DNA of 63,512 bases from a virus, in the IMG/VR virus record IMGVR_UViG_3300042453_001695, positions 1 through 63,512 of that record, one strand, 5' to 3'. This document shows positions 1 through 63,512 of this stretch, one piece after another. The notes under the pieces were generated by a model that saw only the letters and a list, made by a program, of their open reading frames with translations, did not search any database and was not told the origin of the DNA. Within the stretch, counting starts at the first letter, position 1. Each line of letters begins with the position of its first letter. A program made the translations under genes and the position numbers.

Positions 1-51
1 GTCAAAGCCAAGAGTTTGATGTAGCAATGGACTAATACGAGTAATAGTCAT
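1..51 (-). CDS. Small heat-shock protein Hsp20, N-terminal fragment (runs off left edge)
   Basis: Only the first 17 codons are inside the window. They begin MTITRISPLLHQTLGFD and follow a strong Shine-Dalgarno AAGGAG. The pattern of a hydrophobic N-terminus, SPL, and then an (I/L/V)GFD box matches the start of IbpA/Hsp20-type small heat-shock proteins, in which SPLYRSxxGFDRLF is typical. Many marine T4-like phages carry an hsp20 gene near the replisome genes, so the context fits. In this family the protein is an ATP-independent holdase that binds unfolding proteins. The alpha-crystallin domain is outside the window, so the call rests on this short N-terminus and on context. Confidence 0.55.
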   Translation of the reverse strand, partial: MTITRISPLLHQTLGFD

Positions 52-81
52 GGTTTTCTCCTTTTTAAGCAAGTTAAAATT

Positions 82-104
82 TCGTGACCCCGAAGGCATC
101 ACGA
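82..104 (-). terminator. Stem-loop terminator candidate between the 60-aa gene and the hsp20-like gene
   Basis: Read on the minus strand, TCGTGA pairs with TCACGA and an inner C-C/G-G pair closes a TTCG tetraloop, with one bulged G. The stem is followed by AAATTTTAA, a weak U tract. It lies directly after the stop codon of the 60-codon gene and before the hsp20-like ribosome site. It may instead be an RNA-stability hairpin, because the U tract is broken. Confidence 0.45.
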
Positions 105-105
105 C

Positions 106-288
106 TTACTTGGCAATCACAAACGCCGTGCGATTAACAAGATAAGTTCTTTGCGGATTACTTTGATTAAAGACTTTGATAAACTCGTTACCACCTTCTC
201 TAATCACGTTATCATAATCCCGTGTATATACTTCTTCTTTAGTATATTTATTTATCAGTTTTACCACATTGTTTTTCACTTTGTTCAT
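106..288 (-). CDS. Hypothetical 60-aa phage protein
   Basis: This is a short ORF of 60 codons between regA and the hsp20-like gene, on the operon strand and 12 bases after the regA stop. The product is basic at the N-terminus (MNKVKNNVVKLINK) and has no membrane segment or recognised motif. I do not recognise the family. Its collinearity, tight spacing and the stem-loop that follows it support a real gene. Its position suggests expression together with the replisome operon. Confidence 0.55.
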   Translation of the reverse strand: MNKVKNNVVKLINKYTKEEVYTRDYDNVIREGGNEFIKVFNQSNPQRTYLVNRTAFVIAK

Positions 289-300
289 GATAAATTGGCA

Positions 301-702
301 TCAATCTTTTTTCTTTTTACCTATGTTATACTTGGCAATCAATTCCCAATTGTCTTTTTCCTTAAAGGAAATAATCTTAATCTGATGAATTGGTGCCATG
401 TTATCTTTGATTATATCATGATTAATCACTTTAATCAAGCCCCACTCTTCAAGTAAATTGGCAATTGCGTTTCGTCTTTGTATATCGTTTTCGGTAATTG
501 TTGATGGTTTACCGTCTAGTGCAAAAAGTTCTTTAAAGTGAACAATATAATACTTGCCTTGTTTATGTAAAATGTGGCAAGATTGATACAGAACCCTCTC
601 TTTTCTTGACGATACACCGATGCGTGTTAATGTTTCGCGTACTTTTAGAAAGTCATCCTCTTCTACAAGAACGACTTCAACAAACTTAGATATATCCACC
701 AT
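301..702 (-). CDS. regA: RegA translational repressor of early mRNAs
   Basis: At 133 residues it is close to T4 RegA (122). The core VRETLTRIGVSSRKERVLYQ, followed by SCHILHKQGKYYIVHFKEL, is very similar to T4 RegA, as are the (N/D)xIxRRNAIANLLEEWGLI and IISFKEKDNWELIAKY stretches. RegA is an RNA-binding protein that covers the start region of many early phage messages, including its own and those of the clamp and clamp loader. It blocks ribosome binding there. As in T4 it lies directly downstream of gp62, here with a one-base gap, so autoregulation within this operon is likely. The product has a short lysine-rich tail (GKKKKD). Confidence 0.95.
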   Translation of the reverse strand: MVDISKFVEVVLVEEDDFLKVRETLTRIGVSSRKERVLYQSCHILHKQGKYYIVHFKELFALDGKPSTITENDIQRRNAIANLLEEWGLIKVINHDIIKDNMAPIHQIKIISFKEKDNWELIAKYNIGKKKKD

Positions 703-703
703 G

Positions 704-1090
704 TCATTTTCCTAATCCACCCTTCTGGGTTTGTTCTTTTATTTGTTGGATTTGTTCTTTACTCAGAAGGCGTAAAGCGTCTTGTGCTTTAGAGTCGGAT
801 AGTCCAAAGACTATTTTGATACATTCCAAATCATCATTTTTTTCCGACTTTGCCCACTTCGCAAAAGGTCGTTTCATAGACCTGACAGTATTTAGCAAAA
901 AGTCATTTTGCATCTTTTTGTCAAGTCCATGAAGGCAATTCATCTCATTTGCGAACAGAACACAGTCTTTGTGATAAGATAAGGCTCGGTTGGTCAGAAA
1001 CGGATTATAGTTCTTCTCCGTGATCTCGTCCACAATGAGTTGATTTTTACTCTGTAGGATGGCGTTCACATAGTCAAAGAGTTTAATCAT
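704..1090 (-). CDS. 62: gp62, sliding-clamp loader small subunit
   Basis: The 128-residue product contains NPFLTNRALSYHKDCVLFAN and LVNTVR/KRPFAKWAK-like boxes typical of T4-like gp62. In the family one gp62 joins four gp44 subunits to load the gp45 clamp at primer-template junctions. It is shorter than T4 gp62 (187 residues), as in many marine T4-like phages. Its start overlaps the stop of the upstream membrane-protein gene by 4 bases (ATGA), indicating translational coupling, and regA follows after one base. In T4, genes 44 and 62 are adjacent. Here two small genes separate them. Confidence 0.88.
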   Translation of the reverse strand: MIKLFDYVNAILQSKNQLIVDEITEKNYNPFLTNRALSYHKDCVLFANEMNCLHGLDKKMQNDFLLNTVRSMKRPFAKWAKSEKNDDLECIKIVFGLSDSKAQDALRLLSKEQIQQIKEQTQKGGLGK

Positions 1091-1374
1091 GTCAAAAGTC
1101 TCACAAATCCTAAAGTATCTATAGATGTCAGCAGGAGGTAGTTAGCAAACATGCCAAAAGATTTCCTGCTATGAGCAGCCCAGGCACAGATAATACAACC
1201 AGTAATCCACATAGGATAAAGAACCAATAGGGGAGGGTTTGGTATGGTAAGTGCCATTGTAAGACTACACCCAATGCTAATAAACCAAGCAATAAGCTCG
1301 GCAATAAAGCGAACACGATTGCTATTCCAATCATCTTTAATCCAATCAAAAATATTGAAAAGTAAATTATTCAT
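1087..1374 (-). CDS. Small membrane protein inserted between gp44 and gp62
   Basis: The 95-residue product has two or three hydrophobic segments: about residues 24-44 (ELIAWFISIGCSLTMAL), 48-68 (PLLVLYPMWITGCIICAWAA) and possibly 74-90. Short charged regions lie between them. Trp, Tyr and Pro near the segment ends suggest a polytopic inner-membrane protein. I recognise no family or enzymatic motif. It overlaps its neighbours by 4 bases on both sides, so it is translated as part of the clamp-loader operon. A role in holding replication at the membrane is conceivable but unsupported. Confidence 0.7.
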   Translation of the reverse strand: MNNLLFNIFDWIKDDWNSNRVRFIAELIAWFISIGCSLTMALTIPNPPLLVLYPMWITGCIICAWAAHSRKSFGMFANYLLLTSIDTLGFVRLLT

Positions 1375-1832
1375 GCATAACTTGAATCTGCATATTTAAT
1401 TAATTCATCTATTTCACTTTGATGTAGCTTTTGAATAGGAACAAGTGCATCTTGCTCAATCGGAATTACGATCATTTTATTACCGAACTTTGTCGTGTAT
1501 CTTTCTGAAATGGTAAAATTTTTAGGGTCTGCTTTAAAAATCCAGCCTCCCCATTTGTAATTTCGTTTCATCAAAGGTGGTATGGACACAAAATAAAGTT
1601 CATCCACATTCCTACATTTTTGTAGTTGATTTTCTCTAAATGTAAAAGCATTTTTCATAACAAATGGTTGTTCAGTTTTCACTTCAACCATTTTACCATC
1701 AACAATCATATCTTTCATACGATCAAAATGATCAATTGATTCTTGAACTTTACGACCTTGACTATTAAAGTAATTTACAATAATTTTCTCACCAATTCTT
1801 CCTAGTATGTCAATTTTATCTTTATGTTTCAT
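1371..1832 (-). CDS. Putative PD-(D/E)XK-type nuclease inserted in the clamp-loader operon
   Basis: The 153-residue product begins with a helix carrying GRIGEKIIVNYF, followed by KDMIVDGKMVEVKTE. The order Glu in helix 1, Asp before a beta turn, then E-V-K fits the PD-(D/E)XK core seen in Holliday-junction resolvases and repair nucleases. The C-terminal half (YFVSIPPLMKRNYKWGGWIF) is aromatic and unfamiliar. It overlaps gp44 by 4 bases upstream and the membrane-protein gene downstream. A nuclease made with the clamp loader could act in repair or host DNA breakdown, but this is inferred from a short motif only. An inactive structural homologue is also possible. Confidence 0.55.
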   Translation of the reverse strand: MKHKDKIDILGRIGEKIIVNYFNSQGRKVQESIDHFDRMKDMIVDGKMVEVKTEQPFVMKNAFTFRENQLQKCRNVDELYFVSIPPLMKRNYKWGGWIFKADPKNFTISERYTTKFGNKMIVIPIEQDALVPIQKLHQSEIDELIKYADSSYA

Positions 1833-2761
1833 TTGAACTCCGCATTAGCCATAATTTCTGTCAGACAAGCAACAAGATTAATTTCAGCATCAGCAACAAA
1901 TGCTTGCTTATACTGATAGTCGGCAAGAATAATGACAACTTGTGGAATACTCTGAGGCTTTAAGACATCGTATAACGAATCATAAAGTTTGCGAAAGAAT
2001 GTCGTGTTATCAATTTCAGTTGTTGCTGCCCATTTACGGACGGATGTAAAGTCTTTTTCTTTCAGATGTTTGACAATCTGTGTGATGGAAATATCACCAA
2101 TCTGAGAGAGTATGCCTACATCAATCTTGCCGAGTTGAGAGTAGCGTTGTAGTTCATTAATAACACGACGAAAATCTGGAAAATGTTTTTTGATAAGTTC
2201 AGCAACAACCTTCTTATCGTAGTCAACTTTTTCCGAATCTAGAATAAACTCAATGCGCTTGAGAAACGCAGATGCCATTTGCGCTTTTTCACCATTTTGT
2301 AAACTAAAATCGATTACTGCACATCGTGAATGTAAAGGATCAATAATTCGATTTTTGTAATTACAAGTAAAGATGAAAGAACAGTTGGACGCAAACTCCT
2401 CAATTGCGTTACGGAGTGCTGGCTGAGTTGAGTTTGGATTTAGGTAGTCTGCTTCATCGATGATGATAACTTTTCGACCACCCGAAAATGACATCGATGA
2501 AGCATAACTTTTAATTTTGTTTCTGAATACATCAATGCCTGATTCATCAGAACCATTGATTATCATGTAATCGCAATCTATTTCGTTGCACATCGCTTTG
2601 GCGATTGTTGTCTTGCCCACGCCTGCGCCACCAGATAGAAGCAGATTTGGTATCTGTTTCTGATTCACATATTCTTGAAAGACTGTTTTCAATCTTTCTG
2701 GAAGAATACAATCTGATACCGTTCGTGGTCGATGTTTTTCGACCCACAGTAGATGGTTCAT
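1829..2761 (-). CDS. 44: gp44, sliding-clamp loader ATPase subunit
   Basis: This is a 310-residue AAA+ protein, close in length to T4 gp44 (319). It starts LLWVEKHRPRTVSDCILP, the usual clamp-loader N-terminus. Walker A GGAGVGKTT is at residues 44-52, Walker B IIIDEAD ends at 105, sensor 1 is in FIFTCNYKNRI, and the SRC arginine-finger motif is at 145-147. With gp62 it opens and loads gp45 in an ATP-dependent step. It lies downstream of gp45 and a 69-codon gene. The 36-base gap before it contains a candidate promoter. Confidence 0.97.
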   Translation of the reverse strand: MNHLLWVEKHRPRTVSDCILPERLKTVFQEYVNQKQIPNLLLSGGAGVGKTTIAKAMCNEIDCDYMIINGSDESGIDVFRNKIKSYASSMSFSGGRKVIIIDEADYLNPNSTQPALRNAIEEFASNCSFIFTCNYKNRIIDPLHSRCAVIDFSLQNGEKAQMASAFLKRIEFILDSEKVDYDKKVVAELIKKHFPDFRRVINELQRYSQLGKIDVGILSQIGDISITQIVKHLKEKDFTSVRKWAATTEIDNTTFFRKLYDSLYDVLKPQSIPQVVIILADYQYKQAFVADAEINLVACLTEIMANAEFK

Positions 2762-2791
2762 AATTACCTTTCACAAAAATCATAATGTAAT

Positions 2792-2820
2792 ATTATATCA
2801 GTCAGCGTTCAATCGTGCAA
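2792..2820 (-). promoter_or_regulatory. Candidate sigma70-type promoter for gp44
   Basis: On the minus strand, TTGCAC is followed after 17 bases by a perfect TATAAT. The -10 ends at 2792, about 30 bases before the gp44 start codon. The -35 lies in the end of the preceding 69-codon gene and matches the consensus at only three positions, so this would be an extended or weak promoter. It could give gp44 and the genes after it an extra internal start within the replisome operon. Confidence 0.4.
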
Positions 2821-3007
2821 CAACATCCAAGTAATTTTCTTTTACTTGCCAGTCAATGCCATTAACGCCTTGTAGAACAGTCCGTGATCTAATATCTTTA
2901 TTTGGACTGTTCAATTCAAAAACAGAAGTAATTGCATCTACGTTGATAGCAATTGAATCACCATCAAATGTAGGTTCTGCATTGGTAAAATAAATGAACT
3001 TACTCAT
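2798..3007 (-). CDS. Hypothetical 69-aa protein between gp45 and gp44
   Basis: The 69-residue product contains INVDAITSVFEL and the ending VKENYLDVVARLNAD. It looks like a compact alpha/beta protein without membrane segments. It overlaps the end of gp45 by 4 bases (ATGA), so it is translationally coupled to the sliding clamp. T4 has no equivalent at this site. I do not recognise the family. The layout strand-turn-strand (AITSVFEL, SRTVLQG, WQVKENY) resembles small phage proteins of unknown role. Confidence 0.7.
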   Translation of the reverse strand: MSKFIYFTNAEPTFDGDSIAINVDAITSVFELNSPNKDIRSRTVLQGVNGIDWQVKENYLDVVARLNAD

Positions 3008-3690
3008 ACTGAACCTTTCTCATATTTTGAACCAGTTTCCGTTGCAATCCAATATTGCAAGTTTAGGTCTTTATGTTTAAAGTTTGAAATACCCTGTGAA
3101 GAAACTTTTACCTCATATGAACCAGATATCATCTTCAAGTTTTCGACTTTAAAAATCATCGTATACTTGTCACCATTACCCTCAGCAATTTCAAGTGAGT
3201 CTGTGTGTGCTGCATCATTCGTCATATCAAGTGCATTGATGAATACTTTGTTTCCATCGGATTCAATCGCAACATACGTCGAAGACAATACATTTGCTGC
3301 ACTCATAATCCAATCGAAGTCTGCTTGATTAAGCACAAGATTTATCTCAGATTCTGGCATGGCAATAGGCTTGTCTGATGCGGCAACAATCAAGTTAGGC
3401 GAACAGAAGCGATATCTAATTTTGCTGCGACCTTTTAAACCAAAAATCAAAACATCATTATTGTCAAACTCAATCACAGGTTCATCTTTGTGTAGAGTTA
3501 GTACAGATAAAAAGTTGTTAAGATCGTATACACCAAACTCTGCTGGAATTTCTTCAGAGATGACCGCTTCAGCCATTACATTCTTTCGTGAAGAAACGGT
3601 ACGAAGTGTTTTACCTTTTCTAAAAAGAATACCTTGATTGATTGTCGCAAAGTTTTTAAGAATGTTAATTGTATCACCAGAAAGTTTCAT
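3004..3690 (-). CDS. 45: gp45, DNA polymerase sliding clamp
   Basis: The 228 residues equal T4 gp45 in length. The N-terminus MKLSGDTINILKNFATINQG matches the T4 pattern MKLSxDTxxLLKNFATINxG, and the AVYDLNNFLSVL-like stretch follows. The family forms a ring-shaped homotrimer that tethers polymerase gp43 to DNA and, together with gp55 and gp33, activates late transcription. A gp55 gene is present in this window (14370-14912), so both functions are likely. The gene overlaps the next small gene by 4 bases and follows the DUF3310-like gene closely. Confidence 0.96.
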   Translation of the reverse strand: MKLSGDTINILKNFATINQGILFRKGKTLRTVSSRKNVMAEAVISEEIPAEFGVYDLNNFLSVLTLHKDEPVIEFDNNDVLIFGLKGRSKIRYRFCSPNLIVAASDKPIAMPESEINLVLNQADFDWIMSAANVLSSTYVAIESDGNKVFINALDMTNDAAHTDSLEIAEGNGDKYTMIFKVENLKMISGSYEVKVSSQGISNFKHKDLNLQYWIATETGSKYEKGSV

Positions 3691-3693
3691 AAT

Positions 3694-3963
3694 TTATTTC
3701 CTTGTCAAATCATGATTGTGTAAAGCCATTATAGCATAATGAACGACTTTCATCAAGTCATCACGATTATAGCCGTTCTTTTTGCCGTAACGCTGTGCAT
3801 ACTTCATAATATTTCCAATACAAAATCCTTCACCATGACCGCTGTCCATGATAAATTCTGATGCTTGAAATTTGTTTTGTGAGTAATGTTGTCCGTATGT
3901 CTTATTAACATACTCTTGTATTTCTTTAAGAATACGGTCTTCACTATACTTGTAATTGATCAC
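3694..3963 (-). CDS. DUF3310-like small protein
   Basis: The 89-residue product has the C-terminal block IGNIMKYAQRYGKKNGYNRD followed by LMKVVHYAIMALHNHD. This resembles the helical DUF3310 domain, in which (N)xxKYxxRxxxKxxxxxDLxKaxxY is typical. DUF3310 proteins are common in phages, sometimes fused to nucleotide kinases, and their biochemical role is not settled. The gene overlaps the upstream glycosyltransferase gene by 4 bases and sits just before gp45, so it belongs to the replication transcript. Confidence 0.65.
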   Translation of the reverse strand: MINYKYSEDRILKEIQEYVNKTYGQHYSQNKFQASEFIMDSGHGEGFCIGNIMKYAQRYGKKNGYNRDDLMKVVHYAIMALHNHDLTRK

Positions 3964-4775
3964 AAGCGTCCCGTATACTGAGCAACTGCTGGCATGTTAC
4001 CAGTAAATGCATATGTACCAATGTGTTGAGTACGCATCCATGGACACAACCAAACTTGTCCACCAAGTTTACGCCACATCTGACAGAACATATAATCTTC
4101 TGATAGATAACGATCAGAACCACCACCAGTATAACTATTGACAGTATCAATTACCGTATCAAAGTATGCATGAATATATCGTGATCCATCAAAATGTTCT
4201 TGACCAACATGGTCTGGTTTGTAACGAATTTGTGGAAATGCTTCTGCCATTTTATCAAATACATGGCGTTTGATCATCATGTGACCTGTACCAATTTCCA
4301 TAACTTGAAGTGGTTCAGATACTTGAAACTGTTCTGTCCCTTTTACCACATTGAAGACATATTCTCCAACTAGATTCTCAAGTTCTCTTGGATTTAAATC
4401 AGGATTACGTCTTGCTGTGTCAGCAATGTTACCCCAATTAATTGATTTTTTAGGATAAGGTCCACCAATTACATCTTTGTCTAGTGCCATCAATGCTACG
4501 ATGTCATTCGGATCGAAGTGAATATCAGAATCGATGAACATCAAGTGTGTGTAGTCTGTGCGTAGAAATTCATCTACGAGGTAATTTCTTGCTCTTGTGA
4601 TTAGAGATTCGTTAAAGAGGAAGGAAAACTTGACTTCAATGCCATATTTGATCATCACGGTCTGTAGATCAAGACACGATTTCATATAGAGTCCGTGATT
4701 CATACCACCATACATTGGTGTAGCCACGAACAATTTGTTTTTTCTTAACTCTTCAAGATTGACTTGTATCTGCAT
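3960..4775 (-). CDS. GT-A-fold glycosyltransferase
   Basis: The 271-residue protein opens with a strand and loop KLFVATPMYGGMNHGLYM. A DxD-type metal/nucleotide-sugar motif follows in THLMFIDSDIHFDP at about residues 76-89, and GGPYPKK after that. These are features of inverting GT-A glycosyltransferases. A His/Trp-rich C-terminus (CPWMRTQHIGTYAFTG) is typical of a relative found in many T4-like marine phages. Donor and acceptor are unknown. It could act on phage DNA, virion proteins or host surface glycans. The gene is preceded by a strong terminator and starts the segment leading into the replisome operon. Confidence 0.8.
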   Translation of the reverse strand: MQIQVNLEELRKNKLFVATPMYGGMNHGLYMKSCLDLQTVMIKYGIEVKFSFLFNESLITRARNYLVDEFLRTDYTHLMFIDSDIHFDPNDIVALMALDKDVIGGPYPKKSINWGNIADTARRNPDLNPRELENLVGEYVFNVVKGTEQFQVSEPLQVMEIGTGHMMIKRHVFDKMAEAFPQIRYKPDHVGQEHFDGSRYIHAYFDTVIDTVNSYTGGGSDRYLSEDYMFCQMWRKLGGQVWLCPWMRTQHIGTYAFTGNMPAVAQYTGRL

Positions 4776-4787
4776 AATTTATCCATG

Positions 4788-4826
4788 AAAAAAAGTGAGA
4801 ACACATAGTATATATATGCTCTCACT
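4788..4826 (-). terminator. Rho-independent terminator after the winged-helix gene
   Basis: On the minus strand, AGTGAGA pairs with TCTCACT, and an inner CATA/TATG pairing shortens the loop. The stem runs straight into TTTTTTT. It lies 18 bases after the stop codon of the winged-helix gene and 12 bases before the glycosyltransferase start. It should separate the regulator transcript from the replication genes. Confidence 0.75.
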
Positions 4827-4843
4827 CAATTCTTTAGCTTTTT

Positions 4844-5107
4844 TTAGGCAAAAGCTTGAGCACCAAGAACTGCATGTGCCATAGCGACCATTTCTTTGCT
4901 TGGCTTACCTAGACGGTAGTATGTGATAGTACGACCGTTGTCGAGTTTTTTCTTGTTGGTATAGATGCAGTGGCCTTCTGCACGAAGTTCTTCAATACGG
5001 GCACCGACATTGCTGATACCGAAACGTGCTTTTGCTTGAGCAACAGTCAACGTGTTATAAGGACCTTCTTTAGAAAGGTAGTTAAGAATTTTCTGTTTCG
5101 CAGACAT
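4844..5107 (-). CDS. Winged helix-turn-helix DNA-binding protein
   Basis: The 87-residue product reads as a small winged helix. LNYLSKEGPYNTLTVAQAKAR (about residues 8-28) gives helices 1 and 2, FGISNVGARIEELRAEGHCI is the recognition helix, and TITYYRLGKPS forms the wing strand. This layout matches the small HTH domain often found in cyanophage-like T4 relatives and other phages. The gene is monocistronic: its own TTGACA/TACAAT promoter lies upstream, a GGAG ribosome site precedes the ATG, and a terminator follows. That isolation fits a transcription regulator. Its target is unknown. Confidence 0.75.
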   Translation of the reverse strand: MSAKQKILNYLSKEGPYNTLTVAQAKARFGISNVGARIEELRAEGHCIYTNKKKLDNGRTITYYRLGKPSKEMVAMAHAVLGAQAFA

Positions 5108-5129
5108 TCAATTTACTCCATAAAAAAAT

Positions 5130-5162
5130 AGTCGCACTAGAAAATATTAAGTAGAGGCGACT
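5130..5162 (-). other. Inverted repeat in the leader of the winged-helix gene
   Basis: On the minus strand, AGTCGC (5162-5157) pairs with GCGACT (5135-5130) across about 21 bases, and ATTTTTTT follows just before the ribosome site. It resembles a weak intrinsic terminator or attenuator located after the promoter at 5181-5209 and before the gene. The long loop makes efficient termination doubtful. It could instead be an operator for the regulator encoded downstream. Confidence 0.35.
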
Positions 5163-5180
5163 TTTCTCTACATAATTATC

Positions 5181-5209
5181 ATTGTATAAAAAAAAATAGG
5201 GTGTGTCAA
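5181..5209 (-). promoter_or_regulatory. sigma70 promoter for the winged-helix gene, overlapping a terminator
   Basis: Minus-strand TTGACA (5209-5204) and TACAAT (5186-5181) are separated by exactly 17 bases. The -35 is a perfect consensus and the -10 matches at five of six positions. Transcription would start near 5174 and enter the winged-helix gene at 5107. The -35 hexamer lies in the loop and 3' arm of the terminator that ends the upstream ATPase transcript, and the terminator's U tract fills most of the spacer. Confidence 0.7.
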
Positions 5210-5220
5210 CACACACCCTA
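5188..5220 (-). terminator. Strong Rho-independent terminator of the CobS-like ATPase gene
   Basis: On the minus strand TAGGGTGTGT pairs perfectly with ACACACCCTA around a GTTG loop and is followed by nine T. It starts 20 bases after the stop codon of the ATPase gene. The same sequence holds the -35 hexamer of the next promoter, so one element ends one transcript and starts the next. Confidence 0.85.
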
Positions 5221-5240
5221 GGTAAATGTGAAAGACTACC

Positions 5241-6428
5241 TTAGAATGGAATCTCTTCGGTATTTTTGGTAGGCTCAACAGCAGTTTTTTCTGCTTTTAC
5301 GGAAGGATCAATACCCGCATCAATTTTGGTATACAAATCGAAGAAGGTAGCTTTAGTATCAGCATCAAAACGATTCAAACAATAGTCAATCGCTTTTTTC
5401 TTATCGCCGTAGATACCAAATGTTTTGACAATGTGTACCAGACGGCGTGTTGAAATAACTTCATCACAGCCACCATCAGCAAAAGTATTACGAATTACAT
5501 TTGCCCAAGACACAAGATTTTTGGCAAACACTTCATCAGAGCGACCGACTGAATCAAGTTCTTTACCGATAATTTTTTCTTCAACACGAACTGGTGGCCA
5601 TTCTTGTTCCATTGTGTTAGGAAAACGCTCAAGAAAGGCTTCGTTCAATACGTTGGTAAACATATAGCGACCGTCTTCGGAACCTTTACCCTTTGTGTTA
5701 GCAGTAGCGAACACAGTAAAGCCAGGTGCAGGTGTTACCAATTCATTCTTTTTCTTCAGCAAGAATGGTTTACCCTCAAGTACCCGCTGCAAGCACGAAA
5801 GATTTTGTGCGCCGTAGTCGATCTCATCAATACAGAGAACAGCACCCTGACGGGCTGCTACAGTCACAGGACCGTCACGCCATTCCATCTGACCGTTGAT
5901 TAGAACATAGTTACCAAGAAGATCACCCTCGTCGGTATCTGGTGTCATTGATACGCAAACGAACTTGCGTTTTGCTTTTGCACAAGCCTGTTCGATTGAC
6001 ATTGTTTTACCGTTACCAGACTGACCAGTAATAAACACAGGAAAGAACTGATTAGATTTCACAATTGACAACACATCTTCAAAGTTGCCAAAAGGAACAT
6101 AGTTGCTATATTGAGAAGGAATCAGATTCTCAAGTTCAAGATCAGTTGTCACATTCGCAATACGATTGCCAGGCAAGACATCGGTTTTTGTCATAGGTAT
6201 TACTTGAGCAACCATATTAATATTTGCTGCTGGAGCAGCGTTGGAGACTCCAGGAACGCGGAACACACCACGCTTTAGCTTGTATGCTTCTTCTTTAAAA
6301 AACCATTGTGGCCAGTTTATTCCTGTCTTCTCTACAACGGCACGAACATCATCACGGGTAACTTCAGATTTGCCAGTTGCAATAAGTGCATCAATAAAAG
6401 CTTGGCGTTTGTTAGCACGACTTGTCAT
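5241..6428 (-). CDS. MoxR/CobS-like AAA+ ATPase
   Basis: The 395-residue protein has an N-terminal region carrying VEKTGINWPQWFFKEEAYK, often annotated as the CobS N-terminal part. An AAA+ core follows with Walker A GQSGNGKT at about residue 135, the loop TPDTDEGDLLGNY, Walker B VLCIDEIDYG at about 200 and sensor 1 FTVFATANTKGKG. It resembles the CobS subunit of aerobic cobaltochelatase and MoxR chaperones. Phages of this type lack the rest of the cobalamin pathway, so a partner-remodelling role with the VWA protein encoded just upstream is more likely. The gene has a perfect consensus promoter (6459-6487), a GGAG ribosome site and a strong terminator. Confidence 0.85.
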   Translation of the reverse strand: MTSRANKRQAFIDALIATGKSEVTRDDVRAVVEKTGINWPQWFFKEEAYKLKRGVFRVPGVSNAAPAANINMVAQVIPMTKTDVLPGNRIANVTTDLELENLIPSQYSNYVPFGNFEDVLSIVKSNQFFPVFITGQSGNGKTMSIEQACAKAKRKFVCVSMTPDTDEGDLLGNYVLINGQMEWRDGPVTVAARQGAVLCIDEIDYGAQNLSCLQRVLEGKPFLLKKKNELVTPAPGFTVFATANTKGKGSEDGRYMFTNVLNEAFLERFPNTMEQEWPPVRVEEKIIGKELDSVGRSDEVFAKNLVSWANVIRNTFADGGCDEVISTRRLVHIVKTFGIYGDKKKAIDYCLNRFDADTKATFFDLYTKIDAGIDPSVKAEKTAVEPTKNTEEIPF

Positions 6429-6458
6429 AATATAAACTCCATCACATTAGGAACTATC

Positions 6459-6487
6459 ATTATAAAAGAATATCGCCACTCTGTCAA
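6459..6487 (-). promoter_or_regulatory. Perfect sigma70 promoter for the AAA+ ATPase gene
   Basis: Minus-strand TTGACA (6487-6482), a 17-base spacer and TATAAT (6464-6459) make a full consensus promoter. The -10 ends 30 bases before the ATG at 6428. The -35 overlaps the loop and 3' arm of the stem-loop that follows the VWA-protein gene. The host sigma70-type factor should read it, which suggests early expression. Confidence 0.8.
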
Positions 6488-6495
6488 GTGGCGAT
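6472..6495 (-). terminator. Stem-loop after the VWA/peptidase-like gene
   Basis: A perfect 9-bp stem, ATCGCCACT with AGTGGCGAT, encloses a 6-base loop and starts 6 bases after the stop codon at 6502. It is followed by ATTCTTTTAT, a U-rich but interrupted tract. It is probably a terminator or an mRNA 3'-end stabiliser. It shares bases with the promoter at 6459-6487. Confidence 0.6.
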
Positions 6496-6501
6496 GCATT
6501 A

Positions 6502-8790
6502 TCAAATTGCTATCATACCAATGAAACGTGAAACCAGAACACGATTGACTTGGCGGGTTTTCGTAAACTTAGAAAACGCTTTTGTCAAAGAGGCTGTGGT
6601 AATTTTTTCTGGTGCTTCAAAGTCTTCATCATCAACATCTAGATCATTACCGCCAGGCAAAAGAAAGAAAGATTCGTAGCCAGGGTTTTTTGATTCAAGA
6701 AATTTTTCTTTACGCAAAATTTTGGCATACTTTGCATACGCATCTTTCAATTCGTACCATTTTGCTCGTTCTTCTTTGCGTAGTTCGTTTATTTCAGAAT
6801 TGAACAAACGACGGCGCATTGCATTTTTTAGAGTAGATTTTGGTGCAAGATAAAAGCCAATGATTTTCACACCAGTTGTTTTTGTCAACCAGTTACCGAT
6901 AGCGATTCGTACACCATCATCGCCACCAGGAACTTCTTGCTGCACTTTATTTTTCTTATCACACAGAAAAACATTTTGATAACCTGTGCTGAAATAAGTT
7001 CGATTTTGTATAGCACCTTTCGATACAAAGGCATTAATCTCATCAGCATCACCGTCGTGTACCACACACAGATTTACAATATCAAGATTGTTTACCGTCT
7101 TGAATTCATTAATCAGTGGTTGACAAGCAATCATTGCCTCAGTCAATGGTGTGTTCGACAATGAATCTGATGGTGGTCGATAGAAATTACTACGACTACC
7201 GTAACGGCACGACCATGCATCCATGAGACACAGAATATTTTTTACTGCTTTTGAAAATTCTGAGTTACTCATTTTTGAGTTAATCATCTCACGCAAGTAT
7301 ACGGAAGATAATGACATCTCTTGATTGTTTTCAGTAAAGCAACCATATGATTTGCTATCATGAATATCATAATGAGTCGGCTCATTCGGAAAATCTTTGT
7401 CACGAATATGATCAGCATTACCGAAACCATATGCAGCAAACGGTATGTTTACTTTGCGACAGAATGTAGCCAGAATCAAAATTTGTTCATATGATGCAGA
7501 TAGATTGTCAGACATTGAGCCAGACTTATCTAGTAACAGAATCAAGCCGTGAGACTTACCCTTAGGTATACGCATGACTTTTTTGAAAATCGCATCATCG
7601 ATTTGATATTTGAACACACGACTTACATCAATGTCACCAGTGGATGATACTTTTGCTTTTGCAAATTTATCAGCCGCTTTACGCATCTCAAACTCTTTTG
7701 CTAACAATGAAATGAATCGTTCGTTTTTACGACGAAAATCATTGTACAAATTACTGGCAATTTGTTCGTAAGTAGGCAATTGTTCAGTAAATTCTTCAGT
7801 CAGAATTTGTTGCACACGTTTTGCAGGAGTGATAATCTTTTTCAGATTAGGTTTTGGTACATTCACATACACATACTCACGGGCATGTTTTGCAATAAGT
7901 TTGCCTTCATTCTGACGAAAGTTTTCATCAGTCTCACACCGAGGTTCAGGTGTTTGATCCTCGTTTACGCTTTCTGATTCTTTGAATCGGTTAATATCAT
8001 TCTTTGTTTCATCTTCATCATCACCATCTTCATCCGATTCTTCATCAGAGTTTGATGCCGATTCTTTTTCTTCATCGCCATCTTCACCCTTTTGTGTAGA
8101 TTTAGATGGCTCATTACCTTCACCGTCTGTTTCATCATCACCTTCATTTGAACCAGACTCGGTTTCGTAATCGTCACCGTCTTCATCTTCATCATACCCG
8201 AAACTATCTTCAGGCGTATTAGTCTGAGCCTGTTCTTCTTTTGAATAGTCCCAAATTTCGTCGGTCAGTTTCAAAGCTTCTTCAAAAGTTTCACAAGCTT
8301 GAACCCGATCAACAAAGTCTTGTTCTTTTGCATTGAATGCAACAGGCAAAGAGTAACTAGATTTTGTGTAAATATTCAAACGATCAATGAACGGTAGTGT
8401 ATTGACTGTACGACCACGCAGACCGAAAAAGTCTTTGTCCATGAGTTCATTGAAGCCGTTCACAAATGAACGGCGTAAACCAGGGTAACGGCGCTTTTGG
8501 CGTTTTTCAATTCGTGCATCTTCAACTACATTCAAAAAGCCTTTGTAGTTTACACCTCGATCATGAACAGCACCATGCCAGCCATCGGCAGGTGTATCTA
8601 AAGCGTGACCAACTTCATGACCCATTAGTAAGTCATAAAGATCACCAGACATTTGTTCCCAGATAGGACAAGTCAGAACACGATTTTTAGGATCGAATGA
8701 TGCCGTAGGTACTTTGGCATGTTGAACAGTAAGATTCTCGGTTGCCATCAGTTTGGCAAGCCCAGACTTTTGATTTTGAATATTGCTCAT
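6502..8790 (-). CDS. VWA-domain protein with N-terminal HEXGH metallopeptidase-like motif (CobT-like partner)
   Basis: The 762-residue protein has three visible parts. Residues 51-65 (LYDLLMGHEVGHALD) carry a zinc HEXXH motif, followed by FLNVVEDARIEKRQKRR, a conserved ED...R patch seen in VWA-associated peptidase-like domains. A very acidic stretch rich in Asp, Glu and Ser lies at about 190-290. The C-terminal half holds a VWA domain with the MIDAS motif DKSGSMS near residue 420. CobT of cobaltochelatase also has an acidic middle and a C-terminal VWA domain and works with CobS. The AAA+ partner is encoded just downstream, so the two probably form a MoxR-VWA type remodelling machine. Substrate unknown. 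A GAGG ribosome site precedes the ATG. Confidence 0.8.
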   Translation of the reverse strand: MSNIQNQKSGLAKLMATENLTVQHAKVPTASFDPKNRVLTCPIWEQMSGDLYDLLMGHEVGHALDTPADGWHGAVHDRGVNYKGFLNVVEDARIEKRQKRRYPGLRRSFVNGFNELMDKDFFGLRGRTVNTLPFIDRLNIYTKSSYSLPVAFNAKEQDFVDRVQACETFEEALKLTDEIWDYSKEEQAQTNTPEDSFGYDEDEDGDDYETESGSNEGDDETDGEGNEPSKSTQKGEDGDEEKESASNSDEESDEDGDDEDETKNDINRFKESESVNEDQTPEPRCETDENFRQNEGKLIAKHAREYVYVNVPKPNLKKIITPAKRVQQILTEEFTEQLPTYEQIASNLYNDFRRKNERFISLLAKEFEMRKAADKFAKAKVSSTGDIDVSRVFKYQIDDAIFKKVMRIPKGKSHGLILLLDKSGSMSDNLSASYEQILILATFCRKVNIPFAAYGFGNADHIRDKDFPNEPTHYDIHDSKSYGCFTENNQEMSLSSVYLREMINSKMSNSEFSKAVKNILCLMDAWSCRYGSRSNFYRPPSDSLSNTPLTEAMIACQPLINEFKTVNNLDIVNLCVVHDGDADEINAFVSKGAIQNRTYFSTGYQNVFLCDKKNKVQQEVPGGDDGVRIAIGNWLTKTTGVKIIGFYLAPKSTLKNAMRRRLFNSEINELRKEERAKWYELKDAYAKYAKILRKEKFLESKNPGYESFFLLPGGNDLDVDDEDFEAPEKITTASLTKAFSKFTKTRQVNRVLVSRFIGMIAI

Positions 8791-8806
8791 TAGATAACCT
8801 CAATCA

Positions 8807-8878
8807 TCATTGAACAATCATTATATATGAAGGAACGGGCTTTGTCAAGTCCGTTGTGATTTGTTGCATAATTGACAT
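8807..8878 (-). CDS. Possible 23-aa leader peptide before the VWA gene
   Basis: A 24-codon ORF starts at ATG 8878 behind a strong GGAGAAAA ribosome site and stops 17 bases before the VWA-protein ATG. The product begins MSIMQQITTD and has no recognisable domain. The ORF contains the promoter at 8820-8848, so it may be chance. Its ribosome site lies in the 3' arm of a 10-bp inverted repeat (8880-8926), which would hide it in read-through RNA but not in RNA started from the promoter at 8908-8936. Confidence 0.25.
   Translation of the reverse strand: MSIMQQITTDLTKPVPSYIMIVQ
8820..8848 (-). promoter_or_regulatory. Perfect sigma70 promoter for the VWA/peptidase-like gene
   Basis: Minus-strand TTGACA (8848-8843), a 17-base spacer and TATAAT (8825-8820) form a full consensus promoter, with the -10 ending 30 bases before the ATG at 8790. 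That distance equals the one at the ATPase gene. The -35 sits in the loop of an imperfect hairpin (AACGG/CCGTT outer stem, CTT/AAG inner stem), as at the other two composite sites. Confidence 0.75.
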
Positions 8879-8879
8879 C

Positions 8880-8926
8880 TTTTTCTCCAATCAATCATCA
8901 TGTAGCAATGATATCATGGAGAAAAA
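8880..8926 (-). repeat. 10-bp inverted repeat in the leader upstream of the VWA gene
   Basis: TTTTTCTCCA and TGGAGAAAAA are separated by 27 bases and form a perfect 10-bp inverted repeat. The arm at 8880-8889 contains the ribosome site of the short ORF at 8807-8878. The other arm lies in the spacer of the promoter at 8908-8936, so only transcripts entering from upstream would form the stem. Confidence 0.5.
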
Positions 8927-8936
8927 AGACTGTCAA
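8908..8936 (-). promoter_or_regulatory. Second, upstream sigma70 promoter before the VWA gene
   Basis: Minus-strand TTGACA (8936-8931), a 17-base spacer and TATCAT (8913-8908) give a perfect -35 and a five-of-six -10. The -35 overlaps the stop codon of the TAGT glycosyltransferase gene. With the promoter at 8820-8848 it makes a tandem pair. Transcripts from here carry about 110 bases of leader, including the possible short ORF. Confidence 0.6.
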
Positions 8937-9829
8937 GCTTTAAAATTTGTTACTAATTTCATACCATAGTTGTTGACATCTTTAGTCAAAGTAATATCTT
9001 TTTTGTAACGCAGTTCGTTTTTCTTGAATGGAGAATAGTCAACATAATGATGCCATCGTTTATACTTCCACACCATTCGCGCAACATCAGGATGCATACG
9101 AACCAACATCTCTGATTTGTTTCTTGTACCCTCTGAGTTGATGCCCTCTGTCCAAAAGTTTTTCTCTAGACCTTCTTTGTGATAGAACTCTTCGGTATTA
9201 CCACCCTTGACAGTTTGTGTTGCTGCTTTACCTTGTAGAAATGCATTGAACTGAATTGTACAATCACCATCTTTTAATACACGCAGACAGATATCGGTGT
9301 CTTCATTGTAACGACCACGCCAACGATGTTTGCAATCATTTGAAATGAGTAGTGTGGAATATATTCGCGTGTTCTTTACATACGGTGGATAACTTTGATT
9401 TGGTGCAATGAAGAATCTGTACTGAAAGCCAGAGATTGGCACATTTTCAAATCGATCAATAAAATCTTCTGCCGCTTTGAAAATTACACCAGACTCAACA
9501 CGAATTCGTTCATTCTTGTGAAGACGATAAAAGTCTGCAATATTATCGTCAAGCACCCAATGTTTTTTGGCACCAATGGAAATAGAATGATCCCATGCAA
9601 AGTTTCTTGCACGACCAGGACCATCACCATGATTGCTAAATGGTGCTACGATTAGTGTAACGTAGTCACGAATTTTAAATTTGTCCAACGCTTTCTCATA
9701 AGGCTCTTCATCTTGTGGTTCAATTACTATGTAATGGTGTACTTTCATTCTAGATAATGATTTGGATGTAATCATCGAATCTGAACGACCTTTAGATACA
9801 ATATAAACTGGATGTGTTGGATTAGTCAT
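8933..9829 (-). CDS. TET/JBP-associated-type glycosyltransferase (TAGT), probable DNA-base glycosyltransferase
   Basis: The 298-residue protein matches, from memory of the family, the phage TAGT/GREB1-like glycosyltransferases. It shows YIVSKGRSDSMITSKSLSRM at the N-terminus, then GPGRARNFAWDHS and the acidic nucleotide-sugar motif HWVLDDNIADFYRL. FKAAEDFIDRFENV, WRGRYNEDTDICLRVLKDG, MHPDVARMVWKYKRWHHYVD and a basic C-terminus follow. In the described systems these enzymes are predicted to glycosylate 5-hydroxymethylpyrimidines in phage DNA. The gene overlaps the next glycosyltransferase gene (9826-10671) by 4 bases, in a three-gene unit with a ParB-C-terminal-like protein. The base-hydroxylating or hydroxymethylase gene needed upstream is not in this window. 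Confidence 0.82.
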   Translation of the reverse strand: MTNPTHPVYIVSKGRSDSMITSKSLSRMKVHHYIVIEPQDEEPYEKALDKFKIRDYVTLIVAPFSNHGDGPGRARNFAWDHSISIGAKKHWVLDDNIADFYRLHKNERIRVESGVIFKAAEDFIDRFENVPISGFQYRFFIAPNQSYPPYVKNTRIYSTLLISNDCKHRWRGRYNEDTDICLRVLKDGDCTIQFNAFLQGKAATQTVKGGNTEEFYHKEGLEKNFWTEGINSEGTRNKSEMLVRMHPDVARMVWKYKRWHHYVDYSPFKKNELRYKKDITLTKDVNNYGMKLVTNFKA

Positions 9830-10671
9830 ACAAAAAAATTCTCTAAGCTAGATTGTGTAAATGGTCTATAAACTTTTTTCCAATGTTTCACATTCTTCAT
9901 GATTCCATCTTCTTCAAAAATTGTAATGCCGTCTGGAAATTTCTGTTGAATGTATCGAAGGGCATCGTAGTGTTCTCCTAATTGAAAAACACTTTTAGTT
10001 GATGAATCTTGCATCTCTTCCCAGATAGGTCTTTTGCCTTTCAGTTCTTCTGACGCACTTTTGTTAATGTATAAAAATTCATTTGACATTCTGGTGTTGA
10101 TGCCGTTATACAAACACTCAAACAGAAATAATAAATCTTCCGCAACACGAATAGATGTGTCCATTTTTTCGATTACTTTTGAAAGTTTTTTGCCATCAAA
10201 GAAAAGATAGCCAAACACACCTTTAGTATCAGAATATTCTGTTGCAGCAGGTGGCACCATGCCATCTGATAAACCAACAATTCCTATATCTTCTTCATCT
10301 AACCATGTCGATGCTGATTCAAACAATCTAAGAATCTCTTCTTGGGTTGCTTTTCTTTTTGATTTATCCATATCAGACACATTCGTAAAATATTTACGAT
10401 TTCTTTTGTAAACGATCAAATCATCATCGATCATTGCATACTTAATATTGCCCGCGTGATGATGAATAAATTTTCGTGTTTGAGACAATTGTGTCCATTG
10501 TCCGATAATTTCTTTAGGTAATTCCAAATATTCGCAAGGATACTCGTATTGAGAACGCTCACTTGAGTCGATTACCATCACAACTTTTTGTTGTAATTCT
10601 TTAGGTAAATCTTCAAACGTAAATTGTTTATTCGCACGACGAATCGTTGGAATATAAATGCGTTCGATCAC
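9826..10671 (-). CDS. Second GT-A-like glycosyltransferase of the modification island
   Basis: The 281-residue protein has an N-terminal strand/loop IERIYIPTIRRANKQFTFED, a WTQLSQTRKFIHHHAG helix, an acidic motif in IKYAMIDDDLIVYKRN and a later acidic helix RVAEDLLFLFECLYNG. This order (start loop, DDD motif, ED helix) parallels the TAGT neighbour, but overall similarity is low. It begins with GTG in a GTGA overlap with the stop of the upstream ParB-like gene. It may add a second sugar or act on a different acceptor. The activity is inferred from the motif and from its coupling to the TAGT gene. Confidence 0.62.
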   Translation of the reverse strand: MIERIYIPTIRRANKQFTFEDLPKELQQKVVMVIDSSERSQYEYPCEYLELPKEIIGQWTQLSQTRKFIHHHAGNIKYAMIDDDLIVYKRNRKYFTNVSDMDKSKRKATQEEILRLFESASTWLDEEDIGIVGLSDGMVPPAATEYSDTKGVFGYLFFDGKKLSKVIEKMDTSIRVAEDLLFLFECLYNGINTRMSNEFLYINKSASEELKGKRPIWEEMQDSSTKSVFQLGEHYDALRYIQQKFPDGITIFEEDGIMKNVKHWKKVYRPFTQSSLENFFV

Positions 10672-11024
10672 TCTTCAATCCATCTTTTCAACATGTTCTG
10701 ATCACGTTCAAGTTTTGGATGCCAAATAGACTTTGTTTTCTCACTCAGATTTTGTTCAATGAGTTTCGCAAAATCTTCGTAGTCTTCTTTGTTACGAAAA
10801 TGTACATAGATTGTTTTATATGTTTTCTTATTGTTCTGCTCATACTCTGGCATACCAGTCCAATGTTTTTTCCATTCAACATTGTCAACATCAACACCAC
10901 CTTGATCATCTTCTTCATCACTCTCACCAAAAAAACGATTAAGAGTTGGCGGCTGATACTCATCAGTCAGCAACTCCATGCAGTTTTCATAAGAACTAGA
11001 TTCTTTGACTTGATTATTTTCCAT
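10668..11024 (-). CDS. Stand-alone ParB-C-terminal-like phage protein
   Basis: The 118-residue product has an acidic, disordered N-terminal half and a C-terminal motif: TIYVHFRNKEDYEDFAKLIE followed by KTKSIWHPK. That motif is the region often found at the end of phage ParB-like nuclease or DNA-modification proteins (I-V-F, D-x-x-x-F-A, T-K-S-I-W-Y/H-P). Here it has no catalytic ParB domain, so it may be an accessory DNA-binding subunit for the two glycosyltransferases downstream. I chose ATG at 11024, which has an AGGGG site, over a TTG six codons upstream. The gene overlaps the end of the deformylase gene. Confidence 0.6.
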   Translation of the reverse strand: MENNQVKESSSYENCMELLTDEYQPPTLNRFFGESDEEDDQGGVDVDNVEWKKHWTGMPEYEQNNKKTYKTIYVHFRNKEDYEDFAKLIEQNLSEKTKSIWHPKLERDQNMLKRWIEE

Positions 11025-11589
11025 TCTTTTGACCCCTAACAATCTTCTTTACGATCTTGTTTGCTTTTTGTCTTGCCATTTTCAACGCAAGTGGTTTCAC
11101 TAATTCAGTATACTTGATTCCATTCAAATGATCAAGTTCATGCAAGAAACAACGTGCAGAAATACCTTCAAGTCTTGTTTGATTTACCGTACCATTTTCA
11201 TCGGTAAATTCAACGACAATCCATTCAGGTCGTTCAACATTCAAAAATAGTCCTGGAAAAGAAAGACAGCCTTCTTTTCCTCTTTCATCTGTTCCACGTT
11301 CAAGTACCTTCGGATTAATACAAACTAACTGAAACTCTTCTGTACCCATTACAAATATTCTTTCTGAAATGCCGCATTGATTTGCAGAAAGTCCTAATCC
11401 AGAATACAACTTCATCGTCATCTTCAAACGCTTTGACAACTTGACTAGTGCTGGTGAAGGAAAACCACCAGCGTATTCAGGTATTTTTTGTTTCAACAAT
11501 GGATGATCTTCACCAAAAACTGGCAACGGATCGATGCGATCAACTTGTTGTATGCCAGCAGAGGTGTCAATTGTCAATATTTCACTCAT
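11014..11589 (-). CDS. def: Peptide deformylase
   Basis: The 191-residue protein carries all three deformylase motifs: GLGLSANQCG at residues 64-73, EGCLS at 106-110 and HELDH at 150-154. Cys108, His150 and His154 are the metal ligands and Glu151 the catalytic acid. The enzyme removes the formyl group from N-terminal Met of new proteins. Phage deformylases are frequent in marine T4-like viruses and are thought to speed turnover of particular host or phage proteins. The gene overlaps gp46 by 4 bases and runs into the modification island. Confidence 0.95.
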   Translation of the reverse strand: MSEILTIDTSAGIQQVDRIDPLPVFGEDHPLLKQKIPEYAGGFPSPALVKLSKRLKMTMKLYSGLGLSANQCGISERIFVMGTEEFQLVCINPKVLERGTDERGKEGCLSFPGLFLNVERPEWIVVEFTDENGTVNQTRLEGISARCFLHELDHLNGIKYTELVKPLALKMARQKANKIVKKIVRGQKNGK

Positions 11590-13295
11590 GTCACTATCCT
11601 TGAAAAATTCTTAATCTTATCAAATCTAATTGTGTTTGCAAATTTATCTTGTAGTATATCACCTTTGTGGCTGATAACAAACAGATTTACATCATCAAGC
11701 GCATGAAGAATCTTCATTAACTCTTCCGTACCTGTAATATCCAAAGACGAATCAAACACCTCATCGAGTATTAAAAGATTCGTGTTCGTGGAGTTTTTCA
11801 ATTTAGCTACCGATCTCCATGTCAACATCAATGCCATATCAATACGCTGTTTCTCACCTTCTGAAAAATTGTGATATCCAAAATCATCACGATGTCTAGA
11901 CTTAATTGTTTCTTTAAATGACTCATCAAGATTAAAGTTTACAAAAAAGTCCATACTTGACAAATACTTGTTGATCAACTTATTGATTACAGGCAAATAT
12001 TGTTTGATGATATTTGTTTTTATTCCTGTGTCTTTCAACAAGCTTGCCGCAACATCAAAATATGTTTTTTCATCTAATAGCTGCTTCAAAATATTATGTG
12101 CTTCATCAATTTGTTTTTGTAGAATCTCAAGTTCGTTACCATCTGTATTTTCATATATAGGTTTTTTCAAATCTTGGATTTGTTTTTCTAGCTTTTTTAT
12201 AGCAGATTCTAAACCAGATTTACCTGTTTGTTTTGTGGCTAGTTCAATACGAACTTTTTGTAAAACTTTTTCACTTGCTCTGATTTCATCTAGTATCTTT
12301 TGTTGTGTTTCTATTTTTTCACAGAGTTCAGTTAGACCGCCAGTAAGTTCCTGCTCCTTTGATAAAATTTCCCCAAGTTGTCCCTCTTTAAACTCCAGGG
12401 TAATGGCTTGCCTGCACGTTGGACAATCAGCATTGTGTTCATAGAAATGTTTATCTGATGCCACTTTGGATATCTTGCTTTCAATTTGCGATTCAATCTT
12501 TCTAAGCGCCGCAATCTTCTTCTCATTTTCAGGTGCTTTTGCCACGATGGCATCCAATGTGGCGATTTGTTTGCCCAACAAGTCAATTTCATTAGATAAG
12601 GTGCCAATGGTTTCTCTACTACTTTGAATCTCACTCTCATATTCTTTTACCTTTGCTTCATTATCTTGATTGAGTTTGTCTTGATGTTCCTTCTTCAACT
12701 CATATCGTTGATTGAGTACAACGATTTCGTTTTTTTGTCCAACAATTACGTCTTTGTTGATTGAAAGTCTGTCTTTGACAAGGCTATTCATTGTGGAGAA
12801 GATTTGAATGTCTAACAAATCTTCAATGATTGCTCGACGATCAGCAGCAGATAGCTGCATGAACGGAGTAAAGGATGCTGAACCAAGAATAACAATCTGC
12901 GTGAAAGACTTGTAGTTTAGTTTGAGAATAAACTTCTCTAAGTAGTCTTGGTAATCTCTTACAGCCGCATCTTGGTTCAGCAAAACTGAATCTTGATATA
13001 TCTCAAAGATGTTCGGTTTAATGCCACGAACAATCTTGTATTGTTTGTTGCCAATATCGAATTCAATCTCAACCACACAATCACGATTGTTTATTGAATT
13101 TACGAGATTGGGTTTGTTAATATTGCGAAATGGTTTACCGAACAAAGCAAAACACAATGCGTCTAGCATTGTAGATTTACCAGAACCATTTGTACCTACA
13201 ACTAATGTATTGGCATTACTATTTAATTTTAGTTCTGTAAAATAGTTGCCTGTACTGAGTAAATTTTTCCAACGTAAAGTTTTAAATAATATCAT
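11586..13295 (-). CDS. 46: gp46, SbcC/Rad50-like recombination nuclease subunit
   Basis: The 569-residue protein (T4 gp46 is 560) has Walker A GTNGSGKST at residues 34-42 and a long charged coiled-coil centre broken by a CPTC zinc hook near residue 290. The C-terminal ABC signature FSEGEKQRIDMALML is followed by Walker B NLLILDEVFDSSLD. With gp47 it resects DNA ends for recombination-dependent replication and takes part in host DNA degradation. It overlaps gp47 by 4 bases upstream and the deformylase gene downstream. Confidence 0.97.
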   Translation of the reverse strand: MILFKTLRWKNLLSTGNYFTELKLNSNANTLVVGTNGSGKSTMLDALCFALFGKPFRNINKPNLVNSINNRDCVVEIEFDIGNKQYKIVRGIKPNIFEIYQDSVLLNQDAAVRDYQDYLEKFILKLNYKSFTQIVILGSASFTPFMQLSAADRRAIIEDLLDIQIFSTMNSLVKDRLSINKDVIVGQKNEIVVLNQRYELKKEHQDKLNQDNEAKVKEYESEIQSSRETIGTLSNEIDLLGKQIATLDAIVAKAPENEKKIAALRKIESQIESKISKVASDKHFYEHNADCPTCRQAITLEFKEGQLGEILSKEQELTGGLTELCEKIETQQKILDEIRASEKVLQKVRIELATKQTGKSGLESAIKKLEKQIQDLKKPIYENTDGNELEILQKQIDEAHNILKQLLDEKTYFDVAASLLKDTGIKTNIIKQYLPVINKLINKYLSSMDFFVNFNLDESFKETIKSRHRDDFGYHNFSEGEKQRIDMALMLTWRSVAKLKNSTNTNLLILDEVFDSSLDITGTEELMKILHALDDVNLFVISHKGDILQDKFANTIRFDKIKNFSRIVT

Positions 13296-14368
13296 TCAAT
13301 TTGGGTGTTTAATGCTTCCACATAAAGTTCGCGCATGAGATTTTTCAGTTTATCATTGTCAACATTTAATGTCAAGTTATCAATGTACTTCGATAGTATT
13401 GTTACCGTATCTTCTGCTTGATCTACCAACTCGTCATCCGTAACAATTGGCATGTCGGTAAAGTCTTCTACGATGGAAATATCGGCAGCACCAACCTTGT
13501 ACAAATTATCTATTACCATATCAAACAAGAATGGATTTAATTTATTGATTACAACAACTTTGACATAGCAACCTTCATAGATTGAATAATCCATAAATGA
13601 AGATTTATAACCTTCAGCAAAGTGTTCATGTTCATCATTGTAGTTCAACTTGTAAAACATTCTGTATGGATTTTGAACAAACTCTTGTTCGCGTGTTTGA
13701 GTATCAAAGATAACAAAGCCACGTGGATCATTGTAATCTGCCCATGTCATTTCTGTAGGTGTGCCGACATAGTAAATATGCCCATCATCTGAACGATGAT
13801 GGAAGTGACCAGACAAAACAACATCATACTTGTTAAACATCGCTTTGTCAATACCTTCATGGCAAATTGAGCCACGATCCATTTCAAAACCAGCTATCTC
13901 AAAATGTCCGAAAACAATTTGTGATTTAGAATCTTTTATTTTTTGGTAGATTTCTTCTTGATTGTCATCACATATCCAAGGTACCAAATCGATATCAATG
14001 CCGTCAAACTGCATTGTATTAAAAGTATCCAGTACAGTAATATTATCATAGCCATCTAAAAGTAACTGTGAGGAATTAACTTGTAGGGTGTTTTTGAACG
14101 ATACATCATGGTTACCAAGGAACGTGATGAATGTGATGTTGTTCTCTGCAAGTTTATCAAAGAAATATTTACGAGACAGATAGAGTGAATTGAAGTTAAT
14201 AAACTTACGGCGGTCGAAAAGATCACCAAGTTGTACAACGGTTGTAACATTGTGATCCTTTAGATATGGAAAGAATGTGTTCGTATAGAACTTATCCAAG
14301 TATTTATGAAAATCCAAAGAATCACCTCTCATACCGAAGTGAGTATCACCAAGCACACATATTTTCAT
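13292..14368 (-). CDS. 47: gp47, SbcD/Mre11-like recombination nuclease subunit
   Basis: The 358-residue protein begins KICVLGDTHFGMRGDSLDFH and carries the calcineurin-type metallophosphoesterase motifs in order: GDTH near residue 7, QLGDLFDRR near 46, FLGNHD near 85, and later GHFEIAG and SGHFHHR. These bind two metal ions in the Mre11 family. It works with gp46, whose gene overlaps it by 4 bases. It is slightly longer than T4 gp47 (339), with an acidic C-terminal segment. Confidence 0.97.
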   Translation of the reverse strand: MKICVLGDTHFGMRGDSLDFHKYLDKFYTNTFFPYLKDHNVTTVVQLGDLFDRRKFINFNSLYLSRKYFFDKLAENNITFITFLGNHDVSFKNTLQVNSSQLLLDGYDNITVLDTFNTMQFDGIDIDLVPWICDDNQEEIYQKIKDSKSQIVFGHFEIAGFEMDRGSICHEGIDKAMFNKYDVVLSGHFHHRSDDGHIYYVGTPTEMTWADYNDPRGFVIFDTQTREQEFVQNPYRMFYKLNYNDEHEHFAEGYKSSFMDYSIYEGCYVKVVVINKLNPFLFDMVIDNLYKVGAADISIVEDFTDMPIVTDDELVDQAEDTVTILSKYIDNLTLNVDNDKLKNLMRELYVEALNTQIE

Positions 14369-14369
14369 A

Positions 14370-14912
14370 TTAATCTTCTAAATCTTCGTCAATAAATTGT
14401 TCTAGACCTTCTGCTTTTTTCTTTTTCTTATTCTTTTTATTCTCTTCGAAGTTGTGTATAAACTCTGATATATTATCGTACAACTCAAACTGTTTCATAT
14501 TACCATTTTCATCTTCGAACATCTCACCTTCATCTAATAATCCAAACTGTTGTGTTGCTTTATACTTGACATACAATTGTTTCTTTTCACGCATAATTCT
14601 ACGCAGAAATGCATAGTAAATTATCTGTGTAAAGTAAGCAAATGGATTTTTAGACTTTGCTGGATCAAAGTTACGAAAATACATCAAACAGTTTTCTACA
14701 CCGTCTGATATCATTTCATCACGATATGTGTATGAGATAAAATTTGGCTTACGTGATAGATGTTCTGCAATCTTCAGAAAGCATTCACCAATGTAGTCTG
14801 GTATCTTTGGTTCTTGAGTCTTATCTTCTTTTGCTTTTTCACAATCAGCCCTATACTTGATAAGTGCAGCAAGAAAGTCTGCGTTATTAACGTAATGATT
14901 TGCAGTTGTCAT
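14370..14912 (-). CDS. 55: gp55, late-transcription sigma factor
   Basis: The 180-residue product (T4 gp55 is 185) shows the region-2-like helices ISYTYRDEMISDGVENCLMY and NPFAYFTQIIYYAFLRRIMR, which correspond to the -10 recognition part of this minimal sigma family. The C-terminal DNISEFIHNFEENKKNKKKKK and its acidic tail may contain the clamp-binding end. The factor directs RNA polymerase to TATAAATA-type promoters, and several TAAATA-core sites precede virion genes in this window. The gene lies one base after the epimerase stop and is followed by gp47. Confidence 0.93.
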   Translation of the reverse strand: MTTANHYVNNADFLAALIKYRADCEKAKEDKTQEPKIPDYIGECFLKIAEHLSRKPNFISYTYRDEMISDGVENCLMYFRNFDPAKSKNPFAYFTQIIYYAFLRRIMREKKQLYVKYKATQQFGLLDEGEMFEDENGNMKQFELYDNISEFIHNFEENKKNKKKKKAEGLEQFIDEDLED

Positions 14913-15844
14913 TATACATTACCGTGAATATTATTCTTTAAGTATGTGTATCCTTTGATGAGTTCTTTTACGCCGTCGTCTAGTGTAAAATATGGTACCC
15001 AACCAGTCTTCTCTAATTTTTCATTAGAGACAATGTAATTACGTTGATCAGGATCTTTTTTGATATCACCCTCTACTACTGTAAAATTAGGAATGTGTGT
15101 CTTGATTATATCACAAAGTTCTAATTTAGACAAGTTTGCGGACGAAAGACCTACGTTATAAATGTTACCTTTCATTTCATCGAATTGATAAATTGCATGT
15201 AAAAACGCTTCACAAACATCGCGTACATGAATGTAATTTCGTTTAAAATGTCCTTCAAAGATAACGACATATCCATCATTGACTGCACGATATGTCAAAT
15301 CATTTACTAACAAATCTGTACGCATACGTGGTGACATGCCAAACACGGTAGCAAGACGATAGCTAATTGCGTTTTCATGTTCCATTAAACGCTGTTCTAC
15401 TGCCACTTTATCTACAGCATATTTCGACATCGGTCGTAATGGAGACTCTTCTGTACAGAAATTATTTTCGTCCCCTGTGCCATATGCGGAGTTAGTTGTT
15501 GGCATAATGATACGCTGGTCTTTTGATAAGCTGTTCAATAACCAAAACATCGCATCTTTATTTGTCGTGTCAGCACCAACAATGTCTTTATTACACAAAG
15601 GCGCACCAACAAGTGCCGCAAGAGGTATAACTACATCTGCATCTTTGAGTAGAGGTGTCATATGATTTGGATTGCGAATGTCGCCATTCACAATAGAAAA
15701 TCTTTTGTTTTCACAAAGATGATTTAATCCTGTTTGTCTATACATGAAGTTGTCAATCACAGTTATTTCGTGATTCATCTGCAACAAATACTCAGTCAAA
15801 ATGCAGCCAATATAGCCAGCACCACCAGTCACTAATATTTTCAT
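14912..15844 (-). CDS. NAD-dependent sugar epimerase/dehydratase
   Basis: This 310-residue extended short-chain dehydrogenase has the Rossmann motif GGAGYIG at residues 7-13, an Asp (VIDNF) after strand 2, NSAYG with the catalytic-side Ser near 120, and YAVDK near residue 140 as the Tyr-Lys pair. These match UDP-glucose 4-epimerase or nucleotide-sugar 4,6-dehydratase relatives. It is the last gene of the sugar cassette and directly abuts gp55. It probably oxidises, reduces or epimerises C4 of a nucleotide sugar. The exact substrate cannot be read from the sequence. Confidence 0.85.
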   Translation of the reverse strand: MKILVTGGAGYIGCILTEYLLQMNHEITVIDNFMYRQTGLNHLCENKRFSIVNGDIRNPNHMTPLLKDADVVIPLAALVGAPLCNKDIVGADTTNKDAMFWLLNSLSKDQRIIMPTTNSAYGTGDENNFCTEESPLRPMSKYAVDKVAVEQRLMEHENAISYRLATVFGMSPRMRTDLLVNDLTYRAVNDGYVVIFEGHFKRNYIHVRDVCEAFLHAIYQFDEMKGNIYNVGLSSANLSKLELCDIIKTHIPNFTVVEGDIKKDPDQRNYIVSNEKLEKTGWVPYFTLDDGVKELIKGYTYLKNNIHGNV

Positions 15845-15845
15845 A

Positions 15846-17027
15846 TTACACCCTATTCAATATATTTGTTATTTCATCAATTGCCATTTTCTTCAAAGTT
15901 GGATAGTTACCAATGTAGAATGAATAAAAATGCATGTGTTCAGTATTTAAAAACTTTTTGTAGTAATCTTGAGGCACAATTCCCTTCAGATAAGGCTGTC
16001 TTAATTGATTACCACCACCTGCTGAACCGCGACGGAATTCTATTCCCTCATCGCGCATCTTGCCCATTAGTCTATCCACGAATTCTTTATTTGCATACTC
16101 TGGCTGCAACACAATGTTGAATGCATAATTGCTGCATCCAATCAATCTAAAATCAACCTTATATTTTTTCTGATCTAATTTAGATAAGAAGTAAAACAGA
16201 TTTTCATTTCTTATTTTAACATTTTCATCCAAATGTTTCAACTGATTTTGACCAAGTATACCACCAATTTCATTGTTACGCATATTGTACGCTGGGTATG
16301 CAAAAATAAAATCTGGATTCAACTCTGGATTTTCTGCTTTGTATTTTTCAGACATTATCCAATCACCACACTCACGAACCATACCGTGTGAACGAAGCAT
16401 TCGAACTGTATGATATACTTCAGGATCATCTGTACATACCATACCACCTTCAATGGTAGACATGTGATGTGCAAAGTAGAAAGAGAAGTTAGACATCCAA
16501 CCATAACTACCTAACAATTTGCCATTGTGTGTTGCACCATGTGACTCACACACATCTTCAATTAAAGGTATATTACGATGACGCAAAACTTCTAATACCC
16601 TATCAGATAGACAATCGAATCCTTGTGCATATGTAACAAAAACTGCGCGTGTTTTATCTGTGATGGCATTCAGTATACCATATTCGCTCATGCCAAGTGT
16701 GTCTAAATCAATATCAACAAACACAGGCGTAAAACCGCATTGAAGGATAGATGCGATATCAGAAACCCATGTAAATGGTGGCACAATCACTTCTCCACCT
16801 TCTGGATGTTTGATCTTCAACATCGTCATTGACAGTAGATTCGCTGATGCTCCTGAGTTGACAAACACGGAATACTTTACACCAAGCCATTTACTCCATG
16901 CTTCTTCAAAAGCACGACATTCTGGTCCGTTTGTAAGTTTAGGATTATCTTTTTTAAGATGTTCTATTACCAAATCTAAATCTTCTCTAGTAATATTGTC
17001 TGACATTAAAGGATACTTCATTTTCAC
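15846..17027 (-). CDS. DegT-fold PLP enzyme with His in place of the PLP lysine, probable ColD/E1-type sugar 3-dehydratase
   Basis: The 393-residue protein has the DegT/DnrJ/EryC1 fold: NSGASANLL, VIVPPFTWVSD, PVFVDID, LIEDVCESHGA. At the site where aminotransferases have the Schiff-base Lys (SFxxxKxxxxGEGG), this protein has FSFYFAHHMSTIEGG. His187 aligns with the Lys. The same change marks ColD and E1 (RfbH), which use PLP to remove the 3-hydroxyl of 4-keto-6-deoxy nucleotide sugars. E1 also has an iron-sulphur cluster with a CxC pair. None is visible here, so a ColD-like enzyme is the better guess. The gene overlaps the GHMP kinase gene by 4 bases. Confidence 0.78.
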   Translation of the reverse strand: MKMKYPLMSDNITREDLDLVIEHLKKDNPKLTNGPECRAFEEAWSKWLGVKYSVFVNSGASANLLSMTMLKIKHPEGGEVIVPPFTWVSDIASILQCGFTPVFVDIDLDTLGMSEYGILNAITDKTRAVFVTYAQGFDCLSDRVLEVLRHRNIPLIEDVCESHGATHNGKLLGSYGWMSNFSFYFAHHMSTIEGGMVCTDDPEVYHTVRMLRSHGMVRECGDWIMSEKYKAENPELNPDFIFAYPAYNMRNNEIGGILGQNQLKHLDENVKIRNENLFYFLSKLDQKKYKVDFRLIGCSNYAFNIVLQPEYANKEFVDRLMGKMRDEGIEFRRGSAGGGNQLRQPYLKGIVPQDYYKKFLNTEHMHFYSFYIGNYPTLKKMAIDEITNILNRV

Positions 17028-18007
17028 TCCATGATAATTTGTGAGCCATTATAATCAAACTTAAATGGCACCCATACATTAATTTCGGGTAATGCTATTT
17101 TAATTTTTTCATGCGTATCTGGTGATGCAATAAACATAAAGAAACCACCACCACCAGCACCCATCAATTTACCACCATACGCGCCAGCGTTTATTGCTTT
17201 GTTGTATATGTTATCTATGTAATCGGATGTTATGTCGTTTGTTAATGATCTTTTGAGAACCCATTGTTCTCTGAGCAAACGACCAATCTCTTTATATGAC
17301 GCTCGGTTCTCAAAAGCAGTCAAAGCAGACTCAGCAATATTGCTTATGCCCTCAAGCAATGCATTGTTTTTTCCTGCTTTGATTTTTTCAACTTGTTGCT
17401 TTGCGTGAATGTCTGATAGTCTATCGATGCCAGAAAATCCTAGCATGATATAACTTTCTAGACCGTCCAAATAACTTTGTGGTACTTTAAGATCACGAAC
17501 AACAATGTCGTTATCGTTCAGTTCGATAACACGAACGCCACCATATGCAGCTATAATCTGATCTTGTACTCCAACAGATTCGCCAATATAGTTTTGTTCT
17601 ATATTGATTGCGTCAACAGCTAATCCATATGGTGTGTATAATTTGTTCTGATAATTTGTGATTGCATGAATTAGTCCAACAGTAAACGAAGAGCTAGATC
17701 CAATACCAGAACGAGCAGGCAAATCACCATCATGAGAAATAGAAATTCCATTTGACACTCCGTAATATTTCAAACACTCTCTTACTGACGGGTGTTCTAT
17801 TTGAGAAACGTCTGATACACTTTCTATTTTAGAGTAAATAACTCTATTTACATAATCGAAGTAAGACGGTAACTTCTTAAAACTTATATAGCAATAATGT
17901 GCCATACCAGCAGAAATTACTTTTGAAGGTTTATTTTTATACCATGCGGGGTAGTCAGTACCACCACCAAACAAGGAAAGACGATATGGTGTTTTAGATA
18001 TAATCAT
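17024..18007 (-). CDS. GHMP-family sugar kinase (heptose-7-phosphate kinase-like)
   Basis: The 327-residue protein starts IISKTPYRLSLFGGGTDYPA, the usual N-terminus of HddA-like D-glycero-D-manno-heptose 7-phosphate kinases. It has the GHMP phosphate loop LPARSGIGSSSSF near residues 95-107 and the C-terminal KLMGAGGGGFFMF motif near 285. In heptose pathways it makes the 1,7-bisphosphate, but related enzymes phosphorylate other sugars. It is coupled by ATGA overlaps to the ThDP-enzyme beta gene upstream and the DegT-fold gene downstream. No heptose adenylyl- or guanylyl-transferase is seen here, so the nucleotide-sugar route is incomplete in the window. Confidence 0.85.
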   Translation of the reverse strand: MIISKTPYRLSLFGGGTDYPAWYKNKPSKVISAGMAHYCYISFKKLPSYFDYVNRVIYSKIESVSDVSQIEHPSVRECLKYYGVSNGISISHDGDLPARSGIGSSSSFTVGLIHAITNYQNKLYTPYGLAVDAINIEQNYIGESVGVQDQIIAAYGGVRVIELNDNDIVVRDLKVPQSYLDGLESYIMLGFSGIDRLSDIHAKQQVEKIKAGKNNALLEGISNIAESALTAFENRASYKEIGRLLREQWVLKRSLTNDITSDYIDNIYNKAINAGAYGGKLMGAGGGGFFMFIASPDTHEKIKIALPEINVWVPFKFDYNGSQIIME

Positions 18008-18534
18008 TTTTCGTTATGATAGTCTCCATATTCTACAAGTATGGTAGCTTTACCATCTCTTCGTTCATATGCTTTTGTATATGCAGGTATAATGTCTTCT
18101 GGTTCCTCTAATCTTATGACTTCGACATTTGAACACATAAGTTTGAATGCGTCCGTGTAATCACCGACATGTTGATGTTGTGGATGTAAGGGTCTTTCGG
18201 ATCCGATGCTTGTGCGAATAATAATTCTTGGCTTATAATCAGACATCATCGTAATCTTATCAACATGATTGACAAGTTGATTCGTTGCACAAATCAAAAA
18301 ATTCCAACGTGGATAGATGCTGACTGGTATGTATCCTGCAAGTGCTAATCCAAGTGTCATGCCCATTTGGGTGTCTTCAAATACAGGCAATTCCAGTAAT
18401 TGTTTCCTAGACACTTCTTGTAGTGAATTTGTCATAGCAGTTCCTGGATATTCTACTGCTTGACCTAAAAAAATCACTTGCGAATCTTTCGCAAGCATGT
18501 TCATTGCTGCTTTCAATTCATCAGAATATTTCAA
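18004..18534 (-). CDS. ThDP-dependent enzyme, pyrimidine-binding (E1-beta-like) half
   Basis: The 176-residue product resembles the Pyr domain of E1-beta/transketolase. FEDTQMGMTLGLALAGYIPV holds the Glu that contacts the ThDP aminopyrimidine. PRIIIRTSIGS and the HPQHQH stretch follow, and LEEPEDIIPAYTKAYERRDG ends the domain. The C-terminal transketolase domain normally present is absent, so this is a minimal subunit. The start is TTG in a TTGA overlap with the alpha-like gene, supported by a GAGGG ribosome site. With the alpha-like partner it should form an alpha2beta2-type carbon-carbon bond enzyme. Its substrate is unknown, but the context suggests sugar chemistry. Confidence 0.78.
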   Translation of the reverse strand: MKYSDELKAAMNMLAKDSQVIFLGQAVEYPGTAMTNSLQEVSRKQLLELPVFEDTQMGMTLGLALAGYIPVSIYPRWNFLICATNQLVNHVDKITMMSDYKPRIIIRTSIGSERPLHPQHQHVGDYTDAFKLMCSNVEVIRLEEPEDIIPAYTKAYERRDGKATILVEYGDYHNEK

Positions 18535-19130
18535 AATTGTACCCTCTTTCCTGCACCCGCATGTGGATATTTTGTTTCATACTCATAATAGTATATGTAC
18601 TCATCATCTAAATGTTTGTACGTTGACTCTTTCATGTTCCATGTTTTCATAGTATCTGTGCAAACAGACTTGCCGTTATCTTCAACTATGAATGTGATCG
18701 GTAATTGATTTGCCATGCTATACTTTAAATTTTCCATAAAGATACCAGATTCAGCAGTCATATCACCAACAAAACAATACACTCTTGAATCAATTCTTTT
18801 TAGTTTTAATGCCATTGAAACACCTACAGCAACAGGTATGTTTCCTCCAACAATCGCTGATGAATAAATGTTGTATTCTGGATAACAAAGAGAAATAGAT
18901 TTGCCTTCTAAAATGTCTTTCTCAAGAACATCTTGCGGTACACCTTTGAGTAAACATTGATAGTGTGAACGCCAAGAACAAAATACCCAATCGTTCTGTC
19001 GCACTCTTCTAAAAAATTTAATCATCTCACTTTCGTTGCCATAGTATAGATGCACAGGCGCACGAATGCGACCATTATTGAAATGGTCTGCCATTTTTTC
19101 TTCGAATTCTCTGAGTTCTTCTTTAGTCAC
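18531..19130 (-). CDS. ThDP-dependent enzyme, pyrophosphate-binding (E1-alpha-like) half
   Basis: The 199-residue product carries the ThDP/Mg motif in CFVGDMTAESGIF (GDM replacing the usual GDG) near residue 122, followed about 25 residues later by FIVEDNGKSV. FCSWRSHYQCLLKGV and VGGNIPVAVGVSMALKLK are also typical of the PP domain of transketolase and 2-oxo acid dehydrogenase E1-alpha. At about 200 residues it is much shorter than E1-alpha (usually over 320). It starts with GTG in an 8-base overlap with the radical SAM gene. The beta-like half is encoded immediately downstream. Confidence 0.78.
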   Translation of the reverse strand: MTKEELREFEEKMADHFNNGRIRAPVHLYYGNESEMIKFFRRVRQNDWVFCSWRSHYQCLLKGVPQDVLEKDILEGKSISLCYPEYNIYSSAIVGGNIPVAVGVSMALKLKRIDSRVYCFVGDMTAESGIFMENLKYSMANQLPITFIVEDNGKSVCTDTMKTWNMKESTYKHLDDEYIYYYEYETKYPHAGAGKRVQF

Positions 19131-20634
19131 CTAGTATTTTCCTTTTCAATTTAATCTTGGACATATCTTCGATGTTCTTTCTAGATTGTAAACCAAATTT
19201 TTTTTCTACCAGATTTAAAAATGGTTTGTGTGTGAAGTATTTGTTCCATGCATCATCACGAAACTTCAATACTTCCGCACCAGTCAAACTCTTGGTGCGT
19301 AATGGCTTACAATCATAGGAAAAGAAAGCAAACTCCTCGAATGTCTGAGGTAATTCCCAGCCATTATCGACTGCTTCTTTGTAAAGTGGACTGCCTGGTA
19401 ATGCCATTGCTGCATAGAAATTTGCATGTTCACAATTCAACTCTAATGCAAGATCAAGTGTCTCTTGCATTGTCTCTTGCGTGTCTTCTGGAAAACCAAA
19501 CATGTAATTTCCAAGAACACTAATATCCGCATCTTTGATATCTTGAACGACTTCACGGATGTCAACTTGTTTGAATCGACCTTTATCAATCTCTAAACGA
19601 ACTTGTGGATTGCCAGCTTCAATGCCTAATGCAAGCCAATTGACGCCAGCTTCTTTAAATAATTCCAATTGATCTTTGCGTACAGAATCAACTCTTGCAT
19701 AAGCCCAAAAGTTAAACTTCATACCGCGATCAACAAGACCTTGTAAAATAGGCACATAATATTTTTTATTCAGAAAAAACATCTCATCAGTTAACCGAAC
19801 TGTGCGTACACCTCTTTCCCACAGATACTCAAACTCTTTGAGCATTAACTCAGGTGACCAGAAACGCATTCCTCGTGAGTCTGATGATACTGTGTCTTTT
19901 GCATAAGATGTGCGATTCACAATATTAATCATACAAAAGTTACAACCAAACGAACATCCTAATGATGTAGAGATTGCTGCAAATGGTGTACGACCTTCAT
20001 CAAGAAAATTTGAATGCCAATAATGTGCGCGATACTTATTGAATCCACCAGGCAGTAAATCCCATGCATAACCAGGCATCACACGATCCATGTCTTCTGT
20101 TTTTACAAGTTCTCCTGGTGCACCTATTGCAGCAAAACCATGTTTCTTATATACAAGACCGCGAACTTTATCTAGATGATCAACATAATTTGTTTGTAAT
20201 AAATCTAGCAGACCATATACACCTTCATTGATGAAAACAAAATCGACATATGATAAACCAATTACTTCATATGGTAATGCAGATGCATGAGAGCCAATGA
20301 ATACAATTTTAATTGATGGTCTTATGAGTTTGAGTTGTCTTGCTAGTCTTGATGCACCAATCATCATTGTGGTGCCTGAGTTTGGATTTTGTCCGTAAAG
20401 AACAAATACTGCTATGTCAGTATCGGTGCCCGAAATTCGATGTGCTGCATGTTCAAGGTCTGGCGATGGATCTGCATCGAAATCAAGAATACAAGGATCA
20501 TATCCTTCTTTACGAACTGCTTGTGCAAGCAGTAACGCCCATGTTGGAGGTTCAATTGCAGAATATTTTTCTGAAAGTTCTTGATACGCCTGTTTCGCGC
20601 TACTCGGTATAACGAATGTCACCACTTTTGACAT
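19123..20634 (-). CDS. B12-binding-domain radical SAM protein
   Basis: The 503-residue protein has an N-terminal cobalamin-binding-like Rossmann domain (about 1-160: AVRKEGYDPCILDFDAD, IKIVFIGSHASALP, VDFVFINEGVYGLLDLL). A radical SAM core follows, with the CxxxCxxC cluster motif in SLGCSFGCNFCMIN near residue 228, and then WLALGIEAGNPQVRLEIDKG and GNYMFGFPEDTQETM. In this class SAM and cobalamin are used for methylation or rearrangement of unreactive carbons. It opens the sugar cassette and is coupled by overlap to the ThDP alpha-like gene. A role in C-methylating or remodelling a nucleotide sugar is possible but unproven. Confidence 0.88.
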   Translation of the reverse strand: MSKVVTFVIPSSAKQAYQELSEKYSAIEPPTWALLLAQAVRKEGYDPCILDFDADPSPDLEHAAHRISGTDTDIAVFVLYGQNPNSGTTMMIGASRLARQLKLIRPSIKIVFIGSHASALPYEVIGLSYVDFVFINEGVYGLLDLLQTNYVDHLDKVRGLVYKKHGFAAIGAPGELVKTEDMDRVMPGYAWDLLPGGFNKYRAHYWHSNFLDEGRTPFAAISTSLGCSFGCNFCMINIVNRTSYAKDTVSSDSRGMRFWSPELMLKEFEYLWERGVRTVRLTDEMFFLNKKYYVPILQGLVDRGMKFNFWAYARVDSVRKDQLELFKEAGVNWLALGIEAGNPQVRLEIDKGRFKQVDIREVVQDIKDADISVLGNYMFGFPEDTQETMQETLDLALELNCEHANFYAAMALPGSPLYKEAVDNGWELPQTFEEFAFFSYDCKPLRTKSLTGAEVLKFRDDAWNKYFTHKPFLNLVEKKFGLQSRKNIEDMSKIKLKRKILGD

Positions 20635-20648
20635 AATAAAAATTCCTG

Positions 20649-21059
20649 TTAATGTAGTTTTTTGTTCTTCACTTCTTGTATGTGTTGAACAATTTCCTCA
20701 ATCATATCTTGAGGGGTTTCTTCATTCTCTTGCTCTTCTAACAAATCATCAATCATCTTATCTGAATCTGCCATTTCTTCAAGAGTTCGTTCCACAAGTT
20801 TATCATAATAGCGTATCATTGCATCTTTTGGTTCGATGACAGTTACGATATCGGAAGGATATATGAGTGCAGAATTTTCTTTAATCAACTCAACTGGCAA
20901 CCATGGCATCATCATCATGATTGTTTGACCCGTAGGCATTCTTCGAAACACCACGCGCATGGGATCATTAATTTGAATTTGACCAGAATTTTCCTGCTCA
21001 AACATAGAAGCCATAATATCTTCACCAGATTGCATTCTTATAAGTTTTACGTTATGCAT
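20649..21059 (-). CDS. Conserved small phage protein, Sm-like N-terminal part
   Basis: The 136-residue product begins VKLIRMQSGEDIMASMFEQE, then VVFRRMPTGQTIMMMMPWLP and ALIYPSDIVTVIEP. This strand pattern resembles Sm/LSm-like barrels seen in conserved T4-like marine phage proteins. The C-terminal 50 residues are acidic and helical, with a lysine end. I do not know its function. It overlaps the end of uvsW by 8 bases and precedes the radical SAM gene. An RNA-associated role would be a guess. Confidence 0.65.
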   Translation of the reverse strand: MHNVKLIRMQSGEDIMASMFEQENSGQIQINDPMRVVFRRMPTGQTIMMMMPWLPVELIKENSALIYPSDIVTVIEPKDAMIRYYDKLVERTLEEMADSDKMIDDLLEEQENEETPQDMIEEIVQHIQEVKNKKLH

Positions 21060-22533
21060 TCTTGACCTCTATATTATAGAACTTGTACTTAAACTTTTCT
21101 TCATCGTATATTCTAACACGATCTTGCAGATGTTGCAACGTGTAATTTACATGTTTACCAATACGAAAATCGTCTGCTATGTCGTAGAGAACTGCTTCCG
21201 TTTTGTTATTACCTATTCTCAAACCTCTACCAATCGATTGTAAGTTTCGTACTCTCGACTTGGACGGTGAAGCAAAAACAACATTATGAAGATTGCGGAT
21301 ATTAATTCCAGTGGAAAAAGTACCGTAAGAAGCAACGATGATGGCATCATTTTGTTTTTCCGTAATAGAGCGAACTTGCTCACGGACTTCAACATCTGTT
21401 CCACCATATACGAAAAAAACATGTCTATTGCCAGCTTTTTCTTCAATAAGTTTATGAAGTTGTTTGCCGTGTTTCTCTACAAGATTGAAGAGTATAAGTG
21501 AATTGCCTTTAAGTGACAATGCAAGATTTCGAATAAACTCATTTCTTGTGGTGCTTTTAACTATGTAGTCTATTTCAGATTGGTAATCCCAACCACGTGA
21601 TAGTTTACACACTTCTTCAGAATATTTCAATACTAAACATTTAATGCGAAAATCTGCCAGTTGTTTATCTTCAATCAATTTTGCGGTAGTAGTAGATTGA
21701 TAAACAGGTCCAAATAAACCTTCCAAAACTAATTTGTGTGTTTGTGTACCATCAATTGTACCTGTGCAACCAATTCGATATGATGCATTTCTCAAACCAG
21801 TCATGATGGTAGTCAATGACTTTGCTTTAAACTGATGCGCTTCATCACCTAATACAAAATCAAACTGTTCAAAGTATTCAGCAGGATTCTTGTAAATAGA
21901 TTGCCATGTAGTAATTGTCAAAAACTTGTCAGTATGTTTTTCTTTACCTGAATACTGACGATGGCAGTTTGTATCTGCATCATAACCATACGATTTAAAG
22001 TCTGAATACATTTGTTCAACAAGAGATGTAGTAGGAACAATCAATAAACCTTTCTTGTAGTCTCTGTATTGTAGATACCTCAATATAAGATATTGAATCA
22101 ATGACTTACCAGAACCAGTTGGAGATAATAACAACATTCTACGATTTCTGATGGCAAATAAGAAGGACTTGTATTGATATTCCCTGATGCCCTCTGTTAT
22201 AATGCTTTTGTCTAATTGAAGTTGTTCAAGAAACTCATTTGCTTCTATTGCTGAAAAACTCTCTGTGTTGTTTATAGCAGCATCAATCTCAAGTTTGTAG
22301 TTTCTTTCTTCGCAAAATTGTTCAATGTAAGGCACAAGTCCGTGATAAATCGTATATGTTCGTAAATCAGCAAGTCTTATTTTTCCATCCCAAAGACGAT
22401 TCTTGTACGCAGGCATAAATTGATAACCAGGCACAAAGAACGTAAAGTAGTCTGCAAGTTCTTGTGCGATACTTTTTTCACACTCAAACTTGATGAAAGC
22501 TTCATTTTGTTTATGTAAAATTAAATCAGACAC
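21052..22533 (-). CDS. uvsW: UvsW RNA-DNA and branched-DNA helicase
   Basis: About 493 residues (T4 UvsW is 503). The N-terminal domain with FFVPGYQFMPAYKNRLWDGK is diagnostic of UvsW. Helicase motifs follow: Walker A SPTGSGKSL, GDEAH, GCTGTIDG and the C-terminal QSIGRGLRIG. The family unwinds R-loops and branched recombination intermediates and helps switch from origin to recombination replication. I place the start at GTG 22533 because T4 UvsW aligns there and the overlap with uvsY is then 8 bases. A TTG at 22557 gives eight more residues without a good ribosome site. Confidence 0.93.
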   Translation of the reverse strand: MSDLILHKQNEAFIKFECEKSIAQELADYFTFFVPGYQFMPAYKNRLWDGKIRLADLRTYTIYHGLVPYIEQFCEERNYKLEIDAAINNTESFSAIEANEFLEQLQLDKSIITEGIREYQYKSFLFAIRNRRMLLLSPTGSGKSLIQYLILRYLQYRDYKKGLLIVPTTSLVEQMYSDFKSYGYDADTNCHRQYSGKEKHTDKFLTITTWQSIYKNPAEYFEQFDFVLGDEAHQFKAKSLTTIMTGLRNASYRIGCTGTIDGTQTHKLVLEGLFGPVYQSTTTAKLIEDKQLADFRIKCLVLKYSEEVCKLSRGWDYQSEIDYIVKSTTRNEFIRNLALSLKGNSLILFNLVEKHGKQLHKLIEEKAGNRHVFFVYGGTDVEVREQVRSITEKQNDAIIVASYGTFSTGINIRNLHNVVFASPSKSRVRNLQSIGRGLRIGNNKTEAVLYDIADDFRIGKHVNYTLQHLQDRVRIYDEEKFKYKFYNIEVKNA

Positions 22534-22960
22534 CTTGTATGAATTTTTCCCAATCAATGAACGAACGGAGTTCCCATGTTCTATTATTTAATTCTTTCAT
22601 TATCGCTTGACAAACCTCAACAATTTCTTCATGCAACAATTTTTTAGCAAGATACTTATTGATGTCTTCATCCGCTTCTAGGTATGTATTGATTTCAGAT
22701 TTAAGTGTGTATGGAAATGGTTCCCAACCACGTGACTTCAATTCATCTTCATCAAGTCTACCTGTGTAATACTCCCATTTCAATTTACGCCATTTATTAT
22801 AATTGAACTCTGCTTCTTTTGCCAACAGCCGATGTGTTGAAAGAATATTCAAATATTTTGAATGTAATTTGGGAATGTCAATTAAAGCTTTACCTGGTTC
22901 TGTGCGGTCAATGTTAGAATCCGCAGTCCACATTTGTAATATTTCGTCAAGTTTACTCAT
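22526..22960 (-). CDS. uvsY: UvsY recombination mediator
   Basis: The 144-residue product (T4 UvsY is 137) has FNYNKWRKLKWEYYTGRLDE in the place of the T4 motif with YYSGRGDGDEF, then YTLKSEINTYLEADEDINKY and a C-terminal helix RTWELRSFIDWEKFIQG. UvsY loads the UvsX recombinase onto gp32-covered single-stranded DNA as a hexamer. The AGGAGG ribosome site is perfect. A candidate promoter lies just upstream, marking the switch from virion genes to recombination genes. It overlaps uvsW. Confidence 0.93.
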   Translation of the reverse strand: MSKLDEILQMWTADSNIDRTEPGKALIDIPKLHSKYLNILSTHRLLAKEAEFNYNKWRKLKWEYYTGRLDEDELKSRGWEPFPYTLKSEINTYLEADEDINKYLAKKLLHEEIVEVCQAIMKELNNRTWELRSFIDWEKFIQGV

Positions 22961-22978
22961 TCTATACCTCCTATTAGG

Positions 22979-23007
22979 AGTATATCACATTTAAAATAAT
23001 TTTTCTA
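22979..23007 (-). promoter_or_regulatory. Candidate promoter for uvsY
   Basis: Minus-strand TAGAAA and TATACT are separated by 17 bases. The -35 matches four and the -10 five of six consensus positions. The -10 ends 19 bases before the uvsY ATG. The -35 lies inside the end of the preceding virion gene. The site would give uvsY, uvsW and the sugar cassette a start separate from the late virion transcript. Confidence 0.4.
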
Positions 23008-23530
23008 CATTATAATAGGTAAATCTGAATGTAGCGTCTGCTGTAATGATTGTTTCTGGAGTATCCGTGGATGACACGACGAAACCAGAAAGTGAAATTG
23101 GAAATAAATCTTTAAAATTGAAACGGTAATAAGGCTTGTTTGATGCTGAGAGAATTGTTACCGCGCCATCACAATATTGTGGAGAATTTGTGGCTGCTGC
23201 TGTGGTAAATTGATTCAACTTTGCAAGATTTTGATATTCTTCAAACTCAGTTGGAAATGTTAATGCACGAAGCCAATCGTGTATCTCTAACCATGACAAC
23301 ATTTCCGCATCAACAATAAAAGTGACGTTCAATACGTCATAAATTGCTTTTTCTCCAGGTGCATAAAGTTCAACAAATGGATTGTTTACAGGAATTTCAG
23401 ATGTTGAAATACCAGGTAAAGAAATTGTTTGGCAAAAGTATTGCAAATTCGGTGTACGAGCCAAATTCAGCGTAAACTTATTAGGCTGTAGTGAATTCGG
23501 ATTTGTGGGGTTACGTTTAAGAGCAGTCAT
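22991..23530 (-). CDS. gp19-like tail-tube-fold virion protein downstream of gp23
   Basis: The 179-residue product has NKFTLNLARTPNLQYFCQTI followed by SLPGI, then FIVDAEMLSWLEIHDWLRAL and a final beta-rich part ending ATFRFTYYNVEKLF. This arrangement resembles gp19-type tail tube proteins (F-x-V...P, ...LPG, F-x-W-...W). Many T4-like marine phages have such a structural protein directly after the major capsid gene. It may be a tail-tube paralogue or a completion protein. It lies after the strong terminator of gp23, with a TATAAATA box just 5 bases before its ATG. Confidence 0.7.
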   Translation of the reverse strand: MTALKRNPTNPNSLQPNKFTLNLARTPNLQYFCQTISLPGISTSEIPVNNPFVELYAPGEKAIYDVLNVTFIVDAEMLSWLEIHDWLRALTFPTEFEEYQNLAKLNQFTTAAATNSPQYCDGAVTILSASNKPYYRFNFKDLFPISLSGFVVSSTDTPETIITADATFRFTYYNVEKLF

Positions 23531-23535
23531 ATCTC

Positions 23536-23543
23536 TATTTATA
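23536..23543 (-). promoter_or_regulatory. TATAAATA late-promoter box before the gp19-like gene
   Basis: A perfect minus-strand TATAAATA lies between the gp23 terminator and the ATG at 23530. Only five bases separate it from the start codon, against 22-25 at the other sites, so transcription would begin at or after the ATG. It may make a leaderless message or be a chance match. Confidence 0.4.
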
Positions 23544-23549
23544 TGCCAT

Positions 23550-23578
23550 AAAAAAAGAGGGCTCCGAAGAGCCCTCTT
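23550..23578 (-). terminator. Strong Rho-independent terminator after gp23
   Basis: Minus-strand AAGAGGGCTC pairs perfectly with GAGCCCTCTT around a TTCG tetraloop and is followed by seven T including the stem end. It lies 40 bases after the major capsid stop codon. A strong terminator here fits the very high expression expected for gp23. Confidence 0.93.
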
Positions 23579-23617
23579 GAACTACCACTCTAACGGTGGT
23601 TTCATCTTCTAAGAAAA

Positions 23618-24961
23618 TTACATCAAGTTTGCAATACGGAAACCACGGTAGTAGTTGTTGCTCTGTGTTGTCAGAGCGCCAAGACCTTGGTTTGTACCTT
23701 CTGCGAATGGATTTGCTACCAGACCGTAACGAGTCTTGAAGCCAATCTTTGGCTGGAATGTACCAGTATCGACTGCACGAACCATCTGTAGAGGAACGTA
23801 TGGGCAGTAGAACATACCTGCGTCATATGCATTCGTACCTTTGTATCCAACAACAGCAAACTCAGATGTTGAGCCTGTTGGGAAGTATGGATCGATGTAG
23901 ACTTTGATACGACCGAAGATTGTACCAGCAAAAGTATTACCAGTATCGTCAACTGTCAATGATACTTGACCTGCAAGTGCTGAGTTGTAGTCTAGAATAC
24001 CAGACATCGCAAGTGCAGATGCTACGTCTGAAGAACAGATAACGATGTTACCTTTTCCACGACGAGTTGTTTTTGCAATTTGATTTGCTTCACGTTCAAT
24101 TTGGAATGCAAGACCTTTGATCTTTTCAACCATCCAACGACCGTTTGAGTCTGTGTCAAGGTTGAATGCACCAGCAGTTGTTGTACCTGCTTGGCAACCT
24201 GGCTTAGCAATCTTATAGATTGTGCGAATAACTTCGCGGTTGATTTCAGCAAGAATTTCAGCAGACAGAATGTTAGCCAGTTCTGTTTCTGCATCAAGAC
24301 CATGAACTGCTTTCAAGTCTTGTGCAAGTTCCATTGAGTATTCTGCTTTTAATGCGCGTGTACGAGCTGTAACAGTAACTTTCTCAATTGAGAATGCCAT
24401 TTCTTGGAATGTGTTACCAGCAGCACCGTCACCTAATGCTTCAGCAGAACCTGTTGTCATCGCGCCTGTAGGTGCAGCGTTACCAACGAACAGATAGTCT
24501 GTTGTGTTGCCTGCGACTGACATGCTTGATGCAACGATTGCGCCGTTTGCACCTGAGAATGCTGTGTTTGCTTCATTGTAGAATGCTTCGTTTCCGCCTT
24601 GTGAAGCGTAACGTGTACGCATTGCAAAGATCAAGCCTGTTGGGCCTGTCATTGGCTGAACGCCGCAAACATCATAAGCAATCAGGTTAGGAAGTGAACG
24701 ACGAACCAAGCTGATCAGAATTGGATCAAAACCAGCAACTGGGCCAGCAGCAGCAGCACCGCCACCAAAGCCACCTGTGCCAGCAAAGTTAGTTGGTGAA
24801 CCTGTTTCGTTAAGAATGCCAGCTTCTTTCATCATTTCTTGAGCTTGATTCTCAAGAATTACCGCTGTAACCGCTTTACGGTATGGATCTGCAATTTTAG
24901 GCATGTCTGGATGATCCAGAACTGCATTCCATTTGGTTTGTAGATTTTCAGACAAATACAT
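23618..24961 (-). CDS. 23: gp23, major capsid protein precursor
   Basis: The 447-residue protein has T4-type gp23 blocks. IADPYRKAVTAVILENQAQE and LLNE-like GILNETGSPTNFAG form the N-terminal part. VRRSLPNLIAYDVCGVQPMT, GPTGLIFAMRTRYAS and KYSMELAQDLKAVHGLDAET-like stretches follow, and the C-terminus is YYRGFRIANLM. In T4 the N-terminal 65 residues are removed by gp21. Here a glycine/alanine-rich segment near residues 60-75 could mark the cleaved arm. It forms the hexamers of the HK97-fold capsid. A TTTAAATA box and an AAGGAGA ribosome site precede it and a strong terminator follows. Confidence 0.97.
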   Translation of the reverse strand: MYLSENLQTKWNAVLDHPDMPKIADPYRKAVTAVILENQAQEMMKEAGILNETGSPTNFAGTGGFGGGAAAAGPVAGFDPILISLVRRSLPNLIAYDVCGVQPMTGPTGLIFAMRTRYASQGGNEAFYNEANTAFSGANGAIVASSMSVAGNTTDYLFVGNAAPTGAMTTGSAEALGDGAAGNTFQEMAFSIEKVTVTARTRALKAEYSMELAQDLKAVHGLDAETELANILSAEILAEINREVIRTIYKIAKPGCQAGTTTAGAFNLDTDSNGRWMVEKIKGLAFQIEREANQIAKTTRRGKGNIVICSSDVASALAMSGILDYNSALAGQVSLTVDDTGNTFAGTIFGRIKVYIDPYFPTGSTSEFAVVGYKGTNAYDAGMFYCPYVPLQMVRAVDTGTFQPKIGFKTRYGLVANPFAEGTNQGLGALTTQSNNYYRGFRIANLM

Positions 24962-24985
24962 TATTGTATCTCCTTGTTTTGTTAT

Positions 24986-24993
24986 TATTTAAA
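24986..24993 (-). promoter_or_regulatory. Late-promoter box (TTTAAATA) for gp23
   Basis: Minus-strand TTTAAATA lies 24 bases before the gp23 ATG and differs from T4 TATAAATA at one position. The distance equals that at gp22, gp67, gp18/19-region and 45639 genes, which supports function. It overlaps the stop region of gp22. Confidence 0.6.
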
Positions 24994-26095
24994 TTTTTGT
25001 TTTAGAAATTGCTTGTACAACCGAAGCGACATACGGATCAGCGATAACTTTCTTTTCGCTACCATCGTCTTCTACTTCTTCATGAAGATGTGATACATCG
25101 GCTTTCTTTAAGCCAGATGGAAAATAGTTCTCACGAATTGTCTCAAGTTTTTCTACGAATTCTTCCTCTGTGGAAAATTCTACACTCTCTGCAAGTGCTT
25201 TGATTTTTTCTACTTGAGTTGCTGTGAGCCCTTCACATACTTCATTTACAAGTTGTACTTTAATTGCTTCAGTAAGTTGTTTTTTATACTGAATATTCGC
25301 TTCAATTTCTTCATTCAATTTAACTTCCAGTTCTTCGACTTTAGATGCAAGTTCATCTACCAGTTCTACTTTGTCTTCTGGAACATTGATGTAATTTTCA
25401 GCAAACAGATTACGCAGACCAGCAATAAAGTCTTCTGTGATTTCTGAACGCAGACCGCTTTCGATTGCGATTTCGTTTTCATCCATCCACTGCTCTACGA
25501 CATAGTTCAAGTAATCATCTACCTTTTCGGTAAGTTCTGCTTTGATTTCTTCAACAGCTTCAGCTAACATGCCAGCATATTCAGCTTCCATTTGTTCTTG
25601 AATCTGTGCAACACGGTCAAATACACGTGCCTCAAAGATCGTAGCAGCTTTTGCTTTGAAGTCTTCAGAAATGTTTTTATCGTCAGCAAACAATGCAGCA
25701 ACATCTTCTTTCATCTGTGCTTTCATTTCTTCGATTGCTGTTTCATCATCAATCATTTCTTCATCTTCACGATCTTCTTCTTCAGGCATCATGTTTGTGC
25801 CTGAACCTAGACGCATGTTTTTGTCACCAAGTTGAACATCACTTGATGCCGCTGATGGCTTCATGTTGAGAGAAGATTGATTTGAGCCTGATGTATCTTT
25901 GCCCTTACTATTCAGTTTGGCAGAGTTATCATTTGGCTTATAATTTTGTGGTGTAGGACCACCTAAATCCTCAGGTGTTCCAGGATTGCCTGGAGGTGTA
26001 TTCTGAGTTAATTTAGGCATTGGCATACCAGGAGCAGATGACTTGCTAGATGCAAGAATTTCTGCCGCTGCTTCCATGAGTTTGTTTGTTGCCAT
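24989..26095 (-). CDS. 22: gp22, prohead core scaffold protein
   Basis: The 368-residue product has a Pro/Gly/Asn-rich N-terminal third and then long acidic helices with many Glu, Lys and Ala (KVDDYLNYVVEQWMDENEIA, DKVELVDELASKVEELEVKL), typical of T4-like gp22 scaffold. QWMDENEIAIESGLRSEITE is a conserved gp22 region. It is the main inner scaffold of the prohead and is cut to small peptides by gp21 after assembly. It is longer than T4 gp22 (269) because of the low-complexity N-terminus. It is encoded between gp21 and gp23, the usual order, with a TATAAATA promoter box 22 bases upstream. Confidence 0.93.
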   Translation of the reverse strand: MATNKLMEAAAEILASSKSSAPGMPMPKLTQNTPPGNPGTPEDLGGPTPQNYKPNDNSAKLNSKGKDTSGSNQSSLNMKPSAASSDVQLGDKNMRLGSGTNMMPEEEDREDEEMIDDETAIEEMKAQMKEDVAALFADDKNISEDFKAKAATIFEARVFDRVAQIQEQMEAEYAGMLAEAVEEIKAELTEKVDDYLNYVVEQWMDENEIAIESGLRSEITEDFIAGLRNLFAENYINVPEDKVELVDELASKVEELEVKLNEEIEANIQYKKQLTEAIKVQLVNEVCEGLTATQVEKIKALAESVEFSTEEEFVEKLETIRENYFPSGLKKADVSHLHEEVEDDGSEKKVIADPYVASVVQAISKTKI

Positions 26096-26117
26096 TGAAT
26101 ATCTCCTTATGATTTCT

Positions 26118-26125
26118 TATTTATA
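26118..26125 (-). promoter_or_regulatory. Late promoter (TATAAATA) for gp22
   Basis: A perfect minus-strand TATAAATA followed by AG lies 22 bases before the gp22 ATG, with AAGGAGAT as ribosome site in between. This is the T4 late-promoter octamer read by gp55-containing RNA polymerase. Confidence 0.8.
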
Positions 26126-26129
26126 AATT

Positions 26130-26780
26130 TTAAAGTTTTCGTAGAAAGTTTTCGAAAAGCTGTAGTCCAACAGATTCAATTTCTCTGCGTGATGCTTTAC
26201 GAATTTGCTGTTTGCTGTAATCGATGTCAGATTCAACGAACTTCCCCTCTACAAATAACCATTCTTTGTTTTCCATAATGCCCTGAACAAAAGCGCCAGG
26301 AGCAGAAGGATCAGCAACGATATCAGCAGCGGTTGCAAGGCGCAGGTCATCTTGTACTAGATTATAACCCTCTTTTGTCATTACGACAGAGCCCAACGCG
26401 CGGGATGAAACACCAAGACCAACACCAGACTCAATCAGATTTTTGGCAATTAAACCATATGGCGTTTCCATAATGAGTGCTTTACCGACAAATGTGTTGC
26501 CGTTTTCTACCAAACTTGTAATCTTATGTGACACACGTTCTAGATTTAATGATGGTGTGTCTGGATGTCCGAGTTCGCCAAGCGCACGGTTTGTATCAAT
26601 GTATTCTTGTTTGTATCGCGCAACTTCATTCCGAAGTGTGTCCATTTTGTACATACGATTGTTACGATTAACTGCATCGCCAACTAGAAATATGCCTTCG
26701 ATGTAAAGATTCTTTTTACCATCTTCAGTTTTTTCGGTAAGATATCTTACATTTTCAATGTGTTCTTTAATGAGTTTCAT
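26130..26780 (-). CDS. 21: gp21, prohead core scaffold protease
   Basis: The 216 residues are close to T4 gp21 (212). The catalytic His is in ALGELGHPDTPS (His72) and the Ser in GLGVSSRALGSV (Ser125 or Ser126), the pattern of the herpesvirus-assemblin-like phage protease family. It matures the prohead by cleaving gp22, gp23 and other core proteins, then itself. It follows the 120-codon gene with a one-base overlap and precedes gp22. Confidence 0.95.
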   Translation of the reverse strand: MKLIKEHIENVRYLTEKTEDGKKNLYIEGIFLVGDAVNRNNRMYKMDTLRNEVARYKQEYIDTNRALGELGHPDTPSLNLERVSHKITSLVENGNTFVGKALIMETPYGLIAKNLIESGVGLGVSSRALGSVVMTKEGYNLVQDDLRLATAADIVADPSAPGAFVQGIMENKEWLFVEGKFVESDIDYSKQQIRKASRREIESVGLQLFENFLRKL

Positions 26781-27142
26781 TATAGGTTTACTCCTGTATA
26801 TGGATCAACATTGTATGTCGCATACTTGGCAAGATGTAAAATAATTGTGCCACCAGTATTGATTTCAATTACAATGCTTTGAGTGTTATTGTTTGCGACC
26901 GAATAACCATAAGAATCAAAGTCCATGTCACCGCCGTTTTGAAGTGCTAACAGAGGTACACCATTTCGAGTGATACGGATATTGCCGTTTGTTGACCACA
27001 AAACATGTTTGATATCGGCAGCAGTAACAGTTTCGGTCGTAGCGTTTGCTCTTAAACTATTGAGAGTGATTGTGTATGTTCCAGGATCAACCGCACGAAC
27101 GATTGACGATCCTCTTAGAGTATTGGTAATTTCAAATGGCAT
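26780..27142 (-). CDS. Hypothetical 120-aa protein in the prohead gene cluster
   Basis: The 120-residue product is beta-rich and has no charged helices: RGSSIVRAVDPGTYTITLNS, VLWSTNGNIRITRNGVPLL, GYSVANNNTQSIVIEINTGG. Similar small beta-sandwich proteins lie beside gp21 in many marine T4-like phages and are often found in virions. I cannot name a T4 counterpart. A capsid-decoration role would fit the fold and context but is not shown. It is packed between the basic core-region gene and gp21 with essentially no spacing. Confidence 0.68.
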   Translation of the reverse strand: MPFEITNTLRGSSIVRAVDPGTYTITLNSLRANATTETVTAADIKHVLWSTNGNIRITRNGVPLLALQNGGDMDFDSYGYSVANNNTQSIVIEINTGGTIILHLAKYATYNVDPYTGVNL

Positions 27143-27143
27143 T

Positions 27144-27605
27144 TTATCTTAGTCCCATAGATTTACGACGGCGCATTGACATCTTTCTTTTTAACAATGT
27201 GCGTCTGAGTTTACTTTTTCTTGTTGTTTTCCAAGATCGTTTTAACAAACGAGCCTTACGCAATCTTACTGTTGCTGGTATACGTTTAACTGTGCTGCCA
27301 GAAATGCGATAACCTTTAAGTCCAGATTTTTTTACATTTCTCTGTACTATAATTCTACCTTTTTTGTTGCGACGAATACGGCGACGAACTTTCGTAATGC
27401 GTCCCATTTTTACAAGGTTTGCATTACGTTTTTTAGCCGCTTCTTCTAATACTTCTTCGTCAACTTCAATTTCTTCAAACATCGCATCAACGATGTGTGG
27501 CTTTGCTTCTTCCATACGAACAGAAGCAATGTCATCCAAACGCGCAAAGATAAGTTCTTTGGCTTCGTCTAATTTATTCTGTAGAATTAAGTCTACAAAA
27601 TTCAT
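27144..27605 (-). CDS. Prohead-region protein with a very basic C-terminus (gp68-like candidate)
   Basis: The product has about 153 residues. The N-terminal half is acidic and helical (LDEAKELIFARLDDIASVRM, VDEEVLEEAAKKR). From about residue 75 it becomes strongly basic with many Arg and Lys (KVRRRIRRNKKGRIIVQRN) and ends in a long Arg/Lys stretch. The helical N-terminus resembles the small T4 prohead-core proteins, and the position (between gp67 and gp21) matches gp68. The basic tail suggests nucleic-acid or acidic-scaffold binding. I chose ATG 27605, with a GGAAA site, over a TTG four codons upstream. It overlaps the 223-residue gene by 32 bases. Confidence 0.65.
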   Translation of the reverse strand: MNFVDLILQNKLDEAKELIFARLDDIASVRMEEAKPHIVDAMFEEIEVDEEVLEEAAKKRNANLVKMGRITKVRRRIRRNKKGRIIVQRNVKKSGLKGYRISGSTVKRIPATVRLRKARLLKRSWKTTRKSKLRRTLLKRKMSMRRRKSMGLR

Positions 27606-28245
27606 ATAGTTTTCCAAATGAAGTTACAGATTCAGTTAGTTGTTGCCAAAAATAATTTTTACTATTTTCTTCCAACTGATCGTATGTGTTTATAATTTGT
27701 TGTTTTGTTTCTTCATTAAGTGAAATGATGTTGCCATCGTTTAACAATAATTGTTCCGACTCAACAAGTTCACGAATATATTCTTCGGCTTGAATTGGCG
27801 CGTCAAGAGCAGGACCATAAGGAACACTAAAAACTCTTTTAAGTTTATCACTCCAATACATTGCGATTCTTGTTCCATCTGGGTACAATCTTACCGCTTT
27901 ACGTTTGATTACCAAAACGACCGGTGGATCTGGCACCAACGGATACGCTGAACCCACATTGTCTGCTCTTGCTTCTTCTAGTTCTTCACGAACTGCTTGT
28001 CTTGCTTTGCCAAAAATCTGTTTATTATTTGAAACCAAATCTACCATGCGGTTAAAAAGATTACGCATGATTTCGCGGTCAGCATTGTTGAACTGTGGTC
28101 TTTCTTCACCCATCTTATCTAAGATTTTGTGAATACGAGCCAACTGTGCTTTGTTTGCCAAACCTGCACGAACAAGAGCGTCGAACTTTGAATAGTCCGA
28201 CTTCTCTTCTTCTACGATAGATTTAAATTCAAGTAATGATTTCAT
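27574..28245 (-). CDS. Prohead-region protein of unknown function
   Basis: The 223-residue product has a helical N-terminal half (KSLLEFKSIVEEEKSDYSKF, ADREIMRNLFNRMVDLVSNN). A central beta segment with VIKRKAVRLYPDGTRIAMYW follows, and then a helical end. Related proteins occur between gp67 and gp21 in marine T4-like phages, but I do not know a function. The central stretch with YPDGTRIAMYWSDKLKRVFSV looks like a compact beta domain. It starts at the base that ends gp67 and overlaps the basic core-region gene, so it is part of the prohead operon. Confidence 0.65.
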   Translation of the reverse strand: MKSLLEFKSIVEEEKSDYSKFDALVRAGLANKAQLARIHKILDKMGEERPQFNNADREIMRNLFNRMVDLVSNNKQIFGKARQAVREELEEARADNVGSAYPLVPDPPVVLVIKRKAVRLYPDGTRIAMYWSDKLKRVFSVPYGPALDAPIQAEEYIRELVESEQLLLNDGNIISLNEETKQQIINTYDQLEENSKNYFWQQLTESVTSFGKLYEFCRLNSTE

Positions 28246-28445
28246 TACTGTTCTACTGTTTCTTCTTCATCGTCGGCAATTTCTTCGTGGCTTTGCTCTT
28301 GCCCGCCAAAAAGAGTAGTAGCGATTTCTTGCTTACGGCTTTGGAGCGCATCGAACGCTTTTGCGGATAAAACATTTTCTATGCCTTCTTTTGCTGCAAT
28401 ACTTTCTCCAGCAGCAATATCGTTAATAATATCTTGAATATTCAT
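28245..28445 (-). CDS. 67: gp67, prohead core protein
   Basis: The 66-residue product has a short helical N-terminus (IQDIINDIAAGESIAAKEGI, KAFDALQSRKQEIATTLFGG) and an acidic tail (EEIADDEEETVEQ). This is the layout of T4 gp67 (80 residues, acidic end), and it sits at the same place after gp20. In T4 it is a core component that influences head shape and is cleaved during maturation. A perfect TATAAATA box lies 25 bases before its ATG, inside the end of gp20. Confidence 0.82.
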   Translation of the reverse strand: MNIQDIINDIAAGESIAAKEGIENVLSAKAFDALQSRKQEIATTLFGGQEQSHEEIADDEEETVEQ

Positions 28446-28456
28446 AATAACCTTTC

Positions 28457-30127
28457 TTATCTGCGTCTATTATTTATACTGACCACGGATCTGTTTACCT
28501 CATCATCAAGACCAGGTGTCAATGACTCTTCTGTTTCTTCGGTATTTTCAACTGTATTGTCTTCTGGTTCTGCTTGTGGTACAGCACCTTGTGAAGGTCC
28601 ACCTAATACGGGACCTTGCATGTCATCAGGTAGTGTATCTTTTTCCTCTTGAATTTCTTTTTGCATGTCTTCAATTTCTTCATCAGTCATCATGAGAACT
28701 TTATTCATAACATAATGATTTGAGAAATAACGACCTACAAAAGGATCAACTAGGCTTACCATCTGCAATCTATTTTGAAGTAATTCAGCTTCACGCAATT
28801 CAGTAAAGTTGTTGTCTTTACGGAAGTCATAATAGATGTCTTCTTTAAACTCATCCCATTCTTCACGGGTACAAATACCTTTAAGTACCAATTGTACTTT
28901 GAGTGCATCATCAAATATCTGTGAAAACTTATTACGAAGACGAACAACAAATTTTGCGAACTTCAATTCATCACGGGTAATTTCTTGACTTTTACCCATT
29001 CCAGCAAATCCGCCCTCTTGTGATTCTAGTCTTGAATATGGTACGTTAAGAGACTGTAAAAGTTTCTTTTGAAAATACTTAACGTCTTCTAACTCACCAA
29101 GATTCTGACCAGCTGGTAATGTGGTAATCTCTGTACCTTTACCACCTTCTCTTCGTGGTAACCAGAAGTCTTCAAGCATTGACATGTGTTTACGTTCATC
29201 ACGGATCTCACCAGTGTTCGCATCGTAAACTAATTTGTTTCGATACTTGATCATGATGTCACGCAGGTATTGTTCTGCTTTACCACGTGGTAGATTACCA
29301 ACGTCAATGTAAAAAATACGGCGTTCTGGTGCGCGTGAAATTCTGTAAATAACAATCGCATCTTCAATCATACGCAACTGATTCAATGGTTTGATTGCTT
29401 TGTGTAGATACGAAATGACAAAAGTATTTTTTGCATCCATCAGACCTGAATTAATATTAATAATCGAATCTGGTGCAATACGAATACCTTGTCCTACATT
29501 TGATGTAAATGTTTGCGTGGTTGTTCCACGATCATTGTAGACATAGTATTCAGCAACCGATACAACAATCATTGCTCCTGTTTTCGGATCACGATCTTTT
29601 TTAATCTCACGCACCTTACGAATTTTGCGTGGATCAATGTATCTAAGTTCTTGAATACCTTCTTTGGGATTCTTATCGTTTACGACAACATGATAAAAGA
29701 TACGACCGTCAATATACCAACGCTTAAATAAATCGTCAGCAAGATTACTGAAGTTTAACATTTTTAATACATTGTCAAACTCTTCAGCAATTTTCTTTTT
29801 AATCGATTCTGGTTGTTTGAGATTGTCTAAAACGATATCGACAACTTTACCTGCTTCATCATGAGTGATAGCTTCATTAACGATTTCATCAATTGCCATT
29901 TGACACTCAGGGTGATTGGACATCTCACGATATCGAGTGATGAGTTCAATTTCATTTCGAACTGAACCTTCTAAATCGACATAGGTACCGTAGTACGCAT
30001 TTTGCGTAACGGTAACTGCACCATCATCTACGGTCGCAGAAGGCAAAGCAAAGGATGCCTGTTCGGGTTTTTCAACCTTGACGACATCCTTTGAGCCTAT
30101 TGTAAAGCCAAAAAGTTTAATTGCCAT
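28457..30127 (-). CDS. 20: gp20, portal vertex protein
   Basis: The 556-residue protein (T4 gp20 is 524) contains the conserved blocks VRNEIELITRYREMSNHPEC, RISRAPERRIFYIDVGNLPR, RKHMSMLEDFWLPRREGG, GTEITTLPAGQNLGELEDVK and YFQKKLLQSLNVPYSRLE. It forms the dodecameric ring through which DNA enters and leaves the head and on which the terminase docks. The C-terminus is Pro/Gly/Glu-rich. A terminator separates it from the upstream gp19 gene. Confidence 0.97.
   Translation of the reverse strand: MAIKLFGFTIGSKDVVKVEKPEQASFALPSATVDDGAVTVTQNAYYGTYVDLEGSVRNEIELITRYREMSNHPECQMAIDEIVNEAITHDEAGKVVDIVLDNLKQPESIKKKIAEEFDNVLKMLNFSNLADDLFKRWYIDGRIFYHVVVNDKNPKEGIQELRYIDPRKIRKVREIKKDRDPKTGAMIVVSVAEYYVYNDRGTTTQTFTSNVGQGIRIAPDSIININSGLMDAKNTFVISYLHKAIKPLNQLRMIEDAIVIYRISRAPERRIFYIDVGNLPRGKAEQYLRDIMIKYRNKLVYDANTGEIRDERKHMSMLEDFWLPRREGGKGTEITTLPAGQNLGELEDVKYFQKKLLQSLNVPYSRLESQEGGFAGMGKSQEITRDELKFAKFVVRLRNKFSQIFDDALKVQLVLKGICTREEWDEFKEDIYYDFRKDNNFTELREAELLQNRLQMVSLVDPFVGRYFSNHYVMNKVLMMTDEEIEDMQKEIQEEKDTLPDDMQGPVLGGPSQGAVPQAEPEDNTVENTEETEESLTPGLDDEVNRSVVSINNRRR
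28471..28478 (-). promoter_or_regulatory. Late promoter (TATAAATA) for gp67 and downstream core genes
   Basis: A perfect minus-strand TATAAATA followed by ATAG lies within the last codons of gp20, 25 bases before the gp67 ATG. An AAAGG ribosome site lies between. It would let the prohead-core genes be transcribed independently of gp20. Confidence 0.75.
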
Positions 30128-30145
30128 TAAAAATCATCCTATATT

Positions 30146-30169
30146 AAAAAGTAGGGCAAAAGCCCTACT
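30146..30169 (-). terminator. Rho-independent terminator between gp19 and gp20
   Basis: Minus-strand AGTAGGGC pairs perfectly with GCCCTACT around a TTTT loop and is followed by TTTTT AATA. It begins 2 bases after the gp19 stop codon and lies 19 bases before the gp20 ATG. It would limit the abundant tail-tube transcript from entering gp20. Confidence 0.85.
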
Positions 30170-30170
30170 C

Positions 30171-30716
30171 TTAGAGAACACCATCTGCAACTGCTTCCCA
30201 CCACTGGTAGGTAAGTGTTACAGAAAACTCTTCAATCGCATCATTTGAACCCCAATCAACATCAATCGGTGTGATGTCAGATGGGAATAGACCAACAAAT
30301 CTATATTTTTTGATTGAGTTACCTGCTTTACCAAACTGTGTAACTTCTCCATCAACCGTGTATCCTAGTGGTGTACTTGCGATTGGATTACGAACATTGA
30401 GATTATGGCTATTGATACCATTCATCCAGCGTTCGAATGCATTGCGTACAACAAAGTCTTCATCGTTAATAATTGTTACTGTCCAGTCAGCAAAAGTACG
30501 ATTACCCACAAACTTGAGTTCACGACCAAAGTATTGAACGGGTACAACACCCAGAGTTGAACCTGGTAGTTGTGCCGTCTTACACATGAACGTCATTTTT
30601 GTTTGCGCGTTTCCTGGTAATGAGAACACAGGAAACGGCATACTTACCTCAAATAGATTTGGGCGGGCACCGTCACCTTGCAGTTGTGAGCGGAACTGAT
30701 TTACATTGAATGCCAT
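30171..30716 (-). CDS. 19: gp19, tail tube protein
   Basis: The 181-residue product (T4 gp19 is 163) begins AFNVNQFRSQLQGDGARPNL followed by FEVSMPFP, then MTFMCKTAQLPGSTLGVVPV and YFGRELKFVGNRTFADWTVT, and ends VTLTYQWWEA. These are standard gp19 blocks. It stacks as hexameric rings to make the inner tail tube. It follows gp18, as in T4, has a CTTAAATA box 23 bases before the ATG with a CAGGAGAA ribosome site, and ends in a terminator. Confidence 0.96.
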   Translation of the reverse strand: MAFNVNQFRSQLQGDGARPNLFEVSMPFPVFSLPGNAQTKMTFMCKTAQLPGSTLGVVPVQYFGRELKFVGNRTFADWTVTIINDEDFVVRNAFERWMNGINSHNLNVRNPIASTPLGYTVDGEVTQFGKAGNSIKKYRFVGLFPSDITPIDVDWGSNDAIEEFSVTLTYQWWEAVADGVL

Positions 30717-30739
30717 TTATTATTCTCCTGTTTCTCTTT

Positions 30740-30747
30740 TATTTAAG
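30740..30747 (-). promoter_or_regulatory. Late-promoter box (CTTAAATA) for gp19
   Basis: Minus-strand CTTAAATA lies 23 bases before the gp19 ATG and overlaps the stop region of gp18. It keeps the TAAATA core and the 22-25 base distance shared with the boxes at 24986, 26118, 28471 and 45664. Confidence 0.55.
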
Positions 30748-32428
30748 CTGCCCCTACCACTTCATTGAAACTTACACCTGTACGTACCGCTACAAAGTTA
30801 AGTTGAATGAAGTTGATGGAACGAGCAGGTTTAATGTAAATGTCACCTACAAATTCATTACGATCAATAACTTCTCCTGTGTTGTTTGTTTCATCACAGA
30901 CAACACGGTAGTCTGTAATACCACGACGACCTTGAACATCACGCAGGAAAGGCTCTACGAGAGAAACGAACTGTGCGCGGGTAAACTGATCATTAAATTC
31001 AAACAGAGAGAAACGTGCCGCGCGTGAAATTGCTTTTTCAAGCGTGATGAACAAACGACGAACATTGATACGATCAAATGCACTTGGCTTGCTCAACATT
31101 GTTTTATCACCAAACAGAACTGTACCTTCACCAGGGAAAGAAACTACTGGATTAACACCCTTTGTATATAGAGTGTCACGTTCCGTCTTAGTTGGGTTCC
31201 ATGCAAGTTTAATTACATTCTTAATTACACCACGATTTAGACCACCTGGTGAGAACCATGGATCGCGTTCGTTATCTGTACGAACACATAATCCAGCAAT
31301 ATCACCGTTAAGTGGAATCCAACGATATACATCATTGTATTTGTCATACTGATATTTGTATCCAGAATCGATGACTGCATAAGATGATGAAGTCAAAGAA
31401 TCTCTATAAGAAACAATGTCTGCTGCTTCATTACCTGCATTATCAACGCAGTCTGATTTTTCTGGTGAAACGAATGCTACACAATCTTTTCTTGAGCCTG
31501 CAATGTTATCAATTACATGCGCTGCAATTGTTGCATTACCTGTACCAGTTACAAGCAATGAGATATCAACAGATTCGGCGTTTGCAAATTTATCCCAACC
31601 AGAGGTAATTTGTGAATTGCCTACAGTACCGTCTGTTCCACCAGAAAGTGAGAAAGTTACGTTACCTGTTGTATTTGCAAATACGGATGCATTTGCTGAT
31701 GAACCCCATGCTGTTCCTGCACCAGTATTTTGTGTAGGATGTGCAACTGACCAAATGTATTTTGATTTAGTTTCGATTACTTTTTTGTAGTAATTTGAGT
31801 TACCTGAATCGTCTTTTGCGTCTGATGCTTTAGAAACAAAAGCAAATTTTTCTAGAACTGTGCCTTGTGAGCCTGTCCATAATCCATCTTCATCGATAAC
31901 AATAACATGTAGTTCATCAAAAGAACCATTTCTTGATGACACATATCCTGATGTTCCCGGTGCTGAAGAGAACTGTGACTTATAAGCCCATGTACCATAT
32001 GATGCTGCGTCGGCTAAAGACACTCTAAGTGAATTACCTAAAGTCCCTGGCCAACGAGCAGCAAATCCGTTGTATGAATTTGCTGCATAACCTGTATGAT
32101 TTTCATCATAATCGTCTTCGCTTTTAATGACTAACGATCCGCCATTTGCAGTTGCGTTATTACCGTTTGTAGGAACAGCACGAACAATCTTTAAGTTGTT
32201 ACCGTAAGATAGGAAGTTCGCGGCAGAGAACCAATACTCATAATTTGTGCTATCTGGTTTACCGAATCTGTCCACCAGACGAACTTCATCGGAAATAGTT
32301 GTGACTACACCACATGGTCCCCAATTAAAAGGTCCTACAAATGCGCCAGCAGAAGTGACAACTGAAGGAATAACTGTAGTCAGATCGATCTCTGATACAT
32401 TCACTCCAGGTGATAATTGAAATGCCAT
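30743..32428 (-). CDS. 18: gp18, contractile tail sheath protein
   Basis: The 561-residue protein starts AFQLSPGVNVSEIDLTTVIP followed by SVVTSAGAFVGPFNWGPC, the conserved sheath N-terminus. It ends with the conserved C-terminal domain FDRINVRRLFITLEKAISRA, ARFSLFEFNDQFTRAQFVSL and FLRDVQGRRGITDYRVVCDE, then IYIKPARSINFIQLNFVAVR. The variable middle part is Ser/Gly/Asn-rich. It is shorter than T4 gp18 (659). It forms the sheath that contracts during injection. An ACTAAATA box lies upstream with an AAGGAGAA ribosome site. Confidence 0.97.
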   Translation of the reverse strand: MAFQLSPGVNVSEIDLTTVIPSVVTSAGAFVGPFNWGPCGVVTTISDEVRLVDRFGKPDSTNYEYWFSAANFLSYGNNLKIVRAVPTNGNNATANGGSLVIKSEDDYDENHTGYAANSYNGFAARWPGTLGNSLRVSLADAASYGTWAYKSQFSSAPGTSGYVSSRNGSFDELHVIVIDEDGLWTGSQGTVLEKFAFVSKASDAKDDSGNSNYYKKVIETKSKYIWSVAHPTQNTGAGTAWGSSANASVFANTTGNVTFSLSGGTDGTVGNSQITSGWDKFANAESVDISLLVTGTGNATIAAHVIDNIAGSRKDCVAFVSPEKSDCVDNAGNEAADIVSYRDSLTSSSYAVIDSGYKYQYDKYNDVYRWIPLNGDIAGLCVRTDNERDPWFSPGGLNRGVIKNVIKLAWNPTKTERDTLYTKGVNPVVSFPGEGTVLFGDKTMLSKPSAFDRINVRRLFITLEKAISRAARFSLFEFNDQFTRAQFVSLVEPFLRDVQGRRGITDYRVVCDETNNTGEVIDRNEFVGDIYIKPARSINFIQLNFVAVRTGVSFNEVVGAA

Positions 32429-32472
32429 TGGATTTCTCCTTTTATTGTTGGGTCAATATTCTTTTTATTGTC

Positions 32473-32480
32473 TATTTAGT
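32473..32480 (-). promoter_or_regulatory. Late-promoter box (ACTAAATA) for gp18
   Basis: Minus-strand ACTAAATA followed by G lies in the 55-base gap after gp17, 44 bases before the gp18 ATG. The same octamer occurs before the gene at 45639. The distance is longer than at the other sites, so support is moderate. Confidence 0.5.
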
Positions 32481-32483
32481 TTT

Positions 32484-34115
32484 TTACAAATTTGATGATA
32501 AATAGCCCGCTGGAGGCTCCCACATGTCTCCGTCTTCCACTTCCAATTCTCTACGTAGCCCATCTTCAATAAAACCAAACGGCAACACACTTTCTTCACC
32601 TAACAAATTCTGTTCTTCTAACATGATTTTACGGATGTCTATTCTAGTTTCATCTTTAAAGAATGTTTGTGCTGTCAGCCATGCGTAAAGTACCAGACCC
32701 ATGACAATATCATCATTATTACCCTCTTCAGCGGCATAAGTATCTTTTGTTCTCACAAAAGTATTCAGTTCGGCAATAGTGTCAAAGTCGTTGATGATGA
32801 GTTTATCATTTTCAATCAGCGTTTTGAGGTTGGCGCACCCGATCTTTTTGACGGATTTGGTTGTTTTTACACCAAATGCAACCGAACGCCTGAAGCCAGC
32901 GGAAATACTTTGCCCCTTAATGTGGTGATGTTCCAGCTTGTAGATATTTTCATACTCTAAATCATAGTGTAAAATATCTACCACTTGCTGACCTACATTA
33001 TTCGTTTCAATTAGCACATAAGCTTGATTGTACCGATTAGCTATGGCATATATGATTGTTGGCAAGAACAACAAAGGTAATTTGTTGTTACGATATCTTG
33101 CGACTTGTTTATAAGGAGCCTCTGTGGCATCAAGAACATTAATGGTATGATAGTCCATACCCACACCCTCAGAACAATCTACCGTTGCAATATAGATGCG
33201 CCCAGGTTTTGGATCTTCATATACAAACAAATGACCATCATCTTCAACTCTGAGTGGATCAAAGAAAGCCAACGAACGTAGTTTTGAGCCTGATATAAGT
33301 GTTGCAGAAGAGCCGATAAATTCTGTTTCAAATTCTTGTCGGAATTGTTCTTCAGAAGTATTCCGTATCGTTTCTTCTTTCCATTTTTGATCTCGTCCTG
33401 GAACTTGTGACCAATGAATCTCTAGTGTCTTGTAAAGTGAACGACCTTCGATAGCATCCATCCACATCTTGTAGAACAAATTCAAACCATTTGGCGTCGA
33501 TACAATAATTACTTTTGACGTTTTACCGGATGAGATAACAGGATATGTAGAAGTGAAGAAGTCTACTGCCATATTATGTGGTACGAATGCAAACTCATCA
33601 AGAAAGATTAGATTGTAAGTACCACCTCGTACACCTGCTGCTGAAGTAGCGTATGCATAAATTTTTGAGCCATTTTCTAATTCGATTGAGCGTTTATTCC
33701 AATTGATAATGCCCTGTTGAAGCCACATAGGTAGATACTCATATGCTTTTTGTATTTTGGCAAGAATATCTTGTGCAAGTTGAAGTTTGTTTGCAAGAAT
33801 ACCAATTACAAATTCTTCATTGAACAGAGCGGACCACAACATATATCCAACAGTTGTAGTTGTTTTACCTACCTGTCGTGGCATTTTTGCAATAACGAAT
33901 CGGTTACTATGAAACTGTGTGACCATATCTTCTTGAAAGTCCCACATTTCAAATGGCACAAGACCGCGATCTACGTTGACAATTTTAACGTAGTTTCGAA
34001 TAAAATATACTGGATCTTCAATGCATTTGGCAAGTTCTATGGCTTGTTCTTCAGTATAGGATATTTCAACACCGACTCGTTTAAGTCGGGCATTACCAAG
34101 ATATCCGTCATCCAT
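32484..34115 (-). CDS. 17: gp17, terminase large subunit
   Basis: The 543-residue protein (T4 gp17 is 610) has ATPase Walker A MPRQVGKT at residues 78-85, Walker B YNLIFLDEFAFVP and the coupling motif VIIVSTPNG. The C-terminal RNase H-like nuclease motifs include ATVDCSEGVGMDYHTINVLD, VLIETNNVGQQVVD and DDIVMGLVLYAW. It drives ATP-powered DNA packaging at the portal and cuts the concatemer. In most T4-like phages gp16 overlaps gp17. Here a Dps-like gene lies between them, 3 bases upstream of this start. Confidence 0.97.
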   Translation of the reverse strand: MDDGYLGNARLKRVGVEISYTEEQAIELAKCIEDPVYFIRNYVKIVNVDRGLVPFEMWDFQEDMVTQFHSNRFVIAKMPRQVGKTTTTVGYMLWSALFNEEFVIGILANKLQLAQDILAKIQKAYEYLPMWLQQGIINWNKRSIELENGSKIYAYATSAAGVRGGTYNLIFLDEFAFVPHNMAVDFFTSTYPVISSGKTSKVIIVSTPNGLNLFYKMWMDAIEGRSLYKTLEIHWSQVPGRDQKWKEETIRNTSEEQFRQEFETEFIGSSATLISGSKLRSLAFFDPLRVEDDGHLFVYEDPKPGRIYIATVDCSEGVGMDYHTINVLDATEAPYKQVARYRNNKLPLLFLPTIIYAIANRYNQAYVLIETNNVGQQVVDILHYDLEYENIYKLEHHHIKGQSISAGFRRSVAFGVKTTKSVKKIGCANLKTLIENDKLIINDFDTIAELNTFVRTKDTYAAEEGNNDDIVMGLVLYAWLTAQTFFKDETRIDIRKIMLEEQNLLGEESVLPFGFIEDGLRRELEVEDGDMWEPPAGYLSSNL

Positions 34116-34118
34116 ATT

Positions 34119-34553
34119 TTAGCGTGTAAAACTCTTTAACATCCAACCATGTTTCTGATGAGCATCAAGAATATCTTGCAAGAAATTACCTACTGCTGGT
34201 TCATCAGCAGCATCAGCAAGTGCGATACCCGCACGAAGTTCCATAATATATTTCTCATTATCAGATGCAAGTTCGGACATCATAATAAGTGATGAGGGAA
34301 TGGCAACGACTTCATCGATCTTTGAAAGTTCTAACATTCTTGCCAAAGTTGTTGGAGCATATGAACCTAATGCACGAATGTGTTCGGCAATTGCATCGGT
34401 TTGCTCATATACCGCTGCATAGAATGTGCCAAGAAAACCATGGTATTCTGCAAAGTTAGGTCCCTCTACGTTCCAATGGAATGAATGTGCTTTGAAATAC
34501 AAACCGAAATTTGTACCTAAGATGACTTTCATTTGTTCTATTAATTGTTCCAT
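34119..34553 (-). CDS. dps: Dps-family ferritin-like protein
   Basis: The 144-residue product carries the complete Dps ferroxidase signature: His26 in KAHSFHWNVEGP, His38 in FAEYHGFLGTFY, and Asp53 and Glu57 in YEQTDAIAEHIRALG. The spacing (12, 15, 4 residues) matches bacterial Dps. Helices 3 and 4 follow (LASDNEKYIMELRAGIALAD, EPAVGNFLQDILDAHQKHGW). Dps assembles as 12-subunit shells that oxidise and store iron and protect or compact DNA. The N-terminus lacks a Lys-rich DNA-binding tail, so iron detoxification may be its main activity. It is encoded between the two terminase genes, so it is expressed with packaging functions. Confidence 0.9.
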   Translation of the reverse strand: MEQLIEQMKVILGTNFGLYFKAHSFHWNVEGPNFAEYHGFLGTFYAAVYEQTDAIAEHIRALGSYAPTTLARMLELSKIDEVVAIPSSLIMMSELASDNEKYIMELRAGIALADAADEPAVGNFLQDILDAHQKHGWMLKSFTR

Positions 34554-34557
34554 AATT

Positions 34558-34959
34558 TTATTTATTTCCTTTAATCATTTTAAGTAATTCATTAGTGGAA
34601 CCAACAAAGACTGCTTTATCTATGTTGACTCCTTTACTAGTTTCAGACTGAGGTGCAAGCTCTTTTTTACGTTTCTGGAGTTCTAGTAAATCTTTATTCA
34701 TCTCAGCTAAGTTTTTCATCATCGTAGCTAAGACTTCATATGCCCGCGGTGATTCGGATTGATTTGCAACAGACGCTAGTTCAGTAATTGCTTTATTACC
34801 ATTTGTGATTAACTCACGCATATTATCACGCGCAAACTCAGCATCAGCATCAATTTGATTCACATTATCATCAACAACCATAGGTAATGGCTCTATGGTT
34901 TTTTCTTCAATAGGAGCAACGTCAAATATTTCAGATAGATTTTTATTTAGTTTTTTCAT
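34558..34959 (-). CDS. 16: gp16, terminase small subunit
   Basis: The 133-residue product (T4 gp16 is 164) begins KKLNKNLSEIFDVAPIEE and has the central helices EFARDNMRELITNGNKAITE and SESPRAYEVLATMMKNLAEM, followed by NKDLLELQKRKKEL. These match the gp16 coiled-coil core. It forms a ring that regulates gp17 and recognises DNA for packaging. It overlaps gp15 by 4 bases and is followed by the dps gene rather than gp17. Confidence 0.93.
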   Translation of the reverse strand: MKKLNKNLSEIFDVAPIEEKTIEPLPMVVDDNVNQIDADAEFARDNMRELITNGNKAITELASVANQSESPRAYEVLATMMKNLAEMNKDLLELQKRKKELAPQSETSKGVNIDKAVFVGSTNELLKMIKGNK

Positions 34960-35957
34960 AGTAATGTATCAGGCCACTCTACAACTGTTTCTGTATAACC
35001 AAAATTCGAATTCGGTAATGCTGTATTTGGATTAGGTTCAGTTACTACAGACACTAATTTTACTGGGCTTATATCCAAAGTTTCTACTGTATATCTTGCA
35101 CCAGAATAATCGCCAGTCAATACATAACCCGTTTCGATAAGTTTATTACTATCCGCAATCACTAATGTACCTACGGAAGTGTTACTAAAATATTCTACAG
35201 TACCGAAGAATCCATTTGCGGTGTCACGAAGAGTTTCGCCAGTGGTGTATACATTATTACCATTTGCATAGTCTACATAAACTTTTTGAATATCTCTAGA
35301 TGCGGTATCAAGATTAATATTTGTATTTGCCGAATTAATAATTTTGCCTGTTTTAACTGGTGGCCAAATAAAGCTTTTAGCGGTAAATGTTAAGTCCCAA
35401 ACAATAATTCTAGTTGTTCCATCACCCATTCCACCCTCATATTCTACTGTAGACGCAACAGAGTTGAGTATAATAGGAACAGTATACTTATGGTCCATTG
35501 AAGGAATAAAATCTACCACTACACTAAAATCAGGAGTAAAGAATGGTAAAATCTGTTCTAATATTTGAGTGCCGTCTTCCGTATTGCGAACAAATATAGA
35601 CAAACTGAATTCAAAATTATATGGAACAGGAAGAAACTGTGTGCTTACGGTTGAATTTGTTGGACTCGAAAAGTTTTGTAGAGTAGAAATTTGTTTACGA
35701 TTTGCATCATACTCCAAACTATCAAGATTGAAAGACATTCTAGGTATTACTGAGTTAACCGATTTAATCAAATTTGGATCGGATGTAATTTGTGTTAAAT
35801 ATCTTTCTTTAGGTCCATATGATAAAGGCACTTTAAGTTTTTCTTTTGCAACACCAGCTTGTGTGTAACGCACGATTTCAAGATCGTTAAATATGGTACC
35901 AAAAACGATAACCATCTTACGAATGGTACGATGATAAAACTGTGCGTTACCTAACAT
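34956..35957 (-). CDS. 15: gp15, tail terminator / proximal sheath stabiliser
   Basis: The 333-residue protein (T4 gp15 is 272) begins with FYHRTIRKMVIVFGTIFNDL followed by EIVRYTQAG. The conserved LKVPLSYGPKERYLTQI, VIPRMSFNLDSLEYDANRK and YNFEFSLSIFVRNTEDGTQI segments follow, and ILEQILPFFTPDF after that. It caps the tail tube and sheath and joins them to the neck. The C-terminal 100 residues are an extra beta-rich extension compared with T4. It overlaps gp14 by one base and gp16 by 4. Confidence 0.95.
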   Translation of the reverse strand: MLGNAQFYHRTIRKMVIVFGTIFNDLEIVRYTQAGVAKEKLKVPLSYGPKERYLTQITSDPNLIKSVNSVIPRMSFNLDSLEYDANRKQISTLQNFSSPTNSTVSTQFLPVPYNFEFSLSIFVRNTEDGTQILEQILPFFTPDFSVVVDFIPSMDHKYTVPIILNSVASTVEYEGGMGDGTTRIIVWDLTFTAKSFIWPPVKTGKIINSANTNINLDTASRDIQKVYVDYANGNNVYTTGETLRDTANGFFGTVEYFSNTSVGTLVIADSNKLIETGYVLTGDYSGARYTVETLDISPVKLVSVVTEPNPNTALPNSNFGYTETVVEWPDTLL

Positions 35958-36865
35958 TATGGTTCTCCAAACGGATTGACCTCAGTAAAGTCAATAATGT
36001 TATCGCTTGCGGCTTCAATTCTTGCATTATCAATGATATCTTCAAACGCGGTATTTTGAGTTACGGCATCAGAAGTGAGTGTGATTGTCCATTCAGCAGA
36101 ACTAGTATTACCTTTTACATTTGCGGTTGCACTAAAATCTCCTTGTACACGATAAATGTCAATATGTGTATTAGGACTAAAATCATATACAAGGGCTTGC
36201 GCTGTTGCAGTAGCAAGTGAAGAACCTTGATATACAATTTCATCATTGATAAATTTGCCTGTGCCACCAGCACCTAACGAAATGCGCGTTCTTGGATAAT
36301 AACTGCGAATTGTATTATCAATTTCAGCCACTCCTGTATCAACGATTTCGTTTGAAAAGTAATACTGCTTCATCTTTAAAGCATAAAGATAAACATTACC
36401 TCCACGCCCACGACCTAATGTATAAAACATCGCTTGATTATTTTCGGATTCAACATCAGTAATCTCAAAAAATGTCGTAGTCATAGGAACATAAATTAGA
36501 TCACCAGAATTAGGTCGTATTAAACCATTAACCGTATATTTGAATCTCAATCTTGAAACAAGCATTGTCACTTCATCACGAATTTCTAAACCAAACTTTG
36601 AAATGAAATCTTGATCTCCATCGAATCCACTTACATTTTCCATATACATTTCAATGGGATGTGCAGTTCGATATTCTTTGAGAACATCTTCACCAAACAA
36701 ATAGTCCACTTCATCGCGTGTTGTACGCGGTAAATAGTAAACATCTAAACCGTAAATTTTAAGAGCTTCGATAACTAAATCTTCAACTAATAACTGTTCT
36801 GGAGTGATTGGATTACCATCACCCAGTTTTGAAGGAAAATTATTGAAGTAGAAATTAGTTGCCAT
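35957..36865 (-). CDS. 14: gp14, neck protein
   Basis: The 302-residue protein (T4 gp14 is 256) starts ATNFYFNNF and has the conserved EQLLVEDLVIEALKIYGLDV followed by YYLPRTTRDEVDYLFGEDVL and PIEMYMENVSGFDGDQDFIS. It forms part of the head-tail connector with gp13. An insert near the C-terminus (GRGRGGNVYLYALKM to VDWT-like end) accounts for the extra length. It is packed between gp13 and gp15 with one-base overlaps. Confidence 0.95.
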   Translation of the reverse strand: MATNFYFNNFPSKLGDGNPITPEQLLVEDLVIEALKIYGLDVYYLPRTTRDEVDYLFGEDVLKEYRTAHPIEMYMENVSGFDGDQDFISKFGLEIRDEVTMLVSRLRFKYTVNGLIRPNSGDLIYVPMTTTFFEITDVESENNQAMFYTLGRGRGGNVYLYALKMKQYYFSNEIVDTGVAEIDNTIRSYYPRTRISLGAGGTGKFINDEIVYQGSSLATATAQALVYDFSPNTHIDIYRVQGDFSATANVKGNTSSAEWTITLTSDAVTQNTAFEDIIDNARIEAASDNIIDFTEVNPFGEP

Positions 36866-37815
36866 TATCCAGTAAAGATTTCTGATGGCAATGAACCCAT
36901 CTGATAAATCTCTTCTTCCAATTGTTTAATTTCTTCTGTCGCTTCATCATAAATCTTTTGCCCATTGAGTGTGACACCACCAGGCATTTGAATACCTTCA
37001 AACTTTTTGAGATTGTTGCCCCATTGTTGTTTGATTTTTGCTGTTGCTAATTGTTTGAGAAAACGATCATTCCATACATCCGTTGTACCTTCAATTGAAA
37101 TGGCTGAATTACTATGCGTCAATGTTGGTGGTCCGACTAATGTTAGACTCGTAGGAGATTCTATATTACCTACTTGTTTAGATTCATTGCCGATTGTAAT
37201 AAAATCAAACGGCACAATTTCTTGATCAAACTTTGTGCTATAGCCTATTACGGTATTTGATGAAGGATCACATGTAACTGTGCCCGTTAGTGTAACCGTT
37301 TCTGGTCGTAGTACACGATAACATTCAACGACAATCCATTCACCTGGTTCCACATCTCTTGTCCAATCGATATCAAGAAAGACTTTGTTTTGATGACGAT
37401 TAAAACGAAACTGTGGTGTACCAGAAAACAACAGATTTAAAGTTCGTAAGTGCTGCATAGTAATTTCATATGACACATATGATACAGAAGTAAAGTCATA
37501 CAAGTCATGCAGACGCAACTGATAACGCAAATCGAACATATTGATTGATGCATTTGAATTGTCGAATGGAAAAATACCAGTTACAAACTGAATTGCATCT
37601 GGACAATAAATCCATTGACGGTCAATATCCGCTTGCGTGATTTGATGTTTCATATATAACTTTTCGGTACCATCATAATGATAGTCACGCCAGAAGTTAA
37701 CGGCATCATCGATTCGATCATCTACTTGATCATCATCTACGTTGATTTCAATAACTGGAAATCCAAGTCTTCGTAAGCAGTAATCTTTAAATTGTTGTCT
37801 AGTTGAGATAGTCAT
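36865..37815 (-). CDS. 13: gp13, neck protein
   Basis: The 316-residue protein (T4 gp13 is 309) begins TRQQFKDYCLRRLGFPVIEI followed by NVDDDQVDDRIDDAVNFWRD, the typical gp13 start. Conserved FDLRYQLRLHDLYDFTSVSY, TLNLLFSGTPQFRFNRHQNK and the C-terminal WNDRFLKQLATAKIKQQWGN follow, with GGVTLNGQKIYDEATEEI after that. It completes the head and binds gp14 and the tail. It follows the 2412-residue fibre gene with an 18-base gap. Confidence 0.96.
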   Translation of the reverse strand: MTISTRQQFKDYCLRRLGFPVIEINVDDDQVDDRIDDAVNFWRDYHYDGTEKLYMKHQITQADIDRQWIYCPDAIQFVTGIFPFDNSNASINMFDLRYQLRLHDLYDFTSVSYVSYEITMQHLRTLNLLFSGTPQFRFNRHQNKVFLDIDWTRDVEPGEWIVVECYRVLRPETVTLTGTVTCDPSSNTVIGYSTKFDQEIVPFDFITIGNESKQVGNIESPTSLTLVGPPTLTHSNSAISIEGTTDVWNDRFLKQLATAKIKQQWGNNLKKFEGIQMPGGVTLNGQKIYDEATEEIKQLEEEIYQMGSLPSEIFTG

Positions 37816-37833
37816 AAGTTTATATAGTTCTTG

Positions 37834-40800
37834 TTATGATACACTTCCCATAATTACACAAACAGTAGGACTTACAAACAATATTGTTGCAACGCCTCTT
37901 GTGGCAAGACTGACTGAAGATACATCCAAATTAAAACCTGCAATGTAGGCAGTAGTGATGCTGCAAGTAATAGTTACACTAGCACCTGTATTATTAAAGA
38001 TTGAGATTGCATCACCAGCAGCAAAGACATTATTTGGAATTATAATAGAACCACCTGTGCCAATTTCAACAAATTCACCTACATCAGTTACCTCTAATGT
38101 GTACTGAGATGTTTTTTGTCCTACAGCAGGTATGTTTCTGAAACCCATTGTAAAACTTTGGTCTGGTATAGTGATTGTTCTGCTTGCAGTTAAAGTATCA
38201 GGAACAATAGTTGCTGAATAAGAACTTGTTCCTCCAGAACGTCCTTTGATGGTAATTGAATCTTGTGTCGTAGCATTTTCAACCACAAGTCCATCTGTAG
38301 AACTAACCGTAACTTTAGCTGTAACTGTACCGCCATTGTTTGCGTCTAATGAATTATTCGCACGAATGAAAGCTGCGTTAGCGTGTAAGAAAGATGCATT
38401 TGTTGAGTCAAATATTGTATTCGTTCTTACTAATAAATCAATTCCCTTTGTTAAAACATACGTTGAATGTAAGTTAGCATTGAGAGTATCAATTACAAAA
38501 GAAGGATCAGTAATATCAATATTATTATTTTCTCCAACTTCAGGAGTATAACCTTTAAATAAGTACCATTCTTTTGTTACTGAATCACGAATCAAACCTG
38601 AATGAGCATTTGTGCCATCATTATAATGACCAGCAAATCCTAAATCTTTCAAATCTGAGATATAATTTCCTGCACCAAGAACAATTACTGTATCATTTGC
38701 AACCAACGTAGTCGCATTTACACTAAATGTTTGACCAGTAACAACTAAGTTACCCACAAACAAGTTATTGGTAACAGTCAAACTACCAGTGATTGTACCA
38801 CCATTATTTGCGTCAATTGAATTGTTTGCGCGAATAAATGCAGCGTTTGCTGTATTAAATGCTGGCTGAACTTGTGGTGCTACATTATTAGCCGAATTGA
38901 AAGCTGCATTCGCATGATCATAAGCCGAATTTGATTGTATGAATCCAGAATTCGCATGAATAAATGCAGCGTTTGCGGTATTAAATGCTGGCTGAACTTG
39001 TGGTGCTACATTATTAGCCGAATTGAAAGCTGCATTCGCATGATCATACGCCGAATTCGCTTGAATAAATCCAGAATTAGATTGATTACGGGCGTATTGG
39101 TCTATTGATCCAGCCGCAATAGTGTTGGCAAAAACAAAAGCCGCATTTGCATGATCAAACGAAGCATTGGCTTGTATGAATCCAGAATTTACATGAATGA
39201 ATGCAGCGTTCGCTTGAATGAATCCAGAATTGGCGTGATCACGGGAATATTGATCTACTGATCCTGCTGAAAGTGTGTTAGCCCAAATAAATGCGGCGTT
39301 AGCATGATCATATGCAGAATTTGTTTTTATGAATCCAGAATTCGCATGAATAAACGCAGCGTTAGCATATTCACCAGTCGAATTCTGTGACTGATATGCA
39401 GAGTTGGCATGAACAAATGCAGAATTGGCATATTGTCCAGTTGCGTTTTGGCTTTGATATGCGGCATTCGCATGATCAAAAGATGCATTGGCTTTGATAA
39501 ATGCGGAGTTGGCGTATGATGATGCAGCAGAACCACCTAAATCATCATAATTTGTGCCGTCATTTGTAAACTGCCATCTATCCAATGTTTCATTCCATAA
39601 CAGATAAACATTGGCAGAAGAACCTCTATCAACTTCTATTCCAGCATCTACGGTAGGAGCAGAAGACTGATCTATTGCCGCATTTAATGTAATAATGTTA
39701 TCAGCAATAAGAATTGTTGATGTGTTTACATATGTTGTTTGTCCAGTTACAGTCAAGTTACCTGTAATACGAACATCACCTGTAACGGTACCACCATTGT
39801 TAGCGTCTAATGCATTGTTAGCACGAATAAATGCAGCGTTGGCATATTGACCTGTTGCATTTTGTGATTGATATGCCGAATTTGCATGATCAAAAGATGC
39901 ATTTGTTTGGATGAATCCGCTGTTCGCATGGATAAATGCACCGTTAGCTAATGTGAATGCTGCATTGGCATATTGACCTGTTGCATTTTGACTTATGTAC
40001 GCAGCATTAGCATGATCGAATCCAGAATTGGCATGAATAAATGCCGCGTTCGCATATTGACCTGTAGCATTCTGCGATTGATAAGCCGAGTTCGCATGAT
40101 TGAATGCATAATTCGCATGTAAGAATGATGAATTTGCTTGAATAAATCCACTATTTGCATGATCGAAAGATGCATTTGCTTGAATAAATCCACTATTTGC
40201 ATGAATGTAAGCAGCGTTAGCGGCAGCAAAAGCACCATTAGCGTTAGCAAAAGCGGCATTAGCAGCAGCAAAAGCACCATTCGCGTTGGCAAACGCAGCA
40301 TTCGCGTGATCATAAGAACTGTTTGCTTGGATAAATCCACTATTTGCATGATCAAAGGATGAATTAGTTTTTATGAATCCGCTGTTCGCATGAATGAATG
40401 CGGCATTAGTATCATGGTACGCAGAGTTAGCTTGAATGAATCCAGAATTTGCGTGATCAAAAGATGCATTCGCTTGAATGAATCCACTATTCGCATGATC
40501 GTAAGCGGCATTTGATTTTGCAAATGCACCATTAGCATTTGCGAATGCAGCATTAGCTTTGGCAAAAGCCCCGTTAGCGTTAGCAAATGCAGCATTGGCA
40601 TCATGATACGCCGAGTTTGCTTGGATAAATCCACTATTCGCATGATAGAAAGCGGAGTTCGCATAATGACCAGTTGCATTCTGACTTAGATACGCAGCAT
40701 TCGCGTGATCGTATGCAGAATTTGTTTTTATGAATCCAGAGTTTGCGTGGATAAATGCCGCATTGGTATCATGATAAGCTGAATTGGCTTGGATGAATCC

Positions 40801-43800
40801 AGAATTCGCGTGATGATATGCATCATTTGCTTTTGCATAAGCGGCATTTGCGTTTGCAAAAGCATAGTTAGCATGATGAAAAGCAGAATTTGTTTGTATA
40901 AATCCACTATTTGCGTGAATGAATGCAGCGTTTGTTAAATCAAAGATTATATTTGTTCTTGGTAATAAATCAATACCTTTAATTGTAACAAAAGTCGAAC
41001 GTAAATTGGCGTGAAGAGTATCGATTTCAAAAGAAGGATCATTGAGATCGACGTTATTATTTTCTCCAATTTCAGGAGTATAACCTTTGAACAGATGCCA
41101 TTCTTTTGTGGTAGCATCTCGGATAAGACCCGAATGAGCATTTGTGCCATCGTTATAGTGACCAGCAAATCCTAAATCTCTAGTGTCGGCAAAATAGTTA
41201 CCCTCTCCTAATACAATAACTGTATCGTTAGAGACAAGTGTTCCTGCATTGATACTAAATGTTTGACCTGTAACAAATATATTGCCTACAAATAAATTAT
41301 TGGTAACAGTCAAACTACCAGTAATCGTACCACCATTATTTGCGTCAATCGAATTATTGGCTCTTAAAAATGCAGCATTCGCATATTGACCTGTAGCATT
41401 CTGTGAGATATACGCAGCATTTGTGTGATCGTATGCACTATTTGCTTGTATGAATCCGCTGTTTGCATGATCGAATGCTGAATTAGTTTTAATGAATGCA
41501 GCATTAGCGTCATGATACGCAGAGTTAGCTTGAATAAATGCCGAGTTTGCATGATGATATCCATCATTTGCTTTTGCATAAGCGGCATTTGCGTTTGCAA
41601 ATGCATAAGAAGTGTAGACGTATAAATCTACAGTTCCATTTGAGCCAAAGAAGTAGTTTGAGAAAATGGCATTTGCACCAGTAATGCTTCCATTTCCACC
41701 AACTGTTGTAACTGATTCTGTTGTTATGTTACCAGTAACACTAAATTCACCTGCAACATTAATCGACGCTGATACATTACCACCAACGTTGGCATCTAAC
41801 GAATTGTTTGCGCGAATAAATGCAGCGTTTGCTGTATCAAATGCTGAATTCGTTTTTATGAATGCAGAGTTGGCATGATTAAATGCATAGTTTGTATGCA
41901 AGAATGCCGAATTTGTTTTAATGAATGCGGAGTTAGCATGAATGAAAGCGGCATTTGCGTATTGACCAGTTGCATTCTGTGAGATGTACGCAGCATTAGC
42001 ATGATCGTAAGACGAATTTGTTTTAATAAACGCAGAGTTTGCATGTAAGAAAGATGCATTAGCATGTAAGAATGCAGCGTTTGTATCGTGATATGCAGAA
42101 TTAGCTTGAATAAATCCAGAGTTCGCATGAATGTATGCTGCGTTAGCAGCGGCAAATGCACCGTTGGCATTTGCGAATGCTGCATTAGCTTTAGCGAAAG
42201 CACCGTTGGCATTTGCGAATGCTGCATTAGCATCATGATACGCACTATTTGCTTGAATAAATCCAGAGTTCGCATGGATGTAAGCCGCATTAGCAGCAGC
42301 AAAAGCACCATTTGCATTAGCAAAAGCAGCGTTAGCTTTAGCAAAAGCACCATTCGCATTGGCAAACGCGGCGTTGGCATCGTGGTATGCACTATTTGCT
42401 TGGATAAATCCAGAGTTTGCGTGATGAAACGCCGCGTTTGCATCATGATACGCAGAGTTTGCTTGGATGAATCCACTATTCGCATGATTGAACGAATAAT
42501 TTGCATGTAAGAATGCAGAATTCGTTTTTATAAATGCTGAATTGGCATGAATAAATGCTGCATTGGCATCGTGATATGCGGAGTTTGCTTGAATGAATCC
42601 AGAGTTTGCATGATCAAAAGATGCATTCGCTTTGATAAATGCAGAGTTGGCATACGATGATGCTGAAGTTGCACCTAAATCATCATAACCAATACCGTCA
42701 TTCGTAAATTGCCACTTATCTAGTGTTTCATTCCACAACAGATATACATTTGCCAAAGCACCGCGATCAACTTCAACTCCTGCGTCAGAAATAGGTGTCT
42801 GTGACTGATTTACTGCTGCATTGAGTGTAATAATATTGTCGGCAATTAATACCGTAGAAGTGTTTACATATGTTGTCTGTCCAGTTACAGTCAAGTTACC
42901 TGTAATACGAACATCACCTGTAACCGTACCACCAACATTCGCATCAAGTGCATTGTTGGCACGAATGTATGCATAATTTGCATGTAAGAATGCAGAGTTT
43001 GTTTTTATGAATGCACTATTCGCTTGAATGTATGCTGCATTAGATTTGGCAAAAGCACCATTTGCATTTGCAAATGCGGAGTTGGCTTGTCTGAATGCAC
43101 CGTTGGCATATACACCAGCAGAATTCGCTGCAATAAATGCACCATTGGCGTTTGCAAAAGTTGCATTCGCTTGAATATAAGCGGAATTTGCGTGTATGAA
43201 TCCTGAATTTGCGTGTATGTAAGCTGCATTTGATTTAGCAAAAGCACCGTTAGCGTTTGCGAATGCTGCATTTGCGTGATCATAAGAAGAATTCGCATGA
43301 ATAAATGCTGCGTTGGCATATTGTCCTGTTGCATTCTGTGACAAATAAGCTGCATTAGCTAAATCAAAAGCCGCATTTGTTTGAATGAAACTTGAATTCG
43401 CATGAATAAACGCACCATTTGCTACCGTAAATGCAGCGTTCGCATATTGACCTGTTGCATTTTGGCTTAGGTATGCCGCATTAGCAAGATCAAATGCTGC
43501 GTTAGTTTGAATAAATGCGCTATTTGCTTGAATATATGCAGCATTAGCGGCGGCATATGCGCCATTCGCATTAGCAAAAGCAGCGTTTGCGTGATGAAAT
43601 CCAGAATTCGCATGAATGAATGCACCATTAGCTACTGTAAATGCAGCATTTGCATAATTGCCAGTTGCGTTCTGTGATTGATACGCAGAATTTGCATGTA
43701 TGAATGCTGATTGAGCGTGAGTTATTCCTGCATTAGCTTGAATAAATCCAGAATTTGCGTGGATAAATGCTGCGTTGGCATATTGACCAGTTGCATTTTG

Positions 43801-45072
43801 TGAGATATAAGATGCGTTTGCGTGATCAAAAGATGCATTTGCTTTAATGAATGCCGAGTTGGCGTAAGAAGATGCGGAAGAACCACCTAAATCGTCATAA
43901 CCTACACCATCGTTTGTAAACTGCCATTTCTCTAGAGTTTCATTCCACAACAAGTAGACGTTAGACAAAGCGCCGCGATCAACTTCAATTCCTGCATCGG
44001 CAACTGGAATTGATGACTGATTGATTGCAGCATTTAATGTAATGATATTATCAGCAATTAATACAGTTGAAGTATTAACATATGTTGTATTACCTGTGAC
44101 AGTAAGATTACCTGTAATACGAACATCACCTGTAACTGTACCGCCAACATTCGCACTCAGAGAATTGTTTGCTCTTAAAAATGCTGCATTGGCATATTCA
44201 CCTGTTGCATTTTGACTTTGATATGCGGCATTTGCATGTACGAAAGCCGAGTTCGCGTATTGTCCAGTGGCATTTTGAGAAATGTAACTAGAGTTGGCAT
44301 GATTAAACGCGGCATTTGTTTTTATAAACGAACTATTTGCGTGAATAAAAGCAGCATTAGCGTCATGATACGCAGAGTTGGCTTGGTTAAATGCTGCATT
44401 AGCATATTGACCAGTTGCATTCTGTGATTGGTAAGCGGAGTTCGCATGTAAGAATGCAGCGTTTGTTTTAATAAATGCTGAGTTGGCATGAATAAAGCCA
44501 GCGTTAGCGTGAATGAATGCCGCGTTAGCTTGAGTGAATGCTGAGTTTGTATATTCACCAGTTGCATTTTGACTTAAAAATGCAGCGTTTGCTCTATCGA
44601 ATGCAAGATTTACTTGTGCAAAACTAGAGTTTGCATGAATGAATGCAGCGTTAGCATATTGACCAGTCGCATTTTGTGAGATGTAAGATGCGTTCGCATG
44701 GTCAAATGCGGAATTAGTTTTAATGAACGCGGAGTTGGCATGTAAAAATGCGGCGTTCTGTGAAATGTAAGATGCGTTTGCATGATCGAATGATGCGTTT
44801 GCTTTAATGAAAGCACCGTTTGCTTGTGCATATGCGGCTGTGACATTAGTGAGTGTGCTATTTGCCGCTTCAAACGCGCCATTCGAACGATCAAATGCGT
44901 AGATTGAACGTAGATACGATTCATATCCACCAATAGGTACTGCTCCTGTTCCAGCTGGAGTTCCTATGTATAACGTATTACTGCTGTATGAATAACCTGG
45001 TTCACCAACATTTAGTGAAGATGGCGCGTTTGTTACTAATGATCTTTTTATTTGAATAGGTGTATTTGCCAT
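37834..45072 (-). CDS. Giant heptad-repeat tail fibre (2412 aa)
   Basis: The N-terminus IQIKRSLVTNAPSSLNVGEP with YIGTPAGTGAVPIGGYE is a common virion-fibre anchor in marine T4-like phages. Most of the protein is a strict 7-residue repeat of the type N-(A/S)-(A/G)-(F/Y)-x-x-A, with aromatic and Ala positions at coiled-coil spacing. The shaft is interrupted by three copies of a globular domain (with IADNIITLNAA, DAGIEVDRG and WQFTNDG; about 43850-44150, 42650-42960 and 39480-39810) and two copies of another (DLGFAGHYNDGTNAHSGLIR; about 40930-41340 and 38400-38820). The last ~160 residues are a tip domain (MGFRNIP, VFAAGDAISIFNN). It is probably a receptor-binding fibre. Confidence 0.88.
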   Translation of the reverse strand: MANTPIQIKRSLVTNAPSSLNVGEPGYSYSSNTLYIGTPAGTGAVPIGGYESYLRSIYAFDRSNGAFEAANSTLTNVTAAYAQANGAFIKANASFDHANASYISQNAAFLHANSAFIKTNSAFDHANASYISQNATGQYANAAFIHANSSFAQVNLAFDRANAAFLSQNATGEYTNSAFTQANAAFIHANAGFIHANSAFIKTNAAFLHANSAYQSQNATGQYANAAFNQANSAYHDANAAFIHANSSFIKTNAAFNHANSSYISQNATGQYANSAFVHANAAYQSQNATGEYANAAFLRANNSLSANVGGTVTGDVRITGNLTVTGNTTYVNTSTVLIADNIITLNAAINQSSIPVADAGIEVDRGALSNVYLLWNETLEKWQFTNDGVGYDDLGGSSASSYANSAFIKANASFDHANASYISQNATGQYANAAFIHANSGFIQANAGITHAQSAFIHANSAYQSQNATGNYANAAFTVANGAFIHANSGFHHANAAFANANGAYAAANAAYIQANSAFIQTNAAFDLANAAYLSQNATGQYANAAFTVANGAFIHANSSFIQTNAAFDLANAAYLSQNATGQYANAAFIHANSSYDHANAAFANANGAFAKSNAAYIHANSGFIHANSAYIQANATFANANGAFIAANSAGVYANGAFRQANSAFANANGAFAKSNAAYIQANSAFIKTNSAFLHANYAYIRANNALDANVGGTVTGDVRITGNLTVTGQTTYVNTSTVLIADNIITLNAAVNQSQTPISDAGVEVDRGALANVYLLWNETLDKWQFTNDGIGYDDLGATSASSYANSAFIKANASFDHANSGFIQANSAYHDANAAFIHANSAFIKTNSAFLHANYSFNHANSGFIQANSAYHDANAAFHHANSGFIQANSAYHDANAAFANANGAFAKANAAFANANGAFAAANAAYIHANSGFIQANSAYHDANAAFANANGAFAKANAAFANANGAFAAANAAYIHANSGFIQANSAYHDTNAAFLHANASFLHANSAFIKTNSSYDHANAAYISQNATGQYANAAFIHANSAFIKTNSAFLHTNYAFNHANSAFIKTNSAFDTANAAFIRANNSLDANVGGNVSASINVAGEFSVTGNITTESVTTVGGNGSITGANAIFSNYFFGSNGTVDLYVYTSYAFANANAAYAKANDGYHHANSAFIQANSAYHDANAAFIKTNSAFDHANSGFIQANSAYDHTNAAYISQNATGQYANAAFLRANNSIDANNGGTITGSLTVTNNLFVGNIFVTGQTFSINAGTLVSNDTVIVLGEGNYFADTRDLGFAGHYNDGTNAHSGLIRDATTKEWHLFKGYTPEIGENNNVDLNDPSFEIDTLHANLRSTFVTIKGIDLLPRTNIIFDLTNAAFIHANSGFIQTNSAFHHANYAFANANAAYAKANDAYHHANSGFIQANSAYHDTNAAFIHANSGFIKTNSAYDHANAAYLSQNATGHYANSAFYHANSGFIQANSAYHDANAAFANANGAFAKANAAFANANGAFAKSNAAYDHANSGFIQANASFDHANSGFIQANSAYHDTNAAFIHANSGFIKTNSSFDHANSGFIQANSSYDHANAAFANANGAFAAANAAFANANGAFAAANAAYIHANSGFIQANASFDHANSGFIQANSSFLHANYAFNHANSAYQSQNATGQYANAAFIHANSGFDHANAAYISQNATGQYANAAFTLANGAFIHANSGFIQTNASFDHANSAYQSQNATGQYANAAFIRANNALDANNGGTVTGDVRITGNLTVTGQTTYVNTSTILIADNIITLNAAIDQSSAPTVDAGIEVDRGSSANVYLLWNETLDRWQFTNDGTNYDDLGGSAASSYANSAFIKANASFDHANAAYQSQNATGQYANSAFVHANSAYQSQNSTGEYANAAFIHANSGFIKTNSAYDHANAAFIWANTLSAGSVDQYSRDHANSGFIQANAAFIHVNSGFIQANASFDHANAAFVFANTIAAGSIDQYARNQSNSGFIQANSAYDHANAAFNSANNVAPQVQPAFNTANAAFIHANSGFIQSNSAYDHANAAFNSANNVAPQVQPAFNTANAAFIRANNSIDANNGGTITGSLTVTNNLFVGNLVVTGQTFSVNATTLVANDTVIVLGAGNYISDLKDLGFAGHYNDGTNAHSGLIRDSVTKEWYLFKGYTPEVGENNNIDITDPSFVIDTLNANLHSTYVLTKGIDLLVRTNTIFDSTNASFLHANAAFIRANNSLDANNGGTVTAKVTVSSTDGLVVENATTQDSITIKGRSGGTSSYSATIVPDTLTASRTITIPDQSFTMGFRNIPAVGQKTSQYTLEVTDVGEFVEIGTGGSIIIPNNVFAAGDAISIFNNTGASVTITCSITTAYIAGFNLDVSSVSLATRGVATILFVSPTVCVIMGSVS
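37834..45072 (-). repeat. 21-bp tandem coding repeats (heptad shaft)
   Basis: The shaft-coding DNA consists of degenerate 21-bp units, each encoding one NAAFxxA-type heptad. Blocks of several units recur almost unchanged, for example the series encoding NANGAFAKANAAFANANGAF in the 40260-40330, 40520-40590 and 42130-42380 areas. Such DNA is prone to unequal recombination, so shaft length should vary between relatives. Heptad register is kept even through the QSQNATGQYA variants, where the aromatic shifts from position 4 to position 6. Confidence 0.8.
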
Positions 45073-45075
45073 TTT

Positions 45076-45300
45076 TTAAAATTGACCTCCGTCAACTTTC
45101 TCAATAACAGCCGTGGCAATTTTAAATTCGTAACGATTATTTGCGGAATTAAAAGCTAAAAATTTTCCATCTTCAACGCCGGCGGTTGAGACATCATTTA
45201 TTTCAGACAACGAAATATTTGGTTTTGGACGAAAATCGGAAGCAGAAATCGTTGTGCGATTTGGTTGACGAATTGTGACTGTACCAAGATTGAGTGACAT
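45076..45300 (-). CDS. Small virion-associated protein (74 aa)
   Basis: The 74-residue product begins SLNLGTVTIRQPNRTTISAS, continues with ISLSEINDVSTAGVEDGKFL, where the LSEINDVST motif is frequent in phage fibre-associated proteins, and ends VIEKVDGGQF. It has no membrane segment. The gene lies 3 bases before the giant fibre gene and 3 bases after the 111-codon gene, so it is co-translated with fibre components. It may be an attachment or connector piece. The function is not known to me. Confidence 0.72.
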   Translation of the reverse strand: MSLNLGTVTIRQPNRTTISASDFRPKPNISLSEINDVSTAGVEDGKFLAFNSANNRYEFKIATAVIEKVDGGQF

Positions 45301-45303
45301 GAT

Positions 45304-45639
45304 TTACCTCGTTACAGAAGGCAATATGATTGCGGTTCCTTCAATCACTCTGGTTTTAGAATTATCTACAGTATTCGTAATTACCAGATCATAAACATAT
45401 CTTCCAGGAGTTAATACTGCTGTATTAGCAGCAGTCATAGACAAAGTAATTTGTCCGTTGGCGTTTCCTGTTACGGTTGCCGTAAGAGTATTTGCTGATG
45501 AAGAATAATAAGATTTGCGAAGTTGAGAAGATGCAGTATAATTTGTTAGATTAACTGCATCTCCTTCTACGTCATTGACTGTGACGATGGATGTTAAATT
45601 CGCACCCTGTTCAATAGTTAGTTCTAGATAAGCAGCCAA
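45304..45639 (-). CDS. Immunoglobulin-like/BppU-type virion protein (111 aa), TTG start
   Basis: The 111-residue product is all-beta: AYLELTIEQGANLTSIVTVN, NLTNYTASSQLRKSYYSSSA, GQITLSMTAANTAVLTPGRY, VYDLVITN. This is the pattern of the small beta-sandwich domains seen at N-termini of baseplate/upper-baseplate and fibre proteins. No ATG exists near the start. TTG 45639 behind a GAGGGGA ribosome site is the best start. An ACTAAATA box 24 bases upstream could make this the first gene of a late transcript containing the giant fibre and the neck, tail and head genes. Confidence 0.7.
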   Translation of the reverse strand: MAAYLELTIEQGANLTSIVTVNDVEGDAVNLTNYTASSQLRKSYYSSSANTLTATVTGNANGQITLSMTAANTAVLTPGRYVYDLVITNTVDNSKTRVIEGTAIILPSVTR

Positions 45640-45663
45640 GATAATTTCCCCTCTTTGATGTAC

Positions 45664-45671
45664 TATTTAGT
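45664..45671 (-). promoter_or_regulatory. Late-promoter box (ACTAAATA) before the fibre-neck-head block
   Basis: Minus-strand ACTAAATA followed by G lies 24 bases before the TTG start at 45639, in a short non-coding gap. It has the TAAATA core and the typical distance of the other late boxes. It could drive the long transcript that begins with the small beta-sandwich gene. Confidence 0.55.
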
Positions 45672-45703
45672 CAAAAGGGAAACTAACCTGGCTACCTCAT
45701 AAA

Positions 45704-45811
45704 CTATCCACCAATCGAAATGCTTGATGCTGGCTCACCTGATATAGAACCCTGTGCAGGAACTACTGTGACAACTGCACCAGAAAAAAACGTCATTATG
45801 ATTCCGCTCAT
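45704..45811 (-). CDS. Small hydrophobic 35-aa protein
   Basis: This short ORF starts MSGIIMTFFSGAVVTVVPAQ and ends with a Ser/Gly-rich stretch. Its ATG follows directly the TAA of the upstream 88-codon gene, with AAGAGGT as ribosome site in the end of that gene. The gap around it (45640-45811) would otherwise be empty, which is unusual in this compact block. The first 18 residues are hydrophobic and might form a membrane or virion-internal segment. The family is unknown to me. Confidence 0.5.
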   Translation of the reverse strand: MSGIIMTFFSGAVVTVVPAQGSISGEPASSISIGG

Positions 45812-46078
45812 TTAAATACCTCTTGCGAAAACTACAGTATCTTTATCAATAAAGACTGCATTGATTAAACCTCGTGGTGGAAACTCAATGAAGTTCATCT
45901 TTTTAGCAAATCCAGAACGATATGTGTTTGGAACATCACATTGAATTGTTCCAAACTTGTCGCTGTTATTAAAAAGAATAAGAACATCACCTTCAGAAAA
46001 CTCATTTTCTTCAACAAGAACCAAGTCTTGATCCACGATGTTTATCAATTTATTTACATGTTCTTTTTTCAAAATCAT
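45812..46078 (-). CDS. Stand-alone fibre-tip-domain protein (88 aa)
   Basis: From residue 20 on, the 88-residue product aligns with the end of the tip domains of the 2412-, 450- and 448-residue fibres. EFSEGDVLILFNNSD matches VFAAGDAISIFNNTG, TYRSGF matches AYIAGF, and PPRGLINAVFIDKDTVVFARG matches the ATRGVATILFVSPTVCVIMGS end. It therefore looks like the tip domain without shaft or anchor. It overlaps the 145-codon gene by 4 bases. It may cap or compete at a fibre end, or serve as a chaperone. Confidence 0.65.
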   Translation of the reverse strand: MILKKEHVNKLINIVDQDLVLVEENEFSEGDVLILFNNSDKFGTIQCDVPNTYRSGFAKKMNFIEFPPRGLINAVFIDKDTVVFARGI

Positions 46079-46512
46079 GATTTAGGATACTTTTCTTTAA
46101 TTGAACGAATTTTATTTGTCATGGCAGTCATATCATCACCACCTTTCCAAATCGCATCCAACTGTTCAGCTATTGGTGGATACTCATTTTTTCGTTTTAC
46201 ATAATAATCAGGAATCTCAGGTCGAACAATTTCCGATTTACTTATGTCCGCAACGGTAACTTGCCGAGACATTGGATTAGTAATTTCTCTCGTCTTTGGA
46301 GACAAATTATTCCATTCAGTTTCTTTTCTATCTATCTCAGCACATATTGCAGCTTCTTTTGATTGTATGAAACTTGTCAAATCTGTATCTAAATTTGATG
46401 GAATAAAAATAGCCCAATCATAGACTTCTCCGTTGTGTTCTACTGTAAGTTGTGCTAATAATCGATCATCGTTGGAACCAGCAGGTCCCAAGCCAGTTAT
46501 CGCAACACTCAT
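46075..46512 (-). CDS. Tail-fibre-region protein (145 aa), possible fibre assembly factor
   Basis: The 145-residue product has a beta-rich N-terminus (SVAITGLGPAGSNDDRLLAQ, VEHNGEVYDWAIFIP). A Glu/Lys helix follows (FIQSKEAAICAEIDRKETEW), and the C-terminus contains YPPIAEQLDAIWKGG. The Y-P-x-I-x-(E/D)-Q-L-D-A-(I/L)-W-K box is very common in small phage proteins next to tail fibre genes. Its role there is not certain, but assembly or structural functions are usually proposed. It overlaps the glycosyltransferase-methyltransferase gene upstream and the tip-domain gene downstream, each by 4 bases. Confidence 0.65.
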   Translation of the reverse strand: MSVAITGLGPAGSNDDRLLAQLTVEHNGEVYDWAIFIPSNLDTDLTSFIQSKEAAICAEIDRKETEWNNLSPKTREITNPMSRQVTVADISKSEIVRPEIPDYYVKRKNEYPPIAEQLDAIWKGGDDMTAMTNKIRSIKEKYPKS

Positions 46513-47852
46513 TTAACTGCCTCCAGTCTAAAGTTTTTACCAGGATGTTTTCCTGTTTGTGGTAATATCTTAACGTCTTTAAATCCAACAGACTTACACA
46601 AGTCTGTAAGTGTTTTTGGTGTATATCCCCATAGATGTGGATACAATGCACCTCGTTCTTCTGTTTCAGCACTCTTCTCTTCGGCTGCTGCACCAAAGAT
46701 ACAAGTCAGAGTCATGATTCTATCTTCATCATCTTGTTGTAGAAAATCTTGACAGAGTTCCTCAATATGTGGAGTTTCAACTACTAACTTGCCTTTAGGC
46801 TTGAGTGTTCTGTACCAATTAGAAATAATTTCTGGCGCACGATGTTGAGGCAAATGTTCAATCAAGTGACTAGCTAAAATCTCTTCAGTAACATTTTCAG
46901 GCAAGTCCATCTTCATTACATCAATAATAATATCGGCTTCTTTACTATTCTTATCAACATTTAGATAGCCTTCAAGCTTGTCGTTGCCTGAGCCCATGTT
47001 AAATCGAATAGGTTCTTTATTCTCAATCTTATGTGCAATGATAGACTTGTAAGCGGTACCATCAGGCAGTCGATTAACCCAACGCTGATCGATGAATTCT
47101 TTATCATCCATAGTCAAGCGTCTTGTTGGTTTAATATTTGTATAGTATTTTGTCAAGTCAACTGAAGGATGCGCTGTGTACATGCCACTAGCTAAATCCA
47201 TGTGCAGACATTGAACGTCAGTATTTACAAGAAGTTTTGTTCCTCTCTTGTGTAAACGATGTACAAAGAAGTTGTCTTCACCAATAAATGGAATTTCATC
47301 ATTGATGTTGTTACCGATACAGCAGAATGGAAGTTCTGGATCTTCTTCTTTCATCTTTTTCAACAGATCAACTGGAATTAACATAGCATCCATACCTGTT
47401 TGCCATGCTTCAATGATTTGTCCAGGATCAACATTTGGAATTACAATCCAATCATTTTCTCTTGTCATAATCATTGCGTCGGAACATTTAATATAGTAAA
47501 CACCAGTAACGACAGCACCAGGATTCTCTTCAGCCGTTTTCATAAGTTTTTTAAATCCATCATAAGGAAGAACTGTATCTTCACCTACAAACAAAAGATA
47601 CTTTGCTCCACTTTCAAGTGTTTGTTCAATGAGATAATTTCTTGCAACATCAACTTTTTCTCCACCAATATTACAGTAGCCGTGTGAGAAACCCATCAAA
47701 TCGATATGAAGTCCATCATAACCATCAAAATTTTGTGCCGCTTTTTCATTCAAATCTCTTCTTGGTTGTGCTATGACTACATAGGGCTTAATTGTTCTTG
47801 ACTCACTATAAATTTCTTTCATTGTGTCAATAATTTTATCTCTGCTATACAT
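46509..47852 (-). CDS. Glycosyltransferase-methyltransferase fusion protein
   Basis: The 447-residue product appears to have two domains. Residues 1-250 look like a GT-A glycosyltransferase: KPYVVIAQPRRDLNEKAAQN, KVDVARNYLIEQTLES, then LLFVGEDTVLPYDGF as the metal-motif region and IPFIGEDNFFVHRLHKRG. Residues 270-447 look like a class I SAM methyltransferase: RFNMGSGNDKLEGYLNVDKN, ADIIIDVMKMDLPEN, EILASHLIEHLPQHRAPEII and WYRTLKPKGKLVVETPH. It is encoded inside the fibre block, so it may modify fibre proteins or make a capped glycan. The acceptor is unknown. It shares the ARNYL and acidic motif pattern with the glycosyltransferase at 3960-4775. Confidence 0.75.
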   Translation of the reverse strand: MYSRDKIIDTMKEIYSESRTIKPYVVIAQPRRDLNEKAAQNFDGYDGLHIDLMGFSHGYCNIGGEKVDVARNYLIEQTLESGAKYLLFVGEDTVLPYDGFKKLMKTAEENPGAVVTGVYYIKCSDAMIMTRENDWIVIPNVDPGQIIEAWQTGMDAMLIPVDLLKKMKEEDPELPFCCIGNNINDEIPFIGEDNFFVHRLHKRGTKLLVNTDVQCLHMDLASGMYTAHPSVDLTKYYTNIKPTRRLTMDDKEFIDQRWVNRLPDGTAYKSIIAHKIENKEPIRFNMGSGNDKLEGYLNVDKNSKEADIIIDVMKMDLPENVTEEILASHLIEHLPQHRAPEIISNWYRTLKPKGKLVVETPHIEELCQDFLQQDDEDRIMTLTCIFGAAAEEKSAETEERGALYPHLWGYTPKTLTDLCKSVGFKDVKILPQTGKHPGKNFRLEAVK

Positions 47853-47880
47853 AATTTCTCACTTTCAGTTTAAATAATTG

Positions 47881-50800
47881 TTAAAGATTACCATTAAAAT
47901 ATGCTGCTGTAACAATTCCTAAAGGAACTTCCGCTCCTGTTGAAATTTTTTGTCCTACTTCTGCATTATACGGAACGAAATGAATTTCACCATTTGGCAT
48001 AAGAACACCTCCTCCATGAGCTACAAATGAATTAGTATACACTAAAGAGTATGTAGACACAATACCTGAAGCGGATATTTTTTGACCTACAATTGCGCTG
48101 CCTGGAACAAAGTGTACGTCACCATTTGGCGCAAGAACTGCACCTTCATAATTAAATTGATTACCGTATTTTACAGGCGTGGTATATTGTTGATTTTTAA
48201 CGATAAAGACTCTTCCTAAGCCATCCGAGTATTGAAATACTAAATGTCCATCCGCGTCTATTGTAGCATTTTTACCTTGAGGATTAAAAGTACCAAAAAA
48301 AGGACCTGTATTGTAATATTCAGTAAAAAATCCATTTGGAAACATTCTTGATGGAAGAGGAGCTAAATGAGGAATAAAATAAATTGATCCATCAGGAAGT
48401 AAAACGCTTCCCCAATTCGTGCCTCCCGTGTAATTTGTGTTTATGAGTGAATATGTTGAAACTACACCTGTTCTTGATATTTTTTGTCCAACAAGGGCTT
48501 GAAATGCAGCAAAATGAATTTCGCCATTTGGAGCAAGAGTACCTCCAATATAAGCTGATGTAGTGGTATATGCTAATGCATACGTTGATACAACTCCGCT
48601 AGCGGATACTTTTTGCCCTCTTACAGCGTTATAAGGAACAAAATGAATGTCGCCGTTTGGTGCAAGAACACCACCAGAATAAAGATTGGGATTCGCTGCT
48701 GATGTTGTGTAAACTAATGCATATGTCGATGCAACACCATCAGCAGATATTTTTTGTCCTCTGTTTGCATTATACGGAACAAAATGAAGTTCACCATTTT
48801 GTGAAAGAACTCCACCATAATATCCAAACGAAGTAGTATATGCCAATGCATACGTTGATATTATGCCATTCACGCCGTTATTATTAAACAATGAACCTCG
48901 ATCAACATTTCTTTGCAGAGTTCTGTTTAAACTTATCTCAGCTTGCTCGGAAAGGTATTGTTCTATCGATGGATTAACAAGATCAGCATAATAAGTAGTC
49001 CCATTTGCAGCTGGATAAGATGCGGTAGTATCAGTAGAAACTAAAGTACCAGGTAAAGATTTTGGTAATATTGTAGCAGTTAAAGCTTTTTTCGCTTTTG
49101 TGAAAACTGTTTGTCGTGATATGAGTTCGTATTTTCCAATTCCTAACGAATAACCAACGGGAACAAGTGATTGAGGATAAATTGAACTGGCATATGGAAT
49201 AACATTTGAAGTGTCTGAAGAATCATGCGCTCGTCTTATAAGGACATTTGGTTTATTGACCAGCTTCATCCCATATCGCTGAGTAGTTTGTTGAATAAAA
49301 TACACATCTCCAGATTCGGAAAGAACGCCTCCTTGATGAATACGCTGCAATATCGGATACGTTGATATTACACCAGCGGATGATATTTTTTGACCGACTT
49401 GTGCGGAATCTGGAACAAAATGAACATCGCCTCGACTATCAAGAACACCACCACGGTATGCACCACTTCCAGAGGTAATTACTAATGAATACGTCGATAC
49501 TACACCAGCGGATGATAATTTTTGTCCTCTGTTGGCAAAATAAGGAACAAAATGAGTGTCACCATTTGGTGCAAGAACACCACCCCAATAAGACGCACCA
49601 GCGGTATACACTAATGAATATGTCGATGTAACACCATCAGCAGATATTTTTTGTCCAACTCTTGCACTATAAGGAACAAAGTGTACGTCACCGTTTGGCG
49701 CAAGAACACCACCTTGATAAGCAGTAGCAGTTGTGTATACCAACGAATATGTTGAAACATAAATGGGCACACTTTCGTTAGTTAATAATTTCTGGCCTCT
49801 ATTTGCATTGAAAGGCACAAACTGAACATCTCCACTAACATCAAGAACACCACCAGCATATGCAGCGGCTGTTGTGTACGCTAATGAATATGTTTGTACG
49901 ATTCCATCGGAAAATATTTTTTGTCCTACTCTTGCAGAATCTGGAACAAAATGAATACTGCCATTACCGTCAAGAACACCGCCATCATATGCAGCGGTTG
50001 TTGTGTACGCTAATGAATATGTTGTAGGATATTGAGATAAAAATTTATTGAACTCTATAACTTGTCCAACTTCTGCTTCATATGGAGCAAGATAAAAGGT
50101 GTTGCCTGTACTATCCATGGCACCACCAAGGTATGGCTGATTGGAAGCTGTGTATGCTAATGCGTATGTTGATACAACACCATCAGAAGAAACTTTTTGT
50201 CCTACTTTTGCATTATAAGGTGCAAAATGTATATCTCCATTATATGCTTTTCCGCCATAAGCATATGCACTAGAAGTTGTGTATACTAATGAATATGTAG
50301 ACACGACACCAGCAGAAGAAACTTTTTGCCCTCTGTTTGCAAGGAGTGGCACAAAATGTATATCTCCGTTGTTATCAAGAACACCACCCGAATATGCAGC
50401 AGTAGTAGTATACACCAATGAATATGTTGATACAACACCAGCAGAAGAAACTTTTTGCCCTCTGATCGCACTATAAGGAACAAAATGAACATCGCCGTTA
50501 CTATCAAGAACACCACCTCGATAAGCACCAGAAATCGTATATACCAACGAATATGTTGATATGATACCAGCGGATGATATTTTTTGTCCTCTTGTGGCAG
50601 AAAAAGGCACGAAATGAATGTCGCCATTGTTATCAAGAACACCACCATTGTATGCGGAACCAGCGGTTAATACTAATGAGTATGTCGATACGACACCAGC
50701 AGAAGAAACTTTTTGTCCAACTCTTGCACTAAAATTTACAAAATGAATATCACCATTGTTATCTAAAACGCCACCTTCATACGCATTAGTAACTGTATGA

Positions 50801-52236
50801 ACCAATGAAAATGTTGATACTACGCCAGCAGACGATATTTTTTGTCCTCTGTTAGCATCATTGGGTATAAAATACACATCACCATTATTATCAAGAACGC
50901 CTCCAGCATATGCACCACCAGACGTTGTATATACTAATGAGTAAGTTGTAGGATAGTGTTCAAGTGTGACATCAAATTGTAACTTTTGTCCTACTCTTGC
51001 ACTAAAAGGTACAAAATGTGCTTCGTTATTGTTATTTAAAACACCGCCATCATATGCAGCAGAAGCGGTAGTATATGCTAATGCATATGTTGACACAACT
51101 CCTGACGATGAAATTTTTTGCCCTCTAGCGGCACTAAGCGGAATAAAATGTACATCGCCATTCGGTGCAAGAATACCGCCAGCGTATGCAGTAATAGATG
51201 TGTATACTAATGAATACGTCGATACTACACCAGCAGATGATAGTTTTTGTCCTATATCCGCATTATAAGGAACAAAATGTATATCATCGTTATTATCTAA
51301 AATACCTCCTTTATACTTCGCAAGAGCGGTACTGTTTACTAAAGAGTATGTTGTTATAACACCAGCAGACGATATTTTTTGTCCTATGACAGCATTAAAG
51401 GGCACAAAATGAATATCGTTATTACTATCTAAAACACCACCGTTATATGCATTAGTAGCTGTATACACCAATGAAAATGTTGACACGACACCAGCAGACG
51501 ATATTGTTAGTCCTCTATTTGCATTATAATTTACAAAATAAATGTCGTTATTATTTGCAAGAACACCACCAGAATATGCACCAGCAGTTGTATATACTAA
51601 CGAATACGTTGATGGAACTTGAGGTGCGAATCCATTTGGAGTTACTTTTTGTCCTCTGTTTGAATTATATGGCACAAAATATACATCGCCATTCGGTGCA
51701 AGAACACCACCAGAATATCCAAAATTAGACGTTGTGAATATTAATGAGTAAGTTGTTATAACACCAGCAGATGATATCATTTGTCCTCTAGTGGCATTCC
51801 GAGGCACAAAATGTATATTACCAAGAGCGTCTAGAACTGCTGCACTCCAAAAATTAGCTCCAGATACTGAATAAGGATAAGTAAATACTGTACCATCTGT
51901 TGTTATTCTTATTCCTCTATCACCATCTACATTTACAATATGAATTTCATTATTGCTGGTGCGAACTGCTCCCGCAAGCTCACTAACAGAGACAGAGGCT
52001 GTGCGGAGTGCATCATTATATGAATGAAGAACTTGAGGATAATCTACAAGAGTTGCTGTACCTACTTCCCATTTATCACCATCGACAATTGAATAGTCAA
52101 ACTCATCACCCATTGAATAGGTTGCAGCAGAAATTTTTTCGACATTGGCCGAACTCAATCTTATATTGGGTTCGAACGCATCTTCACGCTGTGAAAAAGT
52201 ACCTGTTTGTGATCTATCTTTTACTTGGCGTGCCAT
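47881..52236 (-). CDS. Giant beta-propeller-repeat adhesin/fibre, 1451 aa
   Basis: After an N-terminal region with DGDKWEVGTATLVDYPQV, the protein is built of ~43-residue repeats of the type AYxGGVLDxNGDIHFVP, xxAxxGQKISSAGVV and STYSLVYTT. I count about 28 by eye: 21, then a non-repeat insert (about residues 960-1100) that includes VLIRRAHDSSDTSN, then about 7. Longer linkers with QFD (after blade 8) and EFN (after blade 15) are seven blades apart. Four predicted strands per repeat fit seven-bladed propellers. It ends AAYFNGNL. A host-surface-binding or glycan-binding function is likely because of its place among fibre genes. Confidence 0.82.
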   Translation of the reverse strand: MARQVKDRSQTGTFSQREDAFEPNIRLSSANVEKISAATYSMGDEFDYSIVDGDKWEVGTATLVDYPQVLHSYNDALRTASVSVSELAGAVRTSNNEIHIVNVDGDRGIRITTDGTVFTYPYSVSGANFWSAAVLDALGNIHFVPRNATRGQMISSAGVITTYSLIFTTSNFGYSGGVLAPNGDVYFVPYNSNRGQKVTPNGFAPQVPSTYSLVYTTAGAYSGGVLANNNDIYFVNYNANRGLTISSAGVVSTFSLVYTATNAYNGGVLDSNNDIHFVPFNAVIGQKISSAGVITTYSLVNSTALAKYKGGILDNNDDIHFVPYNADIGQKLSSAGVVSTYSLVYTSITAYAGGILAPNGDVHFIPLSAARGQKISSSGVVSTYALAYTTASAAYDGGVLNNNNEAHFVPFSARVGQKLQFDVTLEHYPTTYSLVYTTSGGAYAGGVLDNNGDVYFIPNDANRGQKISSAGVVSTFSLVHTVTNAYEGGVLDNNGDIHFVNFSARVGQKVSSAGVVSTYSLVLTAGSAYNGGVLDNNGDIHFVPFSATRGQKISSAGIISTYSLVYTISGAYRGGVLDSNGDVHFVPYSAIRGQKVSSAGVVSTYSLVYTTTAAYSGGVLDNNGDIHFVPLLANRGQKVSSAGVVSTYSLVYTTSSAYAYGGKAYNGDIHFAPYNAKVGQKVSSDGVVSTYALAYTASNQPYLGGAMDSTGNTFYLAPYEAEVGQVIEFNKFLSQYPTTYSLAYTTTAAYDGGVLDGNGSIHFVPDSARVGQKIFSDGIVQTYSLAYTTAAAYAGGVLDVSGDVQFVPFNANRGQKLLTNESVPIYVSTYSLVYTTATAYQGGVLAPNGDVHFVPYSARVGQKISADGVTSTYSLVYTAGASYWGGVLAPNGDTHFVPYFANRGQKLSSAGVVSTYSLVITSGSGAYRGGVLDSRGDVHFVPDSAQVGQKISSAGVISTYPILQRIHQGGVLSESGDVYFIQQTTQRYGMKLVNKPNVLIRRAHDSSDTSNVIPYASSIYPQSLVPVGYSLGIGKYELISRQTVFTKAKKALTATILPKSLPGTLVSTDTTASYPAANGTTYYADLVNPSIEQYLSEQAEISLNRTLQRNVDRGSLFNNNGVNGIISTYALAYTTSFGYYGGVLSQNGELHFVPYNANRGQKISADGVASTYALVYTTSAANPNLYSGGVLAPNGDIHFVPYNAVRGQKVSASGVVSTYALAYTTTSAYIGGTLAPNGEIHFAAFQALVGQKISRTGVVSTYSLINTNYTGGTNWGSVLLPDGSIYFIPHLAPLPSRMFPNGFFTEYYNTGPFFGTFNPQGKNATIDADGHLVFQYSDGLGRVFIVKNQQYTTPVKYGNQFNYEGAVLAPNGDVHFVPGSAIVGQKISASGIVSTYSLVYTNSFVAHGGGVLMPNGEIHFVPYNAEVGQKISTGAEVPLGIVTAAYFNGNL

Positions 52237-52239
52237 GTC

Positions 52240-55200
52240 TTATAACTTATTGAAAAATGGACTGAGAACAATTTCTGTATCCAATGGTCGACTAAATGTG
52301 TATAGTTTGTACTGAGTTGCATCATTACGAATCGCAATTATGTTTCCATCAAAATCTAAATTTGCTCCAATACAAAGTGGTGTTCCAGAAATCAAAGGTG
52401 ATGTGATTAACGATTGTATGCCAGAAGGCGTAATTTTTAAAATACCTGATGTTCCATTATAAGGAACAAAGTATATGTTTCCTGCTGGATCTAAAACACC
52501 ACTTTGAAAAGCACCAGCAGTTGTGTATACTAATGAATATGTAGACACAACACCAGCAGCAGAAACTTTTTGCCCTATAGTTGCAGAATGAGGCACAAAA
52601 TGCACATCGCCATTTGGTGCAAGAACACCACCAACGTAAGCATCGGCAGCAGTATATACTAAAGAGTATGTAGACACAATACCTGAAGCGGATATTTTTT
52701 GACCTACGATTGCGTTGCCTGGTACAAAATGCACATCGCCATTTGGTGCAAGAACACCACCAGCATATGTATCAGCAGCAGTATATACTAATGAATATGT
52801 TGATACAACACCAGCAGCAGAAACTTTTTGTCCGACTATCGCGTTGCGTGGAACAAAGTGAATATCACCATTTGATGCAAAGATGCCACCAATATATGCT
52901 AAAGATGTTGTGTAAACTAATGCATATGTCGATACAACACCAGCAGCAGATATTTTTTGCCCTACTGTTGCGTTACACGGAACGAAATGAACATCACCAT
53001 TCGATGCAAGAACACCACCAGCATATGCATAATTAGCCGTTGTGTACACCAATGCATATGTTGATACTGCACCGTATTGAGATATTTTTTGACCTCTGTT
53101 AGCACTATCTGGAACAAAATGAATATCACCATTAAGTGCAAGAACACCACCCCAGTATGCACTAGCAGTTGTGTATACTAATGAAAATGTAGACACTACA
53201 GGATTTTTAAATGTTGTTCCTGCCGTAATACTCTTCATCCACGCTCTTTGAAGTCCTCTCCAAGAAGTCAACGTGGAATTAATTGATGAATCATCTCCTG
53301 TTGGAACAGCGCCTTGCACAACACTTGAAGGTAACGGTATGAATACGTCTTTTATTCCTGATGAAAAATTCACTTTGTCTGGAACATTGGCAGTTACATT
53401 AGATGATGAAATGACTAAATCTCTACTCAATGTTGAAGCAAGTCTTTGTCCAACTGTTGATCCAAAAGGAACAAAATGTAATTCACCTTGTTTATCAATA
53501 ACACCACCGTTATATGCTAAACTGCCAGTCGAAGTAAGTGGATAAGTTGATACGACACCAGCAAGAGATATTTTTTGTCCAATTCCAGAATCGTAAGGAA
53601 TAAAATGAACTTCTCCATCGCGTGTTTGAATACCGCCACGATAGGCAGTACTGCCTGTATTTACCAATGAATACGTTGATACAACACCGTATTGAGATAT
53701 TTTTTGTCCGACTGTCGCACTACTTGGCACAAAATGCACATCGCCGTTTCGTGCAAGGACACCACCGTCATATGCGCCAACAGTCGTATACACAAGTGAA
53801 TAAGTTGATACGACACCAGCAAGAGATATTTTTTGTCCTCTGATAGCGTTATTTGGTATAAAATGTACATCACCGTTTGGCGCAAGAACACCACCAGCGT
53901 ATGCACCAGCTGCGGTAGTATATACTAATGAATATGTTGATACTACACCAGCTGATGATAATTTTTGCCCCCTATTACCGACAAAAGGAACAAAATGAAC
54001 ATCGCCGTTACTATCAAGAACACCACCTCGATAAGCAGTAGCAGTTGTGTATACCAACGAATATGTTGAAGAAAATATTGAGAAAAATTTGTTAAACTCC
54101 GCTACTTGTCCTACTGTAGCAGAAGAAGGAACAAATTGTAATTTATTTTGGCCGTCTAGAACACCACCATTGTAATGTCCAGGTGAAGTTCGTACTAATG
54201 TATATGTCGATACAACGCCAGCAGATGATATTTTCTGTCCTCTTGTAACACCATTTTGCACAAAATGTACATCGCCTCGACTATCAAGGACACCACCACG
54301 ATATGCACCACCTCCAGAAGTAATTACTAATGAATATGTTGATACTACACCAGCGGATGATAATTTTTGTCCTACTCTTGCTTCATAGTTTACAAAATGT
54401 ATATCACCTCGACTATCAAGAACACCGCCGGAAAAAGAGCGAACTGTGGTATACACCAATGAATATGTTGATACTACACCAGCAGAAGATACTTTTTGTC
54501 CTCTGTTTGCACTAAAAGGAATAAAATGAACGTCACCATTTCTGTCTAATACTCCACCAGAATATGCAAAAGATGCCGTATATACTAATGGGTATGTATA
54601 AGTGCCAAACTGATCCAACTTTAGTCCTACTCTTGCATTATAAGGAACAAAATAAATGTTTCCATTGCCATCATAAACACCTCCATCATAAGCACCGCCA
54701 ACAGTATATGCTAAATCATAAGTTGATGCGACACCAAGGTAATTCACTTTTTGTCCTATGTCGGCATTATAAGGAACAAAATGAGTATCGCCTAAAAAAA
54801 GTCCATCAAATACTCCTCCAGAATATGCATTCAAAGTGGTGTACACCAAATCATAAGTTGATACAACACCAGCAGATGATATCATCTGTCCTACAGACGC
54901 ATTAAAAGGAGCGAAATGAATATCCTTTCTATCATTCAAAGCACCACCTTGATACGCTAAAGACACGGTGTAAACTAAAGGATATGTGCTAGAATAAACT
55001 TCGGGCGTGATATCGAACTGTAACTTTTGTCCTATACCAACACTATAAGGAATAAAATGCATTTCACCAAGACGATTTACTACACCCTCAAAATATGCAC
55101 TATCAGCGGTATGCGCCAATGAGTATGTTGATACAACGCCGTATTGAGATATTTTTTGACCGACTTCCGCACTATAAGGAACAAAATGAACGTCAGCATT

Positions 55201-55467
55201 TCCTGAAATAGTTGGCGCAAGAACACCGCCTGCATAACCATTTCCAGTTGTGTACACTAATGAATATGTTACAGGAACTTGATACATTGATACTGTTCCT
55301 ATTCCAACCTCAAAAGCATTTCGATCTTCGATTGTGTAATAAGTTTGATTATTATGACATACGTTCGCAAATGATTGATAACCTGAAACTGCGTAATCAA
55401 GTGTTACGTTTCCTGTTCCAGTTGTATTTGTTGTGACGAACGCTCTATCTAAAGCAACAAAAGCCAT
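52240..55467 (-). CDS. Giant beta-propeller-repeat adhesin/fibre, 1075 aa
   Basis: The N-terminus AFVALDRAFVTTNTTGTGNV and the box RNAFEVGIGTVSMYQV match standard phage fibre modules. About 14 repeats follow, then an insert with LSRDLVISSSN and VNFSSGIKDVFIPLPSS, then seven more, ending SPFFNKL. In ordinary fibres EVGIGTY runs straight into LxRxxVxxSSN...VNFSxGxKDVF. Here the blades lie inside that module. QFD and EFN linkers after blades 2 and 9 are seven blades apart, as in the 1451-residue paralogue. It lies 3 bases upstream of that paralogue's start and 9 bases downstream of the 808-residue one. Confidence 0.82.
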   Translation of the reverse strand: MAFVALDRAFVTTNTTGTGNVTLDYAVSGYQSFANVCHNNQTYYTIEDRNAFEVGIGTVSMYQVPVTYSLVYTTGNGYAGGVLAPTISGNADVHFVPYSAEVGQKISQYGVVSTYSLAHTADSAYFEGVVNRLGEMHFIPYSVGIGQKLQFDITPEVYSSTYPLVYTVSLAYQGGALNDRKDIHFAPFNASVGQMISSAGVVSTYDLVYTTLNAYSGGVFDGLFLGDTHFVPYNADIGQKVNYLGVASTYDLAYTVGGAYDGGVYDGNGNIYFVPYNARVGLKLDQFGTYTYPLVYTASFAYSGGVLDRNGDVHFIPFSANRGQKVSSAGVVSTYSLVYTTVRSFSGGVLDSRGDIHFVNYEARVGQKLSSAGVVSTYSLVITSGGGAYRGGVLDSRGDVHFVQNGVTRGQKISSAGVVSTYTLVRTSPGHYNGGVLDGQNKLQFVPSSATVGQVAEFNKFFSIFSSTYSLVYTTATAYRGGVLDSNGDVHFVPFVGNRGQKLSSAGVVSTYSLVYTTAAGAYAGGVLAPNGDVHFIPNNAIRGQKISLAGVVSTYSLVYTTVGAYDGGVLARNGDVHFVPSSATVGQKISQYGVVSTYSLVNTGSTAYRGGIQTRDGEVHFIPYDSGIGQKISLAGVVSTYPLTSTGSLAYNGGVIDKQGELHFVPFGSTVGQRLASTLSRDLVISSSNVTANVPDKVNFSSGIKDVFIPLPSSVVQGAVPTGDDSSINSTLTSWRGLQRAWMKSITAGTTFKNPVVSTFSLVYTTASAYWGGVLALNGDIHFVPDSANRGQKISQYGAVSTYALVYTTANYAYAGGVLASNGDVHFVPCNATVGQKISAAGVVSTYALVYTTSLAYIGGIFASNGDIHFVPRNAIVGQKVSAAGVVSTYSLVYTAADTYAGGVLAPNGDVHFVPGNAIVGQKISASGIVSTYSLVYTAADAYVGGVLAPNGDVHFVPHSATIGQKVSAAGVVSTYSLVYTTAGAFQSGVLDPAGNIYFVPYNGTSGILKITPSGIQSLITSPLISGTPLCIGANLDFDGNIIAIRNDATQYKLYTFSRPLDTEIVLSPFFNKL

Positions 55468-55476
55468 AATTTTTCT

Positions 55477-57903
55477 TTAAAGTTTGTTTAAAAATGGACT
55501 AAGACAAGCATTTACAGGCAAAGGATTAACCGAAAGCGTTGCAATTTTTTGTCCTACTACACCAGAAAAAGGTGCGAAGTATATATCACCGTTTGGCATA
55601 AGCGCACCACCGATATACGCACTTGCAACAACATACGGCAATGAGTATGTAGACACAACTCCAGAAGTGGATATTTTTTGACCTCTGTTGGCAGCAAATG
55701 GTATAAAATGTACATCACCGTTTGGCGCAAGAACACCACCAGCATATGCAGTAGCGACAGTATAAACAAGTGGATATGTCGATACAGCGCCATCAGCAGA
55801 TATTTTTTGTCCTCTGTTTGCTGAATGAGGCACAAAATTTATGTCGCCATTAACTGCAAGAACACCACCAAGATACGCAGCAGCAATACTGTACACTAAT
55901 GAATATGTAGACACGACACCAGCGGCAGAAATTTTTTGTCCTCTGTTTGCATTAAATGGCACAAAGTGTACGTCACCGTTTGGCGCAAGAACACCACCAG
56001 CATATGCGGTAGTGGCTGTGTATATCAACGAATAAGTCGATACGACACCAGATGACGATATCATTTGTCCTCTGTTAGCTGAGTAAGGTACAAAATGTAT
56101 GTCGCCGTTCGGAGAAACAACGCCTCCAACGTAAGCATCGGCAGCAGTATATACTAAGGAGTATGTTGACACAACGCCTGAAGCATTTATTTTTTGACCT
56201 CTGTTAGCACTTCGCGGCACAAAATGTACATCACCGTTTGGTGCAAGAATACCGCCATAATACGCATTAGCGACTGTATGTAATAAAACATAAGTGGATG
56301 GAATACCCAACTTCGAAAGTTTTTGTCCTCTTACAGCGGAATGTGGCACAAAGTGTGTGTCACCATTTGGTGCAAGAATTGCTCCAGCATATCCAGAAGC
56401 AACAGTATATGGTAATGTAAATGTTGATGCGATACCAGCAGTATTCGCATTATCGTATGCATTTCCACCTAAAGCACTCTGTTCCAATAAACCTCTAAAT
56501 GGTTTCCATCCTGATAAATTAGAATCGATTTCATTATTATCAAATGTTGGTACTCCACCGACAGCAATCGAATTTGGATATACGAGTGAAATGTTTGCCG
56601 ATGTAGTTAGATTGCTAGGCGATAGATAAATTGCTTGTCCGTTGTTCGATGAATCGAAAATTTTATCTCTTGTAATCGCATTTACTAAAACTCTTTGTGC
56701 TGCCGTAGCACTATGATTTGCAAATATAATTCCAATGTCATTGTTTGATGACAACGCTCCACCAAATAAACCAGCGGTTGATGTTACTGCTAATGAATAT
56801 GTGGTAAATATACCTAAACTTTGATCATATACAGTACCTACTCTTGCGCTATACGGAACAAAGTGAACATTACCATTTCTGTCCAATACTCCGCCGGCAT
56901 ATGCATTTGTTGTTGTATAAGGTAATGGATATGTGGAACTTGAGACTAACGCAAGCATAACTGACGCATTATATGGAATACAATATACTTCACCAGGATA
57001 ATTAGCAGAGAATGATCTCACTACGCCACCAATATATGCACCCGCTGTTGTGTACGGAAGACCATAAGTGGTTGCAATAAAATTGGCCATGTATTGCCCT
57101 ACTTGTGCATTGAATGGAACAAAGTAGTTTCCGCCATTAACAGTATATCCACCTTGATATGCGCCTGCAGTAGTATATGCTAACGCCCAAGTTGATGCAA
57201 TTGTATTAGTAGTGTCAATTGTTTGTCCTACCGCTGCGTTATACGGAACAAAATGAATATAGTAAGGATATGTGACTGTATCGACAATTCCACCAGAATA
57301 TGCACCAGCAACTGTGTATGCTAAAGAGTATGTTGACACAATACCTGCCGATGATACTTTTTGTCCTCTGTTGGCATTATAAGGAATAAAATGTACTTCA
57401 TTATCCCCACCAAGAACACCGCCCTGATATGCACCAGCAACTGTGTATGTTAATGGATATGTTGATACAACACCTGCCGATGATACTTTTTGTCCTCTTG
57501 TGGCAGAAAAAGGCACGAAATGAATGTCGCCATTAGCGTCACGAACTGCTCCAGAATACGCTGTAGTTGCGGTTGCGGTAACGGCAAATGTTGAAACTAT
57601 TGGAGATTTTCCGCGGTATGTTGCTTTTCCTATTTCCCATTCACCATTTTTAGGCTCAAGAGAATAATAAAACTCACTATTAAGACTTCCCGAATAATCA
57701 TTATCTACAAAAGCAAAATTTTTATATCCTGCAATCGTATAAGGTTTATACCCACTATAAGCTGGAATTCGTTCGTTATCGGTAAAGTTAGAAAAGTTTA
57801 AACCATCAGGATTTACTGGAGATGGTGTGTTCGCAAGAACCAGTGTTGAATTGCCACCAGAAAAAGTATTTCCACGTGTTCTACTATTAAAAATTATCGT
57901 CAT
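55477..57903 (-). CDS. Beta-propeller-repeat adhesin/fibre, 808 aa
   Basis: The N-terminal part has KPYTIAGYKNFAFVDND and the fibre box KNGEWEIGKATYRGKSP. Seven repeats follow (the third to fifth and seventh degenerate), then an insert with ITRDKIFDSSNNGQAIYLSP and IALV-like VYPNSIAVGG. Seven well-conserved repeats and the end SPFLNKL complete it. The 7 + 7 organisation is the clearest sign of two seven-bladed propellers. It shares the C-terminal SPF(F/L)NKL with the 1075-residue protein. It follows the 450-residue heptad fibre gene with a 9-base gap, so heptad fibres and propellers are co-expressed. Confidence 0.82.
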   Translation of the reverse strand: MTIIFNSRTRGNTFSGGNSTLVLANTPSPVNPDGLNFSNFTDNERIPAYSGYKPYTIAGYKNFAFVDNDYSGSLNSEFYYSLEPKNGEWEIGKATYRGKSPIVSTFAVTATATTAYSGAVRDANGDIHFVPFSATRGQKVSSAGVVSTYPLTYTVAGAYQGGVLGGDNEVHFIPYNANRGQKVSSAGIVSTYSLAYTVAGAYSGGIVDTVTYPYYIHFVPYNAAVGQTIDTTNTIASTWALAYTTAGAYQGGYTVNGGNYFVPFNAQVGQYMANFIATTYGLPYTTAGAYIGGVVRSFSANYPGEVYCIPYNASVMLALVSSSTYPLPYTTTNAYAGGVLDRNGNVHFVPYSARVGTVYDQSLGIFTTYSLAVTSTAGLFGGALSSNNDIGIIFANHSATAAQRVLVNAITRDKIFDSSNNGQAIYLSPSNLTTSANISLVYPNSIAVGGVPTFDNNEIDSNLSGWKPFRGLLEQSALGGNAYDNANTAGIASTFTLPYTVASGYAGAILAPNGDTHFVPHSAVRGQKLSKLGIPSTYVLLHTVANAYYGGILAPNGDVHFVPRSANRGQKINASGVVSTYSLVYTAADAYVGGVVSPNGDIHFVPYSANRGQMISSSGVVSTYSLIYTATTAYAGGVLAPNGDVHFVPFNANRGQKISAAGVVSTYSLVYSIAAAYLGGVLAVNGDINFVPHSANRGQKISADGAVSTYPLVYTVATAYAGGVLAPNGDVHFIPFAANRGQKISTSGVVSTYSLPYVVASAYIGGALMPNGDIYFAPFSGVVGQKIATLSVNPLPVNACLSPFLNKL

Positions 57904-57912
57904 GTTATTTTA

Positions 57913-59265
57913 TCACGCTACTATTGGCTGAGTGGGTTCTACATTTCCAATTATAATACAACTTGTAGAACTAGTAAATATTACTGTTGCAATTCCTCTA
58001 GGAGAAAGAGGCGTATATGGAATATCATAATCATGTCCAGCCACAAATGCATTTGTAATGCTACATGTTATTATAACATCAGCACTTGTGTTATTGATGA
58101 TTGTGATGACATCTCCATCCGCAAAAACTCCATTAGGAATAATAACTGATCCGCCTTCTTTTATACTTATATACTTTCCTATATCGGTTAAAGCTAATGT
58201 ATACTCTGAAGTTTTTTGTCCATTGAATGGTATATTTCTGAAGCCTACTGTAAAATCTTCGTCTGGAAAAGTTGCTGTTCTAGATGCAGTCAAAGTTTTT
58301 GGAGTTAGTGTCATGGTATATCCACCAGGTGCTGTTGAACCTCGAAGTGATATACTGTCATACCCAACTGCTCGTTGTACTTTTAGTCCGTTTGGATGTC
58401 TTATGGTAACAGCACCCGTAACTATTCCACCATTGTTAGCGTCTAATGAGTTATTCGCACGAATAAATCCAGAATTCGCATGATTAAATGCTGCATTTGT
58501 ATGAATGTAAGCAGAATTCGCTTGAATGAATCCTGAATTCGCGTGAGCAAAAGCCGCATTGATTTGATCAAAACTTGAATTTGCGTGATCAAATGAAGAG
58601 TTAGTTTTTATGAATCCGCTGTTTGCATGATTAAATGCATAATTTGCGTGTAGATATGCGCTATTTGCTTGTATAAATCCAGAGTTGGCATGAATGAATG
58701 CTGCATTTGCTTGTATGAATCCAGAATTGGCATGAATAAATGACGCATTCGTATCATGATAAGCAGAATTTGCTTGAATGAAACCTGAATTTGCGTGATC
58801 AAACGCCGCATTTGTTTTTATGAATCCACTATTTGCGTGATTAAATCCAGAATTTATGTGGATGTAAGCGGAGTTTGCTTGAATGAATCCACTATTTGCA
58901 TGACTGAATGCCGGGTTAATTCTTTCAGCAAGTTGTAAAACATTTGCGCCTTTTTGATATAGTTCATTGGCGTAAACGTAAATGCTTGAGATATTTCTAC
59001 CGACTGTTAAGTCGAGCTGAATGGTTACATTGCTTTTATCAAAGTTCGTGTTTGCAATATTACCAGTATTTGCACGAAGTGTATTAATGTTCGCGTGATT
59101 ACGAACATTTAATGATGAGCCTGCTCCCTGAATAAAAATGGCAGAATTGGCAATGAAACCACCACTCGTATTACTTGTTAAGTTATTAGCGACTTCAATT
59201 AGAGAAGAGGTCGCTGATAACCATTCAGTAAAGTTATTAGAAGTTGAAAGTTGATTTATTGCCAT
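57913..59265 (-). CDS. Heptad-repeat tail fibre, 450 aa
   Basis: The N-terminal ~120 residues (NNFTEWLSATSSLIEVANNL, VRNHANINTLRANTGNIANT, LDLTVGRNISS) form an anchor shared with the next gene upstream. Residues ~125-275 are a heptad shaft (HANSGFIQANSAYHD type). The last 165 residues are a tip domain with TLTASRTATFPDEDFTVGFR, NIPFNGQKTSEYTLALTDIG and VFADGDVITIINNTSAD, closely related to the 2412-residue fibre's tip. It has a single short shaft and looks like a short-fibre paralogue. It starts 15 bases after the 448-residue gene. Confidence 0.83.
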   Translation of the reverse strand: MAINQLSTSNNFTEWLSATSSLIEVANNLTSNTSGGFIANSAIFIQGAGSSLNVRNHANINTLRANTGNIANTNFDKSNVTIQLDLTVGRNISSIYVYANELYQKGANVLQLAERINPAFSHANSGFIQANSAYIHINSGFNHANSGFIKTNAAFDHANSGFIQANSAYHDTNASFIHANSGFIQANAAFIHANSGFIQANSAYLHANYAFNHANSGFIKTNSSFDHANSSFDQINAAFAHANSGFIQANSAYIHTNAAFNHANSGFIRANNSLDANNGGIVTGAVTIRHPNGLKVQRAVGYDSISLRGSTAPGGYTMTLTPKTLTASRTATFPDEDFTVGFRNIPFNGQKTSEYTLALTDIGKYISIKEGGSVIIPNGVFADGDVITIINNTSADVIITCSITNAFVAGHDYDIPYTPLSPRGIATVIFTSSTSCIIIGNVEPTQPIVA

Positions 59266-59280
59266 TTTTTTATAAACTTG

Positions 59281-60627
59281 TTATGTGATACCTGATGTTA
59301 TGCAATAATTGGGCTCAAGGAACATTACTGTCGCAACTCCTTTTGGCAAAATATTTGCTGATGTGATGATCGTATCTTTGCCAGCTTTATATGCAGTAAC
59401 TCCATAAGTGAGACCCACATTCGCTGAAGAGTTGTTTACGATAATTACCACATCGCCGTTCGAAAACGGTTGAGTTGAGTAATTTGGAATATTTATATAA
59501 GTTTGTCCAAACCCTGGAGCATTGTCAGAAACTTCAATAAATTTACCAATTTCAGTCGGATTAATTGTAGCATTCTGATCGGCTAATGTTCGGGATATAG
59601 GCACATTTCTGAAGCCTACTTCAAAAGTTGAATCTGGAAATTCTACGGTTTTGTCAACCGTAAGAATGCCTCCACTCGTTAAAAGAAAATCATATGAAGC
59701 AGATCCGCCTGATCTACCTTTAAGTTCTATGGAATCTTCTAATACACCGTTTTGAGATTTAACACCATCAACAGCCAGAATTGTTACAGCACCCGTAACT
59801 GTTCCGCCATTGTTAGCGTCTAATGAATTATTAGCACGAATGAATACAGAATTCGAACGATTAAAAGTTGCATTAGCGTGATCAAACGCTGAGTTTGTTT
59901 GAATAAATCCACTGTTCGCGTTATTAAAAGCAGGCGCCATGTGAATCAAAGCATGTTCTACTGGTACATTCGCTACATTTATTTTAATAAACTGCGAATT
60001 CGCGTGAATAAATCCACTGTTTACATGATCGAACGCAGCATTAATTTGTATAAAATCGCTGTTCGCATGATAGAATGCAGAATTTGTTTGAATGAATCCA
60101 CTATTTGCGTGATTAAATGCATAATTTGTATGCAAATAAACAGAATTCGCTTGTATGAATCCAGAGTTGGCGTGAATAAACGATACGTTTGTTTGGTTAA
60201 ATTCAGCATTTGCATGAATGAATGCTGAATTGGCGTGAATATATAATGAATTTGATTGTACGAATTGTGAATTTGCCTGATTAAATGCTGCGTTAGGCTC
60301 AACCAATATTCCAATAACATAAAAATTTTCACTATGTCCTTCGTCGGTAGATAAATTTCTTCCTACCGTTAAATCTAATGCTATTGATACGTTCGATCCA
60401 TCAATATTGGTATTTGCAATATTACCAGTATTTGCGCGAAGTGTATTAATATTCGCTAAAGTGCGAACATTAAGAGAAGAGTTTGCACCTTCAATAAAAA
60501 TAGAACTATTCGCTAAAAATCCACCGTTAGTGTTGTCGGTAAGATTGTTAGCGACCGCAATTAAAGAAGATGTTGTCAGCAACCACTCTTCAAAAGTGTT
60601 TGCTGACGAGACTTGATCTATTTTCAC
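59281..60627 (-). CDS. Heptad-repeat tail fibre, 448 aa
   Basis: The anchor ANTFEEWLLTTSSLIAVANN and VRTLANINTLRANTGNIANT closely match the 450-residue neighbour, so the two are tandem duplicates. The heptad shaft is more degenerate (FVQSNSLYIHANSAFIHANA, then an irregular NVPVEHALIHMAPAF part). The tip has TVEFPDSTFEVGFRNVP and PFSNGDVVIIVNNSSANVGL and is the most divergent of the three tips, with a short insertion (NAPGFGQTYINIP). Divergent tips on conserved anchors fit alternative receptor binding. It starts one base after the coiled-coil 74-codon gene. Confidence 0.83.
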   Translation of the reverse strand: MKIDQVSSANTFEEWLLTTSSLIAVANNLTDNTNGGFLANSSIFIEGANSSLNVRTLANINTLRANTGNIANTNIDGSNVSIALDLTVGRNLSTDEGHSENFYVIGILVEPNAAFNQANSQFVQSNSLYIHANSAFIHANAEFNQTNVSFIHANSGFIQANSVYLHTNYAFNHANSGFIQTNSAFYHANSDFIQINAAFDHVNSGFIHANSQFIKINVANVPVEHALIHMAPAFNNANSGFIQTNSAFDHANATFNRSNSVFIRANNSLDANNGGTVTGAVTILAVDGVKSQNGVLEDSIELKGRSGGSASYDFLLTSGGILTVDKTVEFPDSTFEVGFRNVPISRTLADQNATINPTEIGKFIEVSDNAPGFGQTYINIPNYSTQPFSNGDVVIIVNNSSANVGLTYGVTAYKAGKDTIITSANILPKGVATVMFLEPNYCITSGIT

Positions 60628-60628
60628 G

Positions 60629-60853
60629 TTATGATTTTGCTACGAGTTGTCTTAACAAGTCTTTTATTTCTGAAACATCATTCTCTAACTGATTCACTTT
60701 ATTTTCTATTTTCAAATTTTTTTCATTTTCTTTTCGTTTCATTTCTACTTCGGCTTGATAAGTACGAAACTCTTCTTTATCGATGTTAATTATTGCACCA
60801 CTTTCGATATCGCGGTACAAGCTTTTACGGTTTTCAATTTGAACGTATTTCAT
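60629..60853 (-). CDS. Small coiled-coil protein (74 aa)
   Basis: The 74-residue product begins KYVQIENRKSLYRDIESGAI followed by INIDKEEFRTYQAEVE. A charged helix ends in NQLENDVSEIKDLLRQLVAK, a good coiled coil. Small proteins with the pattern (Y)-x-R-D-x-x-(S/T)-G-A-I-I-N-x-D are common in marine T4-like phages next to structural genes. Their role is unknown. It lies 5 bases after the stop of the long virion protein and just before the fibre genes, so it may bridge baseplate and fibres. Confidence 0.72.
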   Translation of the reverse strand: MKYVQIENRKSLYRDIESGAIINIDKEEFRTYQAEVEMKRKENEKNLKIENKVNQLENDVSEIKDLLRQLVAKS

Positions 60854-60858
60854 AATAT

Positions 60859-63512
60859 TTAATCTTGTTGTGTTGTAGTTTGAGCACCCTCAGACATAGG
60901 CAATGCAATAACACGCAGTTGTGCAAACTTTGGAACATCAACAGATGTTGTTCCATACATAACCACTTTTATCGAAAATAAGATAAAATCATCTGCTATA
61001 TTACCATCTTTTTTGAGATATGAAACTCTATTATCCGCAGTACCAGAACCATAACGACCAGGAGCATATACCGCTTCAAAAAAGTCAACTGGATTTTTAG
61101 AGAACAGATTTTGAGTTTCTGATAATTCAGTCATCAATTGATAGTCATTATCGTCAAAATTCGACGGATCAGTTTCAGACAATAATTTATAATAAACAAG
61201 AATTCCTGCACCAGGTGGACGATATGCATCCATGTAAACACGGAGATCACCTGCATCAAAACCTGGCGCCAACTTAACACGTTTGGTAATATAACGAATA
61301 GCTGAATTACCTCCAACAGAAGAATCTTCACCATTGTATTCGGCTGTTGCTGTAACTGCACCTCCAGTTTCAGGCGCATTCATCGTAATTGACGGCGATA
61401 GAATATACCCTGTTCCAGGATTCGTAATTTCAATACGAATAATTTTACCACTTGCAGCTTCATAAATGCCAACGGCAGCTGCGCCTTCCCCTTGAGCACC
61501 CGCAGGAGTTGTTGAAGGATAACTGAACGTAACTGTCGCATTTCCTGTATAACCTGAGCCTCCATTTGTAATAACAAATCCTGTATTCTGCAAAGGCATG
61601 TTGTTAATTTTGTTTTCAATTGTCAACAGATTTAAACGTGTGACATCGATCATTGGAGAAATATCAGGATTACTAGAAGATAATGATGCAATCAACTTAA
61701 ATGTATCATTACCTGATACAGTATTCAAGACTCTTCTACCGTATCCATCAACACATTCATAATCAAAATTAGGCACGATTCTCAATGGTGGATGAGGTTC
61801 TCCTAATTCAGGTTCAGAAATAAAATCATAAGTGACAGTTGTGTTCAGAATAGCTGCATCAGTTGACATTAATTGTAAAAGATCGAATGGAGTATTTGCT
61901 GAATATGGCGATAAATTCACATTAAAATTTGCGTATCCTTGAGCGGATGAAAACACTCTCTTTTGAATGCTGAACATAATGTCCGAAGTTTGATCCGCAG
62001 TCCATGTTGATCCGTTTTGCGACAAGAATAGAGAACCCGTATATGGTTGTTCGGATATCTTATTCTGAGTTCGAATGTCCGTTGCACCTATTTCCGCAAT
62101 ATACGTTTCATATCCATTACTGTTTGAAACAAGGACAAATGAATGTTCTCCTGGTAAAAGAAGCACAGGAGTTTCAAACTTAAATTCCGTATACTTACTT
62201 GAGTCAGTCAAATCAGGAATATCGGTTATAGTAACTTTGTCCGGAGTTAATGTTTTTTCCGCAAAAGGATAAACTACAGCCGATGATGGATAACCATTAA
62301 CAACAGGTCGAAGCTGACATGTTACAGGAATGGTTGAATCTTTTGTTTTAAAACAAACTCTAACCGAATCAATAACTACACCTTGAGGATATTGATTTGG
62401 ATTAATCAGGAATGTTTGTGCAAGAGGATCATAGTATCCAATAACAACATTGTTCTGTCTTGTCGAACTTGTTGCTGTTTTAACAGATGAAGTTGTTGCA
62501 GAGAATTCTTCTGTAACTGTCGATCTTGTAACTGTAGGCACAAATACTGTAATTGTTTGTTCTTGTACAGTATTCACTCTACCTTCAGAGTAGAATTTTG
62601 TATCTCCGTTTGATCTTGAATTTTCCACGTTATTAAATTCGTCATCAATCAGACGGAAAATTTTCTCTCCTGTTCTAAAGATATCAGCAGGTATAAAGAA
62701 TATTCCTGCAGTCAATCCTTCTTCAGTCGTTTCAAGTGTTCCGATTGTGTAAACTGAAGTTGTGTCTGGAGTTGTTCCCCACGAACCAGTGATTGTAACT
62801 ACACGCGTGGATGCATCATAGCCACTGATTGTGGCAACTTGTCCTTCACCTTTACCTCTTAAAATTCTAATCTGTTTTCCTACAATATAGCTAGATGCGG
62901 CTGAATCTGTGTTTACTGCTCCGCCTGCACTATAGGCAAGAGTGATTGTGCTTGCACCGCCACCTAACGCAACACCAACTTGATGAGTCCATTTAAGAGT
63001 TCTTTCAAGTTCTTCTGATCTATCGCCCTTTACTGCGATTCCGTGTGTTGCATATTGTGACCAAGAACCTGCTGCTGCATCTGGATCCATATTCGCAATG
63101 AATACGTTTTTACCACCTTGCAGTATGGCACCTCCTACTCCAATTTTTTTAGAAAATTTGTAGATAGTTCCATCAGCTTCAGTAAACGTATCTGTTCCAG
63201 CAACGGTTGTTGGTTCCAGAGCATAGAAAGTTACTGTTTCGGCATCCGAAATTGTCGTTTTATATGACAGATCATTTTGTGTCATTTCAAAACGATTTAC
63301 TTTTGCGATTCTATCATTGACATTTACATTGTCGAAGAACGCATTCAGAGTCGTAAATGGTTTAAACTTTTCAGCAAGTACCAACACTCTCTTTTCTCTC
63401 ATGAACTGAACCACGCTTATATCAACCAATCTATCACCCATTGATTGAGTTAATTCTTGTGGAACAATTTGCGATAAAATACCAGTTCTTGTTGCTTCTA
63501 AAGAAGATGTTT
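60859..63512 (-). CDS. Long virion structural protein (baseplate/fibre connector type), C-terminal part, runs off right edge
   Basis: The reading frame stays open to the right edge, and the first codons in the window read TSSLEATRTGILSQIVPQEL, so the internal Met at 63441 is not the true start. The visible 884 residues contain VVQFMREKRVLVLAEKFKPF and AFFDNVNVNDRI, then a later block with RVCFKTKDSTIPVTCQLRPV, VLLLPGEHSFVLVSNSNGYE and TYIAEIG. These resemble the large DUF4815-like structural proteins of cyanophage-type T4 relatives. A glycine-rich region and a beta-rich end follow. It is probably a baseplate-associated or fibre-connecting protein. The N-terminal part lies outside the window. 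Confidence 0.75.
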   Translation of the reverse strand, partial: TSSLEATRTGILSQIVPQELTQSMGDRLVDISVVQFMREKRVLVLAEKFKPFTTLNAFFDNVNVNDRIAKVNRFEMTQNDLSYKTTISDAETVTFYALEPTTVAGTDTFTEADGTIYKFSKKIGVGGAILQGGKNVFIANMDPDAAAGSWSQYATHGIAVKGDRSEELERTLKWTHQVGVALGGGASTITLAYSAGGAVNTDSAASSYIVGKQIRILRGKGEGQVATISGYDASTRVVTITGSWGTTPDTTSVYTIGTLETTEEGLTAGIFFIPADIFRTGEKIFRLIDDEFNNVENSRSNGDTKFYSEGRVNTVQEQTITVFVPTVTRSTVTEEFSATTSSVKTATSSTRQNNVVIGYYDPLAQTFLINPNQYPQGVVIDSVRVCFKTKDSTIPVTCQLRPVVNGYPSSAVVYPFAEKTLTPDKVTITDIPDLTDSSKYTEFKFETPVLLLPGEHSFVLVSNSNGYETYIAEIGATDIRTQNKISEQPYTGSLFLSQNGSTWTADQTSDIMFSIQKRVFSSAQGYANFNVNLSPYSANTPFDLLQLMSTDAAILNTTVTYDFISEPELGEPHPPLRIVPNFDYECVDGYGRRVLNTVSGNDTFKLIASLSSSNPDISPMIDVTRLNLLTIENKINNMPLQNTGFVITNGGSGYTGNATVTFSYPSTTPAGAQGEGAAAVGIYEAASGKIIRIEITNPGTGYILSPSITMNAPETGGAVTATAEYNGEDSSVGGNSAIRYITKRVKLAPGFDAGDLRVYMDAYRPPGAGILVYYKLLSETDPSNFDDNDYQLMTELSETQNLFSKNPVDFFEAVYAPGRYGSGTADNRVSYLKKDGNIADDFILFSIKVVMYGTTSVDVPKFAQLRVIALPMSEGAQTTTQQD

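Follow-up and report, generated by a model that had tools for sequence, protein, structure and literature searches.

A candidate replication-coupled DNA glycosylation cassette with an exchangeable partner enzyme in T4-like phages

A TAGT-type glycosyltransferase (TAGT1) and a small protein with a ParB-related domain (SD) form a constant pair of genes beside a variable enzyme slot in a marine T4-like phage and its relatives. On balance, we read this arrangement as a replication-coupled cassette for decorating DNA with sugars, consisting of SD, TAGT1 and a slot enzyme that would dock on the sliding clamp. The transferases belong to one family, their genes are coupled to each other, SD is linked to TAGT1, the neighbouring slot varies, and C-terminal tails resembling that of the gp43 DNA polymerase are enriched among the slot enzymes.

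The window, i.e. the whole stretch of DNA analysed here, is a 63.5 kb linear virus record whose gp23 has its best matches in Prochlorococcus and Synechococcus myoviruses (64%). A second contig, G004, is from the same species (99.4-99.6% identity across 20.9 kb) and reaches about 40 kb past window position 1; together the two cover roughly 104 kb, the genome itself being larger. On the minus strand, the gene order is gp55, gp47, gp46, peptide deformylase, SD, TAGT2, TAGT1 and a phrog_459 peptidase-like gene. The gp55-like late sigma factor (14370-14912) was assigned from a weak Sigma70_r2 match, its position adjoining gp47 and its tail, a C-terminal GLEQFIDEDLED that is similar to the known gp55 clamp tail. 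The assignment of SbcD-like gp47 (13292-14368) is based on a Metallophos match and its operon position, that of SbcC-like gp46 (11586-13295) on phrog_77, and that of the deformylase (11014-11589), the conserved upstream neighbour of the cassette, on PF01327. The deformylase gene and SD overlap by 11 bp, and overlaps of 4 bp join SD to TAGT2 and TAGT2 to TAGT1. A first-pass annotation of this DNA had described three coupled genes, and indeed all three open reading frames are present, on the minus strand and overlapping. Among relatives, the commonest order is gp47-gp46-def-SD-TAGT1. The predicted docking partner, the gp45 sliding clamp (3004-3690, minus strand; phrog_223), is encoded in the same window and is homologous to the solved clamps 1czd and 1b77/1b8h.

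TAGT1 (8933-9829, minus strand; 298 aa) is a GT-A-type glycosyltransferase that matches the TAGT family PF20691 at 155 bits, against a curated Pfam cut-off of 27.5 bits, and phrog_842 with an E-value of 4.8e-48. TAGT2 (9826-10671, minus strand; 281 aa from a GTG start) is a divergent member of the same family with a PF20691 score of 38.6 bits, and it too matches phrog_842, which is described as 'beta-glucosyl-HMC-alpha-glucosyltransferase'. The conserved acidic GT-A motifs of both enzymes are invariant across aligned relatives. In TAGT1 (alignment A2) these are the DDN at 9542-9550, a DxD-like metal/nucleotide-sugar motif, and the NED of RGRYNEDTD at 9299-9307, the predicted catalytic acid region; in TAGT2 they are the DDD of an IDDD motif at 10420-10428 (alignment A3) and an ED. 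The family scores and invariant acidic residues uphold the earlier calls of a TAGT-type glycosyltransferase with VLDDN and RGRYNEDTDICLRVLKDG motifs and of a second, DDD-type transferase, whose IDDD is real and which falls in the same family. A profile-profile comparison of TAGT1 with TAGT2 was weak (probability 3.6%), a search for a solved structure with the TAGT1 profile gave none, and an AlphaFold model of TAGT2 built from seven sequences was poor (pLDDT 45). TAGT1 is 50-57% identical to proteins of Aeh1, PTm1, Kuja and POP12 and has relatives in at least 592 IMG/VR stretches. Relatives of TAGT2 (54-78% identical) are found in metagenomic phage contigs, and a tblastn search of 50,697 phage records returned no match to this protein. 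The earlier suggestion that two transferases would produce a disaccharide or attach two alternative sugars is reasonable.

SD is encoded at 10668-11024 on the minus strand (118 aa from the ATG at 11024, or 124 aa, 10668-11042, from an alternative TTG start at 11042) and was defined by its fusion to or proximity with TAGT1 and by its occurrence elsewhere as the C-terminal domain of ParB-like proteins. Its KTKSIWHP signature (10716-10739) is conserved among 38 diverse homologues, with the core conserved in alignment A4. The protein has no significant match in Pfam or PHROG, a profile search found ParB_N absent from the window SD, and an AlphaFold model from 38 sequences was poor (pLDDT 61, pTM 0.28). 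The resemblance of SD to ParB-like proteins is confined to their C-terminal part. TAGT1 is also present in 42 bacterial contigs, and in about 19 of these (counted by eye) a ParB-like protein with the SD C-terminus lies immediately upstream of it; the first-pass remark that KTKSIWHP is a ParB-C-terminal-like motif was therefore correct. Pfam searches with four of the bacterial ParB-SD proteins gave ParB_N at 40.3 bits in one, at 23.6 bits (cut-off 26.3) in another and not at all in two. Among phages, tblastn located SD fused in frame to TAGT or just upstream of it in Aeh1, PTm1, POP12, Kuja, phage 65 and others, and 372 IMG/VR stretches encode SD relatives. Of 104 distinct TAGT1 loci whose neighbours are informative, 100 have SD next to TAGT1 or fused with it, a count that partly reflects retrieval, since about half of the loci were found using SD as the query; examples of fusions are L014, L185 and G019. 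A limited literature search found nothing on SD or ParB linked to glycosyltransferases. In Vibrio phage henriette 12B8 (L006:7588-8813), SD and TAGT1 occupy two overlapping frames that are unannotated in the record, possibly owing to a frameshift or sequencing error. Separately, in the isolate Marivivens donghaensis KCTC 42776, a TAGT2-like (575 aa) and SD-TAGT1-like (451 aa) pair lies beside recombinase-like genes on a contig of 339 kb (L239:2749-5834).

When neighbouring genes are clustered, the frame gp47-gp46-def-SD-[X]-TAGT1-[X]-peptidase stays the same, with SD and TAGT1 as the constant pair and slot X as the variable part. The slot is occupied by a class-I methyltransferase (27 loci), TAGT2 (14), a GT-B enzyme (6), an FkbM methyltransferase (5) or GT27 (4), the latter being a provisional name for an unclassified family without a Pfam match, and it is empty at nearly half of the loci. 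TAGT2 is the occupant in the window, and at L014 it is located downstream rather than upstream of an SD-TAGT1 fusion. A dCMP-deaminase-like gene lies between the deformylase and SD in many of 29 retrieved copies (for example L206:17986-18426), and the window species has a homologue of this gene near gp43.

TAGT2 ends in QSSLENFFV (9829-9855, minus strand), a hydrophobic SL-type motif at the C-terminus after a variable linker, which we predict to be a gp45-binding tail from its match to a strict motif and its likeness to gp43. The gp43 polymerase of the same species, read from G004, ends in QSTLESFFS, and all five gp43 tails examined conform to [SN][LI]xxFF. In the T4 record, gp43 ends in SLDFLFG and gp55 in SLDFLYEAND, and T4 gp43, gp55 and gp33 bind the sliding clamp through C-terminal motifs that can replace one another (PMC2988020). 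The strict C-terminal motif is present in 17 of the 19 distinct TAGT2 tails, in 11 of 22 from methyltransferases and in 3 of 6 from GT-Bs vs. 13 of 656 background tails, i.e. C-termini encoded by the remaining neighbours (Fisher p = 5e-32, for a motif defined after the first examples had been seen and with related sequences within families not being independent). The background matches include gp43, a PF01555 DNA methylase and an HNH-type protein. The motif is absent from half of the methyltransferase and GT-B tails, from FkbM and GT27 tails and from nearly all TAGT1 tails. SD has an internal motif in its N-terminal region, TLNRFF in the window (10929-10946, minus strand), that occurs in 28 of 52 representatives vs. 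1.3 expected by shuffling, a level reached in 0 of 2000 shuffles; given this enrichment we predict that it, too, binds the clamp. Judged by their sequences, SLExFF-type tails probably bind gp45. Clamp-like tails (NPLSDFFD/NPLKEFLD) are also encoded by the DNA methylase genes L165:759-1847 (tested as PF01555) and L163:1399-2547, each upstream of TAGT1 in its contig.

The first-pass annotation had proposed that the sugars are attached to bases hydroxymethylated by TET/JBP-type oxygenases or related pathways. This part is not borne out, as searches for a TET-like dioxygenase, cytosine methylase or hydroxymethylase gene found none either in the roughly 104 kb covered for this species or in 12 relatives represented by long contigs (80-161 kb) with TAGT1. 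PF00303 (thymidylate-synthase-type, gp42) was missing from the window, G004 and all 12 relatives in a search that detected T4 gp42 at 58 bits as a positive control. PF00145 (C5-cytosine methylase) was missing from the same set with working controls, and PF12851 (TET/JBP) even at E<=10, in this case in a search without a TET-positive control. A hydroxymethylated, sugar-modified pyrimidine is thus an assumption, because no such genes were found and because Aeh1 and phage 65, which both carry TAGT1, reportedly lack genes 42 and 56 (Petrov et al., PMC2993671). A dCMP hydroxymethylase or TET-like enzyme could be encoded in the uncovered part of the genome, perhaps a third or more of the total, with the two TAGTs making mono- and di-glycosyl-hydroxymethyl-pyrimidine as in T6. 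T6 ggt is after all a family member that adjoins gp42, and in PTm1, which carries TAGT1, one gene bears the annotation thymidylate synthase and pyrimidine hydroxymethylase; TAGT1-bearing reference phages are mixed in this respect, several having ordinary thymidylate synthases. We nevertheless consider this route unlikely in view of the negative searches, the reported gene content of Aeh1 and phage 65, and contigs G009-G011, three of the 12, which have every T4 core gene tested (uvsX at just 30% in two of them) as well as NrdA/B and one ThyX. A weak PF00303 match in Aeh1 was dropped as a hydroxymethylase candidate, since it falls inside gp47. It seems still less probable that a hydroxylase outside the known families, such as a non-TET 2OG-Fe(II) oxygenase, makes the acceptor in each lineage. 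Non-TET 2OG oxygenases do occur in some of these phages, if inconsistently: in contig G019, a 2OG-FeII_Oxy_5 gene (PF13759; L221:15349-16056) separates gp47 from gp46 and neighbours TAGT2 and a fused SD-TAGT1 gene, and an Asp/Asn-hydroxylase-like gene adjoins gp43 in the window species. However, PF13759 is absent from G009 and G011 and was rejected as a universal hydroxylase, and the Asp/Asn-hydroxylase-like gene is missing from G009-G011 and G019. Among the genes common to G009-G011, judged without annotation from their sequence starts, no missing hydroxylase stood out and no oxygenase-like gene was evident.

DNA itself is very likely the substrate of the cassette, because T6 ggt is a family member, ParB-like proteins and DNA methylases are neighbours, the genes are part of the gp46/47 replication-recombination operon and the tails resemble clamp-docking peptides. 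We attach little probability to the TAGTs acting instead on surface polysaccharide or phage proteins, fed by a sugar-nucleotide-like cluster at 14912-20634 (minus strand). This cluster, located between gp55 and one small gene preceding UvsW, encodes an epimerase, a DegT aminotransferase, a GHMP kinase, a split E1-type TPP enzyme pair and a B12-binding radical SAM protein. Its presence in the window would fit a glycan or protein target, as would the FkbM methyltransferases and GT-Bs in the slot, both of which are frequent in glycan clusters. However, G009-G011 lack the cluster yet keep SD-TAGT1, for which reason it was also rejected as an obligatory donor supply in general; the cassette is within the gp46/47 operon, the tails of slot enzymes resemble that of the polymerase, and ParB-like proteins are coupled to SD. 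As for the tails, the motif is short, and SLExFF could in principle bring enzymes to another replisome partner in place of gp45, or serve as a shared degradation or assembly tag. This is rather unlikely given that the motif matches the T4 gp43 and gp55 tails, for which clamp binding is established (PMC2988020), and is concentrated in DNA-acting proteins. Two other sets of sugar-related genes were observed. G004 encodes an NTP-transferase, a phosphotransferase-like kinase, a 3-dehydroquinate-synthase-like cyclase, an SDR and a methyltransferase (L031:12981-19371), which may make an unusual cyclitol or sugar. Near gp45, at 3960-4775 (minus strand), lies a gene for a phrog_1574 protein with weak glycosyltransferase (Anp1) similarity; conserved copies are found in G009-G011 as well as in phages of Synechococcus, Sinorhizobium and Caulobacter. 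The membership of this gene in the cassette is not supported: most of the 64 phage records that contain it come from phages of Synechococcus and Sinorhizobium, and neither group appears among the TAGT1 matches.

In the replication-coupled cassette that we favour, SD would recruit TAGT1 to replicating phage DNA, and TAGT1 would place the first sugar on the DNA acceptor. TAGT2, docked on gp45 via QSSLENFFV, would then add a second sugar or elaborate the first, like T6 ggt, and in other phages a methyltransferase or a different glycosyltransferase would fill its slot. For this order of events, with TAGT1 acting first and the slot enzyme second, we see roughly even chances. The most likely benefit of the decoration would be evasion of host nucleases, and it may confer resistance to host restriction, as was suggested earlier. 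No biochemistry was found for any member of this TAGT subfamily, and in a survey of 753 phage genomes, 288 had TAGT genes of unknown function without an alpha- or beta-GT (PMC13216743). Three elements were already known separately, namely TAGTs, disaccharides of the T6 kind and a DNA glucosyltransferase that binds the clamp. What is new is the SD-TAGT1 unit with a tail-bearing partner that can be exchanged, apparently lacking any known acceptor chemistry; a limited literature search found no prior description of such a unit. These links give an orphan TAGT subfamily an obligate partner domain, a second-step slot with swappable occupants and a peptide predicted to dock on the clamp, and they make the question testable with phages that can be cultured. 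Should the acceptor be something other than a hydroxymethyl-pyrimidine, the product would be a new base modification in widespread environmental T4-like phages. More speculatively, clamp-tethered DNA glycosylation might be widespread and modular, with an acceptor from no known TS- or TET-type enzyme representing new base chemistry, and with interchangeable second-step glycosyl- or methyltransferases generating phage-specific decorations.

Several known systems share parts of this arrangement. The ggt of T6/T2 is in the same PF20691 family (T6 35.8, TAGT2 38.6 and TAGT1 155 bits) and has a MIDDD sequence, with DDD and ED motifs similar to those of TAGT2, but shows no significant pairwise BLAST similarity to the window enzymes. 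In T6, gp42 adjoins ggt, whereas in the covered part of the window species' genome no gp42 or alpha-GT was found and SD is the partner. According to the literature, T6 also has an alpha-GT. The product of T6 ggt is reported to be gentiobiosyl-hmC (PMC13216743). For Mosigvirus (RB69/NP), two sequential DNA sugar transferases, accompanied by a phage sugar-nucleotide cluster, have been proposed to arabinosylate 5-hydroxycytosine, the known route to which uses a TS-superfamily enzyme (PMC13390438), whereas none was found in the window species. T4 alpha-glucosyltransferase is a DNA glucosyltransferase that co-purifies with gp45, unlike beta-GT, the dominance of alpha-glucosylation being put down mostly to expression and less to clamp binding (PMC13216743). 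Its gene is beside gene 47, between genes 47 and 55. The enzyme belongs to the GT-B fold family PF11440, which was absent from all 14 virus contigs searched (T4 control, 862 bits), and it has no SLDFLF-type tail and therefore binds gp45 another way. Finally, the Aeh1 protein NP_943971 has no TAGT2 slot partner and no visible TLNRFF-type motif, and its gene is not beside gp46/47. If, as we assume, it corresponds to ORF087c, it is the glucosyl transferase listed as 'presumably modifies DNA, unknown base' (PMC8056088, citing Iyer 2013). Its TAGT1 is 51% identical to that of the window and is joined to an SD domain at the N-terminus in one fused product of 399 residues.
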